64,000 nt of DNA from Herpetosiphon aurantiacus DSM 785 (GTDB lineage: Bacteria > Chloroflexota > Chloroflexia > Chloroflexales > Herpetosiphonaceae). Shown here piece by piece: positions 1 to 64,000 of the stretch; the first letter of the stretch is position 1; every line of letters begins with the position of its first letter. The notes under the pieces are model-generated. The model saw only the letters and a program-made list of their open reading frames with translations. It was not told where the DNA came from and searched no databases. Position numbers and translations under genes: made by a program. The stretch is taken from assembly GCA_000018565.1 (NCBI GenBank), contig CP000875.1, forward strand, positions 1,751,199-1,815,198, written 5' to 3'.

Positions 1-1055
1 AGAATATTGATGTAGCAGCCGCGACTGCGGAATTTATGGGTTGGTTTGGCTCAGGCTATTTAGCTTTGCTGCTTGGCTTGGGTGGTGGGCGGGCAATCAT
101 CTTGCGTTTGCGCCGTAAGCATTATTTAATTTCGGTGGAATATAAGGGCATTGCCACAGTGACAATTGCCCCTGGAACGAGTTTGCTTGAAGCCAGCCTT
201 GCCAATGGAATTCCCCATGCCCATAGTTGTGGTGGGCGCGGGCGTTGCTCAACCTGCCGGATCGAAATTATCGAAGGTGTGAAAGCGCTGAATCCGCCGA
301 CTGAAACCGAGTTGCGTTTGCTCAAGCGTTTTGGGGCAAGTGGCGATATTCGCTTAGCATGCCAAACCATCCCAACTGCTGCCTGCGTGGTGCGGCCATT
401 GCTCCACCATCATGATCGTTCGCTACCAGGCGCACCAACCATGATTAGCCATGGTGCCGATAAGCAAATTGTGATTATGTTTGCCGATTTGCGCGGCTTT
501 ACGACCCTTTCCGAGGGCAAGTTGCCCTACGATACGGTCTTTATTCTGAATCAATATTTTCAATCGATGGGCCAAGTCATCGAGGCCAACGGTGGTTATC
601 TCGATAAATTTATTGGCGATGGGATTATGGCGCTGTTTGGTTTGGATGGTACGCTCGAACAAGCTTGTCATAATGCGTTAGCTGCCGCCCAAGCTATGGC
701 CTATCAACTTGATGTGCTCAATCAGCGCCTTGAACATGATGTCAACGAGCCATTGCGCATGGGCATTGGCATTCATTGTGGCCATGTAATTGTTGGTGAT
801 TTGGGCTATAAACGCGCTAAACATCTGACAGCGATCGGCGATGCAGTCAATATTGCCGCCCGTTTGGAAGAAGCCACCAAAACTTTGCAAACCCAATTGG
901 TCGTTTCGCGGGCGGTGATGCAACATAGTGCCTTAGATTTACACAATTTAGCTTTGAGCGAAATTCCGATTCGTGGCCGCACCCAGCCCTTGGAAATTTA
1001 CTCAATCGAGAGTGCCAAGAGCTTGGTGCTTGTGCCACTAACCTTGAATACCTAA
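1..1055 (+). CDS. Ferredoxin-adenylate/guanylate cyclase fusion, 5' end outside window
   Basis: The frame is open to the window edge, so the N-terminus is missing; the first visible ATG is at 36. Residues below are counted from that ATG. A hydrophobic segment (about 8-25) precedes a 2Fe-2S plant-type ferredoxin domain (about 30-122) with cluster ligands C65, C71 and C74 and a distal C109. A class III nucleotide cyclase domain follows (about 143-325). It carries metal-binding D151 (FADLRGF) and D195 (IGDGIMALF) and the transition-state residues N272 and R276 in GDAVNIAARLE. All key cyclase residues are present, so an active cyclase is expected. The fusion suggests redox-gated cyclic nucleotide synthesis from a membrane anchor; the gating is inference. 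Substrate (ATP or GTP) cannot be settled from sequence alone. Confidence 0.85.
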   Translation, partial: NIDVAAATAEFMGWFGSGYLALLLGLGGGRAIILRLRRKHYLISVEYKGIATVTIAPGTSLLEASLANGIPHAHSCGGRGRCSTCRIEIIEGVKALNPPTETELRLLKRFGASGDIRLACQTIPTAACVVRPLLHHHDRSLPGAPTMISHGADKQIVIMFADLRGFTTLSEGKLPYDTVFILNQYFQSMGQVIEANGGYLDKFIGDGIMALFGLDGTLEQACHNALAAAQAMAYQLDVLNQRLEHDVNEPLRMGIGIHCGHVIVGDLGYKRAKHLTAIGDAVNIAARLEEATKTLQTQLVVSRAVMQHSALDLHNLALSEIPIRGRTQPLEIYSIESAKSLVLVPLTLNT

Positions 1056-2014
1056 ACCTCAATCACCACGTTGCCTTTTTTGCGGCCAGTCTCAACATAG
1101 CGATGGGCCTCGACTAAATCGGCCAAGTGATAACGTCGATCGATCACGGCTTTGAGCTGGCCCGCGCCAATTAATTCGGCCAAAAATTCGATGTTGCTTG
1201 GTTTTTGATTTAGGCCAGTTGCCGCAAATTTGGCTTTTTTACCGTTGCCAAAGCTGGTCCAAAGCATATTCAGCATAATTCCCAAGGTTGGCACAGTCAT
1301 AAGATAAATGCCGTTGGGCGTAAGCAACTGTTTACAACGGCCATACGAACTTTTGCCAATTGCATCGAAGACCACATCGTAGCGTTGTTGGCTTTGGGTA
1401 AAATCGCTGCTGGTGTAGTCGATCACGTAATCAGCACCGTAGTGCTTGACTAGCTCATGGTTGGCGGCGCTACACACGGCGGTAACCGTCGCGCCATAGT
1501 ATTTAGCCAATTGCACTGCGTAAATGCCAACTGCCCCCGAAGCACCATTGATCAATATCTGTTGGCCTGCTTGCAGTTTGGCTGCATCACGCAGAAAAAG
1601 TAACGAGGTGCTTGCTCCATCGCAAATGGCCACAGCTTCGGCGGCGCTCACGTTGCTTGGTTGCTTGGCGATCGGCTTATCTTCGGCTAAACATAGATAT
1701 TCGCCGTAGCTGCCAAAACTATTGGGACTCATGCCGAAGACTTGATCGCCAACCTTGAAGCGCTGGACTGCTGGGCCAATCGCCTCGACCGTGCCAGCAA
1801 ATTCAACACCCAGAATTTGAAATTTTGGTCGGCGCAGGCCATACATCAACTTGACTACAAATGGATCGCCCTTGCGAAAGGCACAATCGGACGGTGTAAC
1901 GCAAGCGGCTTGCACTCGAATTAATAATTCATTGGCTTTGGGGGCTGGTTTGCTAGCTTCGCCAAATTGTAAGACATCGGGCGAGCCATAACCTGTGCAG
2001 AGCATTGCTTTCAT
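1052..2014 (-). CDS. NAD(P)-dependent quinone oxidoreductase-like MDR dehydrogenase
   Basis: A 320-residue medium-chain dehydrogenase/reductase. The N-terminal GroES-like domain begins MKAMLCTGYGSPDVL, and the Rossmann fold shows the nucleotide-binding run GASGAVGIYAVQLAK at about 158-172. The structural-zinc cysteine cluster of alcohol dehydrogenases is absent, which fits the zinc-independent quinone oxidoreductase branch. GGAG precedes the ATG. The start overlaps the stop of the upstream dehydrogenase by 4 bp, so the two are translationally coupled. The 3' end converges on and overlaps the end of the cyclase gene by 4 bp. The substrate is unknown; carbonyl or enone compounds are usual in this family. 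Confidence 0.85.
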   Translation of the reverse strand: MKAMLCTGYGSPDVLQFGEASKPAPKANELLIRVQAACVTPSDCAFRKGDPFVVKLMYGLRRPKFQILGVEFAGTVEAIGPAVQRFKVGDQVFGMSPNSFGSYGEYLCLAEDKPIAKQPSNVSAAEAVAICDGASTSLLFLRDAAKLQAGQQILINGASGAVGIYAVQLAKYYGATVTAVCSAANHELVKHYGADYVIDYTSSDFTQSQQRYDVVFDAIGKSSYGRCKQLLTPNGIYLMTVPTLGIMLNMLWTSFGNGKKAKFAATGLNQKPSNIEFLAELIGAGQLKAVIDRRYHLADLVEAHRYVETGRKKGNVVIEV

Positions 2015-3012
2015 ACGGTTTGCTCCAAGCTTTGAGCTGTGGTGGGTTGCAATTCGATCATAATTTTGCCTTTGGCATGGCCAGCTTGGAGATAACGCAT
2101 TGCGGCAGGAGCTTCTTCCAGCGGGTAGCGCTGATCGATCACCGCTTTGATATCGCCGTTGGCCAGCAAAAAGCCAATTTTGGCGAGATCGGTTTGGTTG
2201 GGCTTGGCGAACAGGTTACTCAGCTGTTTTTGGCTGCCAATTGAGAGCAATTTGCCCAAGGCGATCGCCTGAAAAATCTGGCTCATTTCGCCGCCAACCA
2301 TCACATAGCGACCTTGAGGCGCTAAACTGCGTTTATAGTCGAAAATTGAGCGATGACCATTGACCCCCAAAATCAGATCATACAGCTGACCATTGCGAGC
2401 AAAATCATCCTTAGCATAATCCAGCACCTGATCAGCGCCGAGCGAACGTAGCAAATCGTGCTTGGCGGCACTGGAAACAGCGGTAACGATTGCGCCAAAA
2501 TGTTTAGCAAGCTGCACCGCAAATGTGCCAATTCCACCTGAAGCTCCATAAATCAAGACCTTTTGGCCTGCGGCGATGCCGCCTTGGCGCAGGCCTTGCA
2601 AGGCTGTGACCGCGGCCATGGGCGCGGCAGCAGCTTGTTCAAAACTTAGCTGCTCGGGCTTGAGCACCAGCACATGTTCGGGGGCACAAACATATTGGCC
2701 TAAGCCACCAGCTCCGCAGCCCGAAAGATCGCCAAACACCGCATCGCCGACTTTAAATTGAGTGACGTTACGCCCGACGGCTTCGATAACTCCAGCCACA
2801 TCGGTGCCAGGAATACCTTTTTTGGGTTTGAATAAGCCCGTCATAAAGCGTACAGGAAAGGGTTTACCAGACATCAAGCGCCAATCGGCGGCGTTAAGGG
2901 CTGTCATATGTACTTTAATTAAAACTTGATTTTCAGCAGGGGTTGGGCGAGCTACTTCGCTGAGCCGCAACACATCGGCTGAGCCATATTCACGATAGAT
3001 AATTGCTTGCAT
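2011..3012 (-). CDS. NAD(P)-dependent quinone oxidoreductase-like MDR dehydrogenase (paralogue)
   Basis: A 333-residue MDR protein, clearly paralogous to the gene just downstream. It has a GroES-like domain and then a Rossmann domain with YGASGGIGTFAVQLAK at about 155-170. There are no structural zinc cysteines. A CTGGAG box precedes the ATG. It is the first dehydrogenase in the row small-ORF / MDR / MDR, all on the minus strand downstream of a MalT-like regulator, so the regulator plausibly controls a two-step or redundant reduction. The tandem pair probably arose by duplication. Its substrate is not indicated. Confidence 0.85.
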   Translation of the reverse strand: MQAIIYREYGSADVLRLSEVARPTPAENQVLIKVHMTALNAADWRLMSGKPFPVRFMTGLFKPKKGIPGTDVAGVIEAVGRNVTQFKVGDAVFGDLSGCGAGGLGQYVCAPEHVLVLKPEQLSFEQAAAAPMAAVTALQGLRQGGIAAGQKVLIYGASGGIGTFAVQLAKHFGAIVTAVSSAAKHDLLRSLGADQVLDYAKDDFARNGQLYDLILGVNGHRSIFDYKRSLAPQGRYVMVGGEMSQIFQAIALGKLLSIGSQKQLSNLFAKPNQTDLAKIGFLLANGDIKAVIDQRYPLEEAPAAMRYLQAGHAKGKIMIELQPTTAQSLEQTV

Positions 3013-3033
3013 GGTAAAACTCCAGGTTGTTTG

Positions 3034-3297
3034 TTATTGCTCAGTTGAATCGGATTCGAGCGTGGTTGGCGGCACGGGCATAATTGAAATTAATTGCATG
3101 CCCAAATCGCGAATTTTCTTGATCAGGCCATAGAGTGCCGCTTGATCAACGATTGTGCCGACCAGTAAGGTATTGCCGTTGGCATCGAGCGCGATTTGCA
3201 TGCCCTCAAACCACCCAGCCCAAGCTAGGTTAAGCTGGCCGCGCAGGCAAATTTGATATTGCATTGCTTCGTTTGCTGGTGGGTTTTGATTGGTCAT
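3034..3297 (-). CDS. Small conserved protein linked to MalT-like regulators
   Basis: An 87-residue protein starting MTNQNPPANEAM. The frame is open further upstream to 3354, but this ATG is preferred because the family core begins just after it. The core YQICLRGQLNLAW, the WFEGM run and the C-terminal GLIKKIRDLGMQLISI form a compact alpha/beta pattern. I recognise it as a small uncharacterised family that sits beside LuxR/MalT regulators in Chloroflexota and actinobacteria; its function is unknown. It lies 21 bp upstream of the first dehydrogenase, so it is probably co-transcribed with the pair. No signal peptide or membrane segment is seen. Confidence 0.7.
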   Translation of the reverse strand: MTNQNPPANEAMQYQICLRGQLNLAWAGWFEGMQIALDANGNTLLVGTIVDQAALYGLIKKIRDLGMQLISIMPVPPTTLESDSTEQ

Positions 3298-3418
3298 AAC
3301 TGTCTCAGTTTTTTGGGCACATACCGCGACAAATGTCAACGGCTCAACTGCCAACTAGCATACTCAATTGCTGTGAGCTTGGTTAGACACCAAAGTGTTG
3401 TTGTGGTTGAAGTGAAGT

Positions 3419-6049
3419 TTATTGGTTGAGCAAGCCTAATTCGCGGGCACGCGCCACCGCTTCGGTGCGACGCTGAACCTGAAGTTTCTCGAAAATTCGC
3501 CGATTGTGGCCTTTAACCGTATCCAAAGCGAGGTGTAATTGTTGGCAGATCGCTTGATTGGAGTGGCCTTGCGCGATTAAGCTCAATATTTCTAGCTCAC
3601 GTTGGCTGAGCATTTCAGGCAAGCTTGGAGTTGTGGGATAAAGCTGGGGCATTCGTTCGGTTGTAAAATGAGCTAAGATTTGATTGACATAATTTTTTGA
3701 GGAAGTCGTTAAATTGATATGGCTCAACAGATTTTGGATTGCCTGCCCTTGATCGAGGAACACCCGCACAAAACCTTCAGGTTCAGCACTGATTAAGCTT
3801 GGTTTGAGCACTTGTTGGGCTTGGGCGTAATCTTCAAGTGCAGCCAACGCTAAACTTTGCAACACTTTAATCCATAAACTTTGATCATGCCAGCTATTGG
3901 TTTGGGCGATCGTGAGGGCTGGTTGTAACAGCGCCAAGGCTGCGCTTGGTTGCTGTTGCGCCAAAAAGACTTGGGCTTGGCTGATTGGAATCTGATGCGT
4001 TTGCGCTATTTGACTCGCTTGTTGTACTTGGCCACGCATTAATCCAATTCGTACTTGCTCGGCGGCGATTTTGGCTGGTTGGGTGGTATGGCGATGCTGG
4101 TGGGCGGCAGCGCTGGCCTGCTCTAACAATAAACTTGCTTGGTCAAGCTGATTTTGGGCAATCAACAATCGCGCTTTAATCACATAACAAGCCACCTCGC
4201 GATCGGTGTGTTGCAATAATTGAGCTGCTTGCAAGGCTCGTTGATAATGCTGCTCAGCCTGGTCGAGCTGATTCCATTGATAATAAATGCGGGCTAAACC
4301 TAGCTCGGCTCCGCAGTTAGCCGCAGGCAAGGCCAATTGACGACTAGCCTCAAGCACCTGTTGGTAGGTTGTGGCCGCGAGTTTGAGCTGATTGTTACTT
4401 TCTTGGAGATTGCCCAAGCCGATTGATGCCAACACAACCGTGACCAGATTGCCCGAGCGTTGACCGATGCTAATCGCTTGCTCATAGGCTTGTTTGGCAG
4501 CACTGCGCTTGCCTTGCAACTGATAGGCATAGCCCAATTTCCAAACCGTCGAGGTGCGAAACGAGAGATTATCAATCGCGAGATATTCCAAGGCACGTTT
4601 GGATTGAGCGATAATTTGGCTTGCATCGTTTTGGCTGAGTGCGAGCGTGCCCCGAATTGCGGCAATTCGCCCAATTAAATCGTGTAATTTAGGCGTTAAT
4701 GGATGTTGATCGATGGCTTGTTCCGCCGCTTGCAGCCGTTGCTCGATGCCATTCACCTGGCCAGTTGCCAACCAAACTGCGGCTGCTGTAACCCAAAGTG
4801 ATGGCCGTTGGTTGAGCACGTTGGTTGGTAACGCTTGCAACCAAGCCATAATTGGCAAGAGCGCTCCTTGAAATTGCAGCGGAACCCGTTTACCTTCGAT
4901 CAAGCGTTCGGCTCGTTCGGTATCGTTGGCGGCGGCGGCATGTTCGAAGGCCTCAAGCTCAAGTTCATTTGCCTCGAACCAAATGCTGGCCTGAATATGT
5001 AATTGTTCAAGGCTGGTAGTAGCTTGTTGGGCCAAACTGCGTTGGAGCCGCTGGCGCAACAATTCGCCAAATAAATGATGATAGCGATACCAACGCCGCT
5101 CATGATCGAGCGGCACAATAAACATATTGGCCTGTTCAAGCTGTTCGAGCATCTGTTGGCCTGAATTTGTGCCATTGCTAACCAATGCATCACACAACGA
5201 TCCACACATCCGATTGAGAATTGAGGTCTGCAAAAGAAATTGCTGAACTGCTGGAGTTTGCTGTTGCAAGACTTCTTCCAGCAAATAATCCATCACAAAA
5301 TGATGGCTACCACTGAACGAAGCGATAAAACGACTGCGATCAGTTTGCTGTTGCATTGAAAGCGCCGCCAATTGTAAGCCAGCGATCCAGCCTTCGGTTC
5401 GGTTTTCTAAGGCTGCTACATCAGCAGGACTTAGCGCTAAACCCATCGCTTGATTAAGAAAAAGTTGGGCTTCGTCGAGGCTAAATCGTAGATCAGCGCT
5501 GCGCAGTTCGTGCAATTGGCCGCGTGCACGGAGCCGTGCCAAGGGCAAATTGGGATCTTCGCGAGTAGCAATGATCAAGCGCAACGAAGCTGGCAAGTGT
5601 TCCAGTAAAAAGCTGAGGGCTTGATCGATCGCATGGTTTTCGATCACATGATAATCGTCAAGTACCAAACTAACCGAGCTGCCAACAACGCTTAATTCGT
5701 TGATCAAGTTCGTCAGCGCTTGTTCGATAGCTGGCGGTTGGGTGTGAATTAATCTTAAACTTGCCGAACTTAATGTTGGAATCAGCGTTTGCAAGGCATG
5801 CACGAAATAACTGAAAAAGCGACTTGGGTCATTATCGCGTTCGTCGAGCGCCAACCACGCCATTGGGCGTTGGCTTGTGGCATGCCAAGCGCTGAGCAAG
5901 CTACTTTTGCCAAAACCGGCTGGAGCCGAAATCAAATTCAGGCTGGCATGACTGGCAGCATCTAAACGTTGAATTAAATGCGATCGCATCACCCCATTTG
6001 GGCGAAGCTGCGGAATGTGTAGCTTGGTGGCAAGAATTGGTATTGGCAT
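3419..6049 (-). CDS. MalT-like LuxR-family transcriptional regulator (STAND ATPase)
   Basis: An 876-residue STAND-type activator. It has an N-terminal NTPase with Walker A APAGFGKSS at about 43-51 and Walker B VSLVLDDYH near 130. A long helical, Q- and A-rich TPR-like sensor region runs from about 350 to 790. The C-terminal LuxR HTH lies at about 808-870 (LSQRELEILSLIAQG ... DTVKGHNRRIFEKL). By analogy with MalT it would bind DNA when an inducer docks on the TPR region and ATP is bound. Its likely targets are the small gene and two dehydrogenases just downstream (inference from position). The ATG lies 7 nt from a consensus -10 box, so the message may be leaderless. Confidence 0.9.
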   Translation of the reverse strand: MPIPILATKLHIPQLRPNGVMRSHLIQRLDAASHASLNLISAPAGFGKSSLLSAWHATSQRPMAWLALDERDNDPSRFFSYFVHALQTLIPTLSSASLRLIHTQPPAIEQALTNLINELSVVGSSVSLVLDDYHVIENHAIDQALSFLLEHLPASLRLIIATREDPNLPLARLRARGQLHELRSADLRFSLDEAQLFLNQAMGLALSPADVAALENRTEGWIAGLQLAALSMQQQTDRSRFIASFSGSHHFVMDYLLEEVLQQQTPAVQQFLLQTSILNRMCGSLCDALVSNGTNSGQQMLEQLEQANMFIVPLDHERRWYRYHHLFGELLRQRLQRSLAQQATTSLEQLHIQASIWFEANELELEAFEHAAAANDTERAERLIEGKRVPLQFQGALLPIMAWLQALPTNVLNQRPSLWVTAAAVWLATGQVNGIEQRLQAAEQAIDQHPLTPKLHDLIGRIAAIRGTLALSQNDASQIIAQSKRALEYLAIDNLSFRTSTVWKLGYAYQLQGKRSAAKQAYEQAISIGQRSGNLVTVVLASIGLGNLQESNNQLKLAATTYQQVLEASRQLALPAANCGAELGLARIYYQWNQLDQAEQHYQRALQAAQLLQHTDREVACYVIKARLLIAQNQLDQASLLLEQASAAAHQHRHTTQPAKIAAEQVRIGLMRGQVQQASQIAQTHQIPISQAQVFLAQQQPSAALALLQPALTIAQTNSWHDQSLWIKVLQSLALAALEDYAQAQQVLKPSLISAEPEGFVRVFLDQGQAIQNLLSHINLTTSSKNYVNQILAHFTTERMPQLYPTTPSLPEMLSQRELEILSLIAQGHSNQAICQQLHLALDTVKGHNRRIFEKLQVQRRTEAVARARELGLLNQ

Positions 6050-6055
6050 GGCTCA

Positions 6056-6083
6056 ATTATAGAATGGCATTTTGCTCCGTCAA
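6056..6083 (-). promoter_or_regulatory. Promoter of the MalT-like gene, probably leaderless
   Basis: Read on the minus strand, TTGACG (6078-6083), a 16-bp spacer and TATAAT (6056-6061) form a near-consensus housekeeping promoter. Transcription should begin about 7 nt downstream of the -10, which coincides with the A of the start codon at 6049. No Shine-Dalgarno fits between the -10 and the ATG. Confidence 0.7.
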
Positions 6084-6119
6084 TCCTCTAACGAGCCACA
6101 GAGTATTAGCATTGATGAA

Positions 6120-7043
6120 CTAGGCTGCATAATCTTTGCGATACACCAAGGCATGCGCATGAATTGCAAAACCAACAGTTTCGTATAAATTAAAGGCTGC
6201 TCCGCGATAATTATCGGTCTCGACGAAGATCTGTTCGGCTCCGAGGGCTAGCATGCGCCGGAAGTTTTCAGCAAGTAAGGCTTGGGCAACGCCCTGCTGC
6301 CGCAGATCCGCTCGCACTCCAAGCGGCTCGATTTGACCACTAGGCTGTCCACCAAAGCCTTGTTGATTGAACCAGCCGATGCAAAAGCCAGCCAAAGCGC
6401 CAGTTTGATCGACGGCTACTAAATCTAATTCAGCGCGATAGCTTGGCTGTTTGAGCGTGTTGGCTCGCCAGCCTTCGGTCATGCTGGTGCTTTCAAAAAC
6501 CGCTCGATGCAAACTGGTATAGGCAGCGATTTCAGTCATTCCTGCAAGTGTCCGAATGCTAATACCTGTGGACAAAGAAACAGGGCTTGGATCTTGGTTG
6601 CCACGCCGAAATAGATATTTCGACCACGGGTCTTGTTCAACAGCACTTTGATCAGCGAACCCTTGGGACGTTAGCACTTCGCGTAATTCGTGTTGATGCT
6701 CAAAAACACTCACAAACCAGGCTGGTCGGGCATGTTTTGTACCAATTAATGATTGTGCTCGCTGATCGGCCCATTCGAGCATTGCGCGATATAAACTAAG
6801 CGGTGTATCTGGATGCCAAACCAAATCGATCATCCAAAATGGTACTTGCAACGCAGCCCAACCGACGATTTGGCCTGTGTCCGTCTGCCAAATAGCAATA
6901 TTGGCGGGGTCATCAAGTGTCCACGAACTTAGGCGATAAGGCAGATCGATGCTTCGCATGTGTTGATCGGGGTTGGCACTAGCTAAGGCGAGCATTGCAG
7001 ATTGGTCGTGCTCAGGCTGAAAAGCCCGCTGAATAAGGTGCAT
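6120..7043 (-). CDS. GNAT family N-acetyltransferase, two-domain
   Basis: A 307-residue protein. The C-terminal half (about 155-305) is a typical GNAT fold, with the acetyl-CoA loop in VRADLRQQGVAQALL and the terminal NLYETVGFAIHAHALVY strand. The N-terminal half looks like a degenerate second GNAT domain lacking the R/Q-x-x-G-x-G/A loop, an arrangement like that of mycothiol synthase-type tandem GNATs. AAGGAG lies correctly before the ATG. It is monocistronic, divergent from the HNH gene. The acceptor substrate is unknown. Confidence 0.8.
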   Translation of the reverse strand: MHLIQRAFQPEHDQSAMLALASANPDQHMRSIDLPYRLSSWTLDDPANIAIWQTDTGQIVGWAALQVPFWMIDLVWHPDTPLSLYRAMLEWADQRAQSLIGTKHARPAWFVSVFEHQHELREVLTSQGFADQSAVEQDPWSKYLFRRGNQDPSPVSLSTGISIRTLAGMTEIAAYTSLHRAVFESTSMTEGWRANTLKQPSYRAELDLVAVDQTGALAGFCIGWFNQQGFGGQPSGQIEPLGVRADLRQQGVAQALLAENFRRMLALGAEQIFVETDNYRGAAFNLYETVGFAIHAHALVYRKDYAA

Positions 7044-7167
7044 AATGAACTCCTTTGGAGTTTCTGGGCTAATTGATCTTAGAATAGATCCATTATGCTG
7101 CTATGATCGCAGGTATCGCATCATTCAAGCGACTGATCGTAAGTTCAGTATTAGGGAGTGATCGACG

Positions 7168-7842
7168 ATGAGTTATCAAGTTTTTGACAATGGGGATGAT
7201 GAGAAATATTTTCGGTGGATGGAGCAACATTTAGATGGGTTTATTTTGAATGTTGAGCGCGTTTCTAAATCATTACCTGTGGTATTGCATTGCTCGAATT
7301 GTGGCCATATTCGGCGTGGATTGGCTGAAGGTGCATTTACTGGGCGTGACCAGATTAAAATTGCGGCGTTTGTGGTTGATGAATTGATTCGATGGCGTAA
7401 CAAGTATCGTCCAGATGCTACCGTTAAATACTGTAGTGACTGTAAGCCAGCAAAATCTGTTCTTGAGCAATTCTTATTTTATCCTGACGAGCTTGATTCG
7501 CAAGTTGAGCTTGATTCACGAGCTGAACTTTGGGAAGGCGCTAAAGTACAAGTTTTGGTTAATCAATATGAACGTAATGCACAGGCTCGCCAACGCGGTA
7601 TTGCCCAATATGGCACACGTTGTTTGGTTTGTGAGCTTGATTTTGTCGAGCGTTATGGCCCAATTGGCGAAGGTTTCATTCATGTGCATCATATCAAGCC
7701 ATTAGCCTCGATTAATGCAGGGTATCAGGTTGATCCGATTAACGATCTCCGTCCCGTTTGCCCAAATTGTCACGCCATGCTGCATCGTGGTAAAGAGCAA
7801 CCGCTAACTATCGAAGAATTACGGGCTTTGCTCAAGCGTTAA
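7168..7842 (+). CDS. HNH endonuclease family protein
   Basis: A 224-residue protein with a C-terminal HNH domain (about 150-218). C154 (GTRCLVCELDF), the HVHHIKPLA catalytic run and RPVCPNCHAMLHRG give the His-Asn-His core with a Zn-binding CxxC pair. An extra CxxC pair occurs in the N-terminal half (LHCSNCGHIRRG, and YCSDCKPAK), suggesting a second zinc ribbon. The layout resembles McrA-like orphan HNH restriction or repair nucleases. An AGGGAG box lies 9 nt upstream of the ATG. No methyltransferase or other restriction gene is adjacent, so a role in defence is only a possibility. Confidence 0.8.
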   Translation: MSYQVFDNGDDEKYFRWMEQHLDGFILNVERVSKSLPVVLHCSNCGHIRRGLAEGAFTGRDQIKIAAFVVDELIRWRNKYRPDATVKYCSDCKPAKSVLEQFLFYPDELDSQVELDSRAELWEGAKVQVLVNQYERNAQARQRGIAQYGTRCLVCELDFVERYGPIGEGFIHVHHIKPLASINAGYQVDPINDLRPVCPNCHAMLHRGKEQPLTIEELRALLKR

Positions 7843-7851
7843 TCTTGGAAG

Positions 7852-7883
7852 TTGGGGAGTGTTTTGGGCAAAATACTCCCCAA
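7852..7883. terminator. Hairpin between convergent genes
   Basis: An inverted repeat, TTGGGGAGT at 7852-7860 and ACTCCCCAA at 7875-7883, encloses a further TTTTG/CAAAA pair. It gives a long nearly continuous stem. There is no clear U-run, but its position between the HNH stop and the stop of the convergent hydrolase suits a bidirectional terminator. Confidence 0.55.
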
Positions 7884-7888
7884 TGATA

Positions 7889-8674
7889 TTAGCTAGCTAA
7901 AAATTGATTGATAACTGGCATTAGCAGATCGATGCGGTCGATAATGTTGAAGTGGTTGATATTCGGTAAAATTGCTAACTGCGACTGGCTGCGTTGCTCT
8001 GGATCATGGGACTGTGGTCCGCCAAGCAGTTCAAAAAATTCAATCGCATGACGGAGCGGAATGCTATCTGCATCACCTTGGACTACTAAACATGGGCTTT
8101 GGAGCTTAGCGACATCGCTGCTCCAATCAAAAGATTGCTTGCCCATTGCCCCTGTTTTGCAAACGAGTTGCACCCAATTAGCCGGATTCGGCGCATATTC
8201 CTGATAAAATTTGTAGGGTATTGATTCGACCATTGCTGCTGCCGCAACTTCATCGAGCTGGCCAATGGCCGCGCGGACTGCTGGATACCAGGCAGTATCA
8301 CGGAATGTTGCGGAGATGACGATCAATTTGCCTACCAACTGCTGATGACGAATGGCAGTTTGGAGTGCAACCCCACCACCTAGCGAGAAACCTACTACAT
8401 CAACCTGGCTAAAACCAAGATATTGGATTAATGCTGCGACATCATCGGCCATAGCAGCATAACTTAATGGTCGTGGTATATCATTCGTTCGGGCATGGCC
8501 TTGAAGTTCAACGCCGATCACTTGATATTGTTCAGCCAGCGCTGGTAGTAAATCTGCAAACATGCCAATTCCACCCAATCCGCCGTGCAACAAAACTAAC
8601 GGCTGACCGCTGCCATGAATTTCATAGTAGAGCTGAAGATCGTGAATTGGGGCATAGCCACTTTTTACCAACAT
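7889..8674 (-). CDS. Alpha/beta hydrolase
   Basis: A 261-residue alpha/beta hydrolase fold enzyme. It has the oxyanion motif LVLLHGGLGG, the nucleophile elbow VVGFSLGGGVALQ, an acid in VVQGDADSI and the catalytic His in ILPNINHFNIID. The ATG at 8674 is chosen although the frame is open further, because TAAGGAG lies just upstream and the longer form would overlap the DUF899 gene. It is a probable small-molecule esterase or haloperoxidase-like hydrolase; the substrate is not known. It follows the DUF899 gene by 46 bp and may share its transcript. Confidence 0.85.
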   Translation of the reverse strand: MLVKSGYAPIHDLQLYYEIHGSGQPLVLLHGGLGGIGMFADLLPALAEQYQVIGVELQGHARTNDIPRPLSYAAMADDVAALIQYLGFSQVDVVGFSLGGGVALQTAIRHQQLVGKLIVISATFRDTAWYPAVRAAIGQLDEVAAAAMVESIPYKFYQEYAPNPANWVQLVCKTGAMGKQSFDWSSDVAKLQSPCLVVQGDADSIPLRHAIEFFELLGGPQSHDPEQRSQSQLAILPNINHFNIIDRIDLLMPVINQFLAS

Positions 8675-8720
8675 GTGCCTTACACTCCTTAAATATATCG
8701 TGAATGAACTAAGGTATTTG

Positions 8721-9524
8721 CTAGATTGCGGCTTCGTTCGCTGCGGGTTGGAGATTATCAGCATGACCTTCGGCAACCCGCGACCATTGCGCAATTGGAC
8801 GATGCGCCAAAGGATTATCGTTCTGGAGTGTGTTTGGCAGACACATGGTGTTATCAAATGGTTGTGGCCAACCTGCTGGTACCTGTTGCCAAACTTCTTG
8901 GCGACCATACACCGTCATATCGAGCATCGCGAATGAACTGCCCATCAACTCGCAGCCACGGTCGGTAGTCCAATACGTTTCAAACACGCGATCGCCTTTC
9001 CGCAAATAACAAGCCCACATGCCAAAATGGCGACCAGCGATCAAGGTTTCCACTGAGGCTTCAGGAACGGAATACCATGGCATGGTCCAGCCCATAAATT
9101 CGCGGTAGCGGTTGCTTGGCTCGAACGGCCCTTGGCACAACACGGCCAGCGTCACATCGCGAGTATGCAGGTAGCCTAATTGGTTGGCATGGCTGATGAC
9201 CATTGTGCAACCTGGGCATTGTTCAGCGGCGGTTTTGCCCTCGTGCCACATCATATAGGCGACCATCAGTTGCTGGCGACCTTCAAAAGCTTCAATTAGC
9301 GGAACCGTTCCGTTTTTGCCAACCAACGGAGTTAATGGATCAAGCTCAACCATCGGCAGGCGGCGACGCTCAGCGGCAATTGCATCAGCCTCGCGAGTAT
9401 GGGCCTTCTCGCGGCTTCGCAAGCGATCAACGGTCGCTTGGAAATTTGCCCGATCAACAATATTGGGCATGGCGGAAGCGCTGTCTGTGACGAAGGCGAT
9501 GGGCTGTGGTTCACTCTTGGTCAT
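8721..9524 (-). CDS. DUF899 family thioredoxin-like protein
   Basis: A 267-residue protein with the DUF899 signature: an N-terminal helical LRSREKAHTREADAIAAERR region, the LMVAYMMWHEG strand and CPGCTMVISHANQL at about 103-116. The CPGC motif resembles a thioredoxin/peroxiredoxin redox site. The C-terminus has the family's YWTTDRGCELMGSSF. AAGGAGAG precedes the ATG. Biochemical roles in this family are poorly known. Conserved cysteines suggest a redox function in the cytoplasm; no signal peptide is present. Confidence 0.85.
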   Translation of the reverse strand: MTKSEPQPIAFVTDSASAMPNIVDRANFQATVDRLRSREKAHTREADAIAAERRRLPMVELDPLTPLVGKNGTVPLIEAFEGRQQLMVAYMMWHEGKTAAEQCPGCTMVISHANQLGYLHTRDVTLAVLCQGPFEPSNRYREFMGWTMPWYSVPEASVETLIAGRHFGMWACYLRKGDRVFETYWTTDRGCELMGSSFAMLDMTVYGRQEVWQQVPAGWPQPFDNTMCLPNTLQNDNPLAHRPIAQWSRVAEGHADNLQPAANEAAI

Positions 9525-9709
9525 TATGCTCTCCTTGGGCTATGCAACGATCCGGTGATCAAGCTCGGTTAACCGTAGTGTTTGAATGAAATAAAACATT
9601 TGTGCGATTATTCTAGCAAATACACTTTGGAAATGCAAGTGATGGCTTCAAAAAAAGAAGTGCAAATTTAAAACGAAGATTTGTGACAGCATTTGGGCAT
9701 GATCGTTGC

Positions 9710-9715
9710 TATAAT
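9710..9715 (+). promoter_or_regulatory. -10 element before the esterase gene
   Basis: TATAAT preceded by GC lies 64 bp upstream of the GTG start at 9779. No good -35 is seen at 16-18 bp. The box lies downstream of the ATG at 9683, which argues against that ATG being the true start. Confidence 0.5.
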
Positions 9716-9778
9716 TCTGGCTCAAAAGGCGGTACAATAACGCCGATCCGCTACAAGCATGGCTGCAAAGGAGCCTGT

Positions 9779-10954
9779 GTGCGTCTAGCCTTAACCATCA
9801 TTATTCTGCCGATTGTGCTGCTGGCCTTGGCAAGCGCCGCGATGTTGGTCTTGCCAGCTCCCAATTTTATTTTTTTCCAGCTAGGAATTGCCGCCCAAGA
9901 ATGGGCACCATGGTTTTTACTGGTCTTATTGGTTAGTCTGGGGTTGTTGTTTGGCTTTGCGCCGCCCACTGGCTTGGCTCGTTTGCTCAATCGACTAGTT
10001 GGTTTTGGAGCGATGCTGAGTTTTATTGTGATTGCTGGGATGTTGGTGCGTGGACTAATGACCGATCTGCGAGTGCGTTCGAATCAGCCGACGGTGGTTG
10101 CAGCTGGGCCTGGTACATTTCGGCTTAGCCAATTTGCCTTGGGTGATCCTGCGCCGCAAGGCCTGCTGCGTGAGCAAAACACCGTTTATGCTGAGGTTGC
10201 AGGTGAATCGTTGTTGGTTGATGTGTATGTGCCGCCGACTGCGCCAGTCAATGCTCCAGCCTTAATTGTGGTGCATGGTGGCTCATGGCGCGGTGGCACG
10301 AAAGGCGATATTCCTGCTTGGAATCGTTGGGCCGCTGGTCAAGGCTATGTGGTATTTGATGTCAGCTATCGTTTAGCGCCCCAAGCTCAGTTTCCGGCAG
10401 CAGTCAGCGATGTTAAATGTGCAATTGGCTATGTGCGCCGCAACGCCGAGCAATTCGGGATCGATCCCCAGCGCTTGGGGTTGGTTGGGCGTTCAGCCGG
10501 AGCACAATTGGTGCTGATTGCGGCCTATTCCGATGCCACAATTGCTCCAAGTTGTGATGCACCTGATACCAGCGTGCGAGCGGTGGTCAGCTATTACGCC
10601 CCGACGCGGCTTGATTATTACAATGTGATCAAGCCTGAATTAGCGCCTGGCGCGTTGGATGATTACCTTGGTGGGCCGCCCGAAGCTCATGCTGAAGCCT
10701 ATCGTCAAGCTCGCCCAGCCAATTGGGTCGGTCAAAATACCCCAGCCACTTTGTTGTTGCACGGCGGGCGTGATCAATTTATTCGTCCAATTGACGCTGA
10801 TCTGATGGCTGATGCCTTGGAGCAAGCTAACCGCCCATTTACCATGATTGAATTACCCTTGGCCAATCATGGCTTTGATTTCAACTTAAATGGCGTGAGT
10901 AACCAGCAAGTGCAGCCTTACGTGGCTCAATTTTTGGCCGAAGCGTTGCAATAA
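9779..10954 (+). CDS. Membrane-anchored alpha/beta hydrolase (BD-FAE/esterase-lipase type)
   Basis: A 391-residue enzyme from a GTG start that has AAAGGAG 5 nt upstream. The frame extends back to an ATG at 9683, but that lies before the -10 box. Three hydrophobic segments in the first ~100 residues anchor it in the membrane. The catalytic domain (about 135-390) has the HGG oxyanion motif LIVVHGGSWRGG, nucleophile LVGRSAGAQLV (GRSAG), an acid in LLHGGRDQFI and the His in LANHGFDF. This is the hormone-sensitive-lipase/feruloyl-esterase-like branch. The flavin protein gene follows after 14 bp, possibly in one transcript. Confidence 0.85.
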   Translation: MRLALTIIILPIVLLALASAAMLVLPAPNFIFFQLGIAAQEWAPWFLLVLLVSLGLLFGFAPPTGLARLLNRLVGFGAMLSFIVIAGMLVRGLMTDLRVRSNQPTVVAAGPGTFRLSQFALGDPAPQGLLREQNTVYAEVAGESLLVDVYVPPTAPVNAPALIVVHGGSWRGGTKGDIPAWNRWAAGQGYVVFDVSYRLAPQAQFPAAVSDVKCAIGYVRRNAEQFGIDPQRLGLVGRSAGAQLVLIAAYSDATIAPSCDAPDTSVRAVVSYYAPTRLDYYNVIKPELAPGALDDYLGGPPEAHAEAYRQARPANWVGQNTPATLLLHGGRDQFIRPIDADLMADALEQANRPFTMIELPLANHGFDFNLNGVSNQQVQPYVAQFLAEALQ

Positions 10955-10968
10955 TCAGGAGCTAGCCT

Positions 10969-11598
10969 ATGAATGAATCTGTCTATAAACTACTCGATTT
11001 TAGCCAGCCCGTAACTTTTGAACTGCTTTTGCAACATGCTTGGCAGTTGATTGCCGATGCAGTCCATGATCGCAATGATCCAATGCATACGCCAGTTTTT
11101 GGCACAAACGACGAGCATGGCAGCGATCAGCGGGTGGTGGTGTTACGCGGCTTTGATCCGACGACGCGGCGTTTGTGGTTTCATAGCGATTTGCGTTCGC
11201 CCAAAATTGCCGTGTTGCAGCGCGATCCACGGGTCAGTTGGTTGCTCTATCATCCGACGGCGCGGTTGCAACTGCGCCTGCGCGGCTTGGCTGAAGTGCA
11301 TATCAACGATACATTGGTTGATACGGCTTGGCAGAATAGCGCAGTCCTTGGGCGACGCTGCTATTGTGGGATTGCGCCAGGCCAAATTAGTGCTGAGCCA
11401 AATCATGGCCTTAACCAAGAATTGCTTGATCGTCAGCCAACCTTGGCCGAAAGTGAAGTGGGTCGCGCCAATTTTTGTGTTATTTCAAGCACAATTAGCA
11501 ATTTGGATTGGTTGCAACTCCAATTTACTGGCAACTATCGTGCCCAATTTGCTTGGGCTGACGATGGTTCGTACACTTCCCAATGGGTCACACCTTAG
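10969..11598 (+). CDS. Pyridoxamine 5'-phosphate oxidase-like FMN-binding protein
   Basis: A 209-residue split-barrel protein of the PNPOx-like superfamily. Typical elements are VVVLRGFDPTTRRLWFHSD, then RSPKIAVLQRDPRVSWLLYHP, and the C-terminal DWLQLQFTGNYRAQF strand. Such proteins bind FMN and reduce small molecules, or act as true pyridoxal synthases. Residues of genuine PdxH active sites are only partly conserved, so an FMN-dependent enzyme of unknown substrate is the safer call. CAGGAG lies before the ATG. The dnaN promoter overlaps its 3' boundary. Confidence 0.8.
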   Translation: MNESVYKLLDFSQPVTFELLLQHAWQLIADAVHDRNDPMHTPVFGTNDEHGSDQRVVVLRGFDPTTRRLWFHSDLRSPKIAVLQRDPRVSWLLYHPTARLQLRLRGLAEVHINDTLVDTAWQNSAVLGRRCYCGIAPGQISAEPNHGLNQELLDRQPTLAESEVGRANFCVISSTISNLDWLQLQFTGNYRAQFAWADDGSYTSQWVTP

Positions 11599-11609
11599 AA
11601 CGAGTATGC

Positions 11610-11615
11610 TATAAT
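11610..11615 (+). promoter_or_regulatory. -10 element of dnaN
   Basis: TATAAT preceded by TATGC lies 65 bp upstream of the dnaN ATG and 12 bp after the preceding stop codon. A -35 is not well matched. The box suggests dnaN has its own promoter and a leader of about 58 nt. Confidence 0.5.
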
Positions 11616-11679
11616 AACGAGCTAGTTCATTTTAGCGATGTTATGGTTGCCGCATCGCGGCAAGGAGACCGAGTTTTCT

Positions 11680-12825
11680 ATGCGCCTAGCGTGTTTACAA
11701 GAAAATCTAAAGCGTGGTTTAGCCTTGGCAGGCCATGCTGTTGCAGGCCGCTCTAGCTTGCCTGTACTTGCAAATATTTTGTTGGCAACCGAAAGTGGTC
11801 GGCTGAAATTGGCTGGAAATAATCTCGAAATTGGCATTACCGCACTCGTCGGCGCAAAAGTCGATGAAGATGGGGCGATTACGATTCCAGCCAAATTATT
11901 ATCGGATTTAGTTGGCAATTTGCCCAATGATACCGTCGAATTAGAAGTTGATCCACGGACGCAAACCTTAACTGTGACATGCCGTGGCACCAAAGCCAAT
12001 ATCAAAGGCATCGATGCTGATGAATTTCCGGCGATGGCTGTGCCTGGTAATGAGCCAGTGCTGGCCTATCTACCACCTGAGCTTTTGCGCAAGGTTGTTA
12101 GCCAAGTAGAGGTAGCAGCAGCGGCTGAAAATACCAATCCCAATCCAATTTTGCAAGGTGTGCTGATTCGTTTGAGTGGCACCCAAGCGACCTTTGCCGC
12201 GATTGACGGCTATCGTTTAGCGGTGCGCACGATCGAATTACCTGAACCAGCCGCTTACGATACCGAATTGGTGATTCCTTCTAGGGCTATGGCTGAACTG
12301 GGCCGCACCCTTGGCGATAGCGAAACCCCAATTGCCATGAGTATTACGTCCAATGGTGGGCAAGTTATTTTTCATAGCGATACTGTTGATTTTGTTTCGC
12401 GGGTGATCGACGGCAAGTTCCCCGATTACGAGCGCTTTGTGCCACCAGCCAGCAATACCTCAACCCGCAGCGTGATTTCAACTGCTGAATTTAGCCGCGC
12501 TGTCAAACGGATTGCACTGTTCTCGCAGGCTGCTGGCAACATCGTGACCTTGACGATGGAACGCGGCGATGGCAGCGAACCTGGGCGTTTGCTCTTGAAT
12601 GCTAATGCTGCAGAAATTGGTGAATCGGTCGAGGCCATTAGCGCCTTAATTGATGGCGATGATGGCAAATTGGCCTTGAATGTGCGCTATTTGCAAGAAG
12701 CACTTGGCGCAATCGACACCGATCAAGTAGCTTTGGAAACCCAAACTCCCAACTCACCAGGCGTATTTCGGCCAATTGGCGGCGATGAATACCTGCACTT
12801 GGTGATGCCGATGCGTATTCCCTAA
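11680..12825 (+). CDS. dnaN: DNA polymerase III subunit beta (sliding clamp)
   Basis: A 381-residue protein, the usual length for bacterial beta clamps. It starts MRLACLQENLKRGLALAG, and three consecutive clamp domains are evident: SSLPVLANILL in domain I, the central IDGYRLAVRTIELPEP with VIDGKFPDYERFVPP in domain II, and the C-terminal VMPMRIP that ends nearly all DnaN proteins. AAGGAGA precedes this ATG by 11 nt, so it is preferred over the upstream in-frame ATG at 11638. The clamp tethers polymerases, MutS and ligase to DNA. dnaA and recF are not next to it, unlike the common bacterial order. Confidence 0.97.
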   Translation: MRLACLQENLKRGLALAGHAVAGRSSLPVLANILLATESGRLKLAGNNLEIGITALVGAKVDEDGAITIPAKLLSDLVGNLPNDTVELEVDPRTQTLTVTCRGTKANIKGIDADEFPAMAVPGNEPVLAYLPPELLRKVVSQVEVAAAAENTNPNPILQGVLIRLSGTQATFAAIDGYRLAVRTIELPEPAAYDTELVIPSRAMAELGRTLGDSETPIAMSITSNGGQVIFHSDTVDFVSRVIDGKFPDYERFVPPASNTSTRSVISTAEFSRAVKRIALFSQAAGNIVTLTMERGDGSEPGRLLLNANAAEIGESVEAISALIDGDDGKLALNVRYLQEALGAIDTDQVALETQTPNSPGVFRPIGGDEYLHLVMPMRIP

Positions 12826-12845
12826 ATTGGCAATCTATAGGATTT

Positions 12846-12876
12846 AAGCAAGTAGCTGTGAGGCTGCTTGCTTTTT
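12846..12876 (+). terminator. Rho-independent terminator of dnaN
   Basis: An 11-bp stem with one G-T pair (12846-12856 with 12863-12873) and a 6-nt loop is followed by a short T-run, 20 bp after the dnaN stop. Confidence 0.8.
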
Positions 12877-13113
12877 CGTTATGCGTAAGTTGTGCTCCAT
12901 GATGAGTCAGATGAGTCAAGCTCGATCTTTGGTACGAGCAGCTACCTGTTGAATTGAGCAATTGAGCTTGGCTTTTGGGCGAGTTTAATTCAGTATTATT
13001 AACCTAGGCTCAACCCGACCAACCAACTATCCTAACAGCAATCACTCCAATCATTCTAAACATTCTTTTGAAAGTAAGTGATTGTTGTAATATGTTAGGT
13101 TGAAAGGTTGTGT

Positions 13114-15240
13114 ATGATGAATGTTGCGAAATTCTTGCCACGCTGGCAACGCTGGATTTTGCTGACCGGAATGGCCGCAGTTCTTTTGGCTAGTTGTACG
13201 AATGCTACCAGCCAACCCACCGTTACCAGTGCATTAACCGCCACTCCTGCGCCAACCAGCCTGAGTGCGGCAACTGCCGAACCAACTGCTGCCACCACTG
13301 TCACCGCAGCGCCAACTAAGGCCAGCGCAGGTGTCGAAAGCAGTAGTATCTATACCAGCACGAGTCAATTATTCTCAGTGCCGATTCCCACTAATTGGCA
13401 ACTTGAGGAACAAGCTGGTATTGTGCGGCTGAACGATCCCGATCAAAAAATTACGATTGCCCTGCTGAGTGTTGAAGAAGCCGATTTGGCCAAGGCGATT
13501 GAATTAGGCTGGCAGCAAGCCGACCCAAGTTTTACGCTTACCCCCGATGATAGCCAAGAAATGCCAGCGCCAAATGGTGTGGAAAAAGCCTTAGTTGCGG
13601 CATATGACACCAAGAACACGGCTCAAACGACGATTGCCTTGGCCCAATTACATGAAGGCATGGCGTATTTGATGCTGGTGCAAGGCGAAAATACCACAAT
13701 TGCCAAGCGTCAATCGCAAGTTGGCATTATTCAATCGGGCTTTACGATTTTGGCGCTCAATCAAACCACGCTTAGCGCTGATCAACGGGTCGATGTTGGG
13801 CCAGAACTGATCAGCGAATTAGAAAGCTTTATCCAAGCCGAACAAGCCGAATATAAAATTCCTGGCGTGAGTGTGGCGATTGTCCAAGATGGTCAAATTG
13901 TCTATAGCAAGGGTTTTGGCGTGCGTGATGTTGTTTCGCAAGCCCCCATGGATGCTGATACCCAGATGATGATTGGCTCAACTGGCAAGAGCTTAACGAC
14001 CTTATTAATGGCAACTTTGGTCGATCAAGGCAAGCTGGATTGGGATACCCCGGTTGTCGAGTTATTGCCCAATTTCAAGGTCAAAGATCCGGAAATTACC
14101 AAGCAAATCACGGTGCGCCATTTGGTTTGTGCCTGTACTGGCGTGCCACGCCGTGATTATGAGATGATTTTCAATGCTGAGGATTTGGATGCCCAAGGCA
14201 TTATCGCTTCGGTTGCTGATTTTGAGTTCTTTACCGATTTTGGCGAAGCTTTTCAATATAGCAATCAGATGGTGGCGATTGGCGGCTTTGCGGCAGCGGC
14301 GGCCAGTGGCGGCGAGCTAACGCAGCTTGATCAAACCTTTGCTCAAGCATTAACCGAACGGGTGCTCAAACCAATGGGTATGAACAGCACCACGCTTGAT
14401 CAAGCAGCCGTTGAGGCCAGCCCTAACCATGCGCTGCCCCATGGCTTGGATTTGGTCAACGCAACCTACCAAACCTTGCCAATCAGCATGGAATTTGCGA
14501 TCAAAGGAGTAGCTCCAGCAGGCGCAACCGAGTGGTCAACTGCCAACGATATGGGCAATTATCTGATTACCCTGCTCAATCATGGCATTACGCCTAGTGG
14601 TCAACGCTTAGTTTCCGACGAAAATTTAGCTGTGTTGTGGGAGCCGCAAATTGCCATCGATGCTAAATCGAGCTATGGGCTTGGTTGGATGATCAGCGAC
14701 TACCATGGCTTGGAATTTATTGCTCACGGCGGTACGACCTTTGGTTTCTCATCAGAGTTTGCCTTTATTCCAGAGGCCAACATTGGGATTGTGGTGTTGA
14801 CTAATGGCCAATACGCCAACCATATTGCTACAAGTATTAGCGACCGCTACTTTGAATTAGCCTTTGATCAGCCAAGCAAGGCTGCTGAAACCTCAGCCTA
14901 CACTGCTCAAAGCATCGAACAATCGTTGGGCGAAATCGCCAAAAATATCGTGCCTGAGCTGGATTTGGCGAGCGTTGAGCCATTGTTGGGCAGCTATACC
15001 AATGCCGCCTTGGGTGATGTGAGTTTGCTACTCAGTGGCGAGGAATTGTGGCTGGATATTGGTGCAATTCAGACCCAATTCAAGCCAGTCTTGAACGAAC
15101 AAGGCCAGCCAGATGGCTATCTCTCAGTAACGCCACCGTTTACTGGAATTCCCTTCAAAACCGGAGTTGATGCCAATAACCAACCAACCTTGACCATGGA
15201 TCTTGGCAGCGAAACCTATCTCTTTACCCGTAAACCATAA
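13114..15240 (+). CDS. Serine hydrolase lipoprotein (beta-lactamase/PBP-like, class C fold)
   Basis: A 708-residue protein. A lipoprotein signal peptide ends at the lipobox VLLASC, and a Thr/Pro/Ala-rich linker follows. Next is a small N-terminal domain (about 80-215; SVPIPTNWQLEEQAG) resembling secreted ligand-binding modules. The beta-lactamase-like domain (about 235-610) has the SxxK nucleophile motif in GSTGKSLTT, the YxN motif in FQYSNQMVAIGG and the HGG triad in FIAHGGTTFGFSS. The C-terminal ~100 residues form a beta domain common in DUF3471-type esterases. ATG 13114 is chosen because GAAAGG lies 6 nt upstream. It is probably a cell-surface peptidase, esterase or beta-lactamase-like enzyme; the substrate is unknown. 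Confidence 0.87.
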   Translation: MMNVAKFLPRWQRWILLTGMAAVLLASCTNATSQPTVTSALTATPAPTSLSAATAEPTAATTVTAAPTKASAGVESSSIYTSTSQLFSVPIPTNWQLEEQAGIVRLNDPDQKITIALLSVEEADLAKAIELGWQQADPSFTLTPDDSQEMPAPNGVEKALVAAYDTKNTAQTTIALAQLHEGMAYLMLVQGENTTIAKRQSQVGIIQSGFTILALNQTTLSADQRVDVGPELISELESFIQAEQAEYKIPGVSVAIVQDGQIVYSKGFGVRDVVSQAPMDADTQMMIGSTGKSLTTLLMATLVDQGKLDWDTPVVELLPNFKVKDPEITKQITVRHLVCACTGVPRRDYEMIFNAEDLDAQGIIASVADFEFFTDFGEAFQYSNQMVAIGGFAAAAASGGELTQLDQTFAQALTERVLKPMGMNSTTLDQAAVEASPNHALPHGLDLVNATYQTLPISMEFAIKGVAPAGATEWSTANDMGNYLITLLNHGITPSGQRLVSDENLAVLWEPQIAIDAKSSYGLGWMISDYHGLEFIAHGGTTFGFSSEFAFIPEANIGIVVLTNGQYANHIATSISDRYFELAFDQPSKAAETSAYTAQSIEQSLGEIAKNIVPELDLASVEPLLGSYTNAALGDVSLLLSGEELWLDIGAIQTQFKPVLNEQGQPDGYLSVTPPFTGIPFKTGVDANNQPTLTMDLGSETYLFTRKP

Positions 15241-15253
15241 ACTAAGCCACAAC

Positions 15254-15285
15254 CGCCCAGCTAGTAGCAGAAGCCTAGCTGGGCG
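15254..15285 (+). terminator. Hairpin after the serine hydrolase gene
   Basis: A perfect 11-bp inverted repeat, CGCCCAGCTAG (15254-15264) and CTAGCTGGGCG (15275-15285), with a 10-nt loop, lies 13 bp after the stop. There is no T-run, so termination is likely but not certain. Confidence 0.5.
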
Positions 15286-15379
15286 ATAATTGAGCTTCAG
15301 TGACCAAAATACCCTAAAAGAATTATTTACGCTTGTTTACATTACATGAATTCCACGAAGGAAGCCAGAACCGTCGAAT

Positions 15380-15408
15380 TTGACAAACAAGCCTATCGCT
15401 GCTATACT
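15380..15408 (+). promoter_or_regulatory. Promoter of the tRNA-Ser pair
   Basis: TTGACA (15380-15385), a 17-bp spacer and TATACT (15403-15408) form a near-consensus promoter. The expected start lies about 27 nt before the first tRNA. Confidence 0.85.
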
Positions 15409-15441
15409 TACGCCTCGTAACAACTGAATGAGATTTCGTCC

Positions 15442-15531
15442 GGAGCAGTGGCCGAGCGGTTGAAGGCGACTGTCTTGAAAATAGTTAGGGTGTCAAAGCC
15501 CTCGTGGGTTCGAATCCCACCTGCTCCTCCA
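15442..15531 (+). tRNA. tRNA-Ser (anticodon UGA)
   Basis: A 90-nt class II tRNA including encoded CCA. The acceptor stem GGAGCAG/CTGCTCC is 7 bp. The anticodon loop CTTGAAA carries TGA, a long variable arm with a GGG/CCC stem is present, and the T arm is GTGGG-TTCGAAT-CCCAC. The discriminator base at position 73 reads T instead of the G usual for bacterial tRNA-Ser. Confidence 0.93.
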
Positions 15532-15541
15532 CCATAGATAC

Positions 15542-15631
15542 GGGAAGGTGGCTGAGTGGACGAAAGCAACGGTTTGCTAAACCGTCGAGGGGTCACACCC
15601 TCCGAGGGTTCGAATCCCTCCCTTCCCGCCA
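15542..15631 (+). tRNA. tRNA-Ser (anticodon GCU)
   Basis: A 90-nt class II tRNA including encoded CCA. The acceptor stem is GGGAAGG/CCTTCCC, with discriminator G and then CCA. The anticodon loop TTGCTAA carries GCT, with a long variable arm and T arm GAGGG-TTCGAAT-CCCTC. It lies 10 bp after the UGA isoacceptor and is probably processed from the same transcript. Confidence 0.95.
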
Positions 15632-15634
15632 AAC

Positions 15635-15668
15635 AACAACGTGAGTATCCCTCACGTTGTTTTGTTTT
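15635..15668 (+). terminator. Terminator of the tRNA operon
   Basis: A perfect 11-bp stem (15635-15645 with 15651-15661) has a 5-nt loop and is followed by TTGTTTT, 3 bp after the second tRNA. Confidence 0.9.
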
Positions 15669-15738
15669 AACTTCCGCAATTGCATGCTATAATCCTGCCC
15701 TTATTGCCTAACCATTATTAATTTTTAAGGAGGCAGGC

Positions 15739-17514
15739 TTGAAATCTATTCTTATGGCTCTTTTTCTGGGGTTGTTGTTGGCCCAAGTTGGCGTAGCCGC
15801 ACCGCAAAGTGCGGTTGTGGCAGGCGAATTACGCGCCGACGCGACATTTAGCCACATTGGAGTCTCGTGGGCGATTAGCGGCGATACCAATCGCAATAGT
15901 ACGCTAACCTTGGAATATCGTTTGGTTGGTAGCTCAACTTGGCGAGCTGCTGCTCCAGCCATGCGAGCCAATCCTAGCACGATTGTTGAGGGCGTAGCGC
16001 TCAATCGCAATTATCACGCCGCCAGCGCAATGTGGCTCAGCGATGGCGAAGAGTATGAATTACGGGCCACTTTAACCGATCCCGATGGCGGTAACACAAC
16101 CCGCACGATCACCAAACGTACCCGTAGCCTTGCCGATTTTGGCCCAACTGTGCGCACACGCTTTGTGGTTCCTGGCAATGGCGGTGGTGATGGTACGCTC
16201 AATAATCCATATCAAGGCATCCAAACCGCAGTCGATAATGCTGAACCAGGCGATACCTTCACCTTGGCAGCCGGAACCTATCAGCCCTTCCAGATTCTGG
16301 CCAGCGGCACGCAAGCCCAACCAATTCGGATCAGCGGGCCGCTCAATCGCAAGGCGATTATTGATGGAGCCAATACGACCCGTGGTGTTGTCACGCTTGG
16401 CGAGAGCAATCAAACCCTTGGCTTTGTGATTTTGGAGAACTTGACGATTCAAAACGGTGCTTGGGGCATCGATGCCCAACATACGCACGATATTCTGATT
16501 AGCCGTAATGTGATTCGTGATGTTGGCTTTGGCATTTACAACCGTCGCCAAACCCATCAAGAATACAACCAAACCGTGATCGATAATGTGATTACTGGCC
16601 GCACGACCTGGCCAGGCACAGGCATTCCCAGCGAGCGTGGCCTCGATTTACGTGGTACTGGCAATGTGGTGGCCTATAACAGCGTGATGAATTTTGGTGA
16701 TTGTATCTCGGTGCAGCCGTGGAATGCCCAAAGCAGCTATGGCCAAGATATTTACCATAACGAAGCGGCATTTTGTGTTGATGATGGAATTGAGATCGAT
16801 TATAACCAAGCTAATACGCGAGTTTGGAATAATCGGGTGACCAATGCTCGCACTGGGGTCAGCATTCAGCCAATTTATGGCGGGCCAGCTTACATGTTTC
16901 GCAATAACTTTTTTAATATTGCTGGTGCGCCCTTCAAATTGCACAATCAACCAACTGGCTTGTTTATCGCCCACAATAGCTCGGCACGAATCGGCAATGC
17001 GCTGAGTGATGATGGTCAGCAGTGGCGCAATACCATTATTCGCAATAATTTCATGCTTGGCACACGCTATGCCTTTGAGTTTATGACGATTGCCGACGAA
17101 GGCTTTCGCGATGTCGATTACAACGGCTGGGGAACCAACCACGCCAGCGATTCGCCTTCAGCACCTGATTTTAAATGGAATAATGAACGTTATTTGCGGT
17201 TGAGCAATTTGCAACAAATTGGGGTTGAAACCCATGGCGTAACCGTGAGTTTCAATGATGTCTATAATGCCACGCTGCCAGCCTCGGTCGATGTGGCCTC
17301 GCCGATTGGCGAAGCCGATTTACGTTTGCAAAACAGCTCGGTGGCGATTAATAAAGGTGCAGTAATTGCCAACCTCAATGATCCATTTGTCACCGATGGT
17401 CAGCCCGATTTAGGTGCGTTTGAATTGGGCAAGCCGCTGCCGCACTATGGCCCACGCATCGATTATCAAATTCCAAGCAATATTCGGGTTTACCTGCCAT
17501 TAGCTCGGCGTTAA
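15739..17514 (+). CDS. Secreted right-handed beta-helix protein (pectate-lyase-like fold)
   Basis: A 591-residue secreted protein. The start is TTG at 15739, supported by AAGGAGG five nt upstream and by the signal peptide that follows directly (MALFLGLLLAQVGVA). After cleavage come a fibronectin III-like domain (about 30-125; SHIGVSWAISGDTN), GGGDGTLNNPYQGIQTAVD (about 148-166), typical of Pel9/beta-helix entry strands, and a long parallel beta-helix with many NxxI/V repeats (DILISRNVIRD, VIDNVITGR, DIYHNEAAF). The C-terminus is VYLPLARR, with no LPXTG or membrane anchor. It is probably a polysaccharide-binding or -degrading exoprotein. Catalytic residues cannot be assigned confidently. Confidence 0.85.
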   Translation: MKSILMALFLGLLLAQVGVAAPQSAVVAGELRADATFSHIGVSWAISGDTNRNSTLTLEYRLVGSSTWRAAAPAMRANPSTIVEGVALNRNYHAASAMWLSDGEEYELRATLTDPDGGNTTRTITKRTRSLADFGPTVRTRFVVPGNGGGDGTLNNPYQGIQTAVDNAEPGDTFTLAAGTYQPFQILASGTQAQPIRISGPLNRKAIIDGANTTRGVVTLGESNQTLGFVILENLTIQNGAWGIDAQHTHDILISRNVIRDVGFGIYNRRQTHQEYNQTVIDNVITGRTTWPGTGIPSERGLDLRGTGNVVAYNSVMNFGDCISVQPWNAQSSYGQDIYHNEAAFCVDDGIEIDYNQANTRVWNNRVTNARTGVSIQPIYGGPAYMFRNNFFNIAGAPFKLHNQPTGLFIAHNSSARIGNALSDDGQQWRNTIIRNNFMLGTRYAFEFMTIADEGFRDVDYNGWGTNHASDSPSAPDFKWNNERYLRLSNLQQIGVETHGVTVSFNDVYNATLPASVDVASPIGEADLRLQNSSVAINKGAVIANLNDPFVTDGQPDLGAFELGKPLPHYGPRIDYQIPSNIRVYLPLARR

Positions 17515-17530
17515 TCTGACACAATAACGT

Positions 17531-17558
17531 CCTGATCTACGAAGAATCAGGGCATTTT
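17531..17558 (+). terminator. Weak terminator after the beta-helix gene
   Basis: CCTGAT (17531-17536) and ATCAGG (17546-17551) form a 6-bp stem with a 9-nt loop, followed by GCATTTTTA. Confidence 0.5.
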
Positions 17559-17578
17559 TACTTTTTGAGGTCTACGTG

Positions 17579-18220
17579 ATGCAAACACCATCGAAACTGG
17601 CCTATATTCCGTTGTTTAATCTTGTGAAATGGTGGCAAGCCCTCAATATGTTGGTTGTTGGCTCTGATCGGCTTGGCGCAGCGATCGTTGAGGAGTATCG
17701 AGCAACTGCTACCCATGATTTTCTGCGCTATCTGCAACACAGTGGCTTGATCAGCGAATTACGGCATAGCTGCGCTGATCTACGCTTTTTTATTGGGCAA
17801 CAGCTACCAACAGGTTTAGAAAAACCAAATCCTGATTACCATGATCTTTTGGAATTGCTTTCGACAGAGCTGGGCTATTTTTGGAATGAGCATCCGCCGC
17901 AAGCGCCTCGCCCCAATCATGCCACTCTTCCACTCTATAAATTATGGCAATGGTGGCACACGTTGACCATGATTGTGGCAGCTTTTGAGCAATTGCCTGA
18001 CCAGACAGAAGCCAGCGATCAAACCTTGAATGAGCAAGGCTTGATCGATTATTTAACCCAAACTGGCTTATTTTTAGCCTGTGGCCAGATTCGCTACGAT
18101 TTAAACATAGTGCTAGCGCAGCACGATTTGAGTTTTAGCAACCCATATGAACTTGATCATGCTGGCTTGTTTGGCCAAATTGCTGTCCGTTTGGGTTATG
18201 CTTGGCAGGCTCCGCAATAG
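17579..18220 (+). CDS. Unknown protein with an internal duplication
   Basis: A 213-residue protein of no family I recognise. It consists of two similar all-alpha units of about 100 residues. Unit 1 begins YIPLFNLVKWWQALNMLV, and unit 2 begins LPLYKLWQWWHTLTMIVA. Both continue through an aligned L-x-Y-L-x-x-(S/T)-G-L segment (FLRYLQHSGLI and LIDYLTQTGLF) and end near a GYFW/GYAW motif. No signal peptide or clear membrane span is present, and the Trp pairs suggest a buried core. GAGG lies 8 nt before the ATG; a GTG three bases upstream is an alternative start. It stands alone between a terminator and the convergent kynA gene. Confidence 0.75.
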   Translation: MQTPSKLAYIPLFNLVKWWQALNMLVVGSDRLGAAIVEEYRATATHDFLRYLQHSGLISELRHSCADLRFFIGQQLPTGLEKPNPDYHDLLELLSTELGYFWNEHPPQAPRPNHATLPLYKLWQWWHTLTMIVAAFEQLPDQTEASDQTLNEQGLIDYLTQTGLFLACGQIRYDLNIVLAQHDLSFSNPYELDHAGLFGQIAVRLGYAWQAPQ

Positions 18221-18232
18221 GCAACTAGTTAA

Positions 18233-19015
18233 TTACAAATCGGCACGAATCGCCCACAAATCGGGGAAGAATGGCTTGATCGTGCTGGCAAGATAGGCCG
18301 CACCGCTTGAACCACCAGTGCCTTGTTTCATGCCAATCGTGCGTTCCACCATTTTAACATGGCGATAGCGCCACTCCTGAAAGCCCTCGTCGAGGTCGAT
18401 CAACCGTTCGCAGAGGTTGCTGACCAAAGGATTTTGGCGATACACCGTGATCAAGATCGTTTGAATTGCGGGTGATGCTACAAGCGATTGGGTGACATCA
18501 CGCCCGATTTGCTCGCTGGGAATCGCATAGCCATTCAGCTGTAGATAGTGTAAAAAGCTATCCCACAGGCTTGGTTCTTGGTAGCGCTGTTCGAGCCGTT
18601 CATGGCTTGGTAATGCGGCAAAATGTTGCAAAATTGCTGGGCGTTTGTAGCCGAGCACAAACTCAATTTCGCGAAATTGCAATGATTGAAAACCGCTGGC
18701 CGATTCAAGCGAGCCACGAAAGGCATTGAATTGCAGGGGAGTCATGGTTTCCATCACATCGACTTGGGCCACGATAGTTTTGAGAATGGTCAAAATCCGG
18801 CGGATGCTTTGGTTGGCGCGGCCTGTATCGTTGGCTCGCAACAGATCGCACAAATAATCAAGTTCGTGCAAAATTTGCTTAAACCACAACTCATAAACCT
18901 GATGAATCACGATGAACAATAATTCATCATGTTCGGGGCCATGGCTGCGGGGCGTTTGTAAATTCAACAGTTCGTCAATTTTTAAATAACTAGCATAGGT
19001 TAAGGCCTGAGACAT
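18233..19015 (-). CDS. kynA: Tryptophan 2,3-dioxygenase
   Basis: A 260-residue heme enzyme that opens the indole ring of L-tryptophan to N-formylkynurenine, the first step of the kynurenine pathway. Family motifs are all present: the distal-pocket helix HDELLFIVIHQVYELWFKQ with the active-site His, the RGSLESASGFQSLQFREIE segment, and the heme-ligand/substrate region YRHVKMVERTIGMK followed by GTGGSSG. The length is close to the usual 260-280. AAGGAG precedes the ATG. No kynureninase or formamidase gene is adjacent, so the rest of the pathway must be elsewhere or absent. Confidence 0.95.
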   Translation of the reverse strand: MSQALTYASYLKIDELLNLQTPRSHGPEHDELLFIVIHQVYELWFKQILHELDYLCDLLRANDTGRANQSIRRILTILKTIVAQVDVMETMTPLQFNAFRGSLESASGFQSLQFREIEFVLGYKRPAILQHFAALPSHERLEQRYQEPSLWDSFLHYLQLNGYAIPSEQIGRDVTQSLVASPAIQTILITVYRQNPLVSNLCERLIDLDEGFQEWRYRHVKMVERTIGMKQGTGGSSGAAYLASTIKPFFPDLWAIRADL

Positions 19016-19088
19016 GGCACACTCCTTGGATGCGGCGTTTCAATTGGGGTTGCGGCGCAAGTTTAACACAGGCCTTGATCGTCGTCTA

Positions 19089-19127
19089 CAAAAAACCACC
19101 ACCTGGCAATCAACCAAGCGGTGGTTT
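19089..19127 (-). terminator. Terminator of the trefoil/beta-helix gene
   Basis: Read on the minus strand, AAACCACC (19127-19120) and GGTGGTTT (19100-19093) pair across a 19-nt loop, followed by TTTG. It lies just after the stop of the 19143-21347 gene. Confidence 0.7.
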
Positions 19128-19142
19128 GGGCTACAAAGCGGA

Positions 19143-21347
19143 TTAATTCGGGTAATTGGTTACTTTCGGAGTGTAGGTGACATTTGGTTGGGTTGAGCCA
19201 CCAGTATTATTAATCACGTTGCTAATGCCGCCATTGGCCCCAATTGCCACTGAAATCATGTTGTGAAAGCGAACATTGAGGTTGTTTGGTGCTTCGATGG
19301 CCCGAGCTAGCCAGATGTTAGGGTTGGTGAAAACGCTGTAAATGCCGAGTCCCCAAGCTTCGTGGCTGGTTACATTATCGGCAACTTTGTATGAGGCCCA
19401 ACCGTTGACTCCCGCTGCACTGCGCCAGCTATCTTGAGTTGGCGGATCGTAGGGAATTTCCGATTGATAGAAGTAGACGCGGCCACCATTGCCTTGCCAA
19501 AGTACCTGATATTGTTGATAGTGTTCGACAAACAGGCCGTAGATCGTGACATTATTGCCATTGACGATCACTCCATTGGCACCTGTATTGCTATTCCAGG
19601 CCACGCCGTCGCCGTGGTCGGCCCGCCAAACCCAAGTATGGTCAACAATCGTGTCGTGGCTATTAATTCGGAAGCTGGTTGAGGCTTTGCCAGCGGCGGC
19701 CCCACCAACGCGGAAAATCACGTCGTGCAAGACAATTGGGTTGGCAGCATGGCTAGCATTACTGCCATTTGGCCCAACTTCCAGCAAAACTGGCGAGTTA
19801 ATCAGGCCTGCATCAAACAATACGCCAGCGATCGTCACGCCATCAACATCAGCGACAGTCATCGCGGCCAAGCCCGTGGTTGGGCGCAAGGTTGCAAAGC
19901 CCAAGCCCAACACCACCGTATTGGGGTTATTCACGCGAATCGTATCATTTAATGCATAGATTCCAGGCGTAAACAATAGATGTTTGCCTGCGGCTAATTG
20001 GGCATTGATCGTTGCGGCACTATCGCTTGGTTTGGCGATAAAGAATTGGCTCATGGCGATGGTCGTGCCTGGCGTTGAGCCACCAGCCCATGTGATGCCA
20101 GTGCTGTTGGTGCGCAACGAGGGAACCCGCACGCCCCAATTGCCAGCAGCATCGACGGTGACAAATGGCTTTTCACGCACAATCGGGGTTTGGGCAATTT
20201 TGGTGTATGGTGGGTTGGGCCAACTGCCTGCTGGCGGGTTGGTCACGCCAACAAACACCATATTCCAGTTTGAGCCAGTCCAGCTGCCCCATTGGGTATT
20301 GCGCGAAATCCATTGTTGCTGGGTGCCAGAGTTGACGTTGCCATCAACTAAGACATCCGACATCCAGCCGCCGCTCGACCAACCATTATTTTGATTGAGT
20401 TTCATATTGCCGCGAATGTGCATTCGGCGGAATGGCACAGCCTGCGAGACTGCCCATTGCATCGTGCCATTCGAAGGCGTAATCGCAAGGCCTTCAGCGC
20501 CGCGCCAGAAATTACAGGTAGCATTATCGTTGCCCAAGTAGGCATTTGAATAAACATTACCGTTGATGTTGACGCTATCCGGCGATGCGCCAACGCCCAG
20601 CAATTGGGTATAAAAGCCAACCGGAATGTTCAAGCCGTTATAGGTGCCAGGTTTGAACATCAAGGTATAGCGAGCTGAGCCAAATTGGCTATTTTGCTGA
20701 ATGCCATAGACATTGTTGATTTGAGCTTGAATCGAAGCAGTTGACATCGATGGATCAAACATCAATACATTCGGGCCAAAATCGGGGGTTGTGCCCGGCG
20801 GGGTGGTTGGGTTAGGCGTTGGATTTGTGCCAACCACGCCCCAATTGAAGGTTTCCCAGCCCGAAGCTGTTGGTCGGTTGGCAACCAATGGTGCGTGGGT
20901 GCCAAGATTAAGATCGCTGGAAACGAAATTATTATTGCCAATCGAGCGTAATTGCACTTGGCCTGCCGTAACATCGACCCATTGAAATTGTTCCCAACCG
21001 CTAATCGTGTTACGGTCGGCAACGAGTGGTGTGTTAGCAAAATTTTGATCAGCTGAAACAAACTTGCCAGTCGCCAACGCCCGCAGGCCAACATAGCCAT
21101 TGCCAGCATCAACCACCTGAAACTGTTCCCAACCATTGGCAGTATCACGATCAGCAACCAAGGGCGAATTGGCCCCGCGATTGGCATCGGCTGAAACATA
21201 TTTCCCACTTGAAATTGCCCGCAACCAAATCGTTTGTCCAAGCGGGGCGGCGGCAAATGCCGCTTGAGGAGCCGTCGTGATAAAGGTAAACAAAATGCTA
21301 CAGGCTAAGCCAACTGCGGCCAATTTACGCCAAAAATGAGTATCCAT
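19143..21347 (-). CDS. Secreted fascin-like beta-trefoil plus parallel beta-helix protein
   Basis: A 734-residue exoprotein. The signal peptide has cleavage near AAFAAAPLG (about residue 33). Three consecutive fascin-type beta-trefoil repeats follow (about 36-170), each with the pattern LRA-I-x-x-(G/N)-K/N-(Y/F)-V-S-(A/S)-D and ending GWE-x-F. A Pro/Thr linker leads to two beta-helix-forming halves that start FGPNVLMFDPSMS (about 195). Later motifs include ATCNFWRGAEGLA and TVVLGLGFATL. The C-terminal half resembles pectin-lyase-fold GH55-like enzymes. Proteins of this type are sometimes labelled adenylyl cyclase in databases, for which I see no basis. It is likely a glycan-active or -binding secreted protein. 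A strong promoter and a 32-bp palindrome lie upstream. Confidence 0.85.
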   Translation of the reverse strand: MDTHFWRKLAAVGLACSILFTFITTAPQAAFAAAPLGQTIWLRAISSGKYVSADANRGANSPLVADRDTANGWEQFQVVDAGNGYVGLRALATGKFVSADQNFANTPLVADRNTISGWEQFQWVDVTAGQVQLRSIGNNNFVSSDLNLGTHAPLVANRPTASGWETFNWGVVGTNPTPNPTTPPGTTPDFGPNVLMFDPSMSTASIQAQINNVYGIQQNSQFGSARYTLMFKPGTYNGLNIPVGFYTQLLGVGASPDSVNINGNVYSNAYLGNDNATCNFWRGAEGLAITPSNGTMQWAVSQAVPFRRMHIRGNMKLNQNNGWSSGGWMSDVLVDGNVNSGTQQQWISRNTQWGSWTGSNWNMVFVGVTNPPAGSWPNPPYTKIAQTPIVREKPFVTVDAAGNWGVRVPSLRTNSTGITWAGGSTPGTTIAMSQFFIAKPSDSAATINAQLAAGKHLLFTPGIYALNDTIRVNNPNTVVLGLGFATLRPTTGLAAMTVADVDGVTIAGVLFDAGLINSPVLLEVGPNGSNASHAANPIVLHDVIFRVGGAAAGKASTSFRINSHDTIVDHTWVWRADHGDGVAWNSNTGANGVIVNGNNVTIYGLFVEHYQQYQVLWQGNGGRVYFYQSEIPYDPPTQDSWRSAAGVNGWASYKVADNVTSHEAWGLGIYSVFTNPNIWLARAIEAPNNLNVRFHNMISVAIGANGGISNVINNTGGSTQPNVTYTPKVTNYPN

Positions 21348-21465
21348 TCAATTCGTTCCTCCGTGGATAGAACCCAGTTTCATCCTCGAAAACAGCTATC
21401 CGACACTGCGCTAGGCGAACTTGTGGAACGGTGACCTGCTCACGGACAAATAAACAACGATAAAA

Positions 21466-21497
21466 AATCGGTATCGTTTCCGGAAACGATACCGATT
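21466..21497 (-). promoter_or_regulatory. 32-bp perfect palindromic operator
   Basis: A perfect inverted repeat of 16 bp per arm. Each half reads AATCGGTATCGTTTCC into the centre at 21481/21482. It overlaps the 3' side of the -10 box and covers the predicted start site of the secreted-protein gene. An extra half site (AACGATA) lies at 21456-21462. The shape suits a LacI-family or similar dimeric repressor; no such gene lies in the window. Confidence 0.8.
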
Positions 21498-21525
21498 ATA
21501 TTAATGGAATTTAAAGGTTTGTCAA
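21495..21525 (-). promoter_or_regulatory. Promoter of the trefoil/beta-helix gene
   Basis: Read on the minus strand, TTGACA (21525-21520) and TATAAT (21500-21495) are both perfect hexamers, separated by a 19-bp spacer that is longer than ideal. The start lies about 120-148 bp downstream and has GGAGG before the ATG. Confidence 0.75.
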
Positions 21526-21554
21526 GCCCTTAATATTATTAATAAGTATCCAAT

Positions 21555-22211
21555 TTAAGTTGGGGTATTAATTGCACAGCAGGCGAGGAACCGATCGAGG
21601 GCCGCTAAATCGCCTTGGATGTGCATCAAACCTTGAGCAACTGCTTGTTGCGGACTGATTGCACCTTGCAAGAGCTGCAAATAAAGCTCGATTGTCGTGT
21701 GGATAATCGCATCAGGTTGTTGGCTTGGGCCTTGCTGAATGTGTAATTGGCCATGATCAATCGTGATACTCAGCAATTCGCCATCGACATGCCATTGATA
21801 ACTTGCGCGAAATTGAGCCAACTCGGGGCGAAAAAAAGTTTTGAGGGTCAAAGCATATGAGCCAATCGTCAAAATATGCACATGCTCGCTGCTTGCAGGC
21901 ACAAATTGGCTGCCCCATTTGCCCAGCTCGATCAACGTTGGCTCAAGCCCACGGCCTAAATCGGTTAGGCCATAGACCGTTGATCCTGCTGGAGGAGCCA
22001 AGACTTGGCGCACGATCATGCCATGCAGTTCAAGATGTTTAAGCCGTTCAGTCAAGAGATTGGTGCTAATGCCAGGCAAGCCGTTCAGTAAATCTTTAAA
22101 GCGGCGCGGCCCAGCCACCAACTCACGAATGAGCAGAATCGTCCAACGTTCGCCGAGCAGTTCAAGGGCATAGGCTAGCCCGCAATATTGGTTGTAGCTG
22201 CGATTATTCAT
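21555..22211 (-). CDS. HxlR-family transcriptional regulator with C-terminal SCP2-like domain
   Basis: A 218-residue protein from the ATG at 22211; a TTG eight codons upstream is an alternative. The N-terminal HxlR winged helix (about 8-100) is typical: YCGLAYALELLGERWTILLIREL, then RRFKDLLNGLPGIST and LTDLGRGLEPTLIELG. The C-terminal ~110 residues resemble an SCP2 sterol-carrier-like domain, a fusion known for some HxlR regulators and usually taken as a ligand sensor. It is divergent from the RibD-like reductase gene, with a 13-bp palindrome between them, suggesting it controls that operon. Confidence 0.85.
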   Translation of the reverse strand: MNNRSYNQYCGLAYALELLGERWTILLIRELVAGPRRFKDLLNGLPGISTNLLTERLKHLELHGMIVRQVLAPPAGSTVYGLTDLGRGLEPTLIELGKWGSQFVPASSEHVHILTIGSYALTLKTFFRPELAQFRASYQWHVDGELLSITIDHGQLHIQQGPSQQPDAIIHTTIELYLQLLQGAISPQQAVAQGLMHIQGDLAALDRFLACCAINTPT

Positions 22212-22259
22212 AAACGTGCTGCAAGTCTGCTTCAAAAAAAGAATTCTTGATTAAGTATA

Positions 22260-22302
22260 CCTGAAATTCAGGCTTGACTTTTTGAAGTAAGGCTTATAAA
22301 AT
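22260..22302 (+). promoter_or_regulatory. Divergent regulatory region with palindrome and promoter
   Basis: CCTGAAATTCAGG (22260-22272) is a perfect palindrome around a central A. It abuts TTGACT (22274-22279), which is followed after 17 bp by TAAAAT (22297-22302). The arrangement places a dimer-sized operator directly against the -35 of the reductase gene. Confidence 0.6.
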
Positions 22303-22339
22303 AGAAAATGTGTTCTACTGTTGTAAAGGGAATCTACGA

Positions 22340-22876
22340 ATGGGTAAGATTGTATTAGCAATGTTTGTTTCGCTCGATGGTGTGGTCGAAAATCCAGGTT
22401 GGTCGATGCCCTATTGGTCTGATGATATTTCGGCTTTCAAAGCTGAAGAATCGGCTGAATGCACGGCGCTGCTTTTAGGCCGCGTGACCTACGAGGGTTT
22501 TGCCAAGGCTTGGCCCGAATCCAAAGATGAAGGCGCTGAACATATGAACAACTTGGTGAAATATGTGCCAACCAACACGCTTGAGCAGCCTGAGTGGAAT
22601 GCGACTTTCTTGAAGGGCGATGTCATTGCGCAAATTCGCCAATTGCGCGAAGAACAAAATTTGTTGATTTATGGCAGCACGGTTTTGGCCGATAGCCTGC
22701 TTAAACACAATTTGATCGACGAATATCGCCTGTTGATCTACCCAGTCGTGGTCGGCGAAGGCCAGCGTTTATTTCATCCAGGCACAACCGCAACCCTCAA
22801 ACTCGTAGAAACCCGCACTATGAGCACTGGCGTGGCGATGTTAAAATATCAACGGATTGAGCAAGCCGCAGAGTGA
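22340..22876 (+). CDS. RibD C-terminal/dihydrofolate reductase-like protein
   Basis: A 178-residue protein of the RibD_C/DHFR-like family: KIVLAMFVSLDGVVENPG at the N-terminus, LLLGRVTYEGFAKAWP and LLIYGSTVLADSLL in the NADPH-binding half, and LIYPVVVGEGQRLF near the end. These proteins are NADPH-dependent reductases whose substrates are mostly unknown. The ATG at 22340 follows AAAGGG. The upstream in-frame codons are not used by the family. It is divergent from the HxlR regulator and is followed after 6 bp by the DUF2277 gene. Confidence 0.85.
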   Translation: MGKIVLAMFVSLDGVVENPGWSMPYWSDDISAFKAEESAECTALLLGRVTYEGFAKAWPESKDEGAEHMNNLVKYVPTNTLEQPEWNATFLKGDVIAQIRQLREEQNLLIYGSTVLADSLLKHNLIDEYRLLIYPVVVGEGQRLFHPGTTATLKLVETRTMSTGVAMLKYQRIEQAAE

Positions 22877-22882
22877 GGCCGT

Positions 22883-23152
22883 ATGTGTCGCAATATTCGC
22901 CCGTTGTTTAACTTTGAGCCACCAGCCACCGAGGCCGAAATTGAAGCCGCTGCGCTGCAATTTGTGCGCAAAATTAGCGGCTTCAACCAGCCTTCGGCAG
23001 CCAATCGTGAGGCCTTTGAGGCGGCGGTTGCGGCAATTACGGCCAATACCCAAATGCTCCTAGAAGCATTGCAAACAAGCACTCCCGTCAAAGATCGCGA
23101 AGCCGAAAAAGCTAAGGCGCAGGCACGCAATGCACAGCGCTTCAGCAAATAA
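22883..23152 (+). CDS. DUF2277 domain-containing protein
   Basis: An 89-residue protein matching DUF2277 along its length. It has the invariant start MCRNIRPLFNFEPPATEAEI, the FVRKISGF core and a C-terminal RNAQRFSK tail. Its function is unknown. It is almost certainly co-transcribed with the reductase, six bases upstream. Confidence 0.85.
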   Translation: MCRNIRPLFNFEPPATEAEIEAAALQFVRKISGFNQPSAANREAFEAAVAAITANTQMLLEALQTSTPVKDREAEKAKAQARNAQRFSK

Positions 23153-23200
23153 TCATCATGTTAAGCATGCCATGTTACGTCCAGTTTTGATTAACTGGGC

Positions 23201-23761
23201 TTAACGGCGTGGTCGTGGCTTGCTGGTGGTTGGTGGTTTGGGCTTGGTTGGCCGACTCGTCGCTGCTGGTCGTGATGGACGGCTCGGTTTAGCGGTGGCT
23301 CTTGGGCGGCTAATTGCTGGCCGTTGGGTTGCATATGGGCGCTGGGTCGGCAGAATCGTCGGCGATGGTGCAACCATTGCTTGTTCCCAAGGCAATAGTG
23401 CTTGTTGCTGGGCCGATAGCTTGAACAAACTGGCATGCATCCAACCTTGATAATCGTTAACTCGTACCTGATACCACAATTGATCGGCACTATTCTGTTG
23501 CGCGATAATAATGATCGCAGCTTGAGCATCAACTGTGGTGATGATATCGGCATTAGTGCTTGGGTCGGCACGTAGGTTTGATACTGCACCAACTGAGCCA
23601 ACCAAAGGTGTTGCTGCTGGCGGAATTGATGTTGGGCGCGGGGTATTCTGCATAATTACCGCTTGGGGAACTGAGGTTGAGACGAGCCGCAATGGGGCTT
23701 TGGTCTGCCCACAACCAACCAAAATTAATAAACCAATCCCCAGAAAAAGCTGTTGCCGCAT
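23201..23761 (-). CDS. SH3b-domain lipoprotein with basic Pro-rich tail
   Basis: A 186-residue protein. The lipoprotein signal ends at the lipobox LILVGC (about residue 17). A Pro/Thr-rich linker leads to a bacterial SH3 domain (about 53-115; VSNLRADPSTNADI ... WYQVRVNDYQGWMHASLF). The last ~60 residues are a low-complexity Arg/Pro/Thr/Lys tail (TSRPTKPKPPTTSKP) that would carry strong positive charge and could bind wall polymers. It is probably surface-attached by lipid with the SH3 domain touching peptidoglycan; this is inference. Confidence 0.8.
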   Translation of the reverse strand: MRQQLFLGIGLLILVGCGQTKAPLRLVSTSVPQAVIMQNTPRPTSIPPAATPLVGSVGAVSNLRADPSTNADIITTVDAQAAIIIIAQQNSADQLWYQVRVNDYQGWMHASLFKLSAQQQALLPWEQAMVAPSPTILPTQRPYATQRPAISRPRATAKPSRPSRPAATSRPTKPKPPTTSKPRPRR

Positions 23762-23835
23762 AAAACCCTGATATCTCTAAACAGATGATTCGTGAAGGCT
23801 GTACGCCAGTTTTGTCAGAATCGTTACTAACTCAG

Positions 23836-23862
23836 CCTTCGTGCCCTTCGTGCTCTTCGTGG
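23836..23862. repeat. Three tandem 9-bp CTTCGTG units
   Basis: CCTTCGTGC, CCTTCGTGC and TCTTCGTGG follow one another directly, upstream of the 23946 gene. Read on the other strand this is the CACGAAG repeat type often seen between genes in filamentous bacteria. Confidence 0.6.
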
Positions 23863-23945
23863 ATCAAAGGCCAAGCCTAAAACAAACTTCTGCCAACAAT
23901 CGTCCTAGCATTAGCCTAGATCAGGCGCTGTCAAAGGAGATGTCG

Positions 23946-24848
23946 ATGGAAAAACCCTTAAATTATGTGATTTCGTTGCCAGAGCGCACGCTTCGAGCGA
24001 GCGCAGCCTTGGTTGGTGGCTTGGTCAACGAGGCCAGCAATGTGATCGTTCCCAAGAGTTTGCGTAATACGCGGCTCTATCAAGTGACCTTTGATCGTTT
24101 ACTGCGAATTACGATTGAGTTGATTGGCGATGTGCCGAATGTTTATGCTGATCAAAAAATGAGCATCGAAGAACTGACCAAACGCAAATTAGCGGGCAAT
24201 GCGGTTGAATTGGTCGGCTTTTTGAGCCTTGGTTGGTCGCCATTGTGGCTTTTAGCTGCTGCTTCGGATGTGACGAGCGGCACCAGAACTTATTTGGCAG
24301 CGTTAGTTGGCGAGTTGCAACAACGCCAATTATTGCCAGCTGAAGCTAACATCAACTCGGTCGATGCGTTGCTCGAAAGTTTGGAAGGAACCTCAGGTAT
24401 TGCTGCCGATGCGGTTGATCTGCCGCCACTTGATGTTTCAGCCTTGCGAACTTCGTGGGAAACGATCAAAGCCAATGCTAATAGCTTGCCCGAACCAACT
24501 GCTTTGGCCGATACCTTTGATCAATTACGCGAAACCGCTCGCACTGAAGGTCAATCATTGTTGGATGTTTCAGCAGTCGTGGCGACTGGTGCATTACAGG
24601 CAGGCTGGAGCTTGGGCAATACGCATATTTTTGAGTATTACCGCGAAGCCTTAACTTCGATTCAAAAAGAAGGTTTGCTTGAATTTGCGCGGCGTGTAAC
24701 CACTCCCTATTTTTCCCGCGCAGCCAAGCATTTTGACCCCAACGAAGAAACCTATACCGATCGCTTTTTGAATCAGTTGGATGCATCACAACCACCAGCA
24801 CAGCCCCAAGCAACCGAGATACCCATCGTCAATGAAGAACCAAAGTGA
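23946..24848 (+). CDS. Unknown conserved-looking helical protein
   Basis: A 300-residue protein that I do not recognise. The ATG at 23946 is preferred over the longer open frame because AAAGGAG lies 6 nt upstream. The N-terminal third (RTLRASAALVGGLVNEAS) and a hydrophobic run at about 75-110 (LVGFLSLGWSPLWLLAAAS) suggest membrane contact. The remainder is helical and acidic, ending in a Pro/Gln-rich tail. No catalytic motif stands out. It is monocistronic, followed by a repeat hairpin. Confidence 0.7.
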   Translation: MEKPLNYVISLPERTLRASAALVGGLVNEASNVIVPKSLRNTRLYQVTFDRLLRITIELIGDVPNVYADQKMSIEELTKRKLAGNAVELVGFLSLGWSPLWLLAAASDVTSGTRTYLAALVGELQQRQLLPAEANINSVDALLESLEGTSGIAADAVDLPPLDVSALRTSWETIKANANSLPEPTALADTFDQLRETARTEGQSLLDVSAVVATGALQAGWSLGNTHIFEYYREALTSIQKEGLLEFARRVTTPYFSRAAKHFDPNEETYTDRFLNQLDASQPPAQPQATEIPIVNEEPK

Positions 24849-24850
24849 GG

Positions 24851-24898
24851 TTCCCGCACCCCAACCCCTCTCCCGTTGAACGGGAGAGGGGCTTTTCG
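24851..24898. repeat. Dispersed palindromic repeat, also terminator-like
   Basis: A CACCCCAACCCC block runs into a 12-bp stem (24865-24876 with 24880-24891) closed by a TGA loop and followed by CTTTT. The same CACCCCA-CCCCT module with a GC-rich hairpin recurs inverted at 59098-59140. It probably also terminates the 23946 gene. Confidence 0.7.
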
Positions 24899-24979
24899 CT
24901 TGGTGATTTCCTCTTACTCGCTCGGCGGCAGCGGAGGCTGCGGGCAAGGAAATTGATCGTCAAGCCTCAAACGTAGCCC

Positions 24980-25085
24980 TATTAAATCATCCACTTTTGT
25001 ATTAATTAAAGTAATAAAAAATGTATTAATAAACCATGATTTAGCGCTTGACAATGGGCTAAAACGCGGCTAGCATACATTAACT
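24980..25085 (+). promoter_or_regulatory. mtlR promoter/operator module (copy A)
   Basis: TTGACA at 25048-25053 sits in GCTTGACAATGG followed by CTAAAACGC. This whole stretch, together with TTAATAAA upstream and TAAATCATC further up, recurs in front of mtlA at 26681-26785. The -10 is weak, as expected for an activator-dependent promoter. Confidence 0.7.
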
Positions 25086-25133
25086 CTCTGATTGTAGGGA
25101 ACCTATTTCGCTCTACGACTATGGGGTAAACGT

Positions 25134-26675
25134 ATGCTGTCGCTGACGACTGCTCAACGTGATCTGTTGTATCTGTTGCTTACCACTGAGACTCCAATCG
25201 GGGCTGCGGCACTCGGTCAGTGTCTCCATCTCACACCACGCCAAGTTTCCTATAGTTTACGGAGTATTAAGCTGTGGTTGGCTCGTCGCCATGCCAGTTT
25301 GCGCCAAGTGCCTGGGGTTGGCATGCAGCTGATCTGCTCGGCCCAGCAACGTGAACGGCTTTATGCTGAGCTAGAATCGCATGCCAAATTTCAATTAATT
25401 CTCACGCCCGAACAACGTGGTCAGCTTTTGGCCTTAGTGCTGTTGATTACCCCCGAACCCTTGACCCTCAACCAACTCCAGCAAGATTTAGCAGTTGCTC
25501 GCACGACGGTGCTTAAAGATCTCGATGTCATGGAGATTTGGTTGGCCAGTTTTGGTTTGCAAGTGGTGCGGCGACAACATCGCGGCTGCTGGATCGAAGG
25601 CGCTGAGTTGGCGAAACGCCAAGCCTTGGCAGCCTTGTTATGGGGCGATGTGCCCTTTAGTTTGCCAATTATCAGCGTGCAAGCGGGCCTTGGCTTTGAT
25701 TTTGTGTTGCAACAAGATGCAGCCCTCTTACCGATTATTCAACGGGTCAATAGCTTTTTGCAGGAGCTTGATCTGCCTAAAGCCCAACAGCAGGCGATCT
25801 GGGCCGAAGCTGCCTTGAATGCGCGGTTTAGCGATCAGGCAATTAGTTTGCTGGCTTTGGCCTTGGCTTTGCAACAGCAACGGATCAATGCTCAACAGTA
25901 TCTCCATTGGCATCCCGAAACATTACATTGGCTGGAACAGCAGTTGGTTTGGTCAGTTGCTACGCAATTTGAGCAACATTATGGTTTGCAGGCCAGTGCA
26001 ACGATCGATCTTGCTGAAATTGCTGGTGTAGCCTTGCAATTGGTGTGTGCTGCCCGCGAACGGCCATGGCCCAATCAGCATGAGACCGATCACGTAACCG
26101 TTCGGTTGATCAATGCACTGATTGATTTGATTGCCAGTAGCTACGATGTCGCAGAGCTTGCCAACGATCAGCTTTTGGGTGATGGTTTGGCCGCCTTGAT
26201 TCCGCCAGCCTGCAATCGCCAGCGCTTTGGTTTGTGGATTCCGACCCATCAATCCAGCGAAACGCAGAGTGAACGTTATGCAACTGAGCGGCGGGTGGCC
26301 GATTTAATTGATCGCAAGCTGCTGGCAACGATTGGTGTAGCTTTGCCGATTGATGCCCGTGATGAGCTGATTTTGTTGTTGCGGGCAGCGGTGGTGCGGG
26401 CGCGGCCTGTGCAAACCCGCAATATTCTGGTGGTTTGCCCGAGCGGCATGGCCACAACTCAACTGTTGGTAGCACGGCTCAAAGCACGGTTTCCCAAACT
26501 GGGTATTTTTGAAGTGCTCTCGATGCGCGAGCTTTCGGCAGAACGTTTAGCCAATGCCGATTTGGTGATTACGACTGCGCCTTTAGCATTGGCTAGTGTG
26601 CCAATTGATGTCATCCAAGTGCATCCAATGCTGCACCCAGAAGATATTGCGGCGCTGACCCAGTGGATGGTTTAG
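25134..26675 (+). CDS. mtlR: MtlR-type PRD/EIIB-like transcriptional activator of the mannitol operon
   Basis: A 513-residue regulator. It has an N-terminal HTH (about 1-60; GAAALGQCLHLTPRQVSYSL), a second winged helix (about 90-150; LNQLQQDLAVARTTVLKDL), and a PTS regulation domain region in the middle. The EIIB(Gat)-like domain (about 430-510) has the phosphorylatable Cys in VVCPSGMATTQLLVARL. The terminal EIIA domain of classical MtlR is missing, so the protein is shorter than the ~700-residue Bacillus form. Phosphorylation by the PTS would tune its activity, as known for MtlR. The mtlA operon follows directly, and both carry the same promoter module, which argues for autoregulation. Confidence 0.85.
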   Translation: MLSLTTAQRDLLYLLLTTETPIGAAALGQCLHLTPRQVSYSLRSIKLWLARRHASLRQVPGVGMQLICSAQQRERLYAELESHAKFQLILTPEQRGQLLALVLLITPEPLTLNQLQQDLAVARTTVLKDLDVMEIWLASFGLQVVRRQHRGCWIEGAELAKRQALAALLWGDVPFSLPIISVQAGLGFDFVLQQDAALLPIIQRVNSFLQELDLPKAQQQAIWAEAALNARFSDQAISLLALALALQQQRINAQQYLHWHPETLHWLEQQLVWSVATQFEQHYGLQASATIDLAEIAGVALQLVCAARERPWPNQHETDHVTVRLINALIDLIASSYDVAELANDQLLGDGLAALIPPACNRQRFGLWIPTHQSSETQSERYATERRVADLIDRKLLATIGVALPIDARDELILLLRAAVVRARPVQTRNILVVCPSGMATTQLLVARLKARFPKLGIFEVLSMRELSAERLANADLVITTAPLALASVPIDVIQVHPMLHPEDIAALTQWMV

Positions 26676-26680
26676 CCTGC

Positions 26681-26785
26681 TAAATCATCGCATTTTGTCG
26701 TAATAGCGCAACCAAAAGACAGATTAATAAAATGGGTTTTATGGCTTGACAATGGCCTAAAACGCTTGTACGTTAATAGTACACA
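26681..26785 (+). promoter_or_regulatory. mtlA promoter/operator module (copy B)
   Basis: TTGACA at 26746-26751 lies in the same GCTTGACAATGG ... CTAAAACGC context as copy A; 21 of the 22 bases in this core are identical. The upstream TAAATCATC and GATTAATAAA blocks are also shared. It is the likely binding region for MtlR. Confidence 0.7.
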
Positions 26786-27028
26786 AACACATCGAAACCT
26801 CTGTCCATCCGGAGCTATCTCCCTCGATTGACAACCTACGATAGGATCGTCGGGCTGGTGTAGGGCACTGCCAGAACACCACGGCGAACCTCTTCTTAGC
26901 GGTGTGTGCGATACCGTGGGTGACTGTTGCGCAGATAACAACCCGGGCGTTAGCTGACGAACCACCATTCTGAATCCACGGGGCAATCAACGACGATTAA
27001 CAATGACTTCAAAGGAGAAACGCCCATC
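26786..27028 (+). other. Long untranslated leader of mtlA
   Basis: About 240 bases separate the promoter module from mtlA, with no supported gene on either strand. The stretch is GC-rich and contains short inverted segments such as GGTGT/ACACC around 26859-26881. I cannot match it to a known riboswitch. AAAGGAG (27011-27017) is the ribosome binding site of mtlA. Confidence 0.5.
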
Positions 27029-28099
27029 ATGCGACAGCATATTCAGCGCTTCGGCAGCTTCTTGGCTGCAATGGTTGTTCCCAATATCGGTGCGTTCATC
27101 GCTTGGGGCTTAATCACCGCTCTGTTCATCCCAACTGGTTGGATTCCGAACGAAACTTTTGCCAAGCTCGTTGGCCCAATGATTACTTACCTTTTGCCCA
27201 CCTTGATTGGTTATACTGGCGGTAAGATGATTCACGATACCCGTGGCGGGGTGGTTGGGGCCGCCGCAACCATGGGTGTAATCGTCGGAGCCGATATTCC
27301 AATGTTTATCGGGGCCATGGTCATGGGGCCACTTGGCGGCTACCTGATGAAGAAAATTGACGAATTCCTCGAAGATCGCGTGCCAACTGGCTTTGAAATG
27401 TTGGTCAATAACTTCTCGGCAGGCTTCCTTGTGATGGGCTTGGTGCTATTGGCGAATGCGGCGATTGGCCCTGTTGTCCAAGTGTTAAGTGAGGGCTTAG
27501 GCTCTGGCGTTCAATTCCTGATCGACTCACGCTTGTTGCCTGTGGCCGATATTATTATTGAACCAGCCAAAGTACTCTTCCTCAATAACGCCATCAATCA
27601 CGGGATTCTTGGCCCCTTAGGCGTGGCTGAAGTTGGCGAAAATGGTAAAGCGATTCACTTTTTGCTCGAAAGTAACCCCGGCCCTGGCTTAGGCTTGCTC
27701 TTGGCCTTCTGGTTTGCTGGCAAAGGCAACCTCAAAGAATCAGCACCAGGTGCTGCAGTAATTCACTTCCTCGGTGGGATTCACGAAATCTATTTCCCCT
27801 ACATTTTGGCTCGTCCTGTGATGATTGTGGCAATGTGGGCTGGCGGGATCTTAGCCGACCTGTGGTTTGTGATTTTTGATGCAGGTTTGGTTGCTACGCC
27901 ATCACCTGGCTCGATCTTTGCCTACTTGGCGGTTATTCCACGTGGCGGTCACTTTGCGGTCTTAGGTGGGGTTTTCGTCGGGATTGTTGGCTCGTTTGTG
28001 GCTGGCTCGATGTTGCTCAAACTCTTCCCGGGCGAAGAAACTGTGGCAGATGAGCAAACCAGTTCAGAAATGACTGGCACCGCTGCAACCGCCCACTAA
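27029..28099 (+). CDS. mtlA: PTS mannitol transporter subunit IIC
   Basis: A 356-residue integral membrane EIIC. It starts with the amphipathic helix [20 protein letters not shown], and the family motif [15 protein letters not shown] occurs at about 250-264, with [13 protein letters not shown] before it. Eight or more membrane spans are evident. Unlike E. coli MtlA it holds only the C domain; IIB and IIA are separate downstream genes, as in several Gram-positives. It translocates and phosphorylates mannitol (or a related hexitol) in concert with IIB. Confidence 0.93.
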
Positions 28100-28132
28100 T
28101 TGCGCTTGAATCTCAACTGAAGGAGGTATGTC

Positions 28133-28453
28133 ATGGCTCAATCAATTGCCGCTGCCGATGTTACAACGATTGTGTTTGCCTGTGAAGCAGGCATTGGCTC
28201 AAGTTTTATGGGTGTTACGGCACTCAAAAAGAAACTCAAACAAGCCAATTTGAGCATCACGGTGGTGCATAAATCGGTGCGCTCGTTGCCAACCGATGCC
28301 AAGCTGGTGTTGGTGCACAAAGGCTTAGCCGATTTTGCGCGGAAGCAAGCGCCTAATGCCGTCGTGATTGCCTTTACCCAATTCCTCAATGATCCTGTGT
28401 TTGATCAAGTGGTTCAAAGCTTGCAGGATGGCACTGATCTTGTGGAGGCCTAA
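28133..28453 (+). CDS. mtlB: PTS mannitol-type subunit IIB
   Basis: A 106-residue cytoplasmic phosphocarrier. The P-loop IVFACEAGIGSSFMG carries the phosphocysteine (about residue 17), followed by VTALKKKLKQA. The sequence is typical of IIB of the mannitol class. AAGGAGG lies upstream. It accepts phosphate from IIA and passes it to the sugar bound by IIC. The gap to mtlA is 33 bp. Confidence 0.92.
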   Translation: MAQSIAAADVTTIVFACEAGIGSSFMGVTALKKKLKQANLSITVVHKSVRSLPTDAKLVLVHKGLADFARKQAPNAVVIAFTQFLNDPVFDQVVQSLQDGTDLVEA

Positions 28454-28454
28454 A

Positions 28455-28928
28455 ATGGCAATCTTATCGAGCGAAACGATTCGGCTAGGAGCTAGCGCTG
28501 CTAGCAAACAAGAGGCGATTCAGCAGGCCGGAGCGTTGTTAGTTGCCAGTGGTTGTGTCGCTGCCAACTATGTCGATGGTATGTTGAAACGCGAACAAGT
28601 TATCTCAACCTATCTGGGCAATGGGGTCGCAATTCCCCATGGTCAGCACGAAAATATGGCCGATGTGATTCGCACTGGCATTGCTGTGGTGCAGTTTCCC
28701 GCTGGCGTTGAGTGGGAGCCAGGCGAATTGGCCTATTTGGTGATTGGGATTGCTGCCAACGCCGATGAGCATGTGGGTGTGTTAGCAAATTTGGCCGAAG
28801 TGATCGAGGATGAGGCGATTGTGCAGCAATTGGCTCAAACTAGCGATCCATCGCAGATTCTTGAGCAATTAGGGCGAGCGCGTGAGGAAGAAGCCTACGA
28901 CGAGGAAAGGCATCATGCAGGAGCTTGA
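28455..28928 (+). CDS. mtlF: PTS mannitol-type subunit IIA
   Basis: A 157-residue EIIA of the mannitol/fructose type. Phospho-His lies in GNGVAIPHGQHEN (about residue 60), preceded by YVDGMLKREQVISTYLG. The ATG at 28455 is one base after the IIB stop and follows TGGAGG. The tail (about 140-157) is acidic and overlaps the start of the HPr-EI gene by 14 bp, so translation is coupled. Confidence 0.92.
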   Translation: MAILSSETIRLGASAASKQEAIQQAGALLVASGCVAANYVDGMLKREQVISTYLGNGVAIPHGQHENMADVIRTGIAVVQFPAGVEWEPGELAYLVIGIAANADEHVGVLANLAEVIEDEAIVQQLAQTSDPSQILEQLGRAREEEAYDEERHHAGA

Positions 28929-31026
28929 TTTGGTCATTCATAACTCGGCAGGCCTGCATGCGCGGCCTGCCCGAGTCTTAGTTGACCTTGCAAAACAATT
29001 CAAATCGACGATTTCGATTCGTGCTGGCGGCAAGCGGGTCAATGCCAAAAGCATGATCGCGCTGTTGACCCTCGGCGTAGTCTGTGGTCAGGCGATCCAA
29101 ATCGAGATTAACGGCGAAGATGAAGCCGCCGCTGCCGAGGCGATTACAACTGCGGTGCACGAAGGTTTGGGCGAAGGTCATGGCACACCAGCCGCCAATA
29201 GCGTTAATGATGCTTTGGTTGCGGCTCGCAATGGCCATGCCAATCTCAATGGCCATGCCAAGCTTGAAACCACCGTTGCTGTGGCCGAACCGCCGCCTGC
29301 GCCAGCCCCAACTCGCGCTGAGCCACTCAAAGCTGGCGCGATCATCCAAGGGATTGCTGGCGCACCTGGCATTGCGGTTGGCACAATTTTGCGCTACGAA
29401 CGTGCGCGAATCGAAATTAGCCACCGATTTAGTGGGGTGGATAACGAACTCCAGCGTTTGCAAGCGGCCTTGACCACCGCCCAACAGCAATTGGTGGCGC
29501 TGCGCGAACAGGTATTGTTACGGGCTGATGCCAGCGAAGCCGCCATTTTTGATGTTCACCGCGATATTTTGGCCGATCCTGCCTTGCTTGAGGCTGTGCA
29601 TGGCTCAATTGGTGCTGGGCAAGGGGCCGAAGTCGCTTGGCAACAGGTGATCAATCAACAGGCTAACGCGATTGCTCAACTCAACGATGCCCTACTTGCC
29701 GAGCGTTCTAGCGATATTCGTGATGTAGGCGATCGGGTGCTGCGCCTTTTGGTGGGAGCCGAAGCTTCGACGCTTGATGCCCACTGGGCAAAGGCCAATC
29801 AGCCGATGATTGTCGTGGCCTATGATCTGACACCTTCAGAAACCGCTGCTTTTGATCCAGCCAAAGTGCTGGGTTTTTGCACAGCGGTAGGTGGCCCAAA
29901 TGCCCACACCGCGATTTTGGCTCGTGCCTTGGGTTTACCAGCGGTGATTAGTGCTGGCCCAAGCGTCCTTGAACTTGCCACCGGAACCGAAGTAATTCTC
30001 GATGGTACGGCTGGCACCTTGTTGATCTGCCCAGCGCCTGAAGCCATTGTGGCGGCCAAAACTGCCCAGCAGCGCGAGCGTGAGCATCAAGCATGGGCTA
30101 TGCGCAGCGCTAACGAGCCAGCCACAACCGTTGATGGTCAGCATATCGAAGTGGTTGCTAACATTGGTGGCCTGAGCGAAGCTCAGCAAGCCACAACTTT
30201 AGGTGCTGATGGGGTGGGTTTGTTGCGCACCGAATTTTTGTTCTTGGAGCGCACCCAAGCCCCAACCGAAGATGAGCAGTTTGCAACCTACCGCGAAATT
30301 GCCCAAGCCATGGGCGATGCCCCAGTGATTGTGCGCACCTTGGATATTGGCGGCGACAAGCCACTGCCCTATCTGGCCTTGCCTGCTGAAGAAAACCCAT
30401 TTTTGGGCGAACGTGGCATTCGCTTGTGCCTAGCACACCCTGAATTGCTACAAACCCAATTACGGGCAATTTTACGTGCTGCCAGCTTTGGCCGCTTGCG
30501 AATTATGTTCCCAATGATTGCCGATGCTGGTGAGTTACGCGCTGCCAAAGCCGAAATCGAGCGGATTCGCAACGAATTGCAAGTAGCTCCAATCGAAATC
30601 GGGATTATGATCGAAGTGCCTTCAGCCGCTTTGATGACCGATATTTTGGCGGCTGAAGTTGATTTCTTCTCAATTGGCACCAACGACCTGACCCAATACA
30701 CCTTAGCTATGGATCGGACGCACCCGACGCTGGCGGCTCAAGCCGATGGTTTGCATCCAGCGGTGTTGCGCCTGATTGCTCGAACGGTTGAGGCGGCCCA
30801 TGCTGCTGGCAAATGGGTCGGAGTTTGCGGCGAGTTGGGCGCTGATCCGCAAGCTGTGCCAATTTTGGTGGGCCTTGGGGTTGATGAACTCAGCGTCAGC
30901 GTGCCCGCCATTCCAACTGTTAAAGCCCAAATCCGGGCATTGAACTTTGCTCAGTGCCAAACATCTGCTCGGCGGGCGTTGGTCTGTGCCACTGCCGCCG
31001 AAGTACGCCAAGGAGCGTTCGACTAA
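28915..31026 (+). CDS. HPr-Enzyme I fusion (PEP:sugar phosphotransferase)
   Basis: A 703-residue fusion. HPr (about 1-88) has phospho-His in SAGLHARPARVLVDLA and the regulatory Ser region NAKSMIALLTLG. An Ala/Pro linker (about 115-140) leads to Enzyme I. EI has the phospho-His in GGPNAHTAILARALG (the usual form is GGRTSHTA), the PEP-binding GVGLLRTEFLFLERT, the EVPSAALM strand and SIGTNDLTQYTLAMDR. The terminal catalytic loop is CGELGADP. It supplies phosphate from PEP to IIA. Carrying general PTS proteins inside the sugar operon implies a self-contained, dedicated phosphorelay. Confidence 0.93.
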   Translation: MQELDLVIHNSAGLHARPARVLVDLAKQFKSTISIRAGGKRVNAKSMIALLTLGVVCGQAIQIEINGEDEAAAAEAITTAVHEGLGEGHGTPAANSVNDALVAARNGHANLNGHAKLETTVAVAEPPPAPAPTRAEPLKAGAIIQGIAGAPGIAVGTILRYERARIEISHRFSGVDNELQRLQAALTTAQQQLVALREQVLLRADASEAAIFDVHRDILADPALLEAVHGSIGAGQGAEVAWQQVINQQANAIAQLNDALLAERSSDIRDVGDRVLRLLVGAEASTLDAHWAKANQPMIVVAYDLTPSETAAFDPAKVLGFCTAVGGPNAHTAILARALGLPAVISAGPSVLELATGTEVILDGTAGTLLICPAPEAIVAAKTAQQREREHQAWAMRSANEPATTVDGQHIEVVANIGGLSEAQQATTLGADGVGLLRTEFLFLERTQAPTEDEQFATYREIAQAMGDAPVIVRTLDIGGDKPLPYLALPAEENPFLGERGIRLCLAHPELLQTQLRAILRAASFGRLRIMFPMIADAGELRAAKAEIERIRNELQVAPIEIGIMIEVPSAALMTDILAAEVDFFSIGTNDLTQYTLAMDRTHPTLAAQADGLHPAVLRLIARTVEAAHAAGKWVGVCGELGADPQAVPILVGLGVDELSVSVPAIPTVKAQIRALNFAQCQTSARRALVCATAAEVRQGAFD

Positions 31027-32759
31027 TGACAACGTTTGACGACTATCGATCCCCTGATGCCCCAATTGCCGCAACCACGGTTGCTTGGAATATGTATGGG
31101 GCTGGGGTCGAACATATCGGGCGCAATGCCCAACCAGAAACCTTTGCTGTCACTGAGCCTGCCGCCGATCAACTGTTGGTGCGGGTCGATGCGGTGGGCA
31201 TGTGTTTCTCCGATGTAAAACTGATTCAGCAAGGCGGTCGCCATCCCAAACTGTATAACCGCGATTTGGCGACTGAGCCAACGCGGTTGGGCCATGAAGC
31301 GGCTTTGACCGTGCTCAAAGTTGGCGCTCATTTACAAAACCAGTATCAACCAGGCCAGCGTTTGGCGATTCAGCCCGATATTTATCAAGATGGCATGAGC
31401 ACCGCCTATGGCTATACCATTCCTGGTGGCTTGACTCAGTTTCACTTGATTGGCGCTGAAGTGCTGAATGCCGATGATGGAGCCTATGTTTTGCCAGTTG
31501 GCGAAGGCATGGGCTATGCTGAAACCGCTTTGACCGAGCCATGGGCTTGTGTTGAGGGTGCGTATACTCAGCGTCGGCGGCTCAACCCCAAAGAGGGTGG
31601 CACATTATGGATTATCGGGCAAACTGGCGATCAACGCAGCTACAGCTTCAGCAGCGGCTTCGATGCTCCAGCCCGCATTATTTTGACCGATGTACCGCAA
31701 CAGTTGCAGCAACAATTGCAGCAAACCAGCAAAGCCCAAATTATTGTGCGCGATGGTTTGAGCGTTGACGATTATCTTGAGTTACGCAACGATCTGACCA
31801 GCAACCAAGGTTTTGATGACGTGGTTATGCTTGATCCACGCTCGGCGAGCCAAGTTAGTGCTGCTGCGGGTTTGGTGGCCCGCCGTGGCACATTCAATTT
31901 GGTTGGCCAAACTGCGCTTGATGGCTTGCCTGAAATTGATGTTGGCCGAATTCACTACGATTATATTGCTTACGTTGGCACAAACAACTCAGATATTAGC
32001 GCAGCCTATGGTGAAGCTCGCAATCGCTGCGATTTGCAGCCAAATGGCGTAGCTGTGTTTGTGGGTGCTGGTGGTCCGATGGGGCAAATGCACGTTCAAC
32101 GGGCGATTGAATTGCCGAATGGCCCACGCACAATTATCGCTACCGACGTGAACGATGATCGCTTACGTGCCTTAGATCGTTTATTCCGTGGTTTGGCCGA
32201 ATCACGCGGCAAACGCTTGCTGTTGATCAACCCAACTGTTGAAAACTCGTTGCATGCCACGGTCATGCTCGAAACCGACGATCTTGGTGCTGATGATGTA
32301 ATTGTGAGCGTGCCTAGCGGCCCTTTGATGGGCGATGCCGCTACTTTGATGGCTCCCAACGGCATGCTGGTGTTGTTTGCAGGCGTGCCCAATGGTACCT
32401 TTGCTCCATTGAATTTGAGCAATGTCTACTTGGCTAATGCCCAATTCACTGGTACATCTGGTTCGCGAATTATCGACCAAGCCACCGTGATTCAAAAAAC
32501 CGTGGCTGGTGAACTCTCGCCTAATCGCTCGGTTGCGGCGGTTGGTGGCATCGAAGCCGCGCTTGATGGGGTCAAAGCCATGATGGCCGGAACCTATGCT
32601 GGCAAAGTCGTGATCTTCCCGCAACTCAGTGGCTTGCCACTGACCGGAATTGATGAATTGCACAAAAATTTCCCCGAAGTTGCCGCCAAACTTGGCGAGG
32701 GCAATGTTTGGAATCCTGAGGCCGAACAAGCTTTAATCGAAACCTTCTGGCAGCGCTAG
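31026..32759 (+). CDS. Large MDR-type zinc dehydrogenase of the mannitol operon (SorE/YggP-like)
   Basis: A 577-residue protein, far larger than ordinary MDR enzymes of ~350. The N-terminal GroES-like domain has the catalytic-zinc region VDAVGMCFSDVKLIQQGG and GHEAALTVLKVG. A Rossmann-like segment follows (about 195-320; GGTLWIIGQTGD, then FDDVVMLDPRS). A second, better-preserved Rossmann domain starts VAVFVGAGGPMGQMHVQRAIE (about 345), with ATDVNDDRL. The pattern resembles sorbose-1-phosphate reductase SorE and E. coli YggP. Its ATG overlaps the EI stop by one base, so it is the last gene of the operon. It probably oxidises the imported hexitol phosphate, replacing MtlD (inference). Confidence 0.8.
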   Translation: MTTFDDYRSPDAPIAATTVAWNMYGAGVEHIGRNAQPETFAVTEPAADQLLVRVDAVGMCFSDVKLIQQGGRHPKLYNRDLATEPTRLGHEAALTVLKVGAHLQNQYQPGQRLAIQPDIYQDGMSTAYGYTIPGGLTQFHLIGAEVLNADDGAYVLPVGEGMGYAETALTEPWACVEGAYTQRRRLNPKEGGTLWIIGQTGDQRSYSFSSGFDAPARIILTDVPQQLQQQLQQTSKAQIIVRDGLSVDDYLELRNDLTSNQGFDDVVMLDPRSASQVSAAAGLVARRGTFNLVGQTALDGLPEIDVGRIHYDYIAYVGTNNSDISAAYGEARNRCDLQPNGVAVFVGAGGPMGQMHVQRAIELPNGPRTIIATDVNDDRLRALDRLFRGLAESRGKRLLLINPTVENSLHATVMLETDDLGADDVIVSVPSGPLMGDAATLMAPNGMLVLFAGVPNGTFAPLNLSNVYLANAQFTGTSGSRIIDQATVIQKTVAGELSPNRSVAAVGGIEAALDGVKAMMAGTYAGKVVIFPQLSGLPLTGIDELHKNFPEVAAKLGEGNVWNPEAEQALIETFWQR

Positions 32760-32775
32760 TTGATCATTCATCGAC

Positions 32776-32813
32776 AATAGCCGCTCGTTGATTCGATTTA
32801 GCGAGCGGCTATT
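32776..32813 (+). terminator. Terminator of the mannitol operon
   Basis: A perfect 12-bp stem (32776-32787 with 32802-32813) has a 14-nt loop and begins 17 bp after the last stop. The T-run after it is weak. Confidence 0.7.
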
Positions 32814-32893
32814 TCATTGGATCAGCCAAATGTGAGTTTTTAACAATCGTGGAAATGAGAGCAATTGACGTAGAATAGGGCCAAAGTGAGTTA

Positions 32894-32902
32894 TGTTATA
32901 CT
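32894..32902 (+). promoter_or_regulatory. Extended -10 promoter of the glycosyltransferase gene
   Basis: TGT-TATACT forms an extended -10 motif. It overlaps the first in-frame ATG at 32893, so that ATG cannot lie on the transcript; the ATG at 32944 is therefore preferred. Confidence 0.5.
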
Positions 32903-32943
32903 CGCTGGATAATCGTTTGTTTGCAGGTTTAGAAATAGAGTTT

Positions 32944-34074
32944 ATGCATTTTACAATTAATGGTCATTTGCTCTCATTTGATAGCTCTTTTCGGCAGGCT
33001 GGGGTTTCTAATCACACCCGTTTTTTGATTGAAAACTTAGCCAAGCTCGACCACGATAACCAATACACCCTATTTGTAGGGCCAAATGTGCGCCAACACC
33101 TCAATTTGCCAGCCAACTGGGAGATTGTCGAATCGCGCTTGCCCACAATTCAGCCCAAATATCGCATTCCTTGGGAGCAATTGATTGCACCCTGGTTATT
33201 AGCCAAACGCCGAGTCAATTTGTTTCATGGCTTGTTGAATATCTCGCCGTTGCTTTCGCCAGTACCAACCATCGTCACGATTCATGATTTGGCATTTATG
33301 GATGTGACTGGTTCGCATCGCAAGGCCAATCGGCGTTATTTGGCGGCAGCAACTCGCCAAGGTGTGCGTCAAGCTGCCCATCTATTTGCGGTTTCTGAGT
33401 ATACCAAGGCCGCGATGGTCGATCGGCTTGGGCTTGATCCCGCTAAAATTAGCATTGCCTATAATGCGGCTGGAGCGCAGTATCACCCGCGTTCGACCGC
33501 TGAAATTCATGCTTGGAAGCAGCAAAAGCAACTGCCTGAGCAATTTCTACTGTATCTTGGCACCTTAGAGCCACGCAAAAATATTCCCAATTTGCTGCGA
33601 GCTTATGCCAAAGTTAAACACGAAATTGGCATGCCATTGTTAATTGGTGGTGGCAAAGGCTGGAATTTTGACGAAATTTTCAGTACTTACGAGCAATTAC
33701 AATTGCACGATAGTGTCAGTTTCTTGGGCTATGTGCCAGGCGAGGAATTACCGTTGTGGTATAACGCCGCGACAGCCTTTATCTATCCATCGCGCTACGA
33801 AGGCTTTGGGATTCCGCCGCTTGAGGCGATGGCTTCGGGCACACCCGTGCTGACTACCAATGCCACCAGCATTCCCGAAGTCGTGGGCGATGCGGCGATT
33901 CAAGTTGACCCCGATAATCTTGAGCAGATGGCCCAAGAATTAGTGCGGATTGCCAACGATGCCAGTTTGCGCGACGATCTGCGTGAACGCGGTTTGCTGC
34001 GTGCCCAAGCCTTCTCGTGGGAGAATTTGGCCAAAGCCACGCTTGAGGTTTATCGCAAGGTTGGGGGCGAATAG
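32944..34074 (+). CDS. GT4-family glycosyltransferase
   Basis: A 376-residue GT-B enzyme. The N-terminal acceptor domain begins MHFTINGHLLSFDSSF and contains HDLAFMDVTGSH. The donor domain has LYLGTLEPRKNIPNLLRAY and the nucleotide-sugar E-x7-E motif within PSRYEGFGIPPLEAMASG. The C-terminus ends FSWENLAKATLEVYRKV. It is probably a retaining mannosyl- or glucosyltransferase for a cell-surface glycan. No other glycan gene is adjacent, so the acceptor is unknown. The HD hydrolase gene starts two bases after its stop. Confidence 0.9.
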   Translation: MHFTINGHLLSFDSSFRQAGVSNHTRFLIENLAKLDHDNQYTLFVGPNVRQHLNLPANWEIVESRLPTIQPKYRIPWEQLIAPWLLAKRRVNLFHGLLNISPLLSPVPTIVTIHDLAFMDVTGSHRKANRRYLAAATRQGVRQAAHLFAVSEYTKAAMVDRLGLDPAKISIAYNAAGAQYHPRSTAEIHAWKQQKQLPEQFLLYLGTLEPRKNIPNLLRAYAKVKHEIGMPLLIGGGKGWNFDEIFSTYEQLQLHDSVSFLGYVPGEELPLWYNAATAFIYPSRYEGFGIPPLEAMASGTPVLTTNATSIPEVVGDAAIQVDPDNLEQMAQELVRIANDASLRDDLRERGLLRAQAFSWENLAKATLEVYRKVGGE

Positions 34075-34075
34075 A

Positions 34076-34720
34076 ATGTTGGATTTGAACCAATGGCAAG
34101 CGCGGTTTGCAACCTGGATTGAGCAAGAGCTTGGTCAGGCTGATGTTTCGCACGATCCTGAACATATTCGGCGGGTCGTGCGCAATGCTCAATTAATTCA
34201 GGCTGAAGCGGGCGGCGATTTAGCGGTCATTATTCCGGCTGCTTGGTTACACGATTGTGTGGTTGTTTCTAAGGCCTCGCCGTTACGCAGCCAAGCCTCA
34301 CGCATGGCCGCCGAACACGCAACCCAATGGCTGGCCAGCCAAGGCTATCCCGAACAGTATTTGCCAGCGATCAACCATGCGATTGCTGCTCACAGCTTCT
34401 CTGCCAACATTCAGCCAGAAACTTTAGAGGCGCAAATCGTTCAAGATGCCGATCGGCTTGATTCGCTTGGCGCGATTGGCTTAGCCCGTTGTTTGATGCT
34501 CAGTGTTGAGCTTGGCCGACGGCTCTACGATCCGCAGCAGCCAATTCCGCGCACCCGCCCAGCCGATGATCAAATTAACAGTATCGACCATTTTTATACC
34601 AAACTCTTAAAACTGCCACAAACAATGCAAACAGCCACAGGCCGTGCATTAGCAGAACAACGAACTGGTATTCTCAACCAATTCCTAGATCAATTAGCGC
34701 AAGAAGTTGGGGAATCGTAG
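34076..34720 (+). CDS. HD-domain phosphohydrolase (YedJ-like)
   Basis: A 214-residue HD hydrolase. The metal-binding residues are visible in order: H (SHDPEHIRRVV), HD (AAWLHDCVVV) and the distal D (QDADRLDSLGAIG). This matches the YedJ/YpgQ group, which acts on (d)NTPs or nucleotides. It overlaps no other gene but starts one base after the glycosyltransferase stop, so it is coupled to it. Confidence 0.85.
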   Translation: MLDLNQWQARFATWIEQELGQADVSHDPEHIRRVVRNAQLIQAEAGGDLAVIIPAAWLHDCVVVSKASPLRSQASRMAAEHATQWLASQGYPEQYLPAINHAIAAHSFSANIQPETLEAQIVQDADRLDSLGAIGLARCLMLSVELGRRLYDPQQPIPRTRPADDQINSIDHFYTKLLKLPQTMQTATGRALAEQRTGILNQFLDQLAQEVGES

Positions 34721-34762
34721 CAATGATTCTCTCTTTGGTTTAGCTTTTGCTCGCTTAGTAGC

Positions 34763-34798
34763 CGTGGGTAGAACACAACACAACCCGTACTACCCACG
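34763..34798. terminator. Bidirectional hairpin between convergent genes
   Basis: CGTGGGTAG (34763-34771) and CTACCCACG (34790-34798) form a 9-bp stem, positioned between the HD hydrolase stop and the convergent anti-sigma gene stop. Confidence 0.55.
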
Positions 34799-34802
34799 CG
34801 TG

Positions 34803-35438
34803 CTAATTGAGAATTTTGATCTTCAAACGAGCCAATTCTTCAATCGGGATTCGATCAAACAAGACAAACCCATCGGCATCGGTTGTGCCGTTATTTTCAT
34901 AGGTTGGCGAAACCACCATCACTTGGGTTCCAGCTTGATCAAAGGGATCGCGCTCGGGCACTTGAATGTAGCAGTGCAAAACCGCATGTTTGGGTTGCAT
35001 ACTCTCATACATTTCAATCGTCACATCGGGAATGCTCACCGATGATTGGCGATAGGTGCCGATCAAACGTTGACCGCGCATTTGGCCCGTATATTGCAAT
35101 TGAATTTGCATATGTTTGAGCATTTCGTCGGAGAACTCAATCATAAAACGGTAGCCCACGGTTTCGGGCGCAGCGCTAGTTATCAACGAATGCTGGCGCA
35201 AGAACTTCAATGACGGCGCAGGAATGTTATCAACCAGCGAGAGCGAATTGCTGTACAACGCATAACTCGCATCCAAGGCATCAAACAACTCGGCGCGACA
35301 GCTTGCGCATGTTTCAACATGGTCGGCGACGACTTGGAGCGCGGCATCAAGTGGCGCACCGAGCGCAACAGCATGGGCATACTCAACAAGACGTTGACGC
35401 ATAATCTCGTGAGATGCGGTCGGAAGTGGCGTGTTCAT
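34803..35438 (-). CDS. Soluble anti-sigma factor-like protein with zinc finger
   Basis: A 211-residue protein. The N-terminal anti-sigma zinc-finger motif is ADHVETCASCRAEL (H40, C44, C47). No transmembrane helix follows; the C-terminal half (about 95-211) is a beta-rich domain resembling a carboxypeptidase-regulatory-like/CNA-B sandwich, ending RIPIEELARLKIKIL. Most such anti-sigma factors span the membrane; this one looks cytosolic. It follows the sigma gene by 21 bp with GAGGAA before its ATG, the classic sigma/anti-sigma operon order. How the sigma factor is released is not shown; the CHAT protease upstream is a candidate (inference). Confidence 0.75.
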   Translation of the reverse strand: MNTPLPTASHEIMRQRLVEYAHAVALGAPLDAALQVVADHVETCASCRAELFDALDASYALYSNSLSLVDNIPAPSLKFLRQHSLITSAAPETVGYRFMIEFSDEMLKHMQIQLQYTGQMRGQRLIGTYRQSSVSIPDVTIEMYESMQPKHAVLHCYIQVPERDPFDQAGTQVMVVSPTYENNGTTDADGFVLFDRIPIEELARLKIKILN

Positions 35439-35459
35439 GGTAGTTCCTCACCAAAATAG

Positions 35460-36239
35460 TTATTCGTAAGCAATCCCTAGATCAGTGGCAACAGCTTGCC
35501 AGCGTGGATCGTCACGCAACCGCTTGATTGCTCGGCTGCGCAGGGTATGCACATGGCTTACGGTAGTTTCCAACGTCCGGCTAATCGCATTGTCATCAAG
35601 GCCAGTAATATATTTGAGCCACAATGCGGCTAATTGATTGTGTGAACGTGGGTGTTCACGTAGATATGCATTTAAACAGGCTGAGATTCGCTCCTTGGTT
35701 TCATGTTGAATCACCACCGTTGCGGGAGCGATGCTTTGGGTGTCTTCCAACACATCGTAACGGTTTTGACCCTCATCATTCATACTCGGTTGATCTAATG
35801 AATCAGCGGGATATTTTGTCCAACGGCGTAAGCTGCGCAAGGCATTGTTCATTTGTAAACGCACAAACTCCCAAAATGCGCCAGGCTTGCGGCAATCGTC
35901 AAAATGTTTGAGGACACGTTCGATCGTAGCTTGGGCGATTTCCTCGGCTGGTTCAAAACGTTTAAGCATGGCATAGCTATAGACCATGCGGAAAAGCTCC
36001 GTATAGCCATCCTCGCGCCGACTTAGCCCTTCGCGTCCAGAACAGGCATCGTATAACGACACCATGTAGGTACAGATCAAGGCTTGATCAAGGGTTCCTT
36101 GAAAATCGGTCGCGCGACGGCGCACAGTTCGTTGTACCAGCTCGTCGATTGAGAGCAGTGTCCATCCATATTTTTTGATGAGAAGAGTTGCACGTTCGGT
36201 ATAGAGCTGCTCGCTATCAGATAATTGGGTCTCGAACAT
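35460..36239 (-). CDS. ECF-like RNA polymerase sigma factor
   Basis: A 259-residue sigma-70-family protein. The sigma-2-like region contains AEEIAQATIERVLKHFDD and FWEFVRLQMNNALRSLRRW. Sigma-4 (about 190-250) is LAALWLKYITGLDDNAISRT followed by SHVHTLRSRAIKRLRD. There is an extra ~60-residue N-terminal extension compared with short ECF factors. ATG 36239 is chosen over the GTG three codons upstream because AAAGG has proper spacing only to the ATG. It lies between the CHAT-TPR gene and the anti-sigma gene, all on one strand. Target promoters are unknown. Confidence 0.85.
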   Translation of the reverse strand: MFETQLSDSEQLYTERATLLIKKYGWTLLSIDELVQRTVRRRATDFQGTLDQALICTYMVSLYDACSGREGLSRREDGYTELFRMVYSYAMLKRFEPAEEIAQATIERVLKHFDDCRKPGAFWEFVRLQMNNALRSLRRWTKYPADSLDQPSMNDEGQNRYDVLEDTQSIAPATVVIQHETKERISACLNAYLREHPRSHNQLAALWLKYITGLDDNAISRTLETTVSHVHTLRSRAIKRLRDDPRWQAVATDLGIAYE

Positions 36240-36263
36240 GGTGCGCACCTTTGCTTTCAGGCG

Positions 36264-36281
36264 GATGCTTTGAGAAGCATC
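36264..36281. other. Hairpin between CHAT and sigma genes
   Basis: GATGCTT (36264-36270) and AAGCATC (36275-36281) form a perfect 7-bp stem with a TGAG loop in the 86-bp gap between the CHAT stop and sigma start. It has no T-run, so it may attenuate or process the transcript; its role is unclear. Confidence 0.4.
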
Positions 36282-36325
36282 GTAAACATTTTACAATGGT
36301 CAAACGAACAATGGCCGCTTACACT

Positions 36326-38932
36326 TTAGGCTTTGCCAATCACCATAAAGCCAGCCCAAAAGCGCGGGTCTGCCAAAGGGCTTTCGCTGTGCTGGCCGTC
36401 TGGTTCGAGCGGAATTGCGCTAGCTGGTAGCTGCCAAAGCTGGAACTGTTTAATAATATCAGCCCGCGTCAAGTCACGTACAGCGATGACGGCATGTTTG
36501 AGTGCTATAGCAATGCGTACTCCGGCCTGCAATTCACGGTAAAAACGATCCATCACGAACAACGCCGCTACATCCGAGGCGTTCCACAACGAGCAGAGTA
36601 AACTACGGGTTCCGGCATATAAAAATGCCCGTTGTAGGCCATATTGATCGTCGCTGACCGCCACAAAACTGCGTCCACTGACACAAGCACTTAACACTAC
36701 CAAATCTGTGTCAATTTCAACCTGATCCATAATCGTTTGGGCGCTTAGCGTTTCGTGGCCAAGAATCAAGTGCGAATTTAATGGCTGTTGAGCATCGTAC
36801 ACACAGTGCGAGGCGATGTGAATAATTCGCGCATCGTGGGCATAGCGCAAAAACTGATCGGTGGCTAATGCGCCTGTCCATGCTTGCCCACCCACTAATT
36901 TGGCAATTTCTTGGGCTTCGTGTTCAGCATAGGTCAGGGCTTCGGCTCCGACGCTGTTGTAGCCAAAACAATAGTGCTGAGTTTGGCTGCTGGCGGCGCG
37001 ACCTAAGGCATAGCGCACCAAAATAGTGGCACTAGGAGCCAAGGCAATCGCTGGGTTTTCTTCGCGCACCAACCAATTGCCGTCGCTAGTTTGCAAGGCC
37101 ATAAATGGTACATCGTGTAGCGGACCATGCGGCACAACATACACCAAATCAACTGTCGCCAACATGGCTTCGTATGGCTCGATTAATGCTTGCGAAATGG
37201 CCTTCAAAATCCGAGGTTGTAGCAAGCGATGATGCCCGCCATGGCCGCGCGTTAGATTCAATGGATTGAAGCTATGCTGATGAATCGTGGCATTGTTGGC
37301 CGTAATTGCCACACTATACAAGGCTGGATCAAGGCTGAAATGATGTAAAATGGGTGATTTGCGTTCGGCCAACGCTGCCAAGAAACGCAATGATCGACCT
37401 AATACGCCAACCGTAAAGTATTCGATCACCGCTGTGCGTTGGTCAAGTTGGGCTTGAATTTCGGCCAAATCGGCACATTGCTGCGAAAGCTCAATTGCGG
37501 TACTTTCATCGCCAGCTTGCAGCGCATCAAGGAAGGCTCGCGAACGTGCTCGCTCGATATAATTGACTGCTTGAGCCGCATCGCCGCGCTCAATACATAG
37601 CACAACCATATGCTCATAAACCTGTTGGGCTGTACTAATCAAGCCCAATTTGGTATCTTCATCGCCGAACGAGGTGCGTAAATCTTCAATAATTGCGATC
37701 GATTCGGCAAAGGCGGCGTAGGCTGCATCAATTGCCCCGCTCCGCCGTTCAGCATCGCCGCGCTGATTGAGAATCAGGGCTAATTCATGGCGATTGTTGT
37801 GTTGGCGGGCTAAGGCTTCGGCTTGAGCATAAATTTCCAAGGCCGTTTGATACTCGTGCATACTGCAATAGAGCAAGCCCAAAAATGCCAACGAATCGCG
37901 CAGACTATCATCATTGGGCACAACGCTGGCCCGCGCCGCCTCAATACTAATTTGATAGGCTTGTTCGCTGGCCGGCAAATCGCCTGCTAAATGCTTCAAA
38001 AAGCCAATATGCCAATACAAATTGGCCAAATCGCCGATCGTATCGAGGGTTTCGTAGAGCGCCGCCGAGCGTGAAAAATAGCTATCGGCCTCATCCCAAC
38101 GGCACAAATAGAGCAAATTCGAGCCAACTTCGTAGAGCGCATGCGCCTCGCGATAGCGATTGCCCGCCCGTTGTAAGGCTTCGAGCGCTTGTAAACTTAG
38201 CTCCAAGGCGTATTCTGGGCGTTGTAGTTGGTTGGATAAAATGCTCTGATTGAGCAAACTGTGGCCTTGATAGAGCCAATTTTGCACCTGCTGAGCGTGT
38301 TGATGTTGCTCAATATAATGTTGAATCGCCTGATCGTAGGCTCCGCGAAACCATGCTAATGTGCCCATACTGTTGATCACCATCGGCACTAAATCGGCTT
38401 CAAGCTGGATATCATCGCGTAATTGTTGTAATAAGCTTTGGGCGGTATCATACTGACGTTCAAGCCGCATGGTGATAATCGCCTTGTAGAGCATCAGCAG
38501 TTGCTGTTGGCGCAGATTGACTTGCGGAATGCTGGTGGCTTTTTCGAGCACTGCGGCGATGGTTGGCCAATCGCGGCGAGCCGAAAGCACTTCCAAATAT
38601 TCCTCAAGGTAGTAGAGCCAGCGTTGGAGTTCAAATTGCCAAGCTTCAGCCTCTAGACGATTGAGTTGTTGCTGGCTATACTCAAAGGCGGCAGCAAAGA
38701 CTTCGTGCTCACGATAAGGTCGTTCATTTAAGCTAGGTGCTTCGCGTAGTTGATACCAACCATGATGGGGGTGTTCAATGACCAAGGCGCTTTGCCAAAA
38801 GCGTTCGATCTGTTCGGGTGAATAAGGCGTTAGGTGAGCCAACTGAGCCGAATCACACCAACGCAGGAGCCAGATGTAAGACGTAAGTGCCGGTGTAACC
38901 GTTGATTCGAAGGCATCATCAAGTAAAACCAT
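36326..38932 (-). CDS. CHAT-domain caspase-like protease with TPR repeats
   Basis: An 868-residue protein. The N-terminal ~100 residues look like a winged-helix-type module (FWQSALVIEHPHHGW). About ten TPR-like repeats follow (about 110-500), with many YxxAL and ALE-x-YAQAE patterns. The C-terminal CHAT domain (about 540-865) is a caspase/separase-clan protease. The catalytic dyad is intact: H709 in IIHIASHCVYD and C750 in LVVLSACVSG. ATG 38932 has AAGGGTG upstream; a longer form starts at 38968. It is a cytosolic protease activated by something that binds the TPRs, by analogy with other CHAT-TPR proteins. It lies upstream of a sigma/anti-sigma pair in the same direction. Confidence 0.87.
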   Translation of the reverse strand: MVLLDDAFESTVTPALTSYIWLLRWCDSAQLAHLTPYSPEQIERFWQSALVIEHPHHGWYQLREAPSLNERPYREHEVFAAAFEYSQQQLNRLEAEAWQFELQRWLYYLEEYLEVLSARRDWPTIAAVLEKATSIPQVNLRQQQLLMLYKAIITMRLERQYDTAQSLLQQLRDDIQLEADLVPMVINSMGTLAWFRGAYDQAIQHYIEQHQHAQQVQNWLYQGHSLLNQSILSNQLQRPEYALELSLQALEALQRAGNRYREAHALYEVGSNLLYLCRWDEADSYFSRSAALYETLDTIGDLANLYWHIGFLKHLAGDLPASEQAYQISIEAARASVVPNDDSLRDSLAFLGLLYCSMHEYQTALEIYAQAEALARQHNNRHELALILNQRGDAERRSGAIDAAYAAFAESIAIIEDLRTSFGDEDTKLGLISTAQQVYEHMVVLCIERGDAAQAVNYIERARSRAFLDALQAGDESTAIELSQQCADLAEIQAQLDQRTAVIEYFTVGVLGRSLRFLAALAERKSPILHHFSLDPALYSVAITANNATIHQHSFNPLNLTRGHGGHHRLLQPRILKAISQALIEPYEAMLATVDLVYVVPHGPLHDVPFMALQTSDGNWLVREENPAIALAPSATILVRYALGRAASSQTQHYCFGYNSVGAEALTYAEHEAQEIAKLVGGQAWTGALATDQFLRYAHDARIIHIASHCVYDAQQPLNSHLILGHETLSAQTIMDQVEIDTDLVVLSACVSGRSFVAVSDDQYGLQRAFLYAGTRSLLCSLWNASDVAALFVMDRFYRELQAGVRIAIALKHAVIAVRDLTRADIIKQFQLWQLPASAIPLEPDGQHSESPLADPRFWAGFMVIGKA

Positions 38933-39007
38933 ACCATCACCCTTGGTGTATGCAACGCCATCCAGCATGCCTAGGTTTGTGAGAGGCCAGGCAAACTATC
39001 CGCGTAA

Positions 39008-39036
39008 TTGAAGCAACATTCTAGTGCTACTATACT
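39008..39036 (+). promoter_or_regulatory. Promoter of the metalloprotease gene
   Basis: TTGAAG (39008-39013), a 17-bp spacer and TATACT (39031-39036) lie in the divergent gap with the CHAT gene. The start would be about 56 nt before the ATG. Confidence 0.65.
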
Positions 39037-39098
39037 CGATTTTGATCGGCTTTGCTACCAGAGTAGCCCTTGTTTTGTGACATTGGGGGAATGCGATC

Positions 39099-41129
39099 AT
39101 GTCCACACCACACGCCCAAGTTTATTTCAACCGCTACAATCTTTTTAACACTACGCCCAACCCAGCCCCAAGCGGCAATACCGATTGGTACACCAACCAA
39201 CCAATTATGCAACTGAGCAACCCGCAATTGACTCAACGCGTGCCAAGCCAAACAGCGTTGCTGACCAATTGGTCGTTGCCAAATGCCAATTTGCTCGGGC
39301 TGCAAGACCTCAATTGGGCTTTTTGTGTTTATGATCTTCAACAACAATTAGCTACGAGCGCCAATGCCGATGATTTGCCGAATGCGCCGCTAGCTTATGC
39401 CCAAGTCCAAGCAACTCACAATACCACCCAAAGCACGATTGCAACCAAAGTTTGTTTATTTAATGTGTTGGTGGCGATCGAATGGGTGCCGAGTGCTATC
39501 GAACTCAATCAATTGCAATGGGCTTTTCGGCGAGCTTCAGATTTCTTGTTCGACGTGAGCAACGGCACGATGGCTTTTGGTCAGGTGGTTTTTGGTGGTG
39601 TGCAGCATATGCGAGCTGCCGATATTCAAATTCTGGCCTCAAACCGCTATCACCCTCGCAGTTGGCGCGAAGGCCTCTACACCGATGCCAAGCATATGCC
39701 GATTCGCCTGGGGCGTGGTATGTGGGAGCGCCAAGGCAGCTTTAGTATTCCTTGGCACGAGCCAGAAGGCTATCGCGTGATTGTGCACGAATGGATGCAC
39801 TACGCCATTGGTTTGCGCGATCAATATATCAATTCAAATAATGCTGAGCACCCAGATTTGGCGCTGCCTTCATTCAACCCAACGGCTGAGTCGATTATGG
39901 CCCACTTGGTTGGTTCGAGCGAAGTCATGCGGATCGAGGGTGGCGATGATGTTTGGCAGCCATTCCGTGCCCAAACTGGCGCTGGTTTGCCCTATAGCGC
40001 CATGGCAACTGCCCCATTTGATCAGCCACGAGTTGGCCCCGAACGTCTGCCCTTGCCATTGCCCTTGTTTCAGCATAGTTTTGGCAGCAATCCAACTGCT
40101 GAAGTGATCAACTTACCAATTGCTGAAACCCCGTTGGCTGGCCTCAAACATGGTTGGGTGTATGTGTTGCGTGGCAGCCTGAACGATCCTAGCACGATTA
40201 TTCCCCAGGGTAGCCTTGATTCGCGGGTGAATTCGCAGGGCTTCAAGTTGCTGGGCGCAAATTCCGATGATTATGTGGTGGTAATTGGCGATCAAGCGAA
40301 TGGTTCCACGGCGGTCTATGTCGCGCAGCTTGAGGGTAATCCACCTGAATGTAACTGGCTTGAATGCACGCCCAGCCAATTTCCGCTGGTGGCGGTGATG
40401 CCCTATGGCTCAGTAACTCAAGGCTCGTATAGCGTCAAAGTTGTAACTGAATCGGGCCTAACTCCAACGGCGATTTATGTTGCCGCTGCTGGCGAACAAA
40501 ATGCCTATGCGGTTGATGTCAATGGGGTGGTCAGCAATTTGCCCTCGCTTGATGGCACTGCCCTGCTGGTGTTTGAAGGCCAAACTGGGATTCAACTGGC
40601 AGTCGCAGCCTATTCCGAGGGCGGCAATCCACCCAGCCACAATCCAACTGCGCCGATTCCGTTAACTGCTGGCTCCTCGGAAGGCAACTTGATGGTCTTT
40701 TTCAATCAAGCCGCCGAAAGCCGCGCCAGTGAACTTAACCATCTACGGGTGATTACCACCACGATGTATGGTTCGTGCAGTAATTTGCCTAATGCCACTG
40801 GTGGCGCTCTCAGTCGTGGCTATATTTTTGCCCTGGCCAGCAATGCCGCCTTGCCCAGCGATGTGGGTGCGAGTGTGCCGCTCAAACCAACTCTGGTGTT
40901 GAACTATGATAATGCGGCCTTGCTCAGCCTTGGTACAACCGCTGGAATTGCTGGCGTTTTGCAGGTGTACAGTGCTAATGGAGCCACGCCGCAAGCTGAA
41001 GCTTCCAAGCATTTTGTTGATCGCGGGTATGTGGCTTTGGCATTGAACGCCACCAGTGCTAGCGGTTTATTCGCAAGCAACCCAACACCTGAATTCTTTC
41101 GATTGTATGGTCAGCAATTTACGATTTAA
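39099..41129 (+). CDS. Zinc metalloprotease with CLCA-like motif
   Basis: A 676-residue protein of no close family I can name. The zincin motif VIVHEWMHYAIGLRDQY gives H230, catalytic E231, H234 and, eleven residues after the first His, D241. This matches the HExxHxxxGxxD(E/Q) layout of CLCA-type metalloproteases, which use His, His and Asp as ligands. Upstream lies an alpha/beta segment (about 120-220; NVLVAIEWVPSAIELNQ). Downstream are ~400 residues of Ser/Asn/Gly-rich beta structure. No signal peptide is visible, so secretion, if any, is non-classical. A TGGGGGA box lies 8 nt before the ATG. It is divergent from the CHAT protease gene. Confidence 0.75.
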   Translation: MSTPHAQVYFNRYNLFNTTPNPAPSGNTDWYTNQPIMQLSNPQLTQRVPSQTALLTNWSLPNANLLGLQDLNWAFCVYDLQQQLATSANADDLPNAPLAYAQVQATHNTTQSTIATKVCLFNVLVAIEWVPSAIELNQLQWAFRRASDFLFDVSNGTMAFGQVVFGGVQHMRAADIQILASNRYHPRSWREGLYTDAKHMPIRLGRGMWERQGSFSIPWHEPEGYRVIVHEWMHYAIGLRDQYINSNNAEHPDLALPSFNPTAESIMAHLVGSSEVMRIEGGDDVWQPFRAQTGAGLPYSAMATAPFDQPRVGPERLPLPLPLFQHSFGSNPTAEVINLPIAETPLAGLKHGWVYVLRGSLNDPSTIIPQGSLDSRVNSQGFKLLGANSDDYVVVIGDQANGSTAVYVAQLEGNPPECNWLECTPSQFPLVAVMPYGSVTQGSYSVKVVTESGLTPTAIYVAAAGEQNAYAVDVNGVVSNLPSLDGTALLVFEGQTGIQLAVAAYSEGGNPPSHNPTAPIPLTAGSSEGNLMVFFNQAAESRASELNHLRVITTTMYGSCSNLPNATGGALSRGYIFALASNAALPSDVGASVPLKPTLVLNYDNAALLSLGTTAGIAGVLQVYSANGATPQAEASKHFVDRGYVALALNATSASGLFASNPTPEFFRLYGQQFTI

Positions 41130-41196
41130 TTGCAGCATACCCATAGAATTCGACTCGCGAACTGTCCTTGAGGGGTGTGATACGCTGTCGATTGAT

Positions 41197-41222
41197 ATGC
41201 CCTCGCCTGCGGGCGAGGGCAT
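41197..41222. terminator. GC-rich hairpin between convergent genes
   Basis: ATGCCCTCGCC (41197-41207) and GGCGAGGGCAT (41212-41222) form an 11-bp stem with a 4-nt loop, followed by GGGTTCTTT. Its CCCTCGCC core resembles the dispersed repeat at 59098. The following stretch holds two copies of CTATAGCCT (41242-41250 and 41256-41264). Confidence 0.6.
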
Positions 41223-41255
41223 GGGTTCTTTGTGCGATAGCCTATAGCCTTTATC

Positions 41256-42539
41256 CTATAGCCTCATCCCGATCTGCTTTGTGCTTTGCTCTAAGCGTAG
41301 CCCATGCCAGCAGTTGAGCAATAGGGCCATCGCGCTGGCAGCAATCAACCCACTGCCTAAGCGCAAAAGCCAAACATTGTTGATTACCACCGCAATAATC
41401 GCCAAGCCACTGCCCAAGCCATAACTTATAATCGAGATGCTGCTCAATTGCGGCCAAAATAGCTCACGGGCAGTGCTTGGAACATGCTGTTTGGAGTTAT
41501 TAGCACGGGCAATCCAAATCAAAAATGGAATAATTTTGTGCAACATGGTCATGATTGCCAGGCCAATCCAGCCTTGCATGGCTGCCATAAATAACACCTG
41601 AAATTGCTTAACCCCACTGTTTGATAACCAACCTAGGCTAGCAGCAATCGCCCAGCCACTACAAATGAGCAGCCATGCTCCTGCTACAACAAACAATTTA
41701 ATCGGGCTTTCAACGTGGCGGCGAATCCGATGCTTGAGGATAGTTTGTACATCAGCCAACCATGCGCTGATACTGAGCACGATTAAACTTACACAACTCA
41801 ACATAATCCATTGTGGAGCTTGATACCACAAGGCTAAACCAGTCGCATAGGCCGCAAAGTTCATGCTAAGCACCGCGACCCAGCGCCAACGGCAAACGTA
41901 GCCGTGAGCTAAAGTAAACATTGGCAACAAGCGATAACTAAGCGCCAAGGTGAGCGTGCTAAACCAACCCAAAACGCCCAACGTGGCATGACCCAACGGA
42001 CCATAGGCCACCAAACTCGGCCAAACGAGCATTGAGCGATTGATGACCAAGGCGATCCCGATGAGAAGTTGAATTGTTAAGGTCGTTAATGCTAAACTGA
42101 TTCCAATCGTCGTCACATCCCACTGTTGCGCAACCCATAACGTGCGGCCATAACTCGCCAAAATGCCCAGCAAGCCAAGACTCAGCAAAACTGCCCCGCT
42201 AATTAGCCAATGAGCTGCCGCTTGACTAAATGCCCAACTAAACAGGCCGCTGCCAACCACAAATGCGCCAAAGCTCCAATCGACCATGCCGCGCCAAGCC
42301 AAGGGTTGCTGTAACAGCACTGGCAAGAGTTGATATAAGGCCGCCAAACAAATTAAGCTAGCCCAGCCAAGTGTGATCAAGTGGGTCAAACTTAAGATGT
42401 TGGGGCTATAGGGGAAGCCAATCAACTGCGGCGCAATCAGCCTTTGCAAACTGGCCCAAACCAGCAAAAATCCTTGAGCAATTAGCAGCAGAGTCAACAC
42501 ATTGCGGGCGTGGTTATAGGTTTGGCTGGGCACATGCAT
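41256..42539 (-). CDS. Multi-spanning membrane protein, heme-copper-oxidase-subunit-I-like/NnrS-like
   Basis: A 427-residue protein with about twelve hydrophobic helices. Conserved-looking histidines sit inside helices: SLTHLITLGW (about 50), HWLISGAV, GHATLGVLGW (about 190) and MLHKIIPFLIW (about 365). The motif LYQLLPVLLQQ and YRLLPMF are typical of NnrS/cbb3-like membrane proteins found with denitrification genes. It could bind heme or copper through these histidines. It is divergent from the DUF1858/DUF2249 gene across a 166-bp region with a 13-bp inverted repeat, which ties it to the nitrogen-oxide module. Confidence 0.7.
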   Translation of the reverse strand: MHVPSQTYNHARNVLTLLLIAQGFLLVWASLQRLIAPQLIGFPYSPNILSLTHLITLGWASLICLAALYQLLPVLLQQPLAWRGMVDWSFGAFVVGSGLFSWAFSQAAAHWLISGAVLLSLGLLGILASYGRTLWVAQQWDVTTIGISLALTTLTIQLLIGIALVINRSMLVWPSLVAYGPLGHATLGVLGWFSTLTLALSYRLLPMFTLAHGYVCRWRWVAVLSMNFAAYATGLALWYQAPQWIMLSCVSLIVLSISAWLADVQTILKHRIRRHVESPIKLFVVAGAWLLICSGWAIAASLGWLSNSGVKQFQVLFMAAMQGWIGLAIMTMLHKIIPFLIWIARANNSKQHVPSTARELFWPQLSSISIISYGLGSGLAIIAVVINNVWLLRLGSGLIAASAMALLLNCWHGLRLEQSTKQIGMRL

Positions 42540-42606
42540 CGCATCCTCGTTTCAGCAAGCAATTAACCGATGCTTCAGCCTAGCAAATTGTGGCTAGCAA
42601 TGGCGT

Positions 42607-42641
42607 GACTTTTCTCACATGGCTTGGTTGTGAGAAAAGTC
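42607..42641. promoter_or_regulatory. Perfect 13-bp inverted repeat in divergent control region
   Basis: GACTTTTCTCACA (42607-42619) and TGTGAGAAAAGTC (42629-42641) are exact inverted repeats separated by 9 bp. The site lies between two divergent nitrogen-oxide-linked genes. The half-site order is inverted relative to a CRP/FNR box. It is a probable operator for a dimeric regulator not found in the window. Confidence 0.7.
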
Positions 42642-42705
42642 GCTGCTCAATCGACCTGCTGGCGCTAGACTCGGCATAGTGAGCTATTAGCGCAACGAGG
42701 TATCC

Positions 42706-43482
42706 ATGATTACCGCTACTATGACGGTCGCTGACATTCTCAAGCGTTATCCCAATTTGCTTGAGGTTTTTGTGGCTCAACATCAGGCCTTTCAACGGCT
42801 GCGCAATCCGCTGTTGCGGCGGGTATTTGCCCGCATGGTTACGCTTGAACAGGCCGCCCAAATTGCTCAAATTGAGCCAGCCAGTTTAGTGCAAGCGCTG
42901 AATCAGGCCAATGGCAAACCCGTTGCGGTTACGCCGCCGATTGAGCCTTCTAGCCCACAGCTTGATCCAGCGATTCCACCAGCTTGGCTGCAATTCAGCC
43001 AGATCAGCTATTTACTCGATGTACGTGAAGCCCAAGCAACCGCCCAAAATCCCTTGGCGCTGATTACTCCCGCCACGCTAGCGCTTGCCGACGATCAACT
43101 GTTGCTTTTACGCAGCAGCTTTGAGCCAGTGCCGTTGTATCAGTGGCTCGCTCGGCGCGGCTACCAAGCTTGGGCGCACCAACATACCAGCGACGATTGG
43201 TTGGTGTTGATCGGACGATTTGCCACTACTGAAACTCAGCCAAGCGACCAGCCCAACCCCGCCAAGCCATGTGTGGTTTTGGATAATCGCGGCCTCAAGC
43301 CACCCGAACCGATGGTGCGCACGATTACAACGCTCAAAAAGTTGCCGCCTGTGAGCTATTTAATCGGCGTTACCGACCGAATTCCGGTGATTTTGCATGA
43401 AACGCTGAGCGACGAAGGCTACCCATTTGAATCATTAGGCCAGATTCAACAAAGCTATCTGACCCTGATCACTGCTGGGTAA
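42706..43482 (+). CDS. DUF1858 plus tandem DUF2249 domain protein
   Basis: A 258-residue protein. DUF1858 (about 4-62) has MTVADILKRYPNLLEVFV and RMVTLEQAAQIAQI. Two DUF2249 domains follow: LLLLRSSFEPVPLYQWLARRG (about 125-145) and VLDNRGLKPPEPMVRTI (about 188-204). Both families are small TusA/SirA-like folds common in nitric-oxide and nitrite reduction operons of anaerobic respirers, though their chemistry is unclear. It is the first gene after the divergent region and seems intact. Confidence 0.85.
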   Translation: MITATMTVADILKRYPNLLEVFVAQHQAFQRLRNPLLRRVFARMVTLEQAAQIAQIEPASLVQALNQANGKPVAVTPPIEPSSPQLDPAIPPAWLQFSQISYLLDVREAQATAQNPLALITPATLALADDQLLLLRSSFEPVPLYQWLARRGYQAWAHQHTSDDWLVLIGRFATTETQPSDQPNPAKPCVVLDNRGLKPPEPMVRTITTLKKLPPVSYLIGVTDRIPVILHETLSDEGYPFESLGQIQQSYLTLITAG

Positions 43483-43609
43483 GGAGTTTTCAACCGCAGG
43501 TATTTAGATGATTACATTGTTGTGAGTTGCTAGCGAATATCCTATTTGCTATTCCCCTCCATGTGCCAAGTGAAAACAACAGTGTCGTTATAGGTTCAAG
43601 GAGCACCCG

Positions 43610-43882
43610 ATGGTCAAACCTCGCCCCGTTCGGAAAGCGATTATTTGGGGTTGCATCACCACTTTTAGTCTTGCGATCATGATTGCGGTTGGTTCGCGTG
43701 ATCTGGCGCGTTTTGATGCAGCCCTCGTCGCCTATACCTTTGCTACGCTTTTTGCCACCTTCGGCATTACCTACCGCTATACGATGTGGCTGCAACGCCC
43801 GCCAACCGCCATGTATTGGAAACGCGGCTGGCAAATGTTTTTTAAACCTCAGCGCTTATTAACCAACACCCGCAATTTATAG
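43610..43882 (+). pseudogene. Membrane protein, 5' part, interrupted by TnpB element
   Basis: An open frame of 90 codons with two hydrophobic segments ([18 protein letters not shown] and [16 protein letters not shown]). AAGGAG precedes the ATG. The stop at 43880 is made by the first bases of the inserted element: only the T at 43880 belongs to the host. Joining 43610-43880 to 45800-46056 gives one 528-bp frame of 175 residues ending with the Rieske start overlap. The intact protein would be a small membrane-anchored component of the Rieske/NarK operon. Its family is not recognised. Confidence 0.8.
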
Positions 43883-44045
43883 TGAATACCGCAGAACATC
43901 CCGCCCCCTTGTGGGCGCGGGATGCATGCGTGCCAGTTCTGACGAAGAGACGTTAAAGAGTGAATACGATTTCGACGATTGAGGGAGACGGTGTATCCTA
44001 TCGAACGCGATACTTCTTAGTCGGGTATCGCCATTCCCCGAGCTG

Positions 44046-44279
44046 TTAGCGCAGTGGAGGGGCGATTGGTTCCTCATTGTTCACGTGAACAAATAACTCA
44101 CCAATCGTGATCCCGAGGACGGCACAAATCTTCTCAATCGTTTCTAAATCCACCCGTCGGGAACGATCCCCAGCAAGACTATGCACCGTGGCATAATTCA
44201 GTCCAGCATCACGGGCAACGGCATAGATGGTTGTATTCCGGTCGGCAATAATCTCACGAAGCCTACTCTTAATGGTCAT
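44046..44279 (-). CDS. XRE-family HTH protein carried in the element
   Basis: A 77-residue protein that is almost wholly a Cro/C1-type HTH: KSRLREIIADRNTTIYAVARD, then GLNYATVHSLAG and DLETIEKICAVLGITIGELF. GAGGT lies before the ATG. It is divergent from the 42-codon ORF and tnpB, across an AT-rich region with an inverted repeat. It may repress tnpB or host genes; this is inference. Such passengers are not usual for minimal IS1341-type elements. Confidence 0.85.
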   Translation of the reverse strand: MTIKSRLREIIADRNTTIYAVARDAGLNYATVHSLAGDRSRRVDLETIEKICAVLGITIGELFVHVNNEEPIAPPLR

Positions 44280-44340
44280 GTGGGGGTACCTCGCAGCCTA
44301 TCAACTACGACTAGTATAGCATTTAATATATCTATAATTA

Positions 44341-44382
44341 GTATCATAACTATACTTTACAAGATAACTATATTTATGATAC
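44341..44382. promoter_or_regulatory. AT-rich inverted repeat, candidate XRE operator
   Basis: GTATCATAA (44341-44349) and TTATGATAC (44374-44382) are exact inverted repeats. With one mismatch the arms extend through TATA on each side. ATAACTATA occurs twice as a direct repeat inside. The site lies 61 bp upstream of the XRE start and before the 42-codon ORF. Confidence 0.5.
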
Positions 44383-44454
44383 ACTTTACATTGTAATCAA
44401 TTGATGCTACGGATTGCGCTAACAACCCGCTAGCTAAGCCAAGAGCCTAAGACC

Positions 44455-44583
44455 ATGGCAACACACTTCACCAAAGCGATTCGCTACGATCGTATCGCCA
44501 CAGACTTCTCCTTGTATCTGAACAGCGACTTGATCGGCTATGCCAGCTCCTCCAGCGAAGGCGAAAGCCGCAAGGAAGTCTGA
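44455..44583 (+). CDS. 42-residue small protein before tnpB
   Basis: A short frame of 42 codons, MATHFTKAIRYDRIATDFSL onward, ending two bases before the tnpB ATG. The YDR-x6-FSLYLNSDLIGYA pattern recalls a small uncharacterised family (YDRETRDYAMYLDGELVGYA-like) that I recall from Chloroflexota genomes. Its sequence looks truncated at the C-terminus relative to those. Function unknown. Confidence 0.5.
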   Translation: MATHFTKAIRYDRIATDFSLYLNSDLIGYASSSSEGESRKEV

Positions 44584-44585
44584 TC

Positions 44586-45751
44586 ATGCGAACCCTGACC
44601 CGTTGTTACAAATACCGTCTGCAACCCACACCGACCCACGTCGAAACCTTGGTACAGTGGGCGGGTTGCCGCCGCTTTGTCACCCAGAGGGTACCCGACT
44701 GGGCATTGCACTGCAAGCAAACCCAGGACCACGCAATGGGTCAACGGCTGAGCTATCAACGGCTTGCGGCGATGCTGGTTGACCTGAAACGCCAACCCGA
44801 AACGGCCTTTTTGCGCGAGTGCCATTCTCAACCGTTGCAACAAAGCCTGATGGATTTAGAAACCGCCTTCGCCAACTTTTTTGCCAAACCTGCCAAATAC
44901 CCCCGTTTCAAAAGACGTAAAACCACGCCGCATAGCCTACGCTTCCCGCAGGGTGTGATAGTCGTCGATGAACGCACGATCAGCGTACCAAAAATCGGGC
45001 TGATGCGAGCGGTGATTCATCGACCACTGCTGGGGATAGCGAAGGGTGCAACGATTAAGCAAGATCCAACAGGCGCATGGTGGTGCTTGTCTGCCATATT
45101 AACCGCCCTGATGTTGAACTACCGACTAATCAGTCTGTGGGCATTGATGTCGGGCTTGAATCCTTTACCACCCTGTCAACAGGCGAGAAAACCGAACCAC
45201 CGAAGTTCTACCGCCGCAGCCAGAAGAAACTTGCCCGCGCTCAGCGCAAGCTCTCACGCGCTCGAAAGGGCAGTAAAAACCGATTAAAAGCACGCAAGCG
45301 CGTTGCCAACGTCCATCAAAAAATCCGTAACCAACGCGCCGATTGGCTTCACAAGCATGCGTTGGGGATTGTTCAACGATTCGACATGGTGTGCATCGAA
45401 GATCTGAATGTCAAAGGTCTCGCGAGAACCAAACTGGCCAAATCATTCAGTGATGCTGCCCTGAGTACCTTCATGCAACGATTACAGGAAAAAGCAGAAT
45501 GGTATGGACGACGGGTGATTAAGGTGGGACGTTTCTACGCCTCATCAAAGACCTGCCATTACTGCCAAACCAAAACCTCCTTGACGCTGGCGGATCGGGT
45601 GTGGACATGTCACACCTGTGGCATGACTCATGATCGCGATATCAACGCCGCGATCAACATCGTGCATGAAGGGCTACGCCTGCTTGCCGTTGGGACGACG
45701 GAAAGCCAAAACGCTGCTCGAGATGGTGTAAACCCAGCGAAACGCTGGTAG
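44586..45751 (+). pseudogene. tnpB: tnpB (IS605 OrfB family) broken by a frameshift
   Basis: Two overlapping frames together encode a full TnpB. The first (from 44586) gives the N-terminal part: MRTLTRCYKYRLQPTPTHVE and KYPRFKRRKTTPHSLRFP. The second covers 45077-45751: GIDVGLESFTTLSTG with the first RuvC Asp, IEDLNVKGLART with Glu, the zinc ribbon CHYCQ/CHTCG, and HDRDINAAINI with the last Asp. The frame changes near 45080-45090, where one base appears to be lost after GCATGGTGG. The RuvC catalytic residues are intact but lie downstream of the shift, so no functional RNA-guided nuclease should be made. Confidence 0.85.
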
Positions 45752-45799
45752 CTGTCGTTGAAGGCAGAAGCCACGCCCCTCGTGGGCGTGGTAGTTCAC
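45660..45799 (+). ncRNA. Candidate omega RNA at element right end
   Basis: In IS605-type elements the 3' end of tnpB and the right end encode the guide scaffold. Here two hairpins lie in order: CCAGCG/CGCTGG (45734-45748, loop AAA) across the tnpB stop, and CCACGCCC/GGGCGTGG (45771-45791). The guide would be the host sequence beginning at 45800. The TAM equivalent would be TTTAT at 43876-43880. The extent is an estimate. Confidence 0.4.
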
Positions 45800-46056
45800 A
45801 CTACGGGACGAGTGAGCAAATTGAAGCCCAACGTCCCCGCTCGATGCCTGTGAATCAATTTCAATTTGGTCAGCAAGTTATCAGCACAAAAGTCCATATG
45901 ATGGTGCCCCGAACCGCCCAACCAGAATACATCGACGTGCTTTCGGCCATGCATGATCACACCAGCGGCCAAGATATTTTCTTGATGATGCATGAGGATT
46001 ATCGCCGTCGCTTGTTCTCGTTGAAGCTCTATCAGAAAGGACTTGCTGAATTATGA
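45800..46056 (+). pseudogene. Membrane protein, 3' part, after the TnpB element
   Basis: The continuation of the gene begun at 43610. The frame is open from the element boundary (YGTSEQIEAQRPRSMPVNQF), runs through KVHMMVPRTAQPEYIDVL, and ends EL at the TGA overlapping the Rieske ATG (ATGA). This tight coupling shows it was part of the Rieske/NarK operon. As it stands, only an internal ATG at 45844 could start it, giving a 70-residue fragment. Confidence 0.75.
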
Positions 46057-46598
46057 CCCACGATCACGATGAACTTTCGCTGGCCCCCGATGGCCTGCCA
46101 TTGTGCCAACAACCATAATGGCGGCAAGATTTCCCAATCGATGTTGCTCGAGATAACTATGTTTCACGCCGTGAATTTGCCAAATTTTTGGTGTTGATTA
46201 GCTCGGCGTTTAGTGCGGGCCAATTTTGGATTTTGTTTAAAAATTGGCAGCGCAACCAAGCCGCCGCGCCGCCAGCCCAAAAAATCGCTAATTTAGCTGA
46301 TATTCCAGTTGGTGGAATGCTGCTGTTTCGTTACCCCAACGAGCATGAGCCATGCATTTTGGTGCGGCCTGATGAGAATACCTTGGTTGCCTATAGCCAA
46401 AAATGCACCCACCTTTCATGTGCAGTGATTCCCAACGTCGCCGAAAATAAAATCGTTTGCCCATGCCACCAAGGCTACTTCAGCTTGGATGAAGGCCGAC
46501 CATTAGCGGGGCCGCCCCAACACCCATTGCCACGCATTCATGTTGAGGTGCAAGGCGATGAGGTGTTTGCAACCTCGGTGGAGTTACGCAGCATATGA
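46053..46598 (+). pseudogene. Rieske 2Fe-2S protein with an in-frame TAA at codon 22
   Basis: The frame from the ATG at 46053 (MTHDHDELSLAPDGLPL) meets TAA at 46116-46118, then continues unbroken as WRQDFPIDVARDNYVSRREF to 46598. Downstream are a membrane anchor (FAKFLVLISSAFSAGQFWIL) and a complete Rieske cluster site: CTHLSC and CPCHQGYFS. Without the stop this is a 181-residue anchored Rieske subunit. Restart would need a GTG/TTG near 46185-46188, within the anchor, with no Shine-Dalgarno. The subunit would pass electrons in a nitrate or quinol pathway. It is read as a nonsense mutation, unless a sequencing error. Confidence 0.8.
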
Positions 46599-46825
46599 AA
46601 CAACGCTTTCCACGCCATCAAAAAATGACCATCGTCCATGGCATTTTAAGTATTGTGCTGATCATCGATATTGTGCAGCTTTGGTTGTTGATCGCCACCA
46701 TGAACTCGTATCTTGGTGGCGATAGCGGTGTGCCACTGCCAGCCTTAATCTTTAGCTGCATCTGTTTATTGCTCAACCTTGGCTTGCTGAGATTTCTCTA
46801 CAAGCTTGATCGAACTGCCAACTGA
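46595..46825 (+). CDS. Small two-helix membrane protein of the Rieske/NarK operon
   Basis: A 76-residue protein with two hydrophobic helices (IVHGILSIVLIIDIVQLWLL and ALIFSCICLLLNLGLLRFL). Its ATG overlaps the Rieske stop (ATGA), and the NarK gene follows after 15 bp. It seems intact. It is probably an accessory subunit of the same membrane complex; I cannot name the family securely. Confidence 0.7.
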   Translation: MKQRFPRHQKMTIVHGILSIVLIIDIVQLWLLIATMNSYLGGDSGVPLPALIFSCICLLLNLGLLRFLYKLDRTAN

Positions 46826-46840
46826 TTTAGGAGCCTTGCA

Positions 46841-48034
46841 ATGACTGCTCAAGCAACGGCCAATGACGGCCAAGCCCGTGGCAATTTGGGCCAATTAATC
46901 CTCGCAACCGGGGCATTTGCTGTCTGTTTTGCGATTTTCGGCTCGGTTTCGGCCATGATGCCAACCATTAAAACTGATTTGAATCTTACTCCGGTGCAGG
47001 TAAGCGTTGCGCTAGCCTTGCCCGTGCTGCTCGGTAGTTTGGGCCGAATTCCCTTGGGAATGTTGACAGACCGCTATGGTGGGCGGGTGGTGTTTAGCGC
47101 GGTGATGGCTGGCTCGATTATTCCATCACTCGGCATGGGCTGGATCGACACCTACAACCAACTCTTGATTGCGGCGTTTGGTTGTGGCTTGGCCTTGGCT
47201 AGTTTCTCGGTTGGGGTCGGCTTTGTGAGTGGCTGGTATCCGCCGCAACGACAGGGCTTTGCCTTAGGCGTGTATGGTGCTGGCAATGCTGGGCAATCGT
47301 TGGCCGCGTTTGGCGCACCAGTGCTAGCCGCCAATTTAGGCTATCAATGGGGCTTTTGGGTTTTTTCAGCCTTGACCGTGGTTTGGCTAATTTGCTTTAT
47401 GCTCTTTGCCCGCAATGCGCCGCGCCAAGGGCCAGCCAAAAGCTTGAGCCAAATTTTATAGCCCATGAGCAGCCCTAAAAGCTGGATTTTGAGTCTCTAC
47501 TACTTTTTGACCTTTGGTGGTTTTGTGGCGATGGCGGTGTATCTGCCAACCTTGCTGACTGATTTATTTGGTATCAGCAAAACCGATGCTGGCTTGCGGA
47601 CTGCTGGCTTTGTGCTGGTTGCCACCGCTGCGCGGCCATTTGGCGGCGTGTTGGCCGATAAAATCGGCGGCACAACAATTTTGAAATGGGTTTTTCCCAT
47701 CACTACCTGTATGGCAGGCCTGATGGCTTTTAGCAATGTTATGCCATTTACGATTGGAGCCTTGGGTATGGCGGCGGCAATTGGCTTAGGCAATGGGGCA
47801 GTGTTTAAATTAGTGCCTGAATATTTCCCGCAATCGGTGGGGATTGTGACCGGCTTGGTGGGTGCGGCTGGTGGTTTAGGCGGCTTCTTCCCGCCTTTGC
47901 TGCTGGGCTACATTCGCCAACAAACTGGCTCGTTTAGCTATGGTTTTGTAGCTTTGGCGATGTTTACGCTTGTTTGCTGGTTTGTGCTCTACTACAATAA
48001 TCGCCCCCGCCGCCCAACTCCTCAATTAGCTTAA
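46841..48034 (+). pseudogene. narK: NarK nitrate/nitrite transporter split by an in-frame TAG
   Basis: One MFS frame of 398 codons with a TAG at 47459-47461 (codon 207). The two halves are in the same frame: 46841-47461 ends SLSQIL, and the second part resumes [14 protein letters not shown] at 47465. Nitrate-porter signatures are present in both halves ([13 protein letters not shown] and [15 protein letters not shown]), as is [15 protein letters not shown] in the first. The break falls in the cytoplasmic loop between helices 6 and 7. The ATG at 47465 could start a separate C-half. Co-expression of two half-transporters is conceivable, but a point mutation is simpler. Confidence 0.82.
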
Positions 48035-48042
48035 TTCTGTTG

Positions 48043-48078
48043 GCGACCCACTCAAATCAGTGTGGGTCGCTGCTTTTT
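48043..48078 (+). terminator. Terminator of the Rieske/NarK operon
   Basis: GCGACCCAC (48043-48051) and GTGGGTCGC (48062-48070) form a 9-bp stem with a 10-nt loop, followed by TGCTTTTTT. It lies 8 bp after the NarK stop and abuts the stop of the convergent DinB gene. Confidence 0.88.
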
Positions 48079-48569
48079 TAGGCTTCGGGATGCTCATAGA
48101 CATAAAAAATATAATCTTGTGAGCTGGTTTTTAGGCCAAAATCATGGCACAAGCGCAAGATCTGAGCGCGATGGTCGGTGCCATGATTGACCACTTGCAG
48201 CAATACCTGCCAAACAATTAAATTTTCATCCTCGCCATCAAGCGGCTTGGTTTGCAAATCGGCATCCTGCAAATTGGCCAAATAGTCGCGCATCATTGCC
48301 TCGACGTTTGCCCAATAAGCCCGTAGCGTTGCCAGATCAGGGAAATTGTTGGGATCGAGCGGCTCTGGAAATTCCCCGCCACGCAGGCCACTAAACCAGG
48401 TTTCATCAACACTCATCAGATGCACCAGTTGGTTACGCACTGATCCAAGCGAATAATCGACGGCTTGGACAAATTGCGCAGCGGATAATTGCGCGACATA
48501 ATCATCTAAAAGCTGGCGATTTTGGGCAAAATGATAATCGTAGAAGTGGCGAAATGCGGTAATATTCAT
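48078..48569 (-). CDS. DinB family protein
   Basis: A 163-residue four-helix DinB-like protein. The metal-binding histidines appear in QLVHLMSVDETW (about residue 49) and VNHGTDHRAQILRL (about 128-132), the usual three-His pattern. Such proteins are thiol-transferase-like (bacillithiol or mycothiol) or of unknown role. A GGAGAT box lies before the ATG. It stands alone. Confidence 0.85.
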   Translation of the reverse strand: MNITAFRHFYDYHFAQNRQLLDDYVAQLSAAQFVQAVDYSLGSVRNQLVHLMSVDETWFSGLRGGEFPEPLDPNNFPDLATLRAYWANVEAMMRDYLANLQDADLQTKPLDGEDENLIVWQVLLQVVNHGTDHRAQILRLCHDFGLKTSSQDYIFYVYEHPEA

Positions 48570-48688
48570 CTAAATCTCCTATTACTTAATCAAACTGCTC
48601 CTTTGGACTATCCTGGACATGATGGTCAAATAGTACATTTATAATAGCACATATGTTTTATTTAAAATAGATTGAGGAGGCCTGATTA

Positions 48689-49255
48689 ATGGAAACTCTT
48701 GATCTCCAGCTTTCGCAACTTGCCGAAACTGTCTATCGCCAACTTGGCTGGACTCCGGATCGTGATATTGATCCTACACCGCATCTTGAGCATATTAAAC
48801 AAGCGACCTATCCGATATTTCCGCTGGCTGAAGCGTTTTTGCGCCAATTTGGTGAGTTGACAACGCTTGGTTGTTATAATCGCTTCATTTTTGATAATCA
48901 AGTTTTTGAGCATCAAGGCACGCCCTATCGGCTTTGGCGGATGTTTGAGAATTTCATTCCTGCATATTCTCAGCATGCCGATTATGAAGCTGCGCCATAT
49001 TGGCTTAACCATCCATTGATTGCCAACTATGGGCGCTTGCTCTGCCCAATTGGCTCATATGATGTGGAAAATACCATCTTTTTGACTGCTGATGGTTGGG
49101 TTATGACAGGCCAGTTCTACAATTTGCGTTGGGGTGGTTTGGCTGATGTGACTAAATCGGTCTTTAAAATTTGGGGCACCACGCCAAGCGAGGGCTTGAA
49201 TGCTTTGGCCGAGTATGCAGTTTTATTCGATTATGCAGCCAAGGAGCAACTATGA
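48689..49255 (+). CDS. SUKH-3-like immunity protein (first of pair)
   Basis: A 188-residue protein with SUKH-3 character: YPIFPLAEAFLRQFGELTTLG near residues 35-55, and in the C-terminal half PIGSYDVENTIFLTADGWVM followed by a TPSEGLNALAEYAVLF helix. SUKH domains are best known as immunity proteins against polymorphic toxins. GAGGAGG precedes the ATG. It overlaps the next, related gene by 4 bp (ATGA). No toxin gene is seen in the window. Confidence 0.7.
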   Translation: METLDLQLSQLAETVYRQLGWTPDRDIDPTPHLEHIKQATYPIFPLAEAFLRQFGELTTLGCYNRFIFDNQVFEHQGTPYRLWRMFENFIPAYSQHADYEAAPYWLNHPLIANYGRLLCPIGSYDVENTIFLTADGWVMTGQFYNLRWGGLADVTKSVFKIWGTTPSEGLNALAEYAVLFDYAAKEQL

Positions 49256-49782
49256 TTGAGTCAATTATTCATTCCCTGTTGATGACAGCAGGCTGGCAGC
49301 CTGATACTACGATTGACCCTGAACCATGGTTGTATGAACTACGCCAGCAGCAATATCCTATTTTCCCCCAGCTGATAGAGATATTGAGTCGTTATGGTGG
49401 ATTTCGGCTGAATAGCCTAGACATAGCGCAGCCTTGGACGCTTGATGCGAGCTTGGAAGCGCTATTTGTTTGGACTGATTCCCCGCTTGAGATTCAATTG
49501 CTGCCACAGCTTGCGCCAGCATTTAGCGAAGCGACATTCTGGCGATCGCATGCCTATGTTCAGCTCCGTAATTTGCAAATTGCGCCAATTGGCAGGCTCA
49601 GCTGTCCAAATCGAGGTGTGAGTTCGTTATTTGTGCTTTCCAATGGGCAGATTATGCATAACTCAACCTCAAACTATTATCATCCCAAGGGTTTATCTTT
49701 GCTGGGGGAAAGCCTACCACTGGCGATGCAACGGCTGCTCCAATCGTTTTTGCTGATTCAAGCAATTGAAGAAAACCTGTGA
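49252..49782 (+). CDS. SUKH-3-like immunity protein (second of pair)
   Basis: A 176-residue paralogue of the preceding protein. It aligns with it through TAGWQPDTTIDPEPWLYEL, QYPIFPQLIEILSRYGGF and APIGRLSCPNRGVSSLFVLS. The ATG at 49252 has AAGGAG upstream and overlaps the previous stop. Tandem divergent SUKH copies are typical of immunity gene arrays that accumulate against several toxins. Confidence 0.7.
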   Translation: MIESIIHSLLMTAGWQPDTTIDPEPWLYELRQQQYPIFPQLIEILSRYGGFRLNSLDIAQPWTLDASLEALFVWTDSPLEIQLLPQLAPAFSEATFWRSHAYVQLRNLQIAPIGRLSCPNRGVSSLFVLSNGQIMHNSTSNYYHPKGLSLLGESLPLAMQRLLQSFLLIQAIEENL

Positions 49783-49797
49783 AGGTTGAATTGAGGA

Positions 49798-50064
49798 ATG
49801 ATGCTGCGTAAGCCTAATACGATTAATGATGGCTACACCCGTGAAATGATTCTGGCTGAGCCAGATCTGATTACCCGACGGTTTTTGATCGCGATTAATT
49901 TTTACCTGTCTCGTCGTTTACTAAAAAGCGAATATCCTGCGCCAGCGGCTCCGTTTGATGTCAAATTCTTTATGCAGGTGATGCATGATTTTTTTGAGTG
50001 CCATGACGATATTCGCGATTTGATTGATGGCAAAGAGATTAATTCGTTTGAGCCAGATCCCTAG
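49798..50064 (+). CDS. Small unknown protein after the SUKH pair
   Basis: An 88-residue (or 87, if the second ATG is used) protein: MMLRKPNTINDGYTREMI, then ITRRFLIAINFYLSRRLL and FFMQVMHDFFECHDDIRDL. It is helical and amphipathic, without a signal peptide. TTGAGGA is close to the start. It is 15 bp after the second SUKH gene and so is probably co-transcribed. I do not recognise the family. Confidence 0.65.
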   Translation: MMLRKPNTINDGYTREMILAEPDLITRRFLIAINFYLSRRLLKSEYPAPAAPFDVKFFMQVMHDFFECHDDIRDLIDGKEINSFEPDP

Positions 50065-50109
50065 GCGTACTTGCTCGCTCCATATTTTCATGATCAATCT
50101 ACATAGCTC

Positions 50110-50160
50110 TTGACATACATGACGCGCTGTGTTATATTTTCAATAACGCAACGCGTCATG
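50110..50160 (+). promoter_or_regulatory. Phasin promoter with overlapping palindromic operator
   Basis: TTGACA (50110-50115), a 17-bp spacer and TATATT (50133-50138) make a near-consensus promoter. A 43-bp near-palindrome (50118-50160) covers the spacer, the -10 and the start. Its outer arms CATGACGCG and CGCGTCATG are exact, and most inner pairs match. Binding there would block polymerase fully. Confidence 0.8.
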
Positions 50161-50231
50161 ACATCGAAACAACAACCTGTGCTATAGAACAACTGCCAAC
50201 TGGTGGTTGGATCACCCAAAAGGAGCGATCT

Positions 50232-50969
50232 ATGACGATCATTCGCCAAATTGCTGATACGACTGAAAAGCAAGTTAAAAGTGCCCAAAAAGTAGCTCGC
50301 CGCTCGTGGTTGGCAGGCTTAGGGGTTGCTGGCTTGGCCATTGATAGCGGTGAAAAAACCTTCAAAAAATTGATCAAGCGTGGTGAAAAAGTTGCCGCTG
50401 GGGTTCGTGGCGATTTGAAAGATTTGAACGAACGGTTGCGCCGCGAACAAAAAAGCTTGAATGAAGATGTGCAAGATGCTAGCCAAACGGTTGAACGTGG
50501 GGTTAGCGATGTTTTGGAAGGTTTGAATATTCCTTCACGCAAGACCTTGCGCGTGCTCGATGCCCGCATTGCTCAACTCAATGCTCAATTACGCGAGCTT
50601 GGCAGCGATGGCAGCATTGCGCCAGTTGCCAACTACGATAGCCTGACCGCCGAAGAAATTATTGTCTTGATGCCAACTTTGAGTCTCGATGAACTGTTTG
50701 CTTTGGAAGCCTACGAAAGCAACCATGCCAAACGAGTGACCGTTCAACGTGAAATCGAACAAGCAATTGCCAAACATCTGACGGTTGATGGTGAAATTCG
50801 CGAACCATTTGCTGGCTACGAAGCCTTACGCGCCGAAGAAGCCATTGCCAAGCTCGAAGGCTTGGGCATCGCCGAATTGCATCACGTCAAATTGTTCGAA
50901 GCCAGCCACGCCAAACGTGTGACTGTCCAACGCGAAGTTGAACGCCGACTCGAAGCACTTCGCGGCTAA
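50232..50969 (+). CDS. Phasin-like protein with two C-terminal helical repeats
   Basis: A 245-residue protein. The N-terminal part (about 1-125) is phasin/PhaI-like: ARRSWLAGLGVAGLAIDSGE, a coiled-coil KDLNERLRREQKSLNEDVQ, and the LNIPSRKTLRVLDARIAQL heptad end. Two repeats of about 45 residues follow. Repeat 1 is YDSLTAEEIIVLMPTLSLDE ... NHAKRVTVQREI, and repeat 2 is YEALRAEEAIAKLEGLG ... SHAKRVTVQREV. Phasins coat polyhydroxyalkanoate granules; the repeats may mediate contacts. AAAGGAG precedes the ATG. No PHA synthase gene is in the window. Confidence 0.8.
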   Translation: MTIIRQIADTTEKQVKSAQKVARRSWLAGLGVAGLAIDSGEKTFKKLIKRGEKVAAGVRGDLKDLNERLRREQKSLNEDVQDASQTVERGVSDVLEGLNIPSRKTLRVLDARIAQLNAQLRELGSDGSIAPVANYDSLTAEEIIVLMPTLSLDELFALEAYESNHAKRVTVQREIEQAIAKHLTVDGEIREPFAGYEALRAEEAIAKLEGLGIAELHHVKLFEASHAKRVTVQREVERRLEALRG

Positions 50970-51032
50970 TTTGGCGCGGTGCTATACTGGAACCACTGGT
51001 GAGCGATAGGTCAATCCAAAGGAGTATCTGTA

Positions 51033-51428
51033 ATGGCTGATGAAATCGAAGTAAGCTTGAATGAAATCAAGGATGAAGCGAGCGATCGCGGTGTGCCATT
51101 TGTCGATGGTGTGCGCAAGCTCATGTTGGCCGCTGTTGGCGCTGTTGCCATGACCCGCGACGAAATGGAACAATTCGTTGGTCGCTTGGTTGATCGTGGT
51201 GAAGTTGCCGAACGTGAAGCTAAGACCTTGTTGAATGATGTGCTTTCACGCCGCAAACGTGAAGTTGAACACGTGGCCGATGAAGCCGAATCACGAGTTG
51301 AAACGCGGCTCGAACAAGTGCTCAACCGCATGAATATTCCCTCAAAGCGCGACATCGACGAGTTGAGCGACAAAATTGCCCAACTTTCAGCTCGCGTCGA
51401 AGAATTGAAGAAAAGCCGCAACGCCTAA
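51033..51428 (+). CDS. Phasin-like (PhaI-type) protein
   Basis: A 131-residue, highly charged helical protein. The amphipathic KLMLAAVGAVAMTRDEMEQF segment and long coiled coil match poly(hydroxyalkanoate) granule-associated proteins. The C-terminal MNIPSKRDIDELSDKIAQL mirrors that of the preceding gene. AAAGGAG lies before the ATG; the gap to the upstream gene is 63 bp, and a strong terminator follows. Thus the two phasins probably form one operon under the palindromic promoter. Confidence 0.82.
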   Translation: MADEIEVSLNEIKDEASDRGVPFVDGVRKLMLAAVGAVAMTRDEMEQFVGRLVDRGEVAEREAKTLLNDVLSRRKREVEHVADEAESRVETRLEQVLNRMNIPSKRDIDELSDKIAQLSARVEELKKSRNA

Positions 51429-51461
51429 CCCCTAGGCGCTGCTGCTTAGCAACGTGCAATC

Positions 51462-51498
51462 CACCTGTTATGGTTTTTCGCCATAACAGGTGTTTTTT
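51462..51498 (+). terminator. Terminator of the phasin operon
   Basis: A perfect 12-bp stem (51462-51473 with 51481-51492) has a 7-nt loop and is followed by a run of seven Ts. Confidence 0.93.
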
Positions 51499-51603
51499 TG
51501 TGGCGCAATTCTAGCCTATCTGGTGTTATGATTGGCGCTAGTACGCTTTTTGCAGTGTTGCTATTTAAATACAAGCGCATCCTAGCAAGCCACGGGGGTT
51601 GGC

Positions 51604-52410
51604 ATGATTGAGCAAATTCAACGCTTATTGGGTTATCCTGAGTTGATCCATGGTATTTCAACCCGCCAAGGTGGGGTGAGCGTCCCACCGCATGCGACCC
51701 TCAACCTTGGTTTTTCGCGGCCCGATGACCCTTCCGCAGTTTTGGCGAATCGGCGGCGCTTTGCCGATCGAGTGGGCTTTCGTTTGGATGATGTCATTTT
51801 AGCAGGCCAAGTTCATGGCACAACTGTCGCCGTGGTTGGCGAGTTGCAGCGTGGGCGGGGCGCGATCGATCGTGAAACAACTCTGCCGCCTGCCGATGGC
51901 CTTGTGACCAACCAACCAGGCTTGGTGCTCTGGGCTAATTTTGCCGATTGCACTCCGTTGCTTTTTTTTGATCCGGTTGCTCAAGCGGTTGGGGTGGCTC
52001 ACGCTGGTTGGCAAGGCACGGTTAATAATATTGCTCAGGTAATGATCTCTACGATGCAAGCTCAATTTGGCTCAGAGCCAGCCAACATTTTGGTGGCAAT
52101 TGGCCCAGCGATCGGCCCATGTTGCTATGAGGTTGATCAGCCTGTAATCGGCGCGGTTGAGCAGGCTTTTGCTGAGCATACATCGCAGGTCTTGTTGCGC
52201 CAGCTTGGCAAGCAACGACCGCATTTTGATTTATGGGCCGCTAATGCGCATTGGTTAGAGCAAGCAGGCATTCAACCCGCCAACCTGATTCGGATGAATA
52301 TGTGTACTGCTTGTCATCATGATCGTTTCTTCTCTCATCGCCATGAACGAGGAGCCACTGGTCGATTCGCCGCTGTGATTGGTCTACGCGAGGTACACCA
52401 TGCCGTTTGA
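51604..52410 (+). CDS. pgeF: Peptidoglycan editing factor / multicopper-like laccase-domain protein
   Basis: A 268-residue protein of the YfiH/PgeF family. The family's Cys/His site is visible: HGISTRQGGVS and LAGQVHGTTV near the start, ADCTPLLFF at about 117, VAHAGWQGTV at about 136 and GPAIGPCCYEV at about 171. PgeF removes wrongly incorporated residues from peptidoglycan precursors in E. coli; other members act on purine nucleosides. The gene overlaps yggS by 11 bp, a very common bacterial pair. Confidence 0.93.
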   Translation: MIEQIQRLLGYPELIHGISTRQGGVSVPPHATLNLGFSRPDDPSAVLANRRRFADRVGFRLDDVILAGQVHGTTVAVVGELQRGRGAIDRETTLPPADGLVTNQPGLVLWANFADCTPLLFFDPVAQAVGVAHAGWQGTVNNIAQVMISTMQAQFGSEPANILVAIGPAIGPCCYEVDQPVIGAVEQAFAEHTSQVLLRQLGKQRPHFDLWAANAHWLEQAGIQPANLIRMNMCTACHHDRFFSHRHERGATGRFAAVIGLREVHHAV

Positions 52411-53146
52411 TCATGCCCGATTGTTGGAACAGGTCGCTCAGATTCAGCAGCGAATCAGCCAAGCCGCCCAGCGTAGCCACCGTGATCCAGCCAGCGTGCG
52501 CTTGATTGCGGTCACCAAAACCCATCCCATGCTGCGGATCAATGCGGTCTTGGCGGCAGGCATTCACGATCTTGGTGAAAATCGGGTGCAAGAAGCCGAA
52601 GAAAAAATTGCTCTGCAAACGCCCGAAGCACTGGCCCAAACCCGTTGGCATTTAATCGGCCACTTGCAACGCAATAAAGCTCGCCGTGCTGCCAAACTTT
52701 TTTCATTAATTCACTCGATCGATAGCGTTAAATTGGCCGAAATTCTCAACCGAATTGTTGATGAAGAAGCCAGCGTAATTCCGCAACCCTTGCCAATTTT
52801 GCTGCAAGTCAATGTTTCCGGTGAGCGCTCTAAAGATGGGTTTGAGCTAGCTGGTGGCGTGCACAACTCTGCATGGCTCGATTTTGTAGGCGAAGTGCGG
52901 GCAATTGCTGAGTTGCCATTGATCGATTTACGTGGTTTGATGACGATTGCGCCCTATTCTGATGATGTTGAGGGTGTGGTGCGCCCATGCTTTCGGGCCT
53001 TGCGCGAGGTACGCGACCAGCTTGAACAGCGGCTTGATCGTCCGTTGTCAGAGCTTTCGATGGGCATGAGCGGCGATTTTGAGGTTGCAATCGAAGAAGG
53101 CTCAACGATTGTGCGGGTTGGCACGGCACTGTTTGGCGCTCGCTAA
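52400..53146 (+). CDS. yggS: YggS/PLPBP family PLP homeostasis protein
   Basis: A 248-residue PLP-binding TIM barrel. The PLP-lysine lies in IAVTKTHPM (about residue 37), then DLGENRVQEAEEK, WHLIGHLQRNKARRA and SMGMSGDFEVAIEEGSTIVR at the phosphate-binding end. It buffers pyridoxal phosphate rather than catalysing a reaction. The ATG at 52400 lies inside the end of pgeF. Confidence 0.95.
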   Translation: MPFDHARLLEQVAQIQQRISQAAQRSHRDPASVRLIAVTKTHPMLRINAVLAAGIHDLGENRVQEAEEKIALQTPEALAQTRWHLIGHLQRNKARRAAKLFSLIHSIDSVKLAEILNRIVDEEASVIPQPLPILLQVNVSGERSKDGFELAGGVHNSAWLDFVGEVRAIAELPLIDLRGLMTIAPYSDDVEGVVRPCFRALREVRDQLEQRLDRPLSELSMGMSGDFEVAIEEGSTIVRVGTALFGAR

Positions 53147-53228
53147 ATAACGCCGTACTACGAGCTATGCTAAAATTAGGATATTGTAATACGATTGATT
53201 GTTTGAGCGGTTGCTCCTAGTTGTCGAG

Positions 53229-54386
53229 ATGGTTATGCGTTCGATCCTGCAAGCGTTTGAAGTACGCTATTCCTATCCGGTGCATTGTACGCACCGATTA
53301 TTTGGCTTGGATAACCCAATTCTCCATGAATTATTTGCGCCAAGCGCTAGTCTACCGAAGCTTTGGGTTGTGCTTGATCAGGCGGTGGCTGAGCATCACC
53401 CCAATCTATTAACTGAAATTGCAGCCTATGCCCAAGCCAGCCAAGCCTTCAGCTTGGTTGAGCCAAGCCTGATTTTGGCTGGTGGCGAAGCAATTAAGCA
53501 GACTACTGAGCCATTGCAAGCAGTCTACGATGGAATTAATCGCTATGCGATCGATCGCCATTCGTATCTGATGGCAATTGGCGGCGGGGCGTTGATCGAT
53601 ATGGTTGGCTATGCAGCGGCGACGGCGCATCGCGGGGTGCGCTTAATTCGCGTGCCAACCACAGTTTTGGCCCAAAACGATGCAGCGGTTGGGGTTAAAA
53701 ATAGCATCAATGCCTTTGGCAAAAAGAATTTCTTGGGCACATTTGCTCCGCCTTATGCTGTGCTCAACGATAGCCATTTTCTCACGACGCTGAGTGAGCG
53801 CGATTGGCGCAGTGGCATCGCCGAGGCAATCAAGGTAGCTTTGCTCAAAGATCCCGCCTTTTTTGCCACGATTGAGCGTACTGCTGCGGCCTTGCGTCAG
53901 CGTGATTTAGCCGTAATGGAAGATCAGGTTTTTCGCTGTGCCGAGCTGCATTTGGCCCACATCGCTGGTGGCGACCCGTTTGAGCGAGGCTCAGCGCGGC
54001 CCTTGGATTTTGGCCATTGGGCGGCGCATAAACTTGAACAGCTCAGCAATTATAGTTTGCGCCATGGCGAGGCGGTGGCAATTGGCATCGCCTTGGATTG
54101 CACCTACAGCTATTTAAACGCTGATTTAGCCGAGGCCGATTGGCAACGGGTCTTGACTTGTCTAACCGCAGTTGGCTTCGAACTCTATCATCCTGCCCTG
54201 AGCAACCAGCTTGAACTGCCCGAACATCCCCAAAGTTTGCTGAGCGGCTTGGCCGAATTTCGCGAGCACCTTGGTGGCCAATTAACCATCACCTTAATGC
54301 GCGGCATCGGCCAACCCTACGATGTTCACACAATTGATCTACCGATGATGCAACAAGCCATTCGATATTTAGCCGAACGGGCTTAA
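53229..54386 (+). CDS. eboD: EboD-like 3-dehydroquinate synthase homologue
   Basis: A 385-residue sugar-phosphate-cyclase/dehydroquinate-synthase fold protein. NAD-binding GGGALIDMVGYAAATAHRG and RVPTTVLAQNDAAVGVKN are clear. The metal ligands are present: Glu in GIAEAIKVALLKD, His in LDFGHWAAHKLEQ and His in LRHGEAVAIGIALD. The company it keeps (TatD-like, TIM-barrel EboE-like, UbiA-like and phosphatase genes) marks it as EboD rather than housekeeping AroB. The start is uncertain: ATGs at 53229 and 53235 both lack a good Shine-Dalgarno, and a TTG at 53199 is also possible. It opens the cluster. Confidence 0.85.
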   Translation: MVMRSILQAFEVRYSYPVHCTHRLFGLDNPILHELFAPSASLPKLWVVLDQAVAEHHPNLLTEIAAYAQASQAFSLVEPSLILAGGEAIKQTTEPLQAVYDGINRYAIDRHSYLMAIGGGALIDMVGYAAATAHRGVRLIRVPTTVLAQNDAAVGVKNSINAFGKKNFLGTFAPPYAVLNDSHFLTTLSERDWRSGIAEAIKVALLKDPAFFATIERTAAALRQRDLAVMEDQVFRCAELHLAHIAGGDPFERGSARPLDFGHWAAHKLEQLSNYSLRHGEAVAIGIALDCTYSYLNADLAEADWQRVLTCLTAVGFELYHPALSNQLELPEHPQSLLSGLAEFREHLGGQLTITLMRGIGQPYDVHTIDLPMMQQAIRYLAERA

Positions 54387-54398
54387 AGCGAGGATTTT

Positions 54399-54701
54399 AT
54401 GCAGATTGAAGGCTCTTGCCCACGCACCCAGCGTGAGTTGATTGAACTGGAATTTATTGAGCATCGCACCAAAATTTTAGATATCGCGGCTTTTTTGGAT
54501 CGCTTTGATCGTTCAGTTGAGCATAATGCCAATGATGATTTTCGAATCAAAGCCTTTCGTGAAGCGCTCAAGGCCTTGAATAGCTACGAATTTGGCCGAG
54601 TTGAACGGATTCAAATGTTGTTGAGCGATGTGAGCAGCGAATTACGCGCCGAGCGCGATGGCCAAAGTGCCTATGGTGCTGCCAAGGAGAGCGAGCAATG
54701 A
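54399..54701 (+). CDS. Small helical protein in the EBO cluster
   Basis: A 100-residue, mostly helical protein ([18 protein letters not shown], then [19 protein letters not shown]). It sits between EboD- and EboB-like genes and overlaps the latter by 4 bp. I cannot match it to EboA, which is normally longer; it may be a reduced equivalent or a local addition. GCGAGG lies before the ATG. Confidence 0.7.
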
Positions 54702-55531
54702 TCAATTACATCGATTTGCATGCGCACATGGTTTCGCGCACTACCGACGATTATCATGCCATGGCCTTGACTGGCTGTGTTGCGGTGACTGAGCCAGCCT
54801 TTTGGGCGGGTTATGATCGGGTTGCGGCCAGCGCTTTTGCCGATTATTTTAAACATTTGACTGAGTTTGAACCCCAACGCGCCGCTAAATATGGCATTAA
54901 GCATTACACATGGCTCTGTTTAAACCCCAAAGAAGGCGAAGATCGGGGGTTGGCTCGCGAAGTTTTGGCAATTATTCCGCAATTTTTAGATCGCCCAAGC
55001 GTGCTTGGCATTGGCGAAATTGGCCTCAACCGCGTGACCCGCAATGAACTTGCCACCTTTATTGATCATGTGGAATTAGCGCTTGAACACAACCAATTAA
55101 TCCATATTCACACCCCACACCTTGAAGATAAATATAAAGGCACCAAGGCGATTGTCGAAACGTTGGCTAGCAACAGCCGAATCGATCCCAGCCGCGTGAT
55201 GGTTGACCATGTTGAGGAACACACAATTCGCATGGTGCTTGAGCATGGGTTTTGGGCGGGCTTGACGCTCTATCCAATGACCAAAGTTTCGCCAGGCCGG
55301 GCGATTGATATGCTCGAAATCTATGGCACTGAGCGCTTATGTGTCGCTTCGGCCTGCGATTGGGGGCCAAGTCAGCCGCTGGCCATCCCCAATTGTATGT
55401 TTGAAATGCGCCGCCGTGGCCATTCCAACCAATGGATTCACGAGGTGGTCTATAACAATCCTTGCCGCTTCCTGAGCCAAAGCCCCAAATTTAAGTTTGC
55501 GCCGCTTGAGCAGCCTGCGCTTGTGCACTAG
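54698..55531 (+). CDS. eboB: EboB-like TatD family metal-dependent hydrolase
   Basis: A 277-residue amidohydrolase-fold protein. The HxH metal motif is [14 protein letters not shown] near the N-terminus. [11 protein letters not shown] (about 105), [13 protein letters not shown] (about 134) and MVDHVEEHT (about 167) follow, with the last metal Asp in [11 protein letters not shown] (about 223). TatD proteins are phosphodiesterases or nucleases, but the EBO member's substrate is unknown. Its start overlaps the small helical gene. Confidence 0.85.
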
Positions 55532-55543
55532 AAATGGAAGCAT

Positions 55544-56767
55544 ATGCAGCTTAATCAAGCGCCCCAACTCGATTTAACCTATTGCACCAATATTCATCCG
55601 GCCAACGGCTGGCCAGCGGTTTTAGCTGGTTTGCAACAGCATGTGCTCGATCTCAAACAGCGCCTCGCTCCCAACCAAGCCTTTGGGATTGGCCTGCGGC
55701 TTTCGGGCCAAGAAAGCCACCAATTGTTGGAGCCAACTGCGCTTGCTGATTTTCAAGCATGGCTAACTGAACATAATCTTTATGTCTTTACCTTGAATGG
55801 CTTTCCCTACCATCCCTTCCACCAACAACCAGTCAAGGATCAGGTGCATGCGCCCGATTGGCGTGAGCCTGAACGAGTGGCCTATACCTTACGGCTGATT
55901 GAGATCTTGGCGGCACTGTTGCCCAAGGGCATGGTTGGCTCAATTTCGACCAGCCCTTTGAGCTATAAACCATGGTTTGCCGATTTGTCCGCCGTGCCGT
56001 GGGCATTGTTGAATCGCCATGTGTTGCAGGTGGTCGCCGCGTTGGTCCAGCTTGAGCGCCAACGTGGGATTGTGATTCAATTAGCTTTCGAGCCAGAGCC
56101 AGATGGTTTGCTCGAAACCAGCAGTGAATTAATCGGCTATGTTGAGCAATTGTTGGATGTTGGCGCTGTTGAATTAGCAGCTCAACTTGATTGCTCGTTG
56201 CGCGAAGCCCAAAATGCGATTCGTCGCCATGTCGGAGCCTGTTTGGATACCTGTCATTGCGCCGTAGCCTACGAAGCGCCGCGCCACGTGATCGCTGCTT
56301 ATCAAACGGCAGGCATCAGCATTGCCAAAGTGCAACTTAGCTCAGCCTTGCAAGTGATGCTTGATGACGATCGCCAGGCCGTAGCAGCAGCTTTAGCACC
56401 ATTCAGCGAAGCAATTTATTTGCACCAAGTGATTCAGCGCAACCATGATGGTTCGTTGCAGCAATATCGCGATTTGCCTCAAGCCTTGGAAAAGATCGAT
56501 GATCCTGCTGCTTGCGAATGGCGGATTCATTTTCATGTACCGATTTTTACCGCCAGTTTTGGCCTGCTCAACGCCACCCAACCAGCCTTGCTCGAAAGTT
56601 TGCAAGCCTTGCTCGAAAGTTTGCAAGCCTTGAACGAGCAGCCCTACAGCCAGCATTTGGAGATTGAAACCTATACGTGGGATGTGCTGCCAAGCCAATT
56701 AAAGCTCGATCTGACTGAATCGATCGCGCGGGAGTATGCGTGGGTGTTGCATGAACTCAAACGCTAA
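55544..56767 (+). CDS. eboE: EboE-like TIM-barrel protein
   Basis: A 407-residue xylose-isomerase-like TIM barrel, the metabolite traffic protein EboE. Typical are LTYCTNIHPANGWPAVLAGL at the N-terminus, YVFTLNGFPYHPFH (about 85), QLAFEPEPDGLLE (about 186), CLDTCHCAVAYE (about 237) and the C-terminal LEIETYTWDVLP. The gene has a recent in-frame 21-bp tandem duplication (56584-56632), adding one LLESLQA heptad. It overlaps the UbiA-like gene by 17 bp. Confidence 0.85.
   Translation: MQLNQAPQLDLTYCTNIHPANGWPAVLAGLQQHVLDLKQRLAPNQAFGIGLRLSGQESHQLLEPTALADFQAWLTEHNLYVFTLNGFPYHPFHQQPVKDQVHAPDWREPERVAYTLRLIEILAALLPKGMVGSISTSPLSYKPWFADLSAVPWALLNRHVLQVVAALVQLERQRGIVIQLAFEPEPDGLLETSSELIGYVEQLLDVGAVELAAQLDCSLREAQNAIRRHVGACLDTCHCAVAYEAPRHVIAAYQTAGISIAKVQLSSALQVMLDDDRQAVAAALAPFSEAIYLHQVIQRNHDGSLQQYRDLPQALEKIDDPAACEWRIHFHVPIFTASFGLLNATQPALLESLQALLESLQALNEQPYSQHLEIETYTWDVLPSQLKLDLTESIAREYAWVLHELKR
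56584..56632 (+). repeat. 21-bp tandem duplication within the eboE-like gene
   Basis: The unit AGCCTTGCTCGAAAGTTTGC plus A occurs twice in perfect copies and then a further seven bases. It adds seven codons without a frameshift. Confidence 0.9.
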
Positions 56768-57605
56768 ATCTGACTGGTTGGCCTATCTCGAACTGATGCG
56801 CATCTCCAATAATCCGACCGTGATCAGCAATACATTGGCTGGCGTGGCTTTGGCGGGAGTCAGCCTTGGTGATTGGCGGGTATGGCTATTGGCCTTGGCC
56901 TTCAGTTTGTTTTATAGCGCTGGCATGGTTTTTAACGATTGGTGCGATTATGCGATTGACCAACGCGAACGCCCAGAACGCCCATTGCCGAGCGGTCGGG
57001 TGAGCCGCAACGCTGCGTTGGTGCTGACAATCGGCTTATTTGGCATTGGCTTGGCTTGTGTGGCCTTGGTTAGTTGGCAAGGCCTGCTGTGGGCGGGTGG
57101 CTTGGTTGGGCTGATCGTAGTTTACGATCTGTGGCACAAAACCAACCCAATCAGCCCAGTTTTGATGGCTAGCACGCGCATTTTGGTTTATCTCAGCACG
57201 ATTGCCGCCTTGGGTGCAGCCTTTTCGTGGCAGGTTTGGCTGGCGGTTGGCTTGTTGTTTAGCTATGTGATGGGCTTTACCTTTATCGCTAAATCGGAAT
57301 TACGCCCGCAGTTGAAGGCGCTTTGGCCAGCGATTTGTGTGCTGTTGCCAATTGGCTATGCCCTGATTACCCCCGATTTTAGCCCAATTCTGGTGAGTGT
57401 AGCCTTGCTAAGTTGGTCGTTGCACAGTATACGTTTGGTCTATCGTCAGCGCCAAATTGGCCCAGCGATTGGCCGTCTGATTGCTGGCATTAGCCTGTTT
57501 GATGCCTTGGTGTGCATTGTGGCAGGCAATTTGTGGGCATGTGCATTTGCCATCGCCGCCTTTGGCCTGACCCGTTTGGCGCAGCGCTCGATTCAAGGAA
57601 CTTAA
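56751..57605 (+). CDS. eboC: EboC-like UbiA prenyltransferase
   Basis: A 284-residue membrane protein with about eight helices. The first prenyl-diphosphate-binding motif is NDWCDYAIDQRERPERPLPS (NDxxDxxxD), and a second Asp site is in VYDLWHKTNP. The start MNSNAKSDWLAYLELMRISN is typical of UbiA proteins. The ATG lies within the end of eboE. In EBO clusters this enzyme is proposed to make or move an isoprenoid-linked metabolite; the substrate is not known. Confidence 0.87.
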   Translation: MNSNAKSDWLAYLELMRISNNPTVISNTLAGVALAGVSLGDWRVWLLALAFSLFYSAGMVFNDWCDYAIDQRERPERPLPSGRVSRNAALVLTIGLFGIGLACVALVSWQGLLWAGGLVGLIVVYDLWHKTNPISPVLMASTRILVYLSTIAALGAAFSWQVWLAVGLLFSYVMGFTFIAKSELRPQLKALWPAICVLLPIGYALITPDFSPILVSVALLSWSLHSIRLVYRQRQIGPAIGRLIAGISLFDALVCIVAGNLWACAFAIAAFGLTRLAQRSIQGT

Positions 57606-57606
57606 G

Positions 57607-58983
57607 ATGCATAAAACCGTTGTGATTAATGTGGTTGGGCTGACTCCAGCCTTGATTGGACAATACACGCCACGTTTACAAGCATGGCAACAAAAAACTG
57701 CTCAAGCCTCGATCAAACCGATCGTTCCAGCAGTAACCTGTAGCATGCAGGCAACCTATCTCACGGGAAAAATGCCTAGCGAGCATGGAATTGTTGGCAA
57801 TGGCTGGTATTTTCGTGACGAATGTGAAATTAAATTTTGGCGACAATCGAACAAATTAGTCCAATCACCAAAAATTTGGGAAGCGGCCAAAGCACTTGAT
57901 CCTAGTTTTACTTGTGCTAATTTGTTCTGGTGGTACAACATGTATTCATCGGTTGATGTTGCCGTCACGCCCCGCCCGATGTACCCCGCCGATGGCCGTA
58001 AATTACCTGATATTTATAGCCAGCCAGCCGAATTGCGCGATGATTTGCAACGTGATTTGGGCCAGTTTCCGTTATTTAATTTTTGGGGACCAAATTCATC
58101 AATTGCCTCATCACGCTGGATCGCCAACTCGGCCAAATCTGTTGAACAACGCTATAATCCAACATTGAGTTTAATTTATCTGCCACATTTGGATTATTGT
58201 TTTCAGCAATATGGTGCTGATATTGAGCGTTGCGCCAGCCAATTGGCTGAAATCGATCAAGTCGTTGGCGATTTGCTGGATTTTTATGAGCAACGCAATG
58301 CGCGGATCGTGATTTTATCGGAATATGGCATTACCAGCGTTAATCGACCAGTCGCAATTAATCGATTGTTGCGGGCAGCAGGCTTGATTGCAGTGCGCGA
58401 GGAATTGGGCCGCGAATTACTTGATGCAGGCGTGAGCAAAGCCTTTGCTGTGGCTGATCATCAAATTGCCCATGTTTATATCAACGATTTAAGCTATTTG
58501 GAGCGCGTCAAAGCTTTGCTTGAGGCTACGCCTGGGATTGCCAAAGTGCTTGATGCCGAGGGCAAACGCGAGTATGGGCTAGATCATGAGCGTTCGGGCG
58601 AGTTAGTGGCGATTGCTGAGGCCGATGCTTGGTTTAGCTATTACTACTGGCTTGATGATCAGCGTGCGCCAGATTTTGCGCGGGCGGTCGATATTCATCG
58701 CAAGCCTGGCTATGACCCAGCGGAACTCTTTGTTGACCCGCATTTACGCTTGCCGATGGCCAAAATTGGCCTGACTTTGGCCAAGAAAAAACTTGGATTT
58801 CGCTATGTGATGGATGTGATTGGGCTTGATCCAAGTGTGGTGCGTGGCTCGCATGGCATTATCAGCAGTGATCCGGCGCATGCGCCGCTGTTGCTGACCA
58901 ATCAGCCTAGCCTGTTGCCCGAAGCCGCCTTGCATGCGACCGATGTTTACCAGATTTTGTGGCGACACTTGATCGAAGCATGA
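57607..58983 (+). CDS. eboF: EboF-like alkaline phosphatase superfamily protein
   Basis: A 458-residue type I phosphodiesterase/nucleotide pyrophosphatase-like protein. It starts KTVVINVVGLTPALIG, followed by the nucleophile-bearing PAVTCSMQATYLTGKMPSEH and HGIVGNGWYF. Later motifs are LPHLDYCFQQYG (metal Asp), LSEYGITSVNRPV and GSHGIISSD. There is no signal peptide, so it acts in the cytoplasm. It is the last gene of the EBO row, one base after the UbiA stop. It is followed by a dispersed repeat rather than a clear terminator. Confidence 0.85.
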   Translation: MHKTVVINVVGLTPALIGQYTPRLQAWQQKTAQASIKPIVPAVTCSMQATYLTGKMPSEHGIVGNGWYFRDECEIKFWRQSNKLVQSPKIWEAAKALDPSFTCANLFWWYNMYSSVDVAVTPRPMYPADGRKLPDIYSQPAELRDDLQRDLGQFPLFNFWGPNSSIASSRWIANSAKSVEQRYNPTLSLIYLPHLDYCFQQYGADIERCASQLAEIDQVVGDLLDFYEQRNARIVILSEYGITSVNRPVAINRLLRAAGLIAVREELGRELLDAGVSKAFAVADHQIAHVYINDLSYLERVKALLEATPGIAKVLDAEGKREYGLDHERSGELVAIAEADAWFSYYYWLDDQRAPDFARAVDIHRKPGYDPAELFVDPHLRLPMAKIGLTLAKKKLGFRYVMDVIGLDPSVVRGSHGIISSDPAHAPLLLTNQPSLLPEAALHATDVYQILWRHLIEA

Positions 58984-59097
58984 GGGATGAGAGGGTAGAT
59001 TTTTAACAATGATTGGGTTTGATTCACCATCGATGTTCATTCCATTCCCCCTTGCTCACGCTCCCGCCGAGCGAGGCGAGGGTGAACCTTTGGAACT

Positions 59098-59140
59098 CCC
59101 CTCGCCCGCCATAGTAGGCGAGGGGCTGGGGTGAGGGAAT
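59098..59140. repeat. Dispersed palindromic repeat
   Basis: CCCCTCGCC (59098-59106) and GGCGAGGGG (59117-59125) pair in a 9-bp hairpin next to CTGGGGTGAGGGAA. It is the inverted counterpart of the 24851-24898 repeat. It may terminate both the EBO row and the convergent phosphotransferase gene. Confidence 0.7.
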
Positions 59141-59141
59141 C

Positions 59142-60176
59142 TTATTTCGTAAGATCGGCGGCAGCTTGGGCCATAATCGGAATAATTTCCCCGAATTGGG
59201 CAAAACGGGCATCTTTGGTTTGGCCACGTTGATAGCGGGCATAAATTTGGGCCAAAATCACGACTAAACGATAGAGACCAAGCACATGATAATAGCGAAT
59301 ATGGCTTACATCGCGGCCTGAACGCTCAGCATAGCGTGCGACCAACTCGTCACGGGTGGCAAATCGCCCATCTGTCGGCATCATCGCTACTGCTTGCAAG
59401 GCTGGCGGATCATCGGGCTGGCTCCAATAACACAGTAACGTGCCCAAATCGGCCAATGGCTCGCCCAAGGTACACATATCCCAATCGAACACCGCGATCA
59501 ATTGGCTGGGATCGTTTTGGCGAAACATCACATTATCAAGTTTGTAGTCGTTGTGGACGAGGGTTGGGGCTGAGGCTGGTGGTTGTTGCTCGCAAAGCCA
59601 AGCGTAAACATTCTCCATCGCTGGCAGATCATCGGTTTTAGCTTTGTTCCAGCGCTCATACCAGCCAACAACTTGACGTAAGATAAAACCGTCAGGTTTG
59701 CCGATATGACTCAAGCCAATCATTGAATAATCGACAGCATGCAGATCAGCGAGGGTATCGACGAGTGCTAAACTGAGGGCACGCGGCGCTTCGGGAGTAT
59801 TAAATTGATGCGGCAATTCACGCCGAACAACCGTACCATGGCGGCGCTCCATAATAAAAAATGGTGCACCAATGATTTCAGGTTCGTTGCAGAATAAAAA
59901 GGTTTGGGGAGCCTGAGCAAAGGCCGGATGTAATTGCGATAAGACCCGATATTCGCGGCCCATATCGTGGGCTGAAGGAGCAACTGGGCCAAGTGGCGGG
60001 CGACGCAGCACATATTCATAATGACCATAATCAAGCAGATAGGTCAAGTTGGCAGCGCCACCACCAAACTGGCGTACAGTCAAGGGCTGGCTAGCACCAG
60101 GCAACTTATCGTATAAATAATCGGCTAAAGCTGATTCATTCAACTGTTCATCAGGCCGAACTTGAATCGTATCCAT
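59142..60176 (-). CDS. Aminoglycoside-phosphotransferase-fold kinase (ACAD10/11-type partner)
   Basis: A 344-residue kinase-like fold protein. The catalytic loop HNDYKLDNVMF (about 207-217) and the metal DFG-equivalent FDWDMCTLGEPLADLG are intact. The N-terminal lobe has QFGGGAANLTYLL. It lies 29 bp downstream of an acyl-CoA dehydrogenase gene, mirroring the fused kinase-dehydrogenase proteins ACAD10 and ACAD11. It probably phosphorylates a hydroxy-acyl-CoA in breakdown of 4-hydroxy acids; this is inference from that analogy. Confidence 0.85.
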   Translation of the reverse strand: MDTIQVRPDEQLNESALADYLYDKLPGASQPLTVRQFGGGAANLTYLLDYGHYEYVLRRPPLGPVAPSAHDMGREYRVLSQLHPAFAQAPQTFLFCNEPEIIGAPFFIMERRHGTVVRRELPHQFNTPEAPRALSLALVDTLADLHAVDYSMIGLSHIGKPDGFILRQVVGWYERWNKAKTDDLPAMENVYAWLCEQQPPASAPTLVHNDYKLDNVMFRQNDPSQLIAVFDWDMCTLGEPLADLGTLLCYWSQPDDPPALQAVAMMPTDGRFATRDELVARYAERSGRDVSHIRYYHVLGLYRLVVILAQIYARYQRGQTKDARFAQFGEIIPIMAQAAADLTK

Positions 60177-60205
60177 GGGTTGTACCTCGGGACACTACAC
60201 GCAAA

Positions 60206-61423
60206 CTAGACTTTGCGCTCAGGATAACCGTAACGCTTCAAGATTTCACGGGCTACGACCATTTTATGCACTTCATCTGGCCCATCGTAAATGCGTGATG
60301 CCCGCCCTTGCCGCCACATAAAGGCCAGCGGCGTATCATCAGAAACGCCCAAACCGCCATGAACTTGAATTGCCCGATCAAGCACGTTCATCAGCATGGC
60401 GGCAACGCTAAATTTAATTAATGAGATATCGATGCGAGCTGATTTAGCTCCAGCTTGATCAATTTGCCAAGCAGCATGCAACACACTCAAGCGAGCAGCT
60501 TGAATTTCAGCAGCACTTTCGGCGATCCAATGTTGCACCACTTGCTTATCGGCCAACGGCCCGCCAAATGCCACGCGCTTGGTGCTATACTCGCACATTA
60601 AATCGAACGCTCGTTGAGCCTGCCCAAGCCAGCGCATACAATGGTGAATGCGGCCTGGGCCAAGTCGAGTTTGGGCGATAGCAAAGCCTTGTCCACGCTT
60701 GCCAAGCAGATTTTCGGCGGGCACGTGTACATCGGTATATTCAATTTCCCAGTGGCCGCCGCCTGTGGTATGGCCCATCACCGAAATTGGCCGCACTAGG
60801 GTTAAGCCAGGGGTTTCGGCTGGCACAATAATTTGGCTATAGCGCAAATGGGTCGGAGCATCAGGGTCGGTCATGGCCATAACGATGCCAAAGCCTGCGC
60901 CATTGGCATTAGTGCTATACCACTTGCGCCCGTTGATCACCCACTGATCATCAACTAATTCGGCAGTTGTCTGGAGCAAGGTTGGGTCGGCTCCGCTGAC
61001 ATCTGGCTCGGTCATGCTGAAAAATGAGCGTACAGCGCCTTGTTGCAAGGGCCAAAAAAAGTGCTCGTGCTGAGCCGCTGTGCCGTAGTGCCAGAGAATT
61101 TCGGCATTGCCACTATCAGGCGCATTCGAGCCAAAAATGCGCGGGGCAAAATACGAGCGCCCAATAATTTCGTTGAGCAGCCCATATTCCATAATTGAGA
61201 GGCCCATGCCGCCAGCCTCGCGTGGCAAATGGCCCGCCCACAAACCCAATTCCTTAACTTCAGCTTGTAACTGCTTGATCTCAGGGTGATCCTCGGAGCA
61301 AGCAGGATAGGCTTTTTCGTCGTAATCGAACCATGCTTGCTCGTTGGGATAGACCTTTTCGCGCAAAAATTGGCTAATTTGTTCGCGCATTGCCGCAATA
61401 TGACTGGGAATTGCAAAATCCAT
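60206..61423 (-). CDS. Acyl-CoA dehydrogenase (ACAD10/11-like)
   Basis: A 405-residue flavoenzyme. It shows FFSMTEPDVSGADPTLLQ in the middle domain, GHTTGGGHWEIEYTDVHVPA and LGPGRIHHCMRWLGQAQRAF in the FAD site, VQHWIAESAAEIQAARL, and the C-terminal RIYDGPDEVHKMVVAREIL. These signatures fit the ACAD10/11-like group. AAGGAG precedes the ATG. It is the first gene of a two-gene operon with the kinase. Confidence 0.92.
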   Translation of the reverse strand: MDFAIPSHIAAMREQISQFLREKVYPNEQAWFDYDEKAYPACSEDHPEIKQLQAEVKELGLWAGHLPREAGGMGLSIMEYGLLNEIIGRSYFAPRIFGSNAPDSGNAEILWHYGTAAQHEHFFWPLQQGAVRSFFSMTEPDVSGADPTLLQTTAELVDDQWVINGRKWYSTNANGAGFGIVMAMTDPDAPTHLRYSQIIVPAETPGLTLVRPISVMGHTTGGGHWEIEYTDVHVPAENLLGKRGQGFAIAQTRLGPGRIHHCMRWLGQAQRAFDLMCEYSTKRVAFGGPLADKQVVQHWIAESAAEIQAARLSVLHAAWQIDQAGAKSARIDISLIKFSVAAMLMNVLDRAIQVHGGLGVSDDTPLAFMWRQGRASRIYDGPDEVHKMVVAREILKRYGYPERKV

Positions 61424-61453
61424 GGGCTTCGTTGCTCCTTGGTGGGGTGGGCC

Positions 61454-62581
61454 TTATTTGGCCCACGACATCCCTGAATCGACATCAAACAAGTCGCGCC
61501 GAATATCGACTGGTTGGCTGAGGCTGGGCGTGCTGCCCTCAATCGTGAGATCGGCAATCGAGAGCGTGACTTGATCGCTAATCGTGAAAAAGGCTAGTTT
61601 TGTGCCATCAGGCGACCATGTGGCTTGGCGCGAACGTCCGGTGCTGGTGAGCTTAATGGGAGCACTGCGTACTTTGCCGTTGGTATCGGGGGCGGGCACG
61701 ATAAACACATCACTATAGCCATTTTCGCTTTTGGTGAAGGTCAGCCATTTGCCATCAGGCGAGAAGGACGGATCAATCGCACCTTTAAAGGTATCTTCGC
61801 TTGGCCCTTGCAGCACCCCATACTCATCGTTGCCACCAGGTAGATCAAGCACCGCGTAGCCCAGCTGGATCTCAGCAGCCTCGCAGCCAAAGCAGCGTTC
61901 GGCTTGGCTATAGACAATCATCGTGCCATCATCAGACCAGGTTGGGTGGCTCAAATCGGTATCTGCTTGGACAAAGCGTTGGAAACTAGCCTCAGGAAAT
62001 TGGCCTGTGCCGATGCGGCGAGTGCCATAGATGTATAGCGAAAGCGGATATTCTTGGTAGCCGCCGCCAACATCGCGTGGTGTTTGGGCTTGCGAAACAT
62101 AACTGAGAAACTGCCCATCAGGCGACCAACGCGGATAAAACGCCCAACGCAGGGTTTGAATATGATCTTCCGAGCGGGCAGCGATATTGGTTGGTTCGTT
62201 ATTCGTGACCTGCTGTTTGTTGGAGCCATTGGCATTCATCACCCAAATATCGGCGAAACTCTCTTCGCGCTGAATATAGGCGATTTTGCTCCCATCGGGC
62301 GACCAACTGGGCTGGTATTTTTTGTGCGATGTGGTGATGCGTCGAGCCTCAGTGCCTTCGTGAACCCAAATATCACCCGAGCCGTTTTCGACCCGCACGA
62401 ACAGCAATTTGCCTGGCACATTGCTTTGATTTTCGACCACAATTTGGGTGGCTTGGGTTTCATCGACCGCTGGTTGGGCTTGATTCGTGGGGAGTGGCTG
62501 CATGGTTGGCAGGGCTGAGCCTGCTTCGCTACAGGCGGCTAACAAACACAGTAGGATCAACAAATAGAACGAACGTCTCAC
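61454..62581 (-). CDS. TolB-like WD40/PD40 beta-propeller lipoprotein
   Basis: A 375-residue protein from GTG 62581; TGAGG lies 6 nt upstream, and a TTG at 62593 is an alternative. The lipobox is LCLLAAC. At least five PD40/TolB repeats follow: WSPDGSKIAYI, WSPDGQFLSYV, WSDDGTMIVYS, FSPDGKWLTFT and WSPDGTKLAFF. They would form a six-bladed propeller on the cell surface. Its ligand is unknown. The kinase-like lipid gene lies 25 bp upstream on the same strand. Confidence 0.87.
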   Translation of the reverse strand: MRRSFYLLILLCLLAACSEAGSALPTMQPLPTNQAQPAVDETQATQIVVENQSNVPGKLLFVRVENGSGDIWVHEGTEARRITTSHKKYQPSWSPDGSKIAYIQREESFADIWVMNANGSNKQQVTNNEPTNIAARSEDHIQTLRWAFYPRWSPDGQFLSYVSQAQTPRDVGGGYQEYPLSLYIYGTRRIGTGQFPEASFQRFVQADTDLSHPTWSDDGTMIVYSQAERCFGCEAAEIQLGYAVLDLPGGNDEYGVLQGPSEDTFKGAIDPSFSPDGKWLTFTKSENGYSDVFIVPAPDTNGKVRSAPIKLTSTGRSRQATWSPDGTKLAFFTISDQVTLSIADLTIEGSTPSLSQPVDIRRDLFDVDSGMSWAK

Positions 62582-62606
62582 ACAGAACCTCAATCTGGCT
62601 ATAGGG

Positions 62607-63500
62607 TTAGTTGATTTCAGTGGTACGCGGTAAGAGTACGCGCAGCGTTTGCGGAACCACCCGAAAGGTCATGGGTGTTGTGCCAATCGCATCGCCATCG
62701 ACTTGAATTGGCAAAGGCTTGGAGCAGGCAATCTCGATCTCACGAGCTTGCACATACTCTAAGCCTTGGATCACGCCATAGCCACGGAACAAAATTCCAG
62801 CTAGCAATTTAGGGGCATCAAGGGCACTATCGCCCATCATGGTACAAACATCGAGCATACCATCGCGCATGGCTGCCCGATAGGCAATATTCAACACACC
62901 ACCATACAGCCGTGAGTTGCTAATTAACACAAACAGGGCATTGCCCTTGAGCGGCTGGCCATCAAGGCTAATGCGGGTGCGCGTGCCTCGCAAGCGCCAA
63001 AGCACAGGCAAGCTTTTGATCACATAGGCCAAGCGGCCTAAGCGTTTTTTATCAGCCGAATGGACTTCGCGGGTAATTGCTGCATCTAAGCCAACGCCTG
63101 CCATCAGCAAAAAATAGCGCTCATTAGCTTGGCCAACATCAACCAACTCAACATGGCCATCAGCCAATTGGCGAGCTGCATGCAATGGATTGAGCGATTG
63201 TTGTAGTTCGCGAACCCACACATTGCCTGTGCCAACTGGCAAGGCTCCCAGCGCGGTATCAGTGCCAACGAGGCCATTCATGACCTCGTTGATCGTGCCA
63301 TCGCCGCCAGCCGCCACAATTAAATCGTTGCGTTTGGCTTCTTCGCGGGCAAAACTGGTAGCATCGCCAGCCTTGCGAGTTTCGCGTAACCGCACTTGCC
63401 AGCCTTGGTTGCTGCGCCATTCAGTGATGCCTTGGGCGATGGCGCGGCGTTGGTGGGCATTGCCGGCATTTGGATTAAGAATGACTGTTACACGTTTCAT
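62607..63500 (-). CDS. Diacylglycerol kinase-family lipid kinase (YegS-like)
   Basis: A 297-residue DAGK_cat protein. It has NPNAGNAHQRRAIA at the N-terminus, the GGDGTINEVMNGLVG nucleotide site (about 66-80) and PVGTGNVWVRELQ. The C-terminal domain has VDGDAIGTTPMTFRVVP. These enzymes phosphorylate diacylglycerol, sphingosine or related lipids. The ATG overlaps the stop of the response regulator gene by 4 bp, so the two are translated together. Confidence 0.9.
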   Translation of the reverse strand: MKRVTVILNPNAGNAHQRRAIAQGITEWRSNQGWQVRLRETRKAGDATSFAREEAKRNDLIVAAGGDGTINEVMNGLVGTDTALGALPVGTGNVWVRELQQSLNPLHAARQLADGHVELVDVGQANERYFLLMAGVGLDAAITREVHSADKKRLGRLAYVIKSLPVLWRLRGTRTRISLDGQPLKGNALFVLISNSRLYGGVLNIAYRAAMRDGMLDVCTMMGDSALDAPKLLAGILFRGYGVIQGLEYVQAREIEIACSKPLPIQVDGDAIGTTPMTFRVVPQTLRVLLPRTTEIN

Positions 63501-64000
63501 TCGTCGTCGTTATCATCATCATTATTAAAATTCAGTGCTGCCTGTGCTCCGCGACGTTCGATACTTTCAAGCAAGGTTGCTGGCGTTTCGATCCAGCCAC
63601 GACGCAGGGCGTATAGCACCGCTTGGGTTCGATCATTCAGCGAAAGCTTGCGCAAAATCGATGAAATATGGTTTTTGACGGTTTGGGTGCTAATTTTGAG
63701 CGCATCGGCGATATCTTTGTTGGTTGCACCGCTGGCAATATGCTCTAGCACCTCAATTTCACGGTCGCTCAACGGCGAGAACAAACTAATATCGAGGTCT
63801 GGCTCGGCTACGATGCCAGTTTGCAAACCACGAAACTGGGTCAAAATCCGATCAGCGACCCGTGGATCTTCAAACATTACATCGTTGATCACATATTCGC
63901 CACGAGCGACGCGCCGCAAGACAGTTGCCAAGGTTTTGGGGCTAATTTCCTTGGAATAATAGGCGGCGGCTCCAGCGCGTAAGGCGTTGAAGGCATGCTC
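63497..64000 (-). CDS. NarL-type response regulator, 5' end outside window
   Basis: The frame is open to the window edge. The visible 167 codons begin EHAFNALRAGAAAYYSKEI, the last helix and strand of a receiver domain with its conserved Lys. A linker with VARGEYVINDVMFEDPRV leads to a LuxR HTH (LSDREIEVLEHIASGATNKDIA and STQTVKNHISSILRKL). An Asp/Asn-rich tail ends the protein (NFNNDDDNDDE). It probably pairs with a histidine kinase lying beyond the window. Confidence 0.88.
   Translation of the reverse strand, partial: EHAFNALRAGAAAYYSKEISPKTLATVLRRVARGEYVINDVMFEDPRVADRILTQFRGLQTGIVAEPDLDISLFSPLSDREIEVLEHIASGATNKDIADALKISTQTVKNHISSILRKLSLNDRTQAVLYALRRGWIETPATLLESIERRGAQAALNFNNDDDNDDE

Follow-up and report, generated by a model that had tools for sequence, protein, structure and literature searches.

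A perfect 32-bp palindrome at a beta-1,3-glucanase promoter of Herpetosiphon aurantiacus is probably a pair of abutting LacI-type operators

What is the role of a long perfect palindrome placed beside a strong promoter of a secreted enzyme gene? The question is raised by a locus of Herpetosiphon aurantiacus DSM 785 within the 64,000-nt stretch of DNA that was analysed (the window; C1:1751199-1815198). An earlier note, made from the letters of this DNA, had described a 16+16-bp perfect palindrome there as one operator of a LacI-type or similar factor. The palindrome is real and is the longest of the whole window; 20 base-composition shuffles of the window gave chance arms of at most 9 bp, compared with the 16 bp found (Table 1). 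On sequence evidence, we consider it very likely that the palindrome is an adjoining pair of 12-bp operators of an autoregulated LacI-family repressor, which would be released by a product of beta-1,3-glucan.

Table 1. Positions of the palindrome, its promoter, the regulated gene and the proposed regulator gene (window coordinates, except where a contig is given)
Feature	Position	Strand	Remark
Perfect palindrome, 32 bp, AATCGGTATCGTTTCCGGAAACGATACCGATT	21466-21497	.	16+16 arms, no loop
24-bp core of palindrome, GGTATCGTTTCCGGAAACGATACC	21470-21493	.	identical in 12/12 copies, six congeneric genomes
Putative promoter-proximal LacI-type operator unit, 12 bp	21482-21493	minus	reads GGTATC/GTTTCC on minus strand
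Putative promoter-distal LacI-type operator unit, 12 bp	21470-21481	minus	reads GGAAAC/GATACC on minus strand
Claimed extra half site AACGATA	about 21456-21462	minus	unconserved
-35 box TTGACA	21520-21525	minus	perfect; invariant in six genomes
-10 box TAATAT	21498-21503	minus	16 bp from -35 box; invariant in six species
TATAAT of the earlier note	21495-21500	minus	19-bp spacer to TTGACA
Regulated gene: secreted GH55 exo-beta-1,3-glucanase, 734 aa	19143-21347	minus	N-terminal CBM92-like beta-trefoil
Proposed regulator, LacI family, 339 aa	C1:2058317-2059333		287 kb from window palindrome

The perfect TTGACA claimed for this promoter was found, but the -10 box had to be reassigned. A perfect TATAAT does exist, 19 bp from TTGACA (Table 1), but four of the six species have TATAGT in its place. 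Both a promoter scan and the six-species comparison point to TAATAT, which is invariant, has a 16-bp spacer and is the better -10 box. TAATAT abuts the palindrome without overlapping it; with TAATAT as the -10 box, transcription is expected to start near 21491, within the palindrome. The same -10/-35 geometry is seen at the promoters of the GH5 and LacI genes described below. The extra half site claimed further downstream is kept in G001 alone and is absent from the other four congeners; it is probably a chance match.

Residues 188-733 of the GH55 protein match entries 4pew and 4tz1 (E 4e-174), which are SacteLam55A, a GH55 exo-beta-1,3-glucanase (PMC10637969). Of the active-site residues of SacteLam55A listed in that paper, Thr149, Phe152, Gln174, Trp444 and Trp446 were all found in the window protein at an offset of 128, as were the equivalents of Asp449, Glu480, His481, Glu502 and Tyr505 (ten positions in total); an equivalent of Ser198 was not placed. 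Homology and active-site residues thus agree in identifying a GH55 exo-beta-1,3-glucanase. The catalytic part is common to the two enzymes, whereas the N-terminal CBM92-like beta-trefoil belongs to the window enzyme and matches the CBM92 structures 7zoi (CpCBM92A) and 7zoh. Members of the CBM92 family bind beta-glucans, with beta-1,6-linked ones preferred (PMC11039641). Directly downstream of the GH55 gene, on the same strand, lies a tryptophan 2,3-dioxygenase-like gene (window 18233-19015).

An exact search of the genome (6,785,430 bases, three contigs) placed GGTATCGTTTCC at exactly three loci: the window, C1:2761935-2761958 and C1:2059366, the last within a LacI-family gene's promoter. The copy at C1:2761935-2761958 is again a perfect 24-bp double, upstream of a GH5 gene. 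Each of the six genomes of the genus carries the 24-mer exactly twice, without a mismatch in any of the 12 copies, and always between the promoter and the start of either a GH55 orthologue or a GH5 glucanase gene. The core is 100% identical while its ungapped flanks show a mean likeness of 49% and 54%, which indicates a phylogenetic footprint and not a mobile repeat. A dispersed repeat found at many unrelated positions, the outcome that the earlier note had named as fatal to its own reading, was rejected on the same grounds, with two exact copies per genome at a fixed gene pair. Degenerate patterns served for genome searches beyond exact matches. When mismatches to the 14-mer are allowed, most of the additional genomic matches look like chance, and a reversed control pattern yields more matches; the exception is a double site at a GH3 gene. 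Weak double sites (2-3 mismatches) were also observed in G002, G004 and G005, between an amylosucrase-like gene and a secreted-protein gene.

Consistent with the claim that the factor is absent from the window, none of the 12 LacI genes of the genome lies within it. The proposed regulator combines a LacI helix-turn-helix domain (PF00356, 1e-18) with a periplasmic-binding-like sugar domain (PF13377, 1e-40), and its nearest solved structures are CcpA and PurR. It reached no named NCBIfam equivalog cut-off (CytR 217.5 against 436 bits, RbsR 217.7 against 382, CcpA 183.9 against 442). In all six species GGTATCGTTTCC lies 33-44 bp before the start of the LacI gene, in its promoter. In three species this promoter consists of TTGACA-16-TATCAT and then GATATCGTTTCC-GGTATCGTTTCC; in G002, G004 and G005 the first unit has decayed and GGTATCGTTTCC is retained. 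Since the units at the regulator's own promoter are in direct orientation, and one intact unit is left in three species, the single 32-bp operator of the earlier note is not supported, and the palindrome is better described as two 12-bp LacI operators (GGWAWCGWTWCC) placed end to end. A site in the regulator's own promoter together with sites in carbohydrate-gene promoters, conserved in relatives, is what is expected of a LacI regulon. The other 11 LacI proteins of the genome appear to be weaker candidates, solely by virtue of genes that lack the site.

The 29 units that were collected give the consensus GGWAWC/GWTWCC (the slash marks the centre), by which the window palindrome resolves into two units back to back. 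The centre is CG in 24 units, A-3/T+3 is present in 27, and 57 of the 58 half sites have G at -6. Sites of LacI and CcpA proteins are even palindromes with a central CG (PMC4052901; PMC5483248), and the units fit this pattern, although they are imperfect palindromes and measure 12-14 bp against 16-22 bp in PMC4052901. Not one of the 29 units is perfectly palindromic, one half usually being GGTATC-like and the other GGAAAC- or GGTAAC-like; fully symmetric units would also satisfy the consensus. Within 250 bp before 15 orthologous LacI genes, neighbouring units were exactly 12 bp apart in 14/14 cases and stood three in a row in four promoters, against a chance expectation of about 0.08 units per shuffled upstream region. 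Three-unit arrays with the 12-bp period are seen at L079 (6074-6109), L078 (9163-9198), L095 and L096, in another family of the order.

Closely spaced LacI sites have been noted before. Ravcheev et al. (2014) described LacI sites upstream of 110 operons at a distance of about 13 bp; the overlap lies within the region of specific contacts, and the binding mode was left unexplained (PMC4052901). E. coli GntR at gntKU is such a case and, as here, has overlapping contact zones and conservation in orthologues (PMC4052901). Those sites are about 13 bp apart, possibly counted differently, whereas the distance here is exactly 12 bp throughout; furthermore, the units here form arrays of three, and abut as inverted or direct repeats. 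By the argument of Ravcheev et al., two dimers bound in the ordinary way to units with centres 12 bp apart would probably clash. Most likely the operator pair provides two alternative registers, which raises occupancy. It is doubtful that dimers fill two or three abutting 12-bp units cooperatively, with distortion of the DNA or a shared half site, and to our knowledge such a mode has not been seen in LacI, PurR or CcpA structures. If true, this mode would account for the overlapping LacI sites, a class known for some time.

We then compared the distribution of regulator and site over 158 genomes of the class, with an orthologue cut-off of E <= 1e-80. A LacI orthologue was present in 14 genomes and a double site (at most 2 mismatches) in 18. 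The double site occurred in 12 of the 14 genomes with the orthologue and in 6 of the 144 without it (Fisher p about 5e-12, to be taken as a guide only since the genomes are related), and the reversed control pattern had no match in any listed genome. Six genomes have a double site and no orthologue, and in five of them another LacI gene lies beside the site. The LacI orthologues of other families also have operator arrays in their own promoters, and some of them adjoin GH3, cellulase-like and GH1 genes and sugar transporters, as read from translations. The ancestral ligand may therefore be a broader beta-glucoside, and because such neighbours are of the cellulose or general beta-glucoside type, the regulator may be specific for beta-1,3-glucan in this genus alone. 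The sites, their conservation, the promoter positions, the regulator's own site, the co-occurrence and the enzyme families are all read directly from the DNA. Regulon, conservation and co-occurrence together lend good support to the earlier view that the promoter of this secreted carbohydrate enzyme carries an operator for a distant LacI-type regulator.

The GH5 target is a secreted protein with an F5/8-type C domain and a DUF7910/CBM92-like domain, and its catalytic part has glucan 1,3-beta-glucosidase A and an exo-beta-1,3-glucanase among its matches (8z2w, 1eqp). Divergent from it is a gene (L020 8226-9026) for a probably secreted protein of 266 aa with no Pfam match, which starts about 270 bp from the GH5 operator. 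Downstream of GH5 are chitinase genes of families GH18 and GH19; we do not claim them as co-transcribed members (the GH18-GH5 distance in G003 is 1.3 kb). In G000, G001 and G003 the degenerate 24-mer search added a double site, GTTAACGATACC-GGAAACGTTACC, which precedes a GH3 beta-glucosidase gene by about 150 bp. It was not found at the GH3 orthologues of G002, G004 and G005, so the GH3 link was gained or lost within the genus. Acting together, the GH55, GH5 and GH3 enzymes could plausibly degrade beta-1,3-glucan to glucose. A second LacI-type operator, GCAAGCGCTTRCAG, adjoins the GH3 promoter in all six species (L110-L115; G000:C1 about 4359620), just upstream of the tandem site where this is present (three species only), which suggests control by another LacI paralogue.

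From the placement of the sites and the gene content we infer binding by the LacI protein, repression rather than activation, a sugar inducer and, as the natural substrate, beta-1,3-glucan from fungi or other sources. Without inducer the repressor would cover the start of transcription, immediately after the -10 box, and block GH55; it would likewise block GH5, its own gene and, in three species, GH3. A breakdown product of beta-1,3-glucan, most likely laminaribiose or glucose to judge from the gene content, would release the repressor, and the secreted glucanases and the beta-glucosidase would be induced. The small regulon thus probably switches on enzymes that digest beta-1,3-glucan, for example in fungal cell walls.

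Other explanations of the palindrome were weighed against this repressor model. One LacI-type dimer, or another factor, could bind the 24-bp palindrome at its CC/GG centre, with the outer 12-mers as mere arms. All 16 unit junctions are indeed CCGG with a central CG, and the palindrome is perfect at both GH55 and GH5. However, lone intact units are found in the LacI promoters of G002, G004, G005 and G018, three-unit arrays exist, the units before the regulator gene are directly repeated, and the CC/GG centre lacks the A-3/T+3 so common at the unit centre; binding there is unlikely. It is far less probable still that the palindrome works as RNA, either as a terminator of the upstream HxlR-type gene or as an attenuator in the GH55 leader. 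The 16-bp stem is followed by TTTTTT on the minus strand, a terminator-like pattern, and folds at -18.1 kcal/mol (z -2.9). Terminators conserve pairing and not sequence; here 24 bases are letter-perfect, but the T run is absent from the GH5 copies and from the GH55 copies of three species. Furthermore, the directly oriented units of the LacI gene are unable to form this hairpin, and a promoter is placed between the upstream gene and the palindrome. An intrinsic terminator or attenuator was rejected on the conserved sequence, the unconserved T run and the direct-repeat version at the regulator gene.

The proposed LacI protein might also bind these sites but activate its targets, or serve as a mixed catabolite regulator like CcpA. 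Its closest solved relatives include CcpA, the unit resembles cre, and another LacI-type site stands beside the tandem in the GH3 promoter. The GH55, GH5 and LacI sites, however, lie directly downstream of the -10 box and over the start, which is a repressing position; the targets are few genome-wide, unlike those of a global regulator, and the CcpA equivalog cut-off was not reached. We give this alternative a low probability and retain the autoregulated repressor acting through paired 12-bp operators as the preferred model.

The closest known counterpart is GlyR3 of Clostridium thermocellum (celC-glyR3-licA), a LacI-type protein that represses its own gene and laminarin enzymes and is released by laminaribiose (PMC5483248). 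Both regulators are of the LacI type; the present one is predicted to share with GlyR3 the targeting of its own gene and of beta-1,3-glucan enzyme genes, and a CcpA-like operator with a central CG. GlyR3 is encoded in the operon that it regulates, whereas the regulator gene here is far from the enzyme targets, and the celC site is one 14-bp palindrome (TGAACGCGCGTACA) in place of tandem 12-bp units. The best reading is that the present regulator would work like GlyR3, to which it is likened by target enzymes and operator type only. The predicted control resembles that in the BglR regulon of Thermotoga maritima, with laminarinase, beta-glucosidase and laminaribiose transport, although BglR belongs to the ROK family and the regulator proposed here to the LacI family (PMC3750489). 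We found no paper in the open literature on a LacI/glucanase regulon of this genus; RegPrecise may already hold a prediction, since the 2014 LacI survey included a Chloroflexi group. The kind of regulon is ordinary, and the unusual and well-conserved feature is the fixed 12-bp stacking of its sites. The analysis provides a concrete candidate regulon for beta-1,3-glucan digestion in the genus, with regulator, operators and three enzyme genes, and a very clean, phylogenetically conserved example in which overlapping LacI operators keep a constant 12-bp spacing.

Two other features of the window were recorded. A PTS cluster (window 25134-31026) encodes a regulator with Mga/HTH and PTS IIB-like domains, an IIC-like membrane protein, small IIB- and IIA-like proteins and an HPr-enzyme I fusion. 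The second longest inverted repeat of the window, CCCCTCTCCCGTTGAACGGGAGAGGGG (13-bp arms, 24865-24891), may be a small dispersed element; similar C/T-rich stretches occur upstream of GH55 in G002 and G005.
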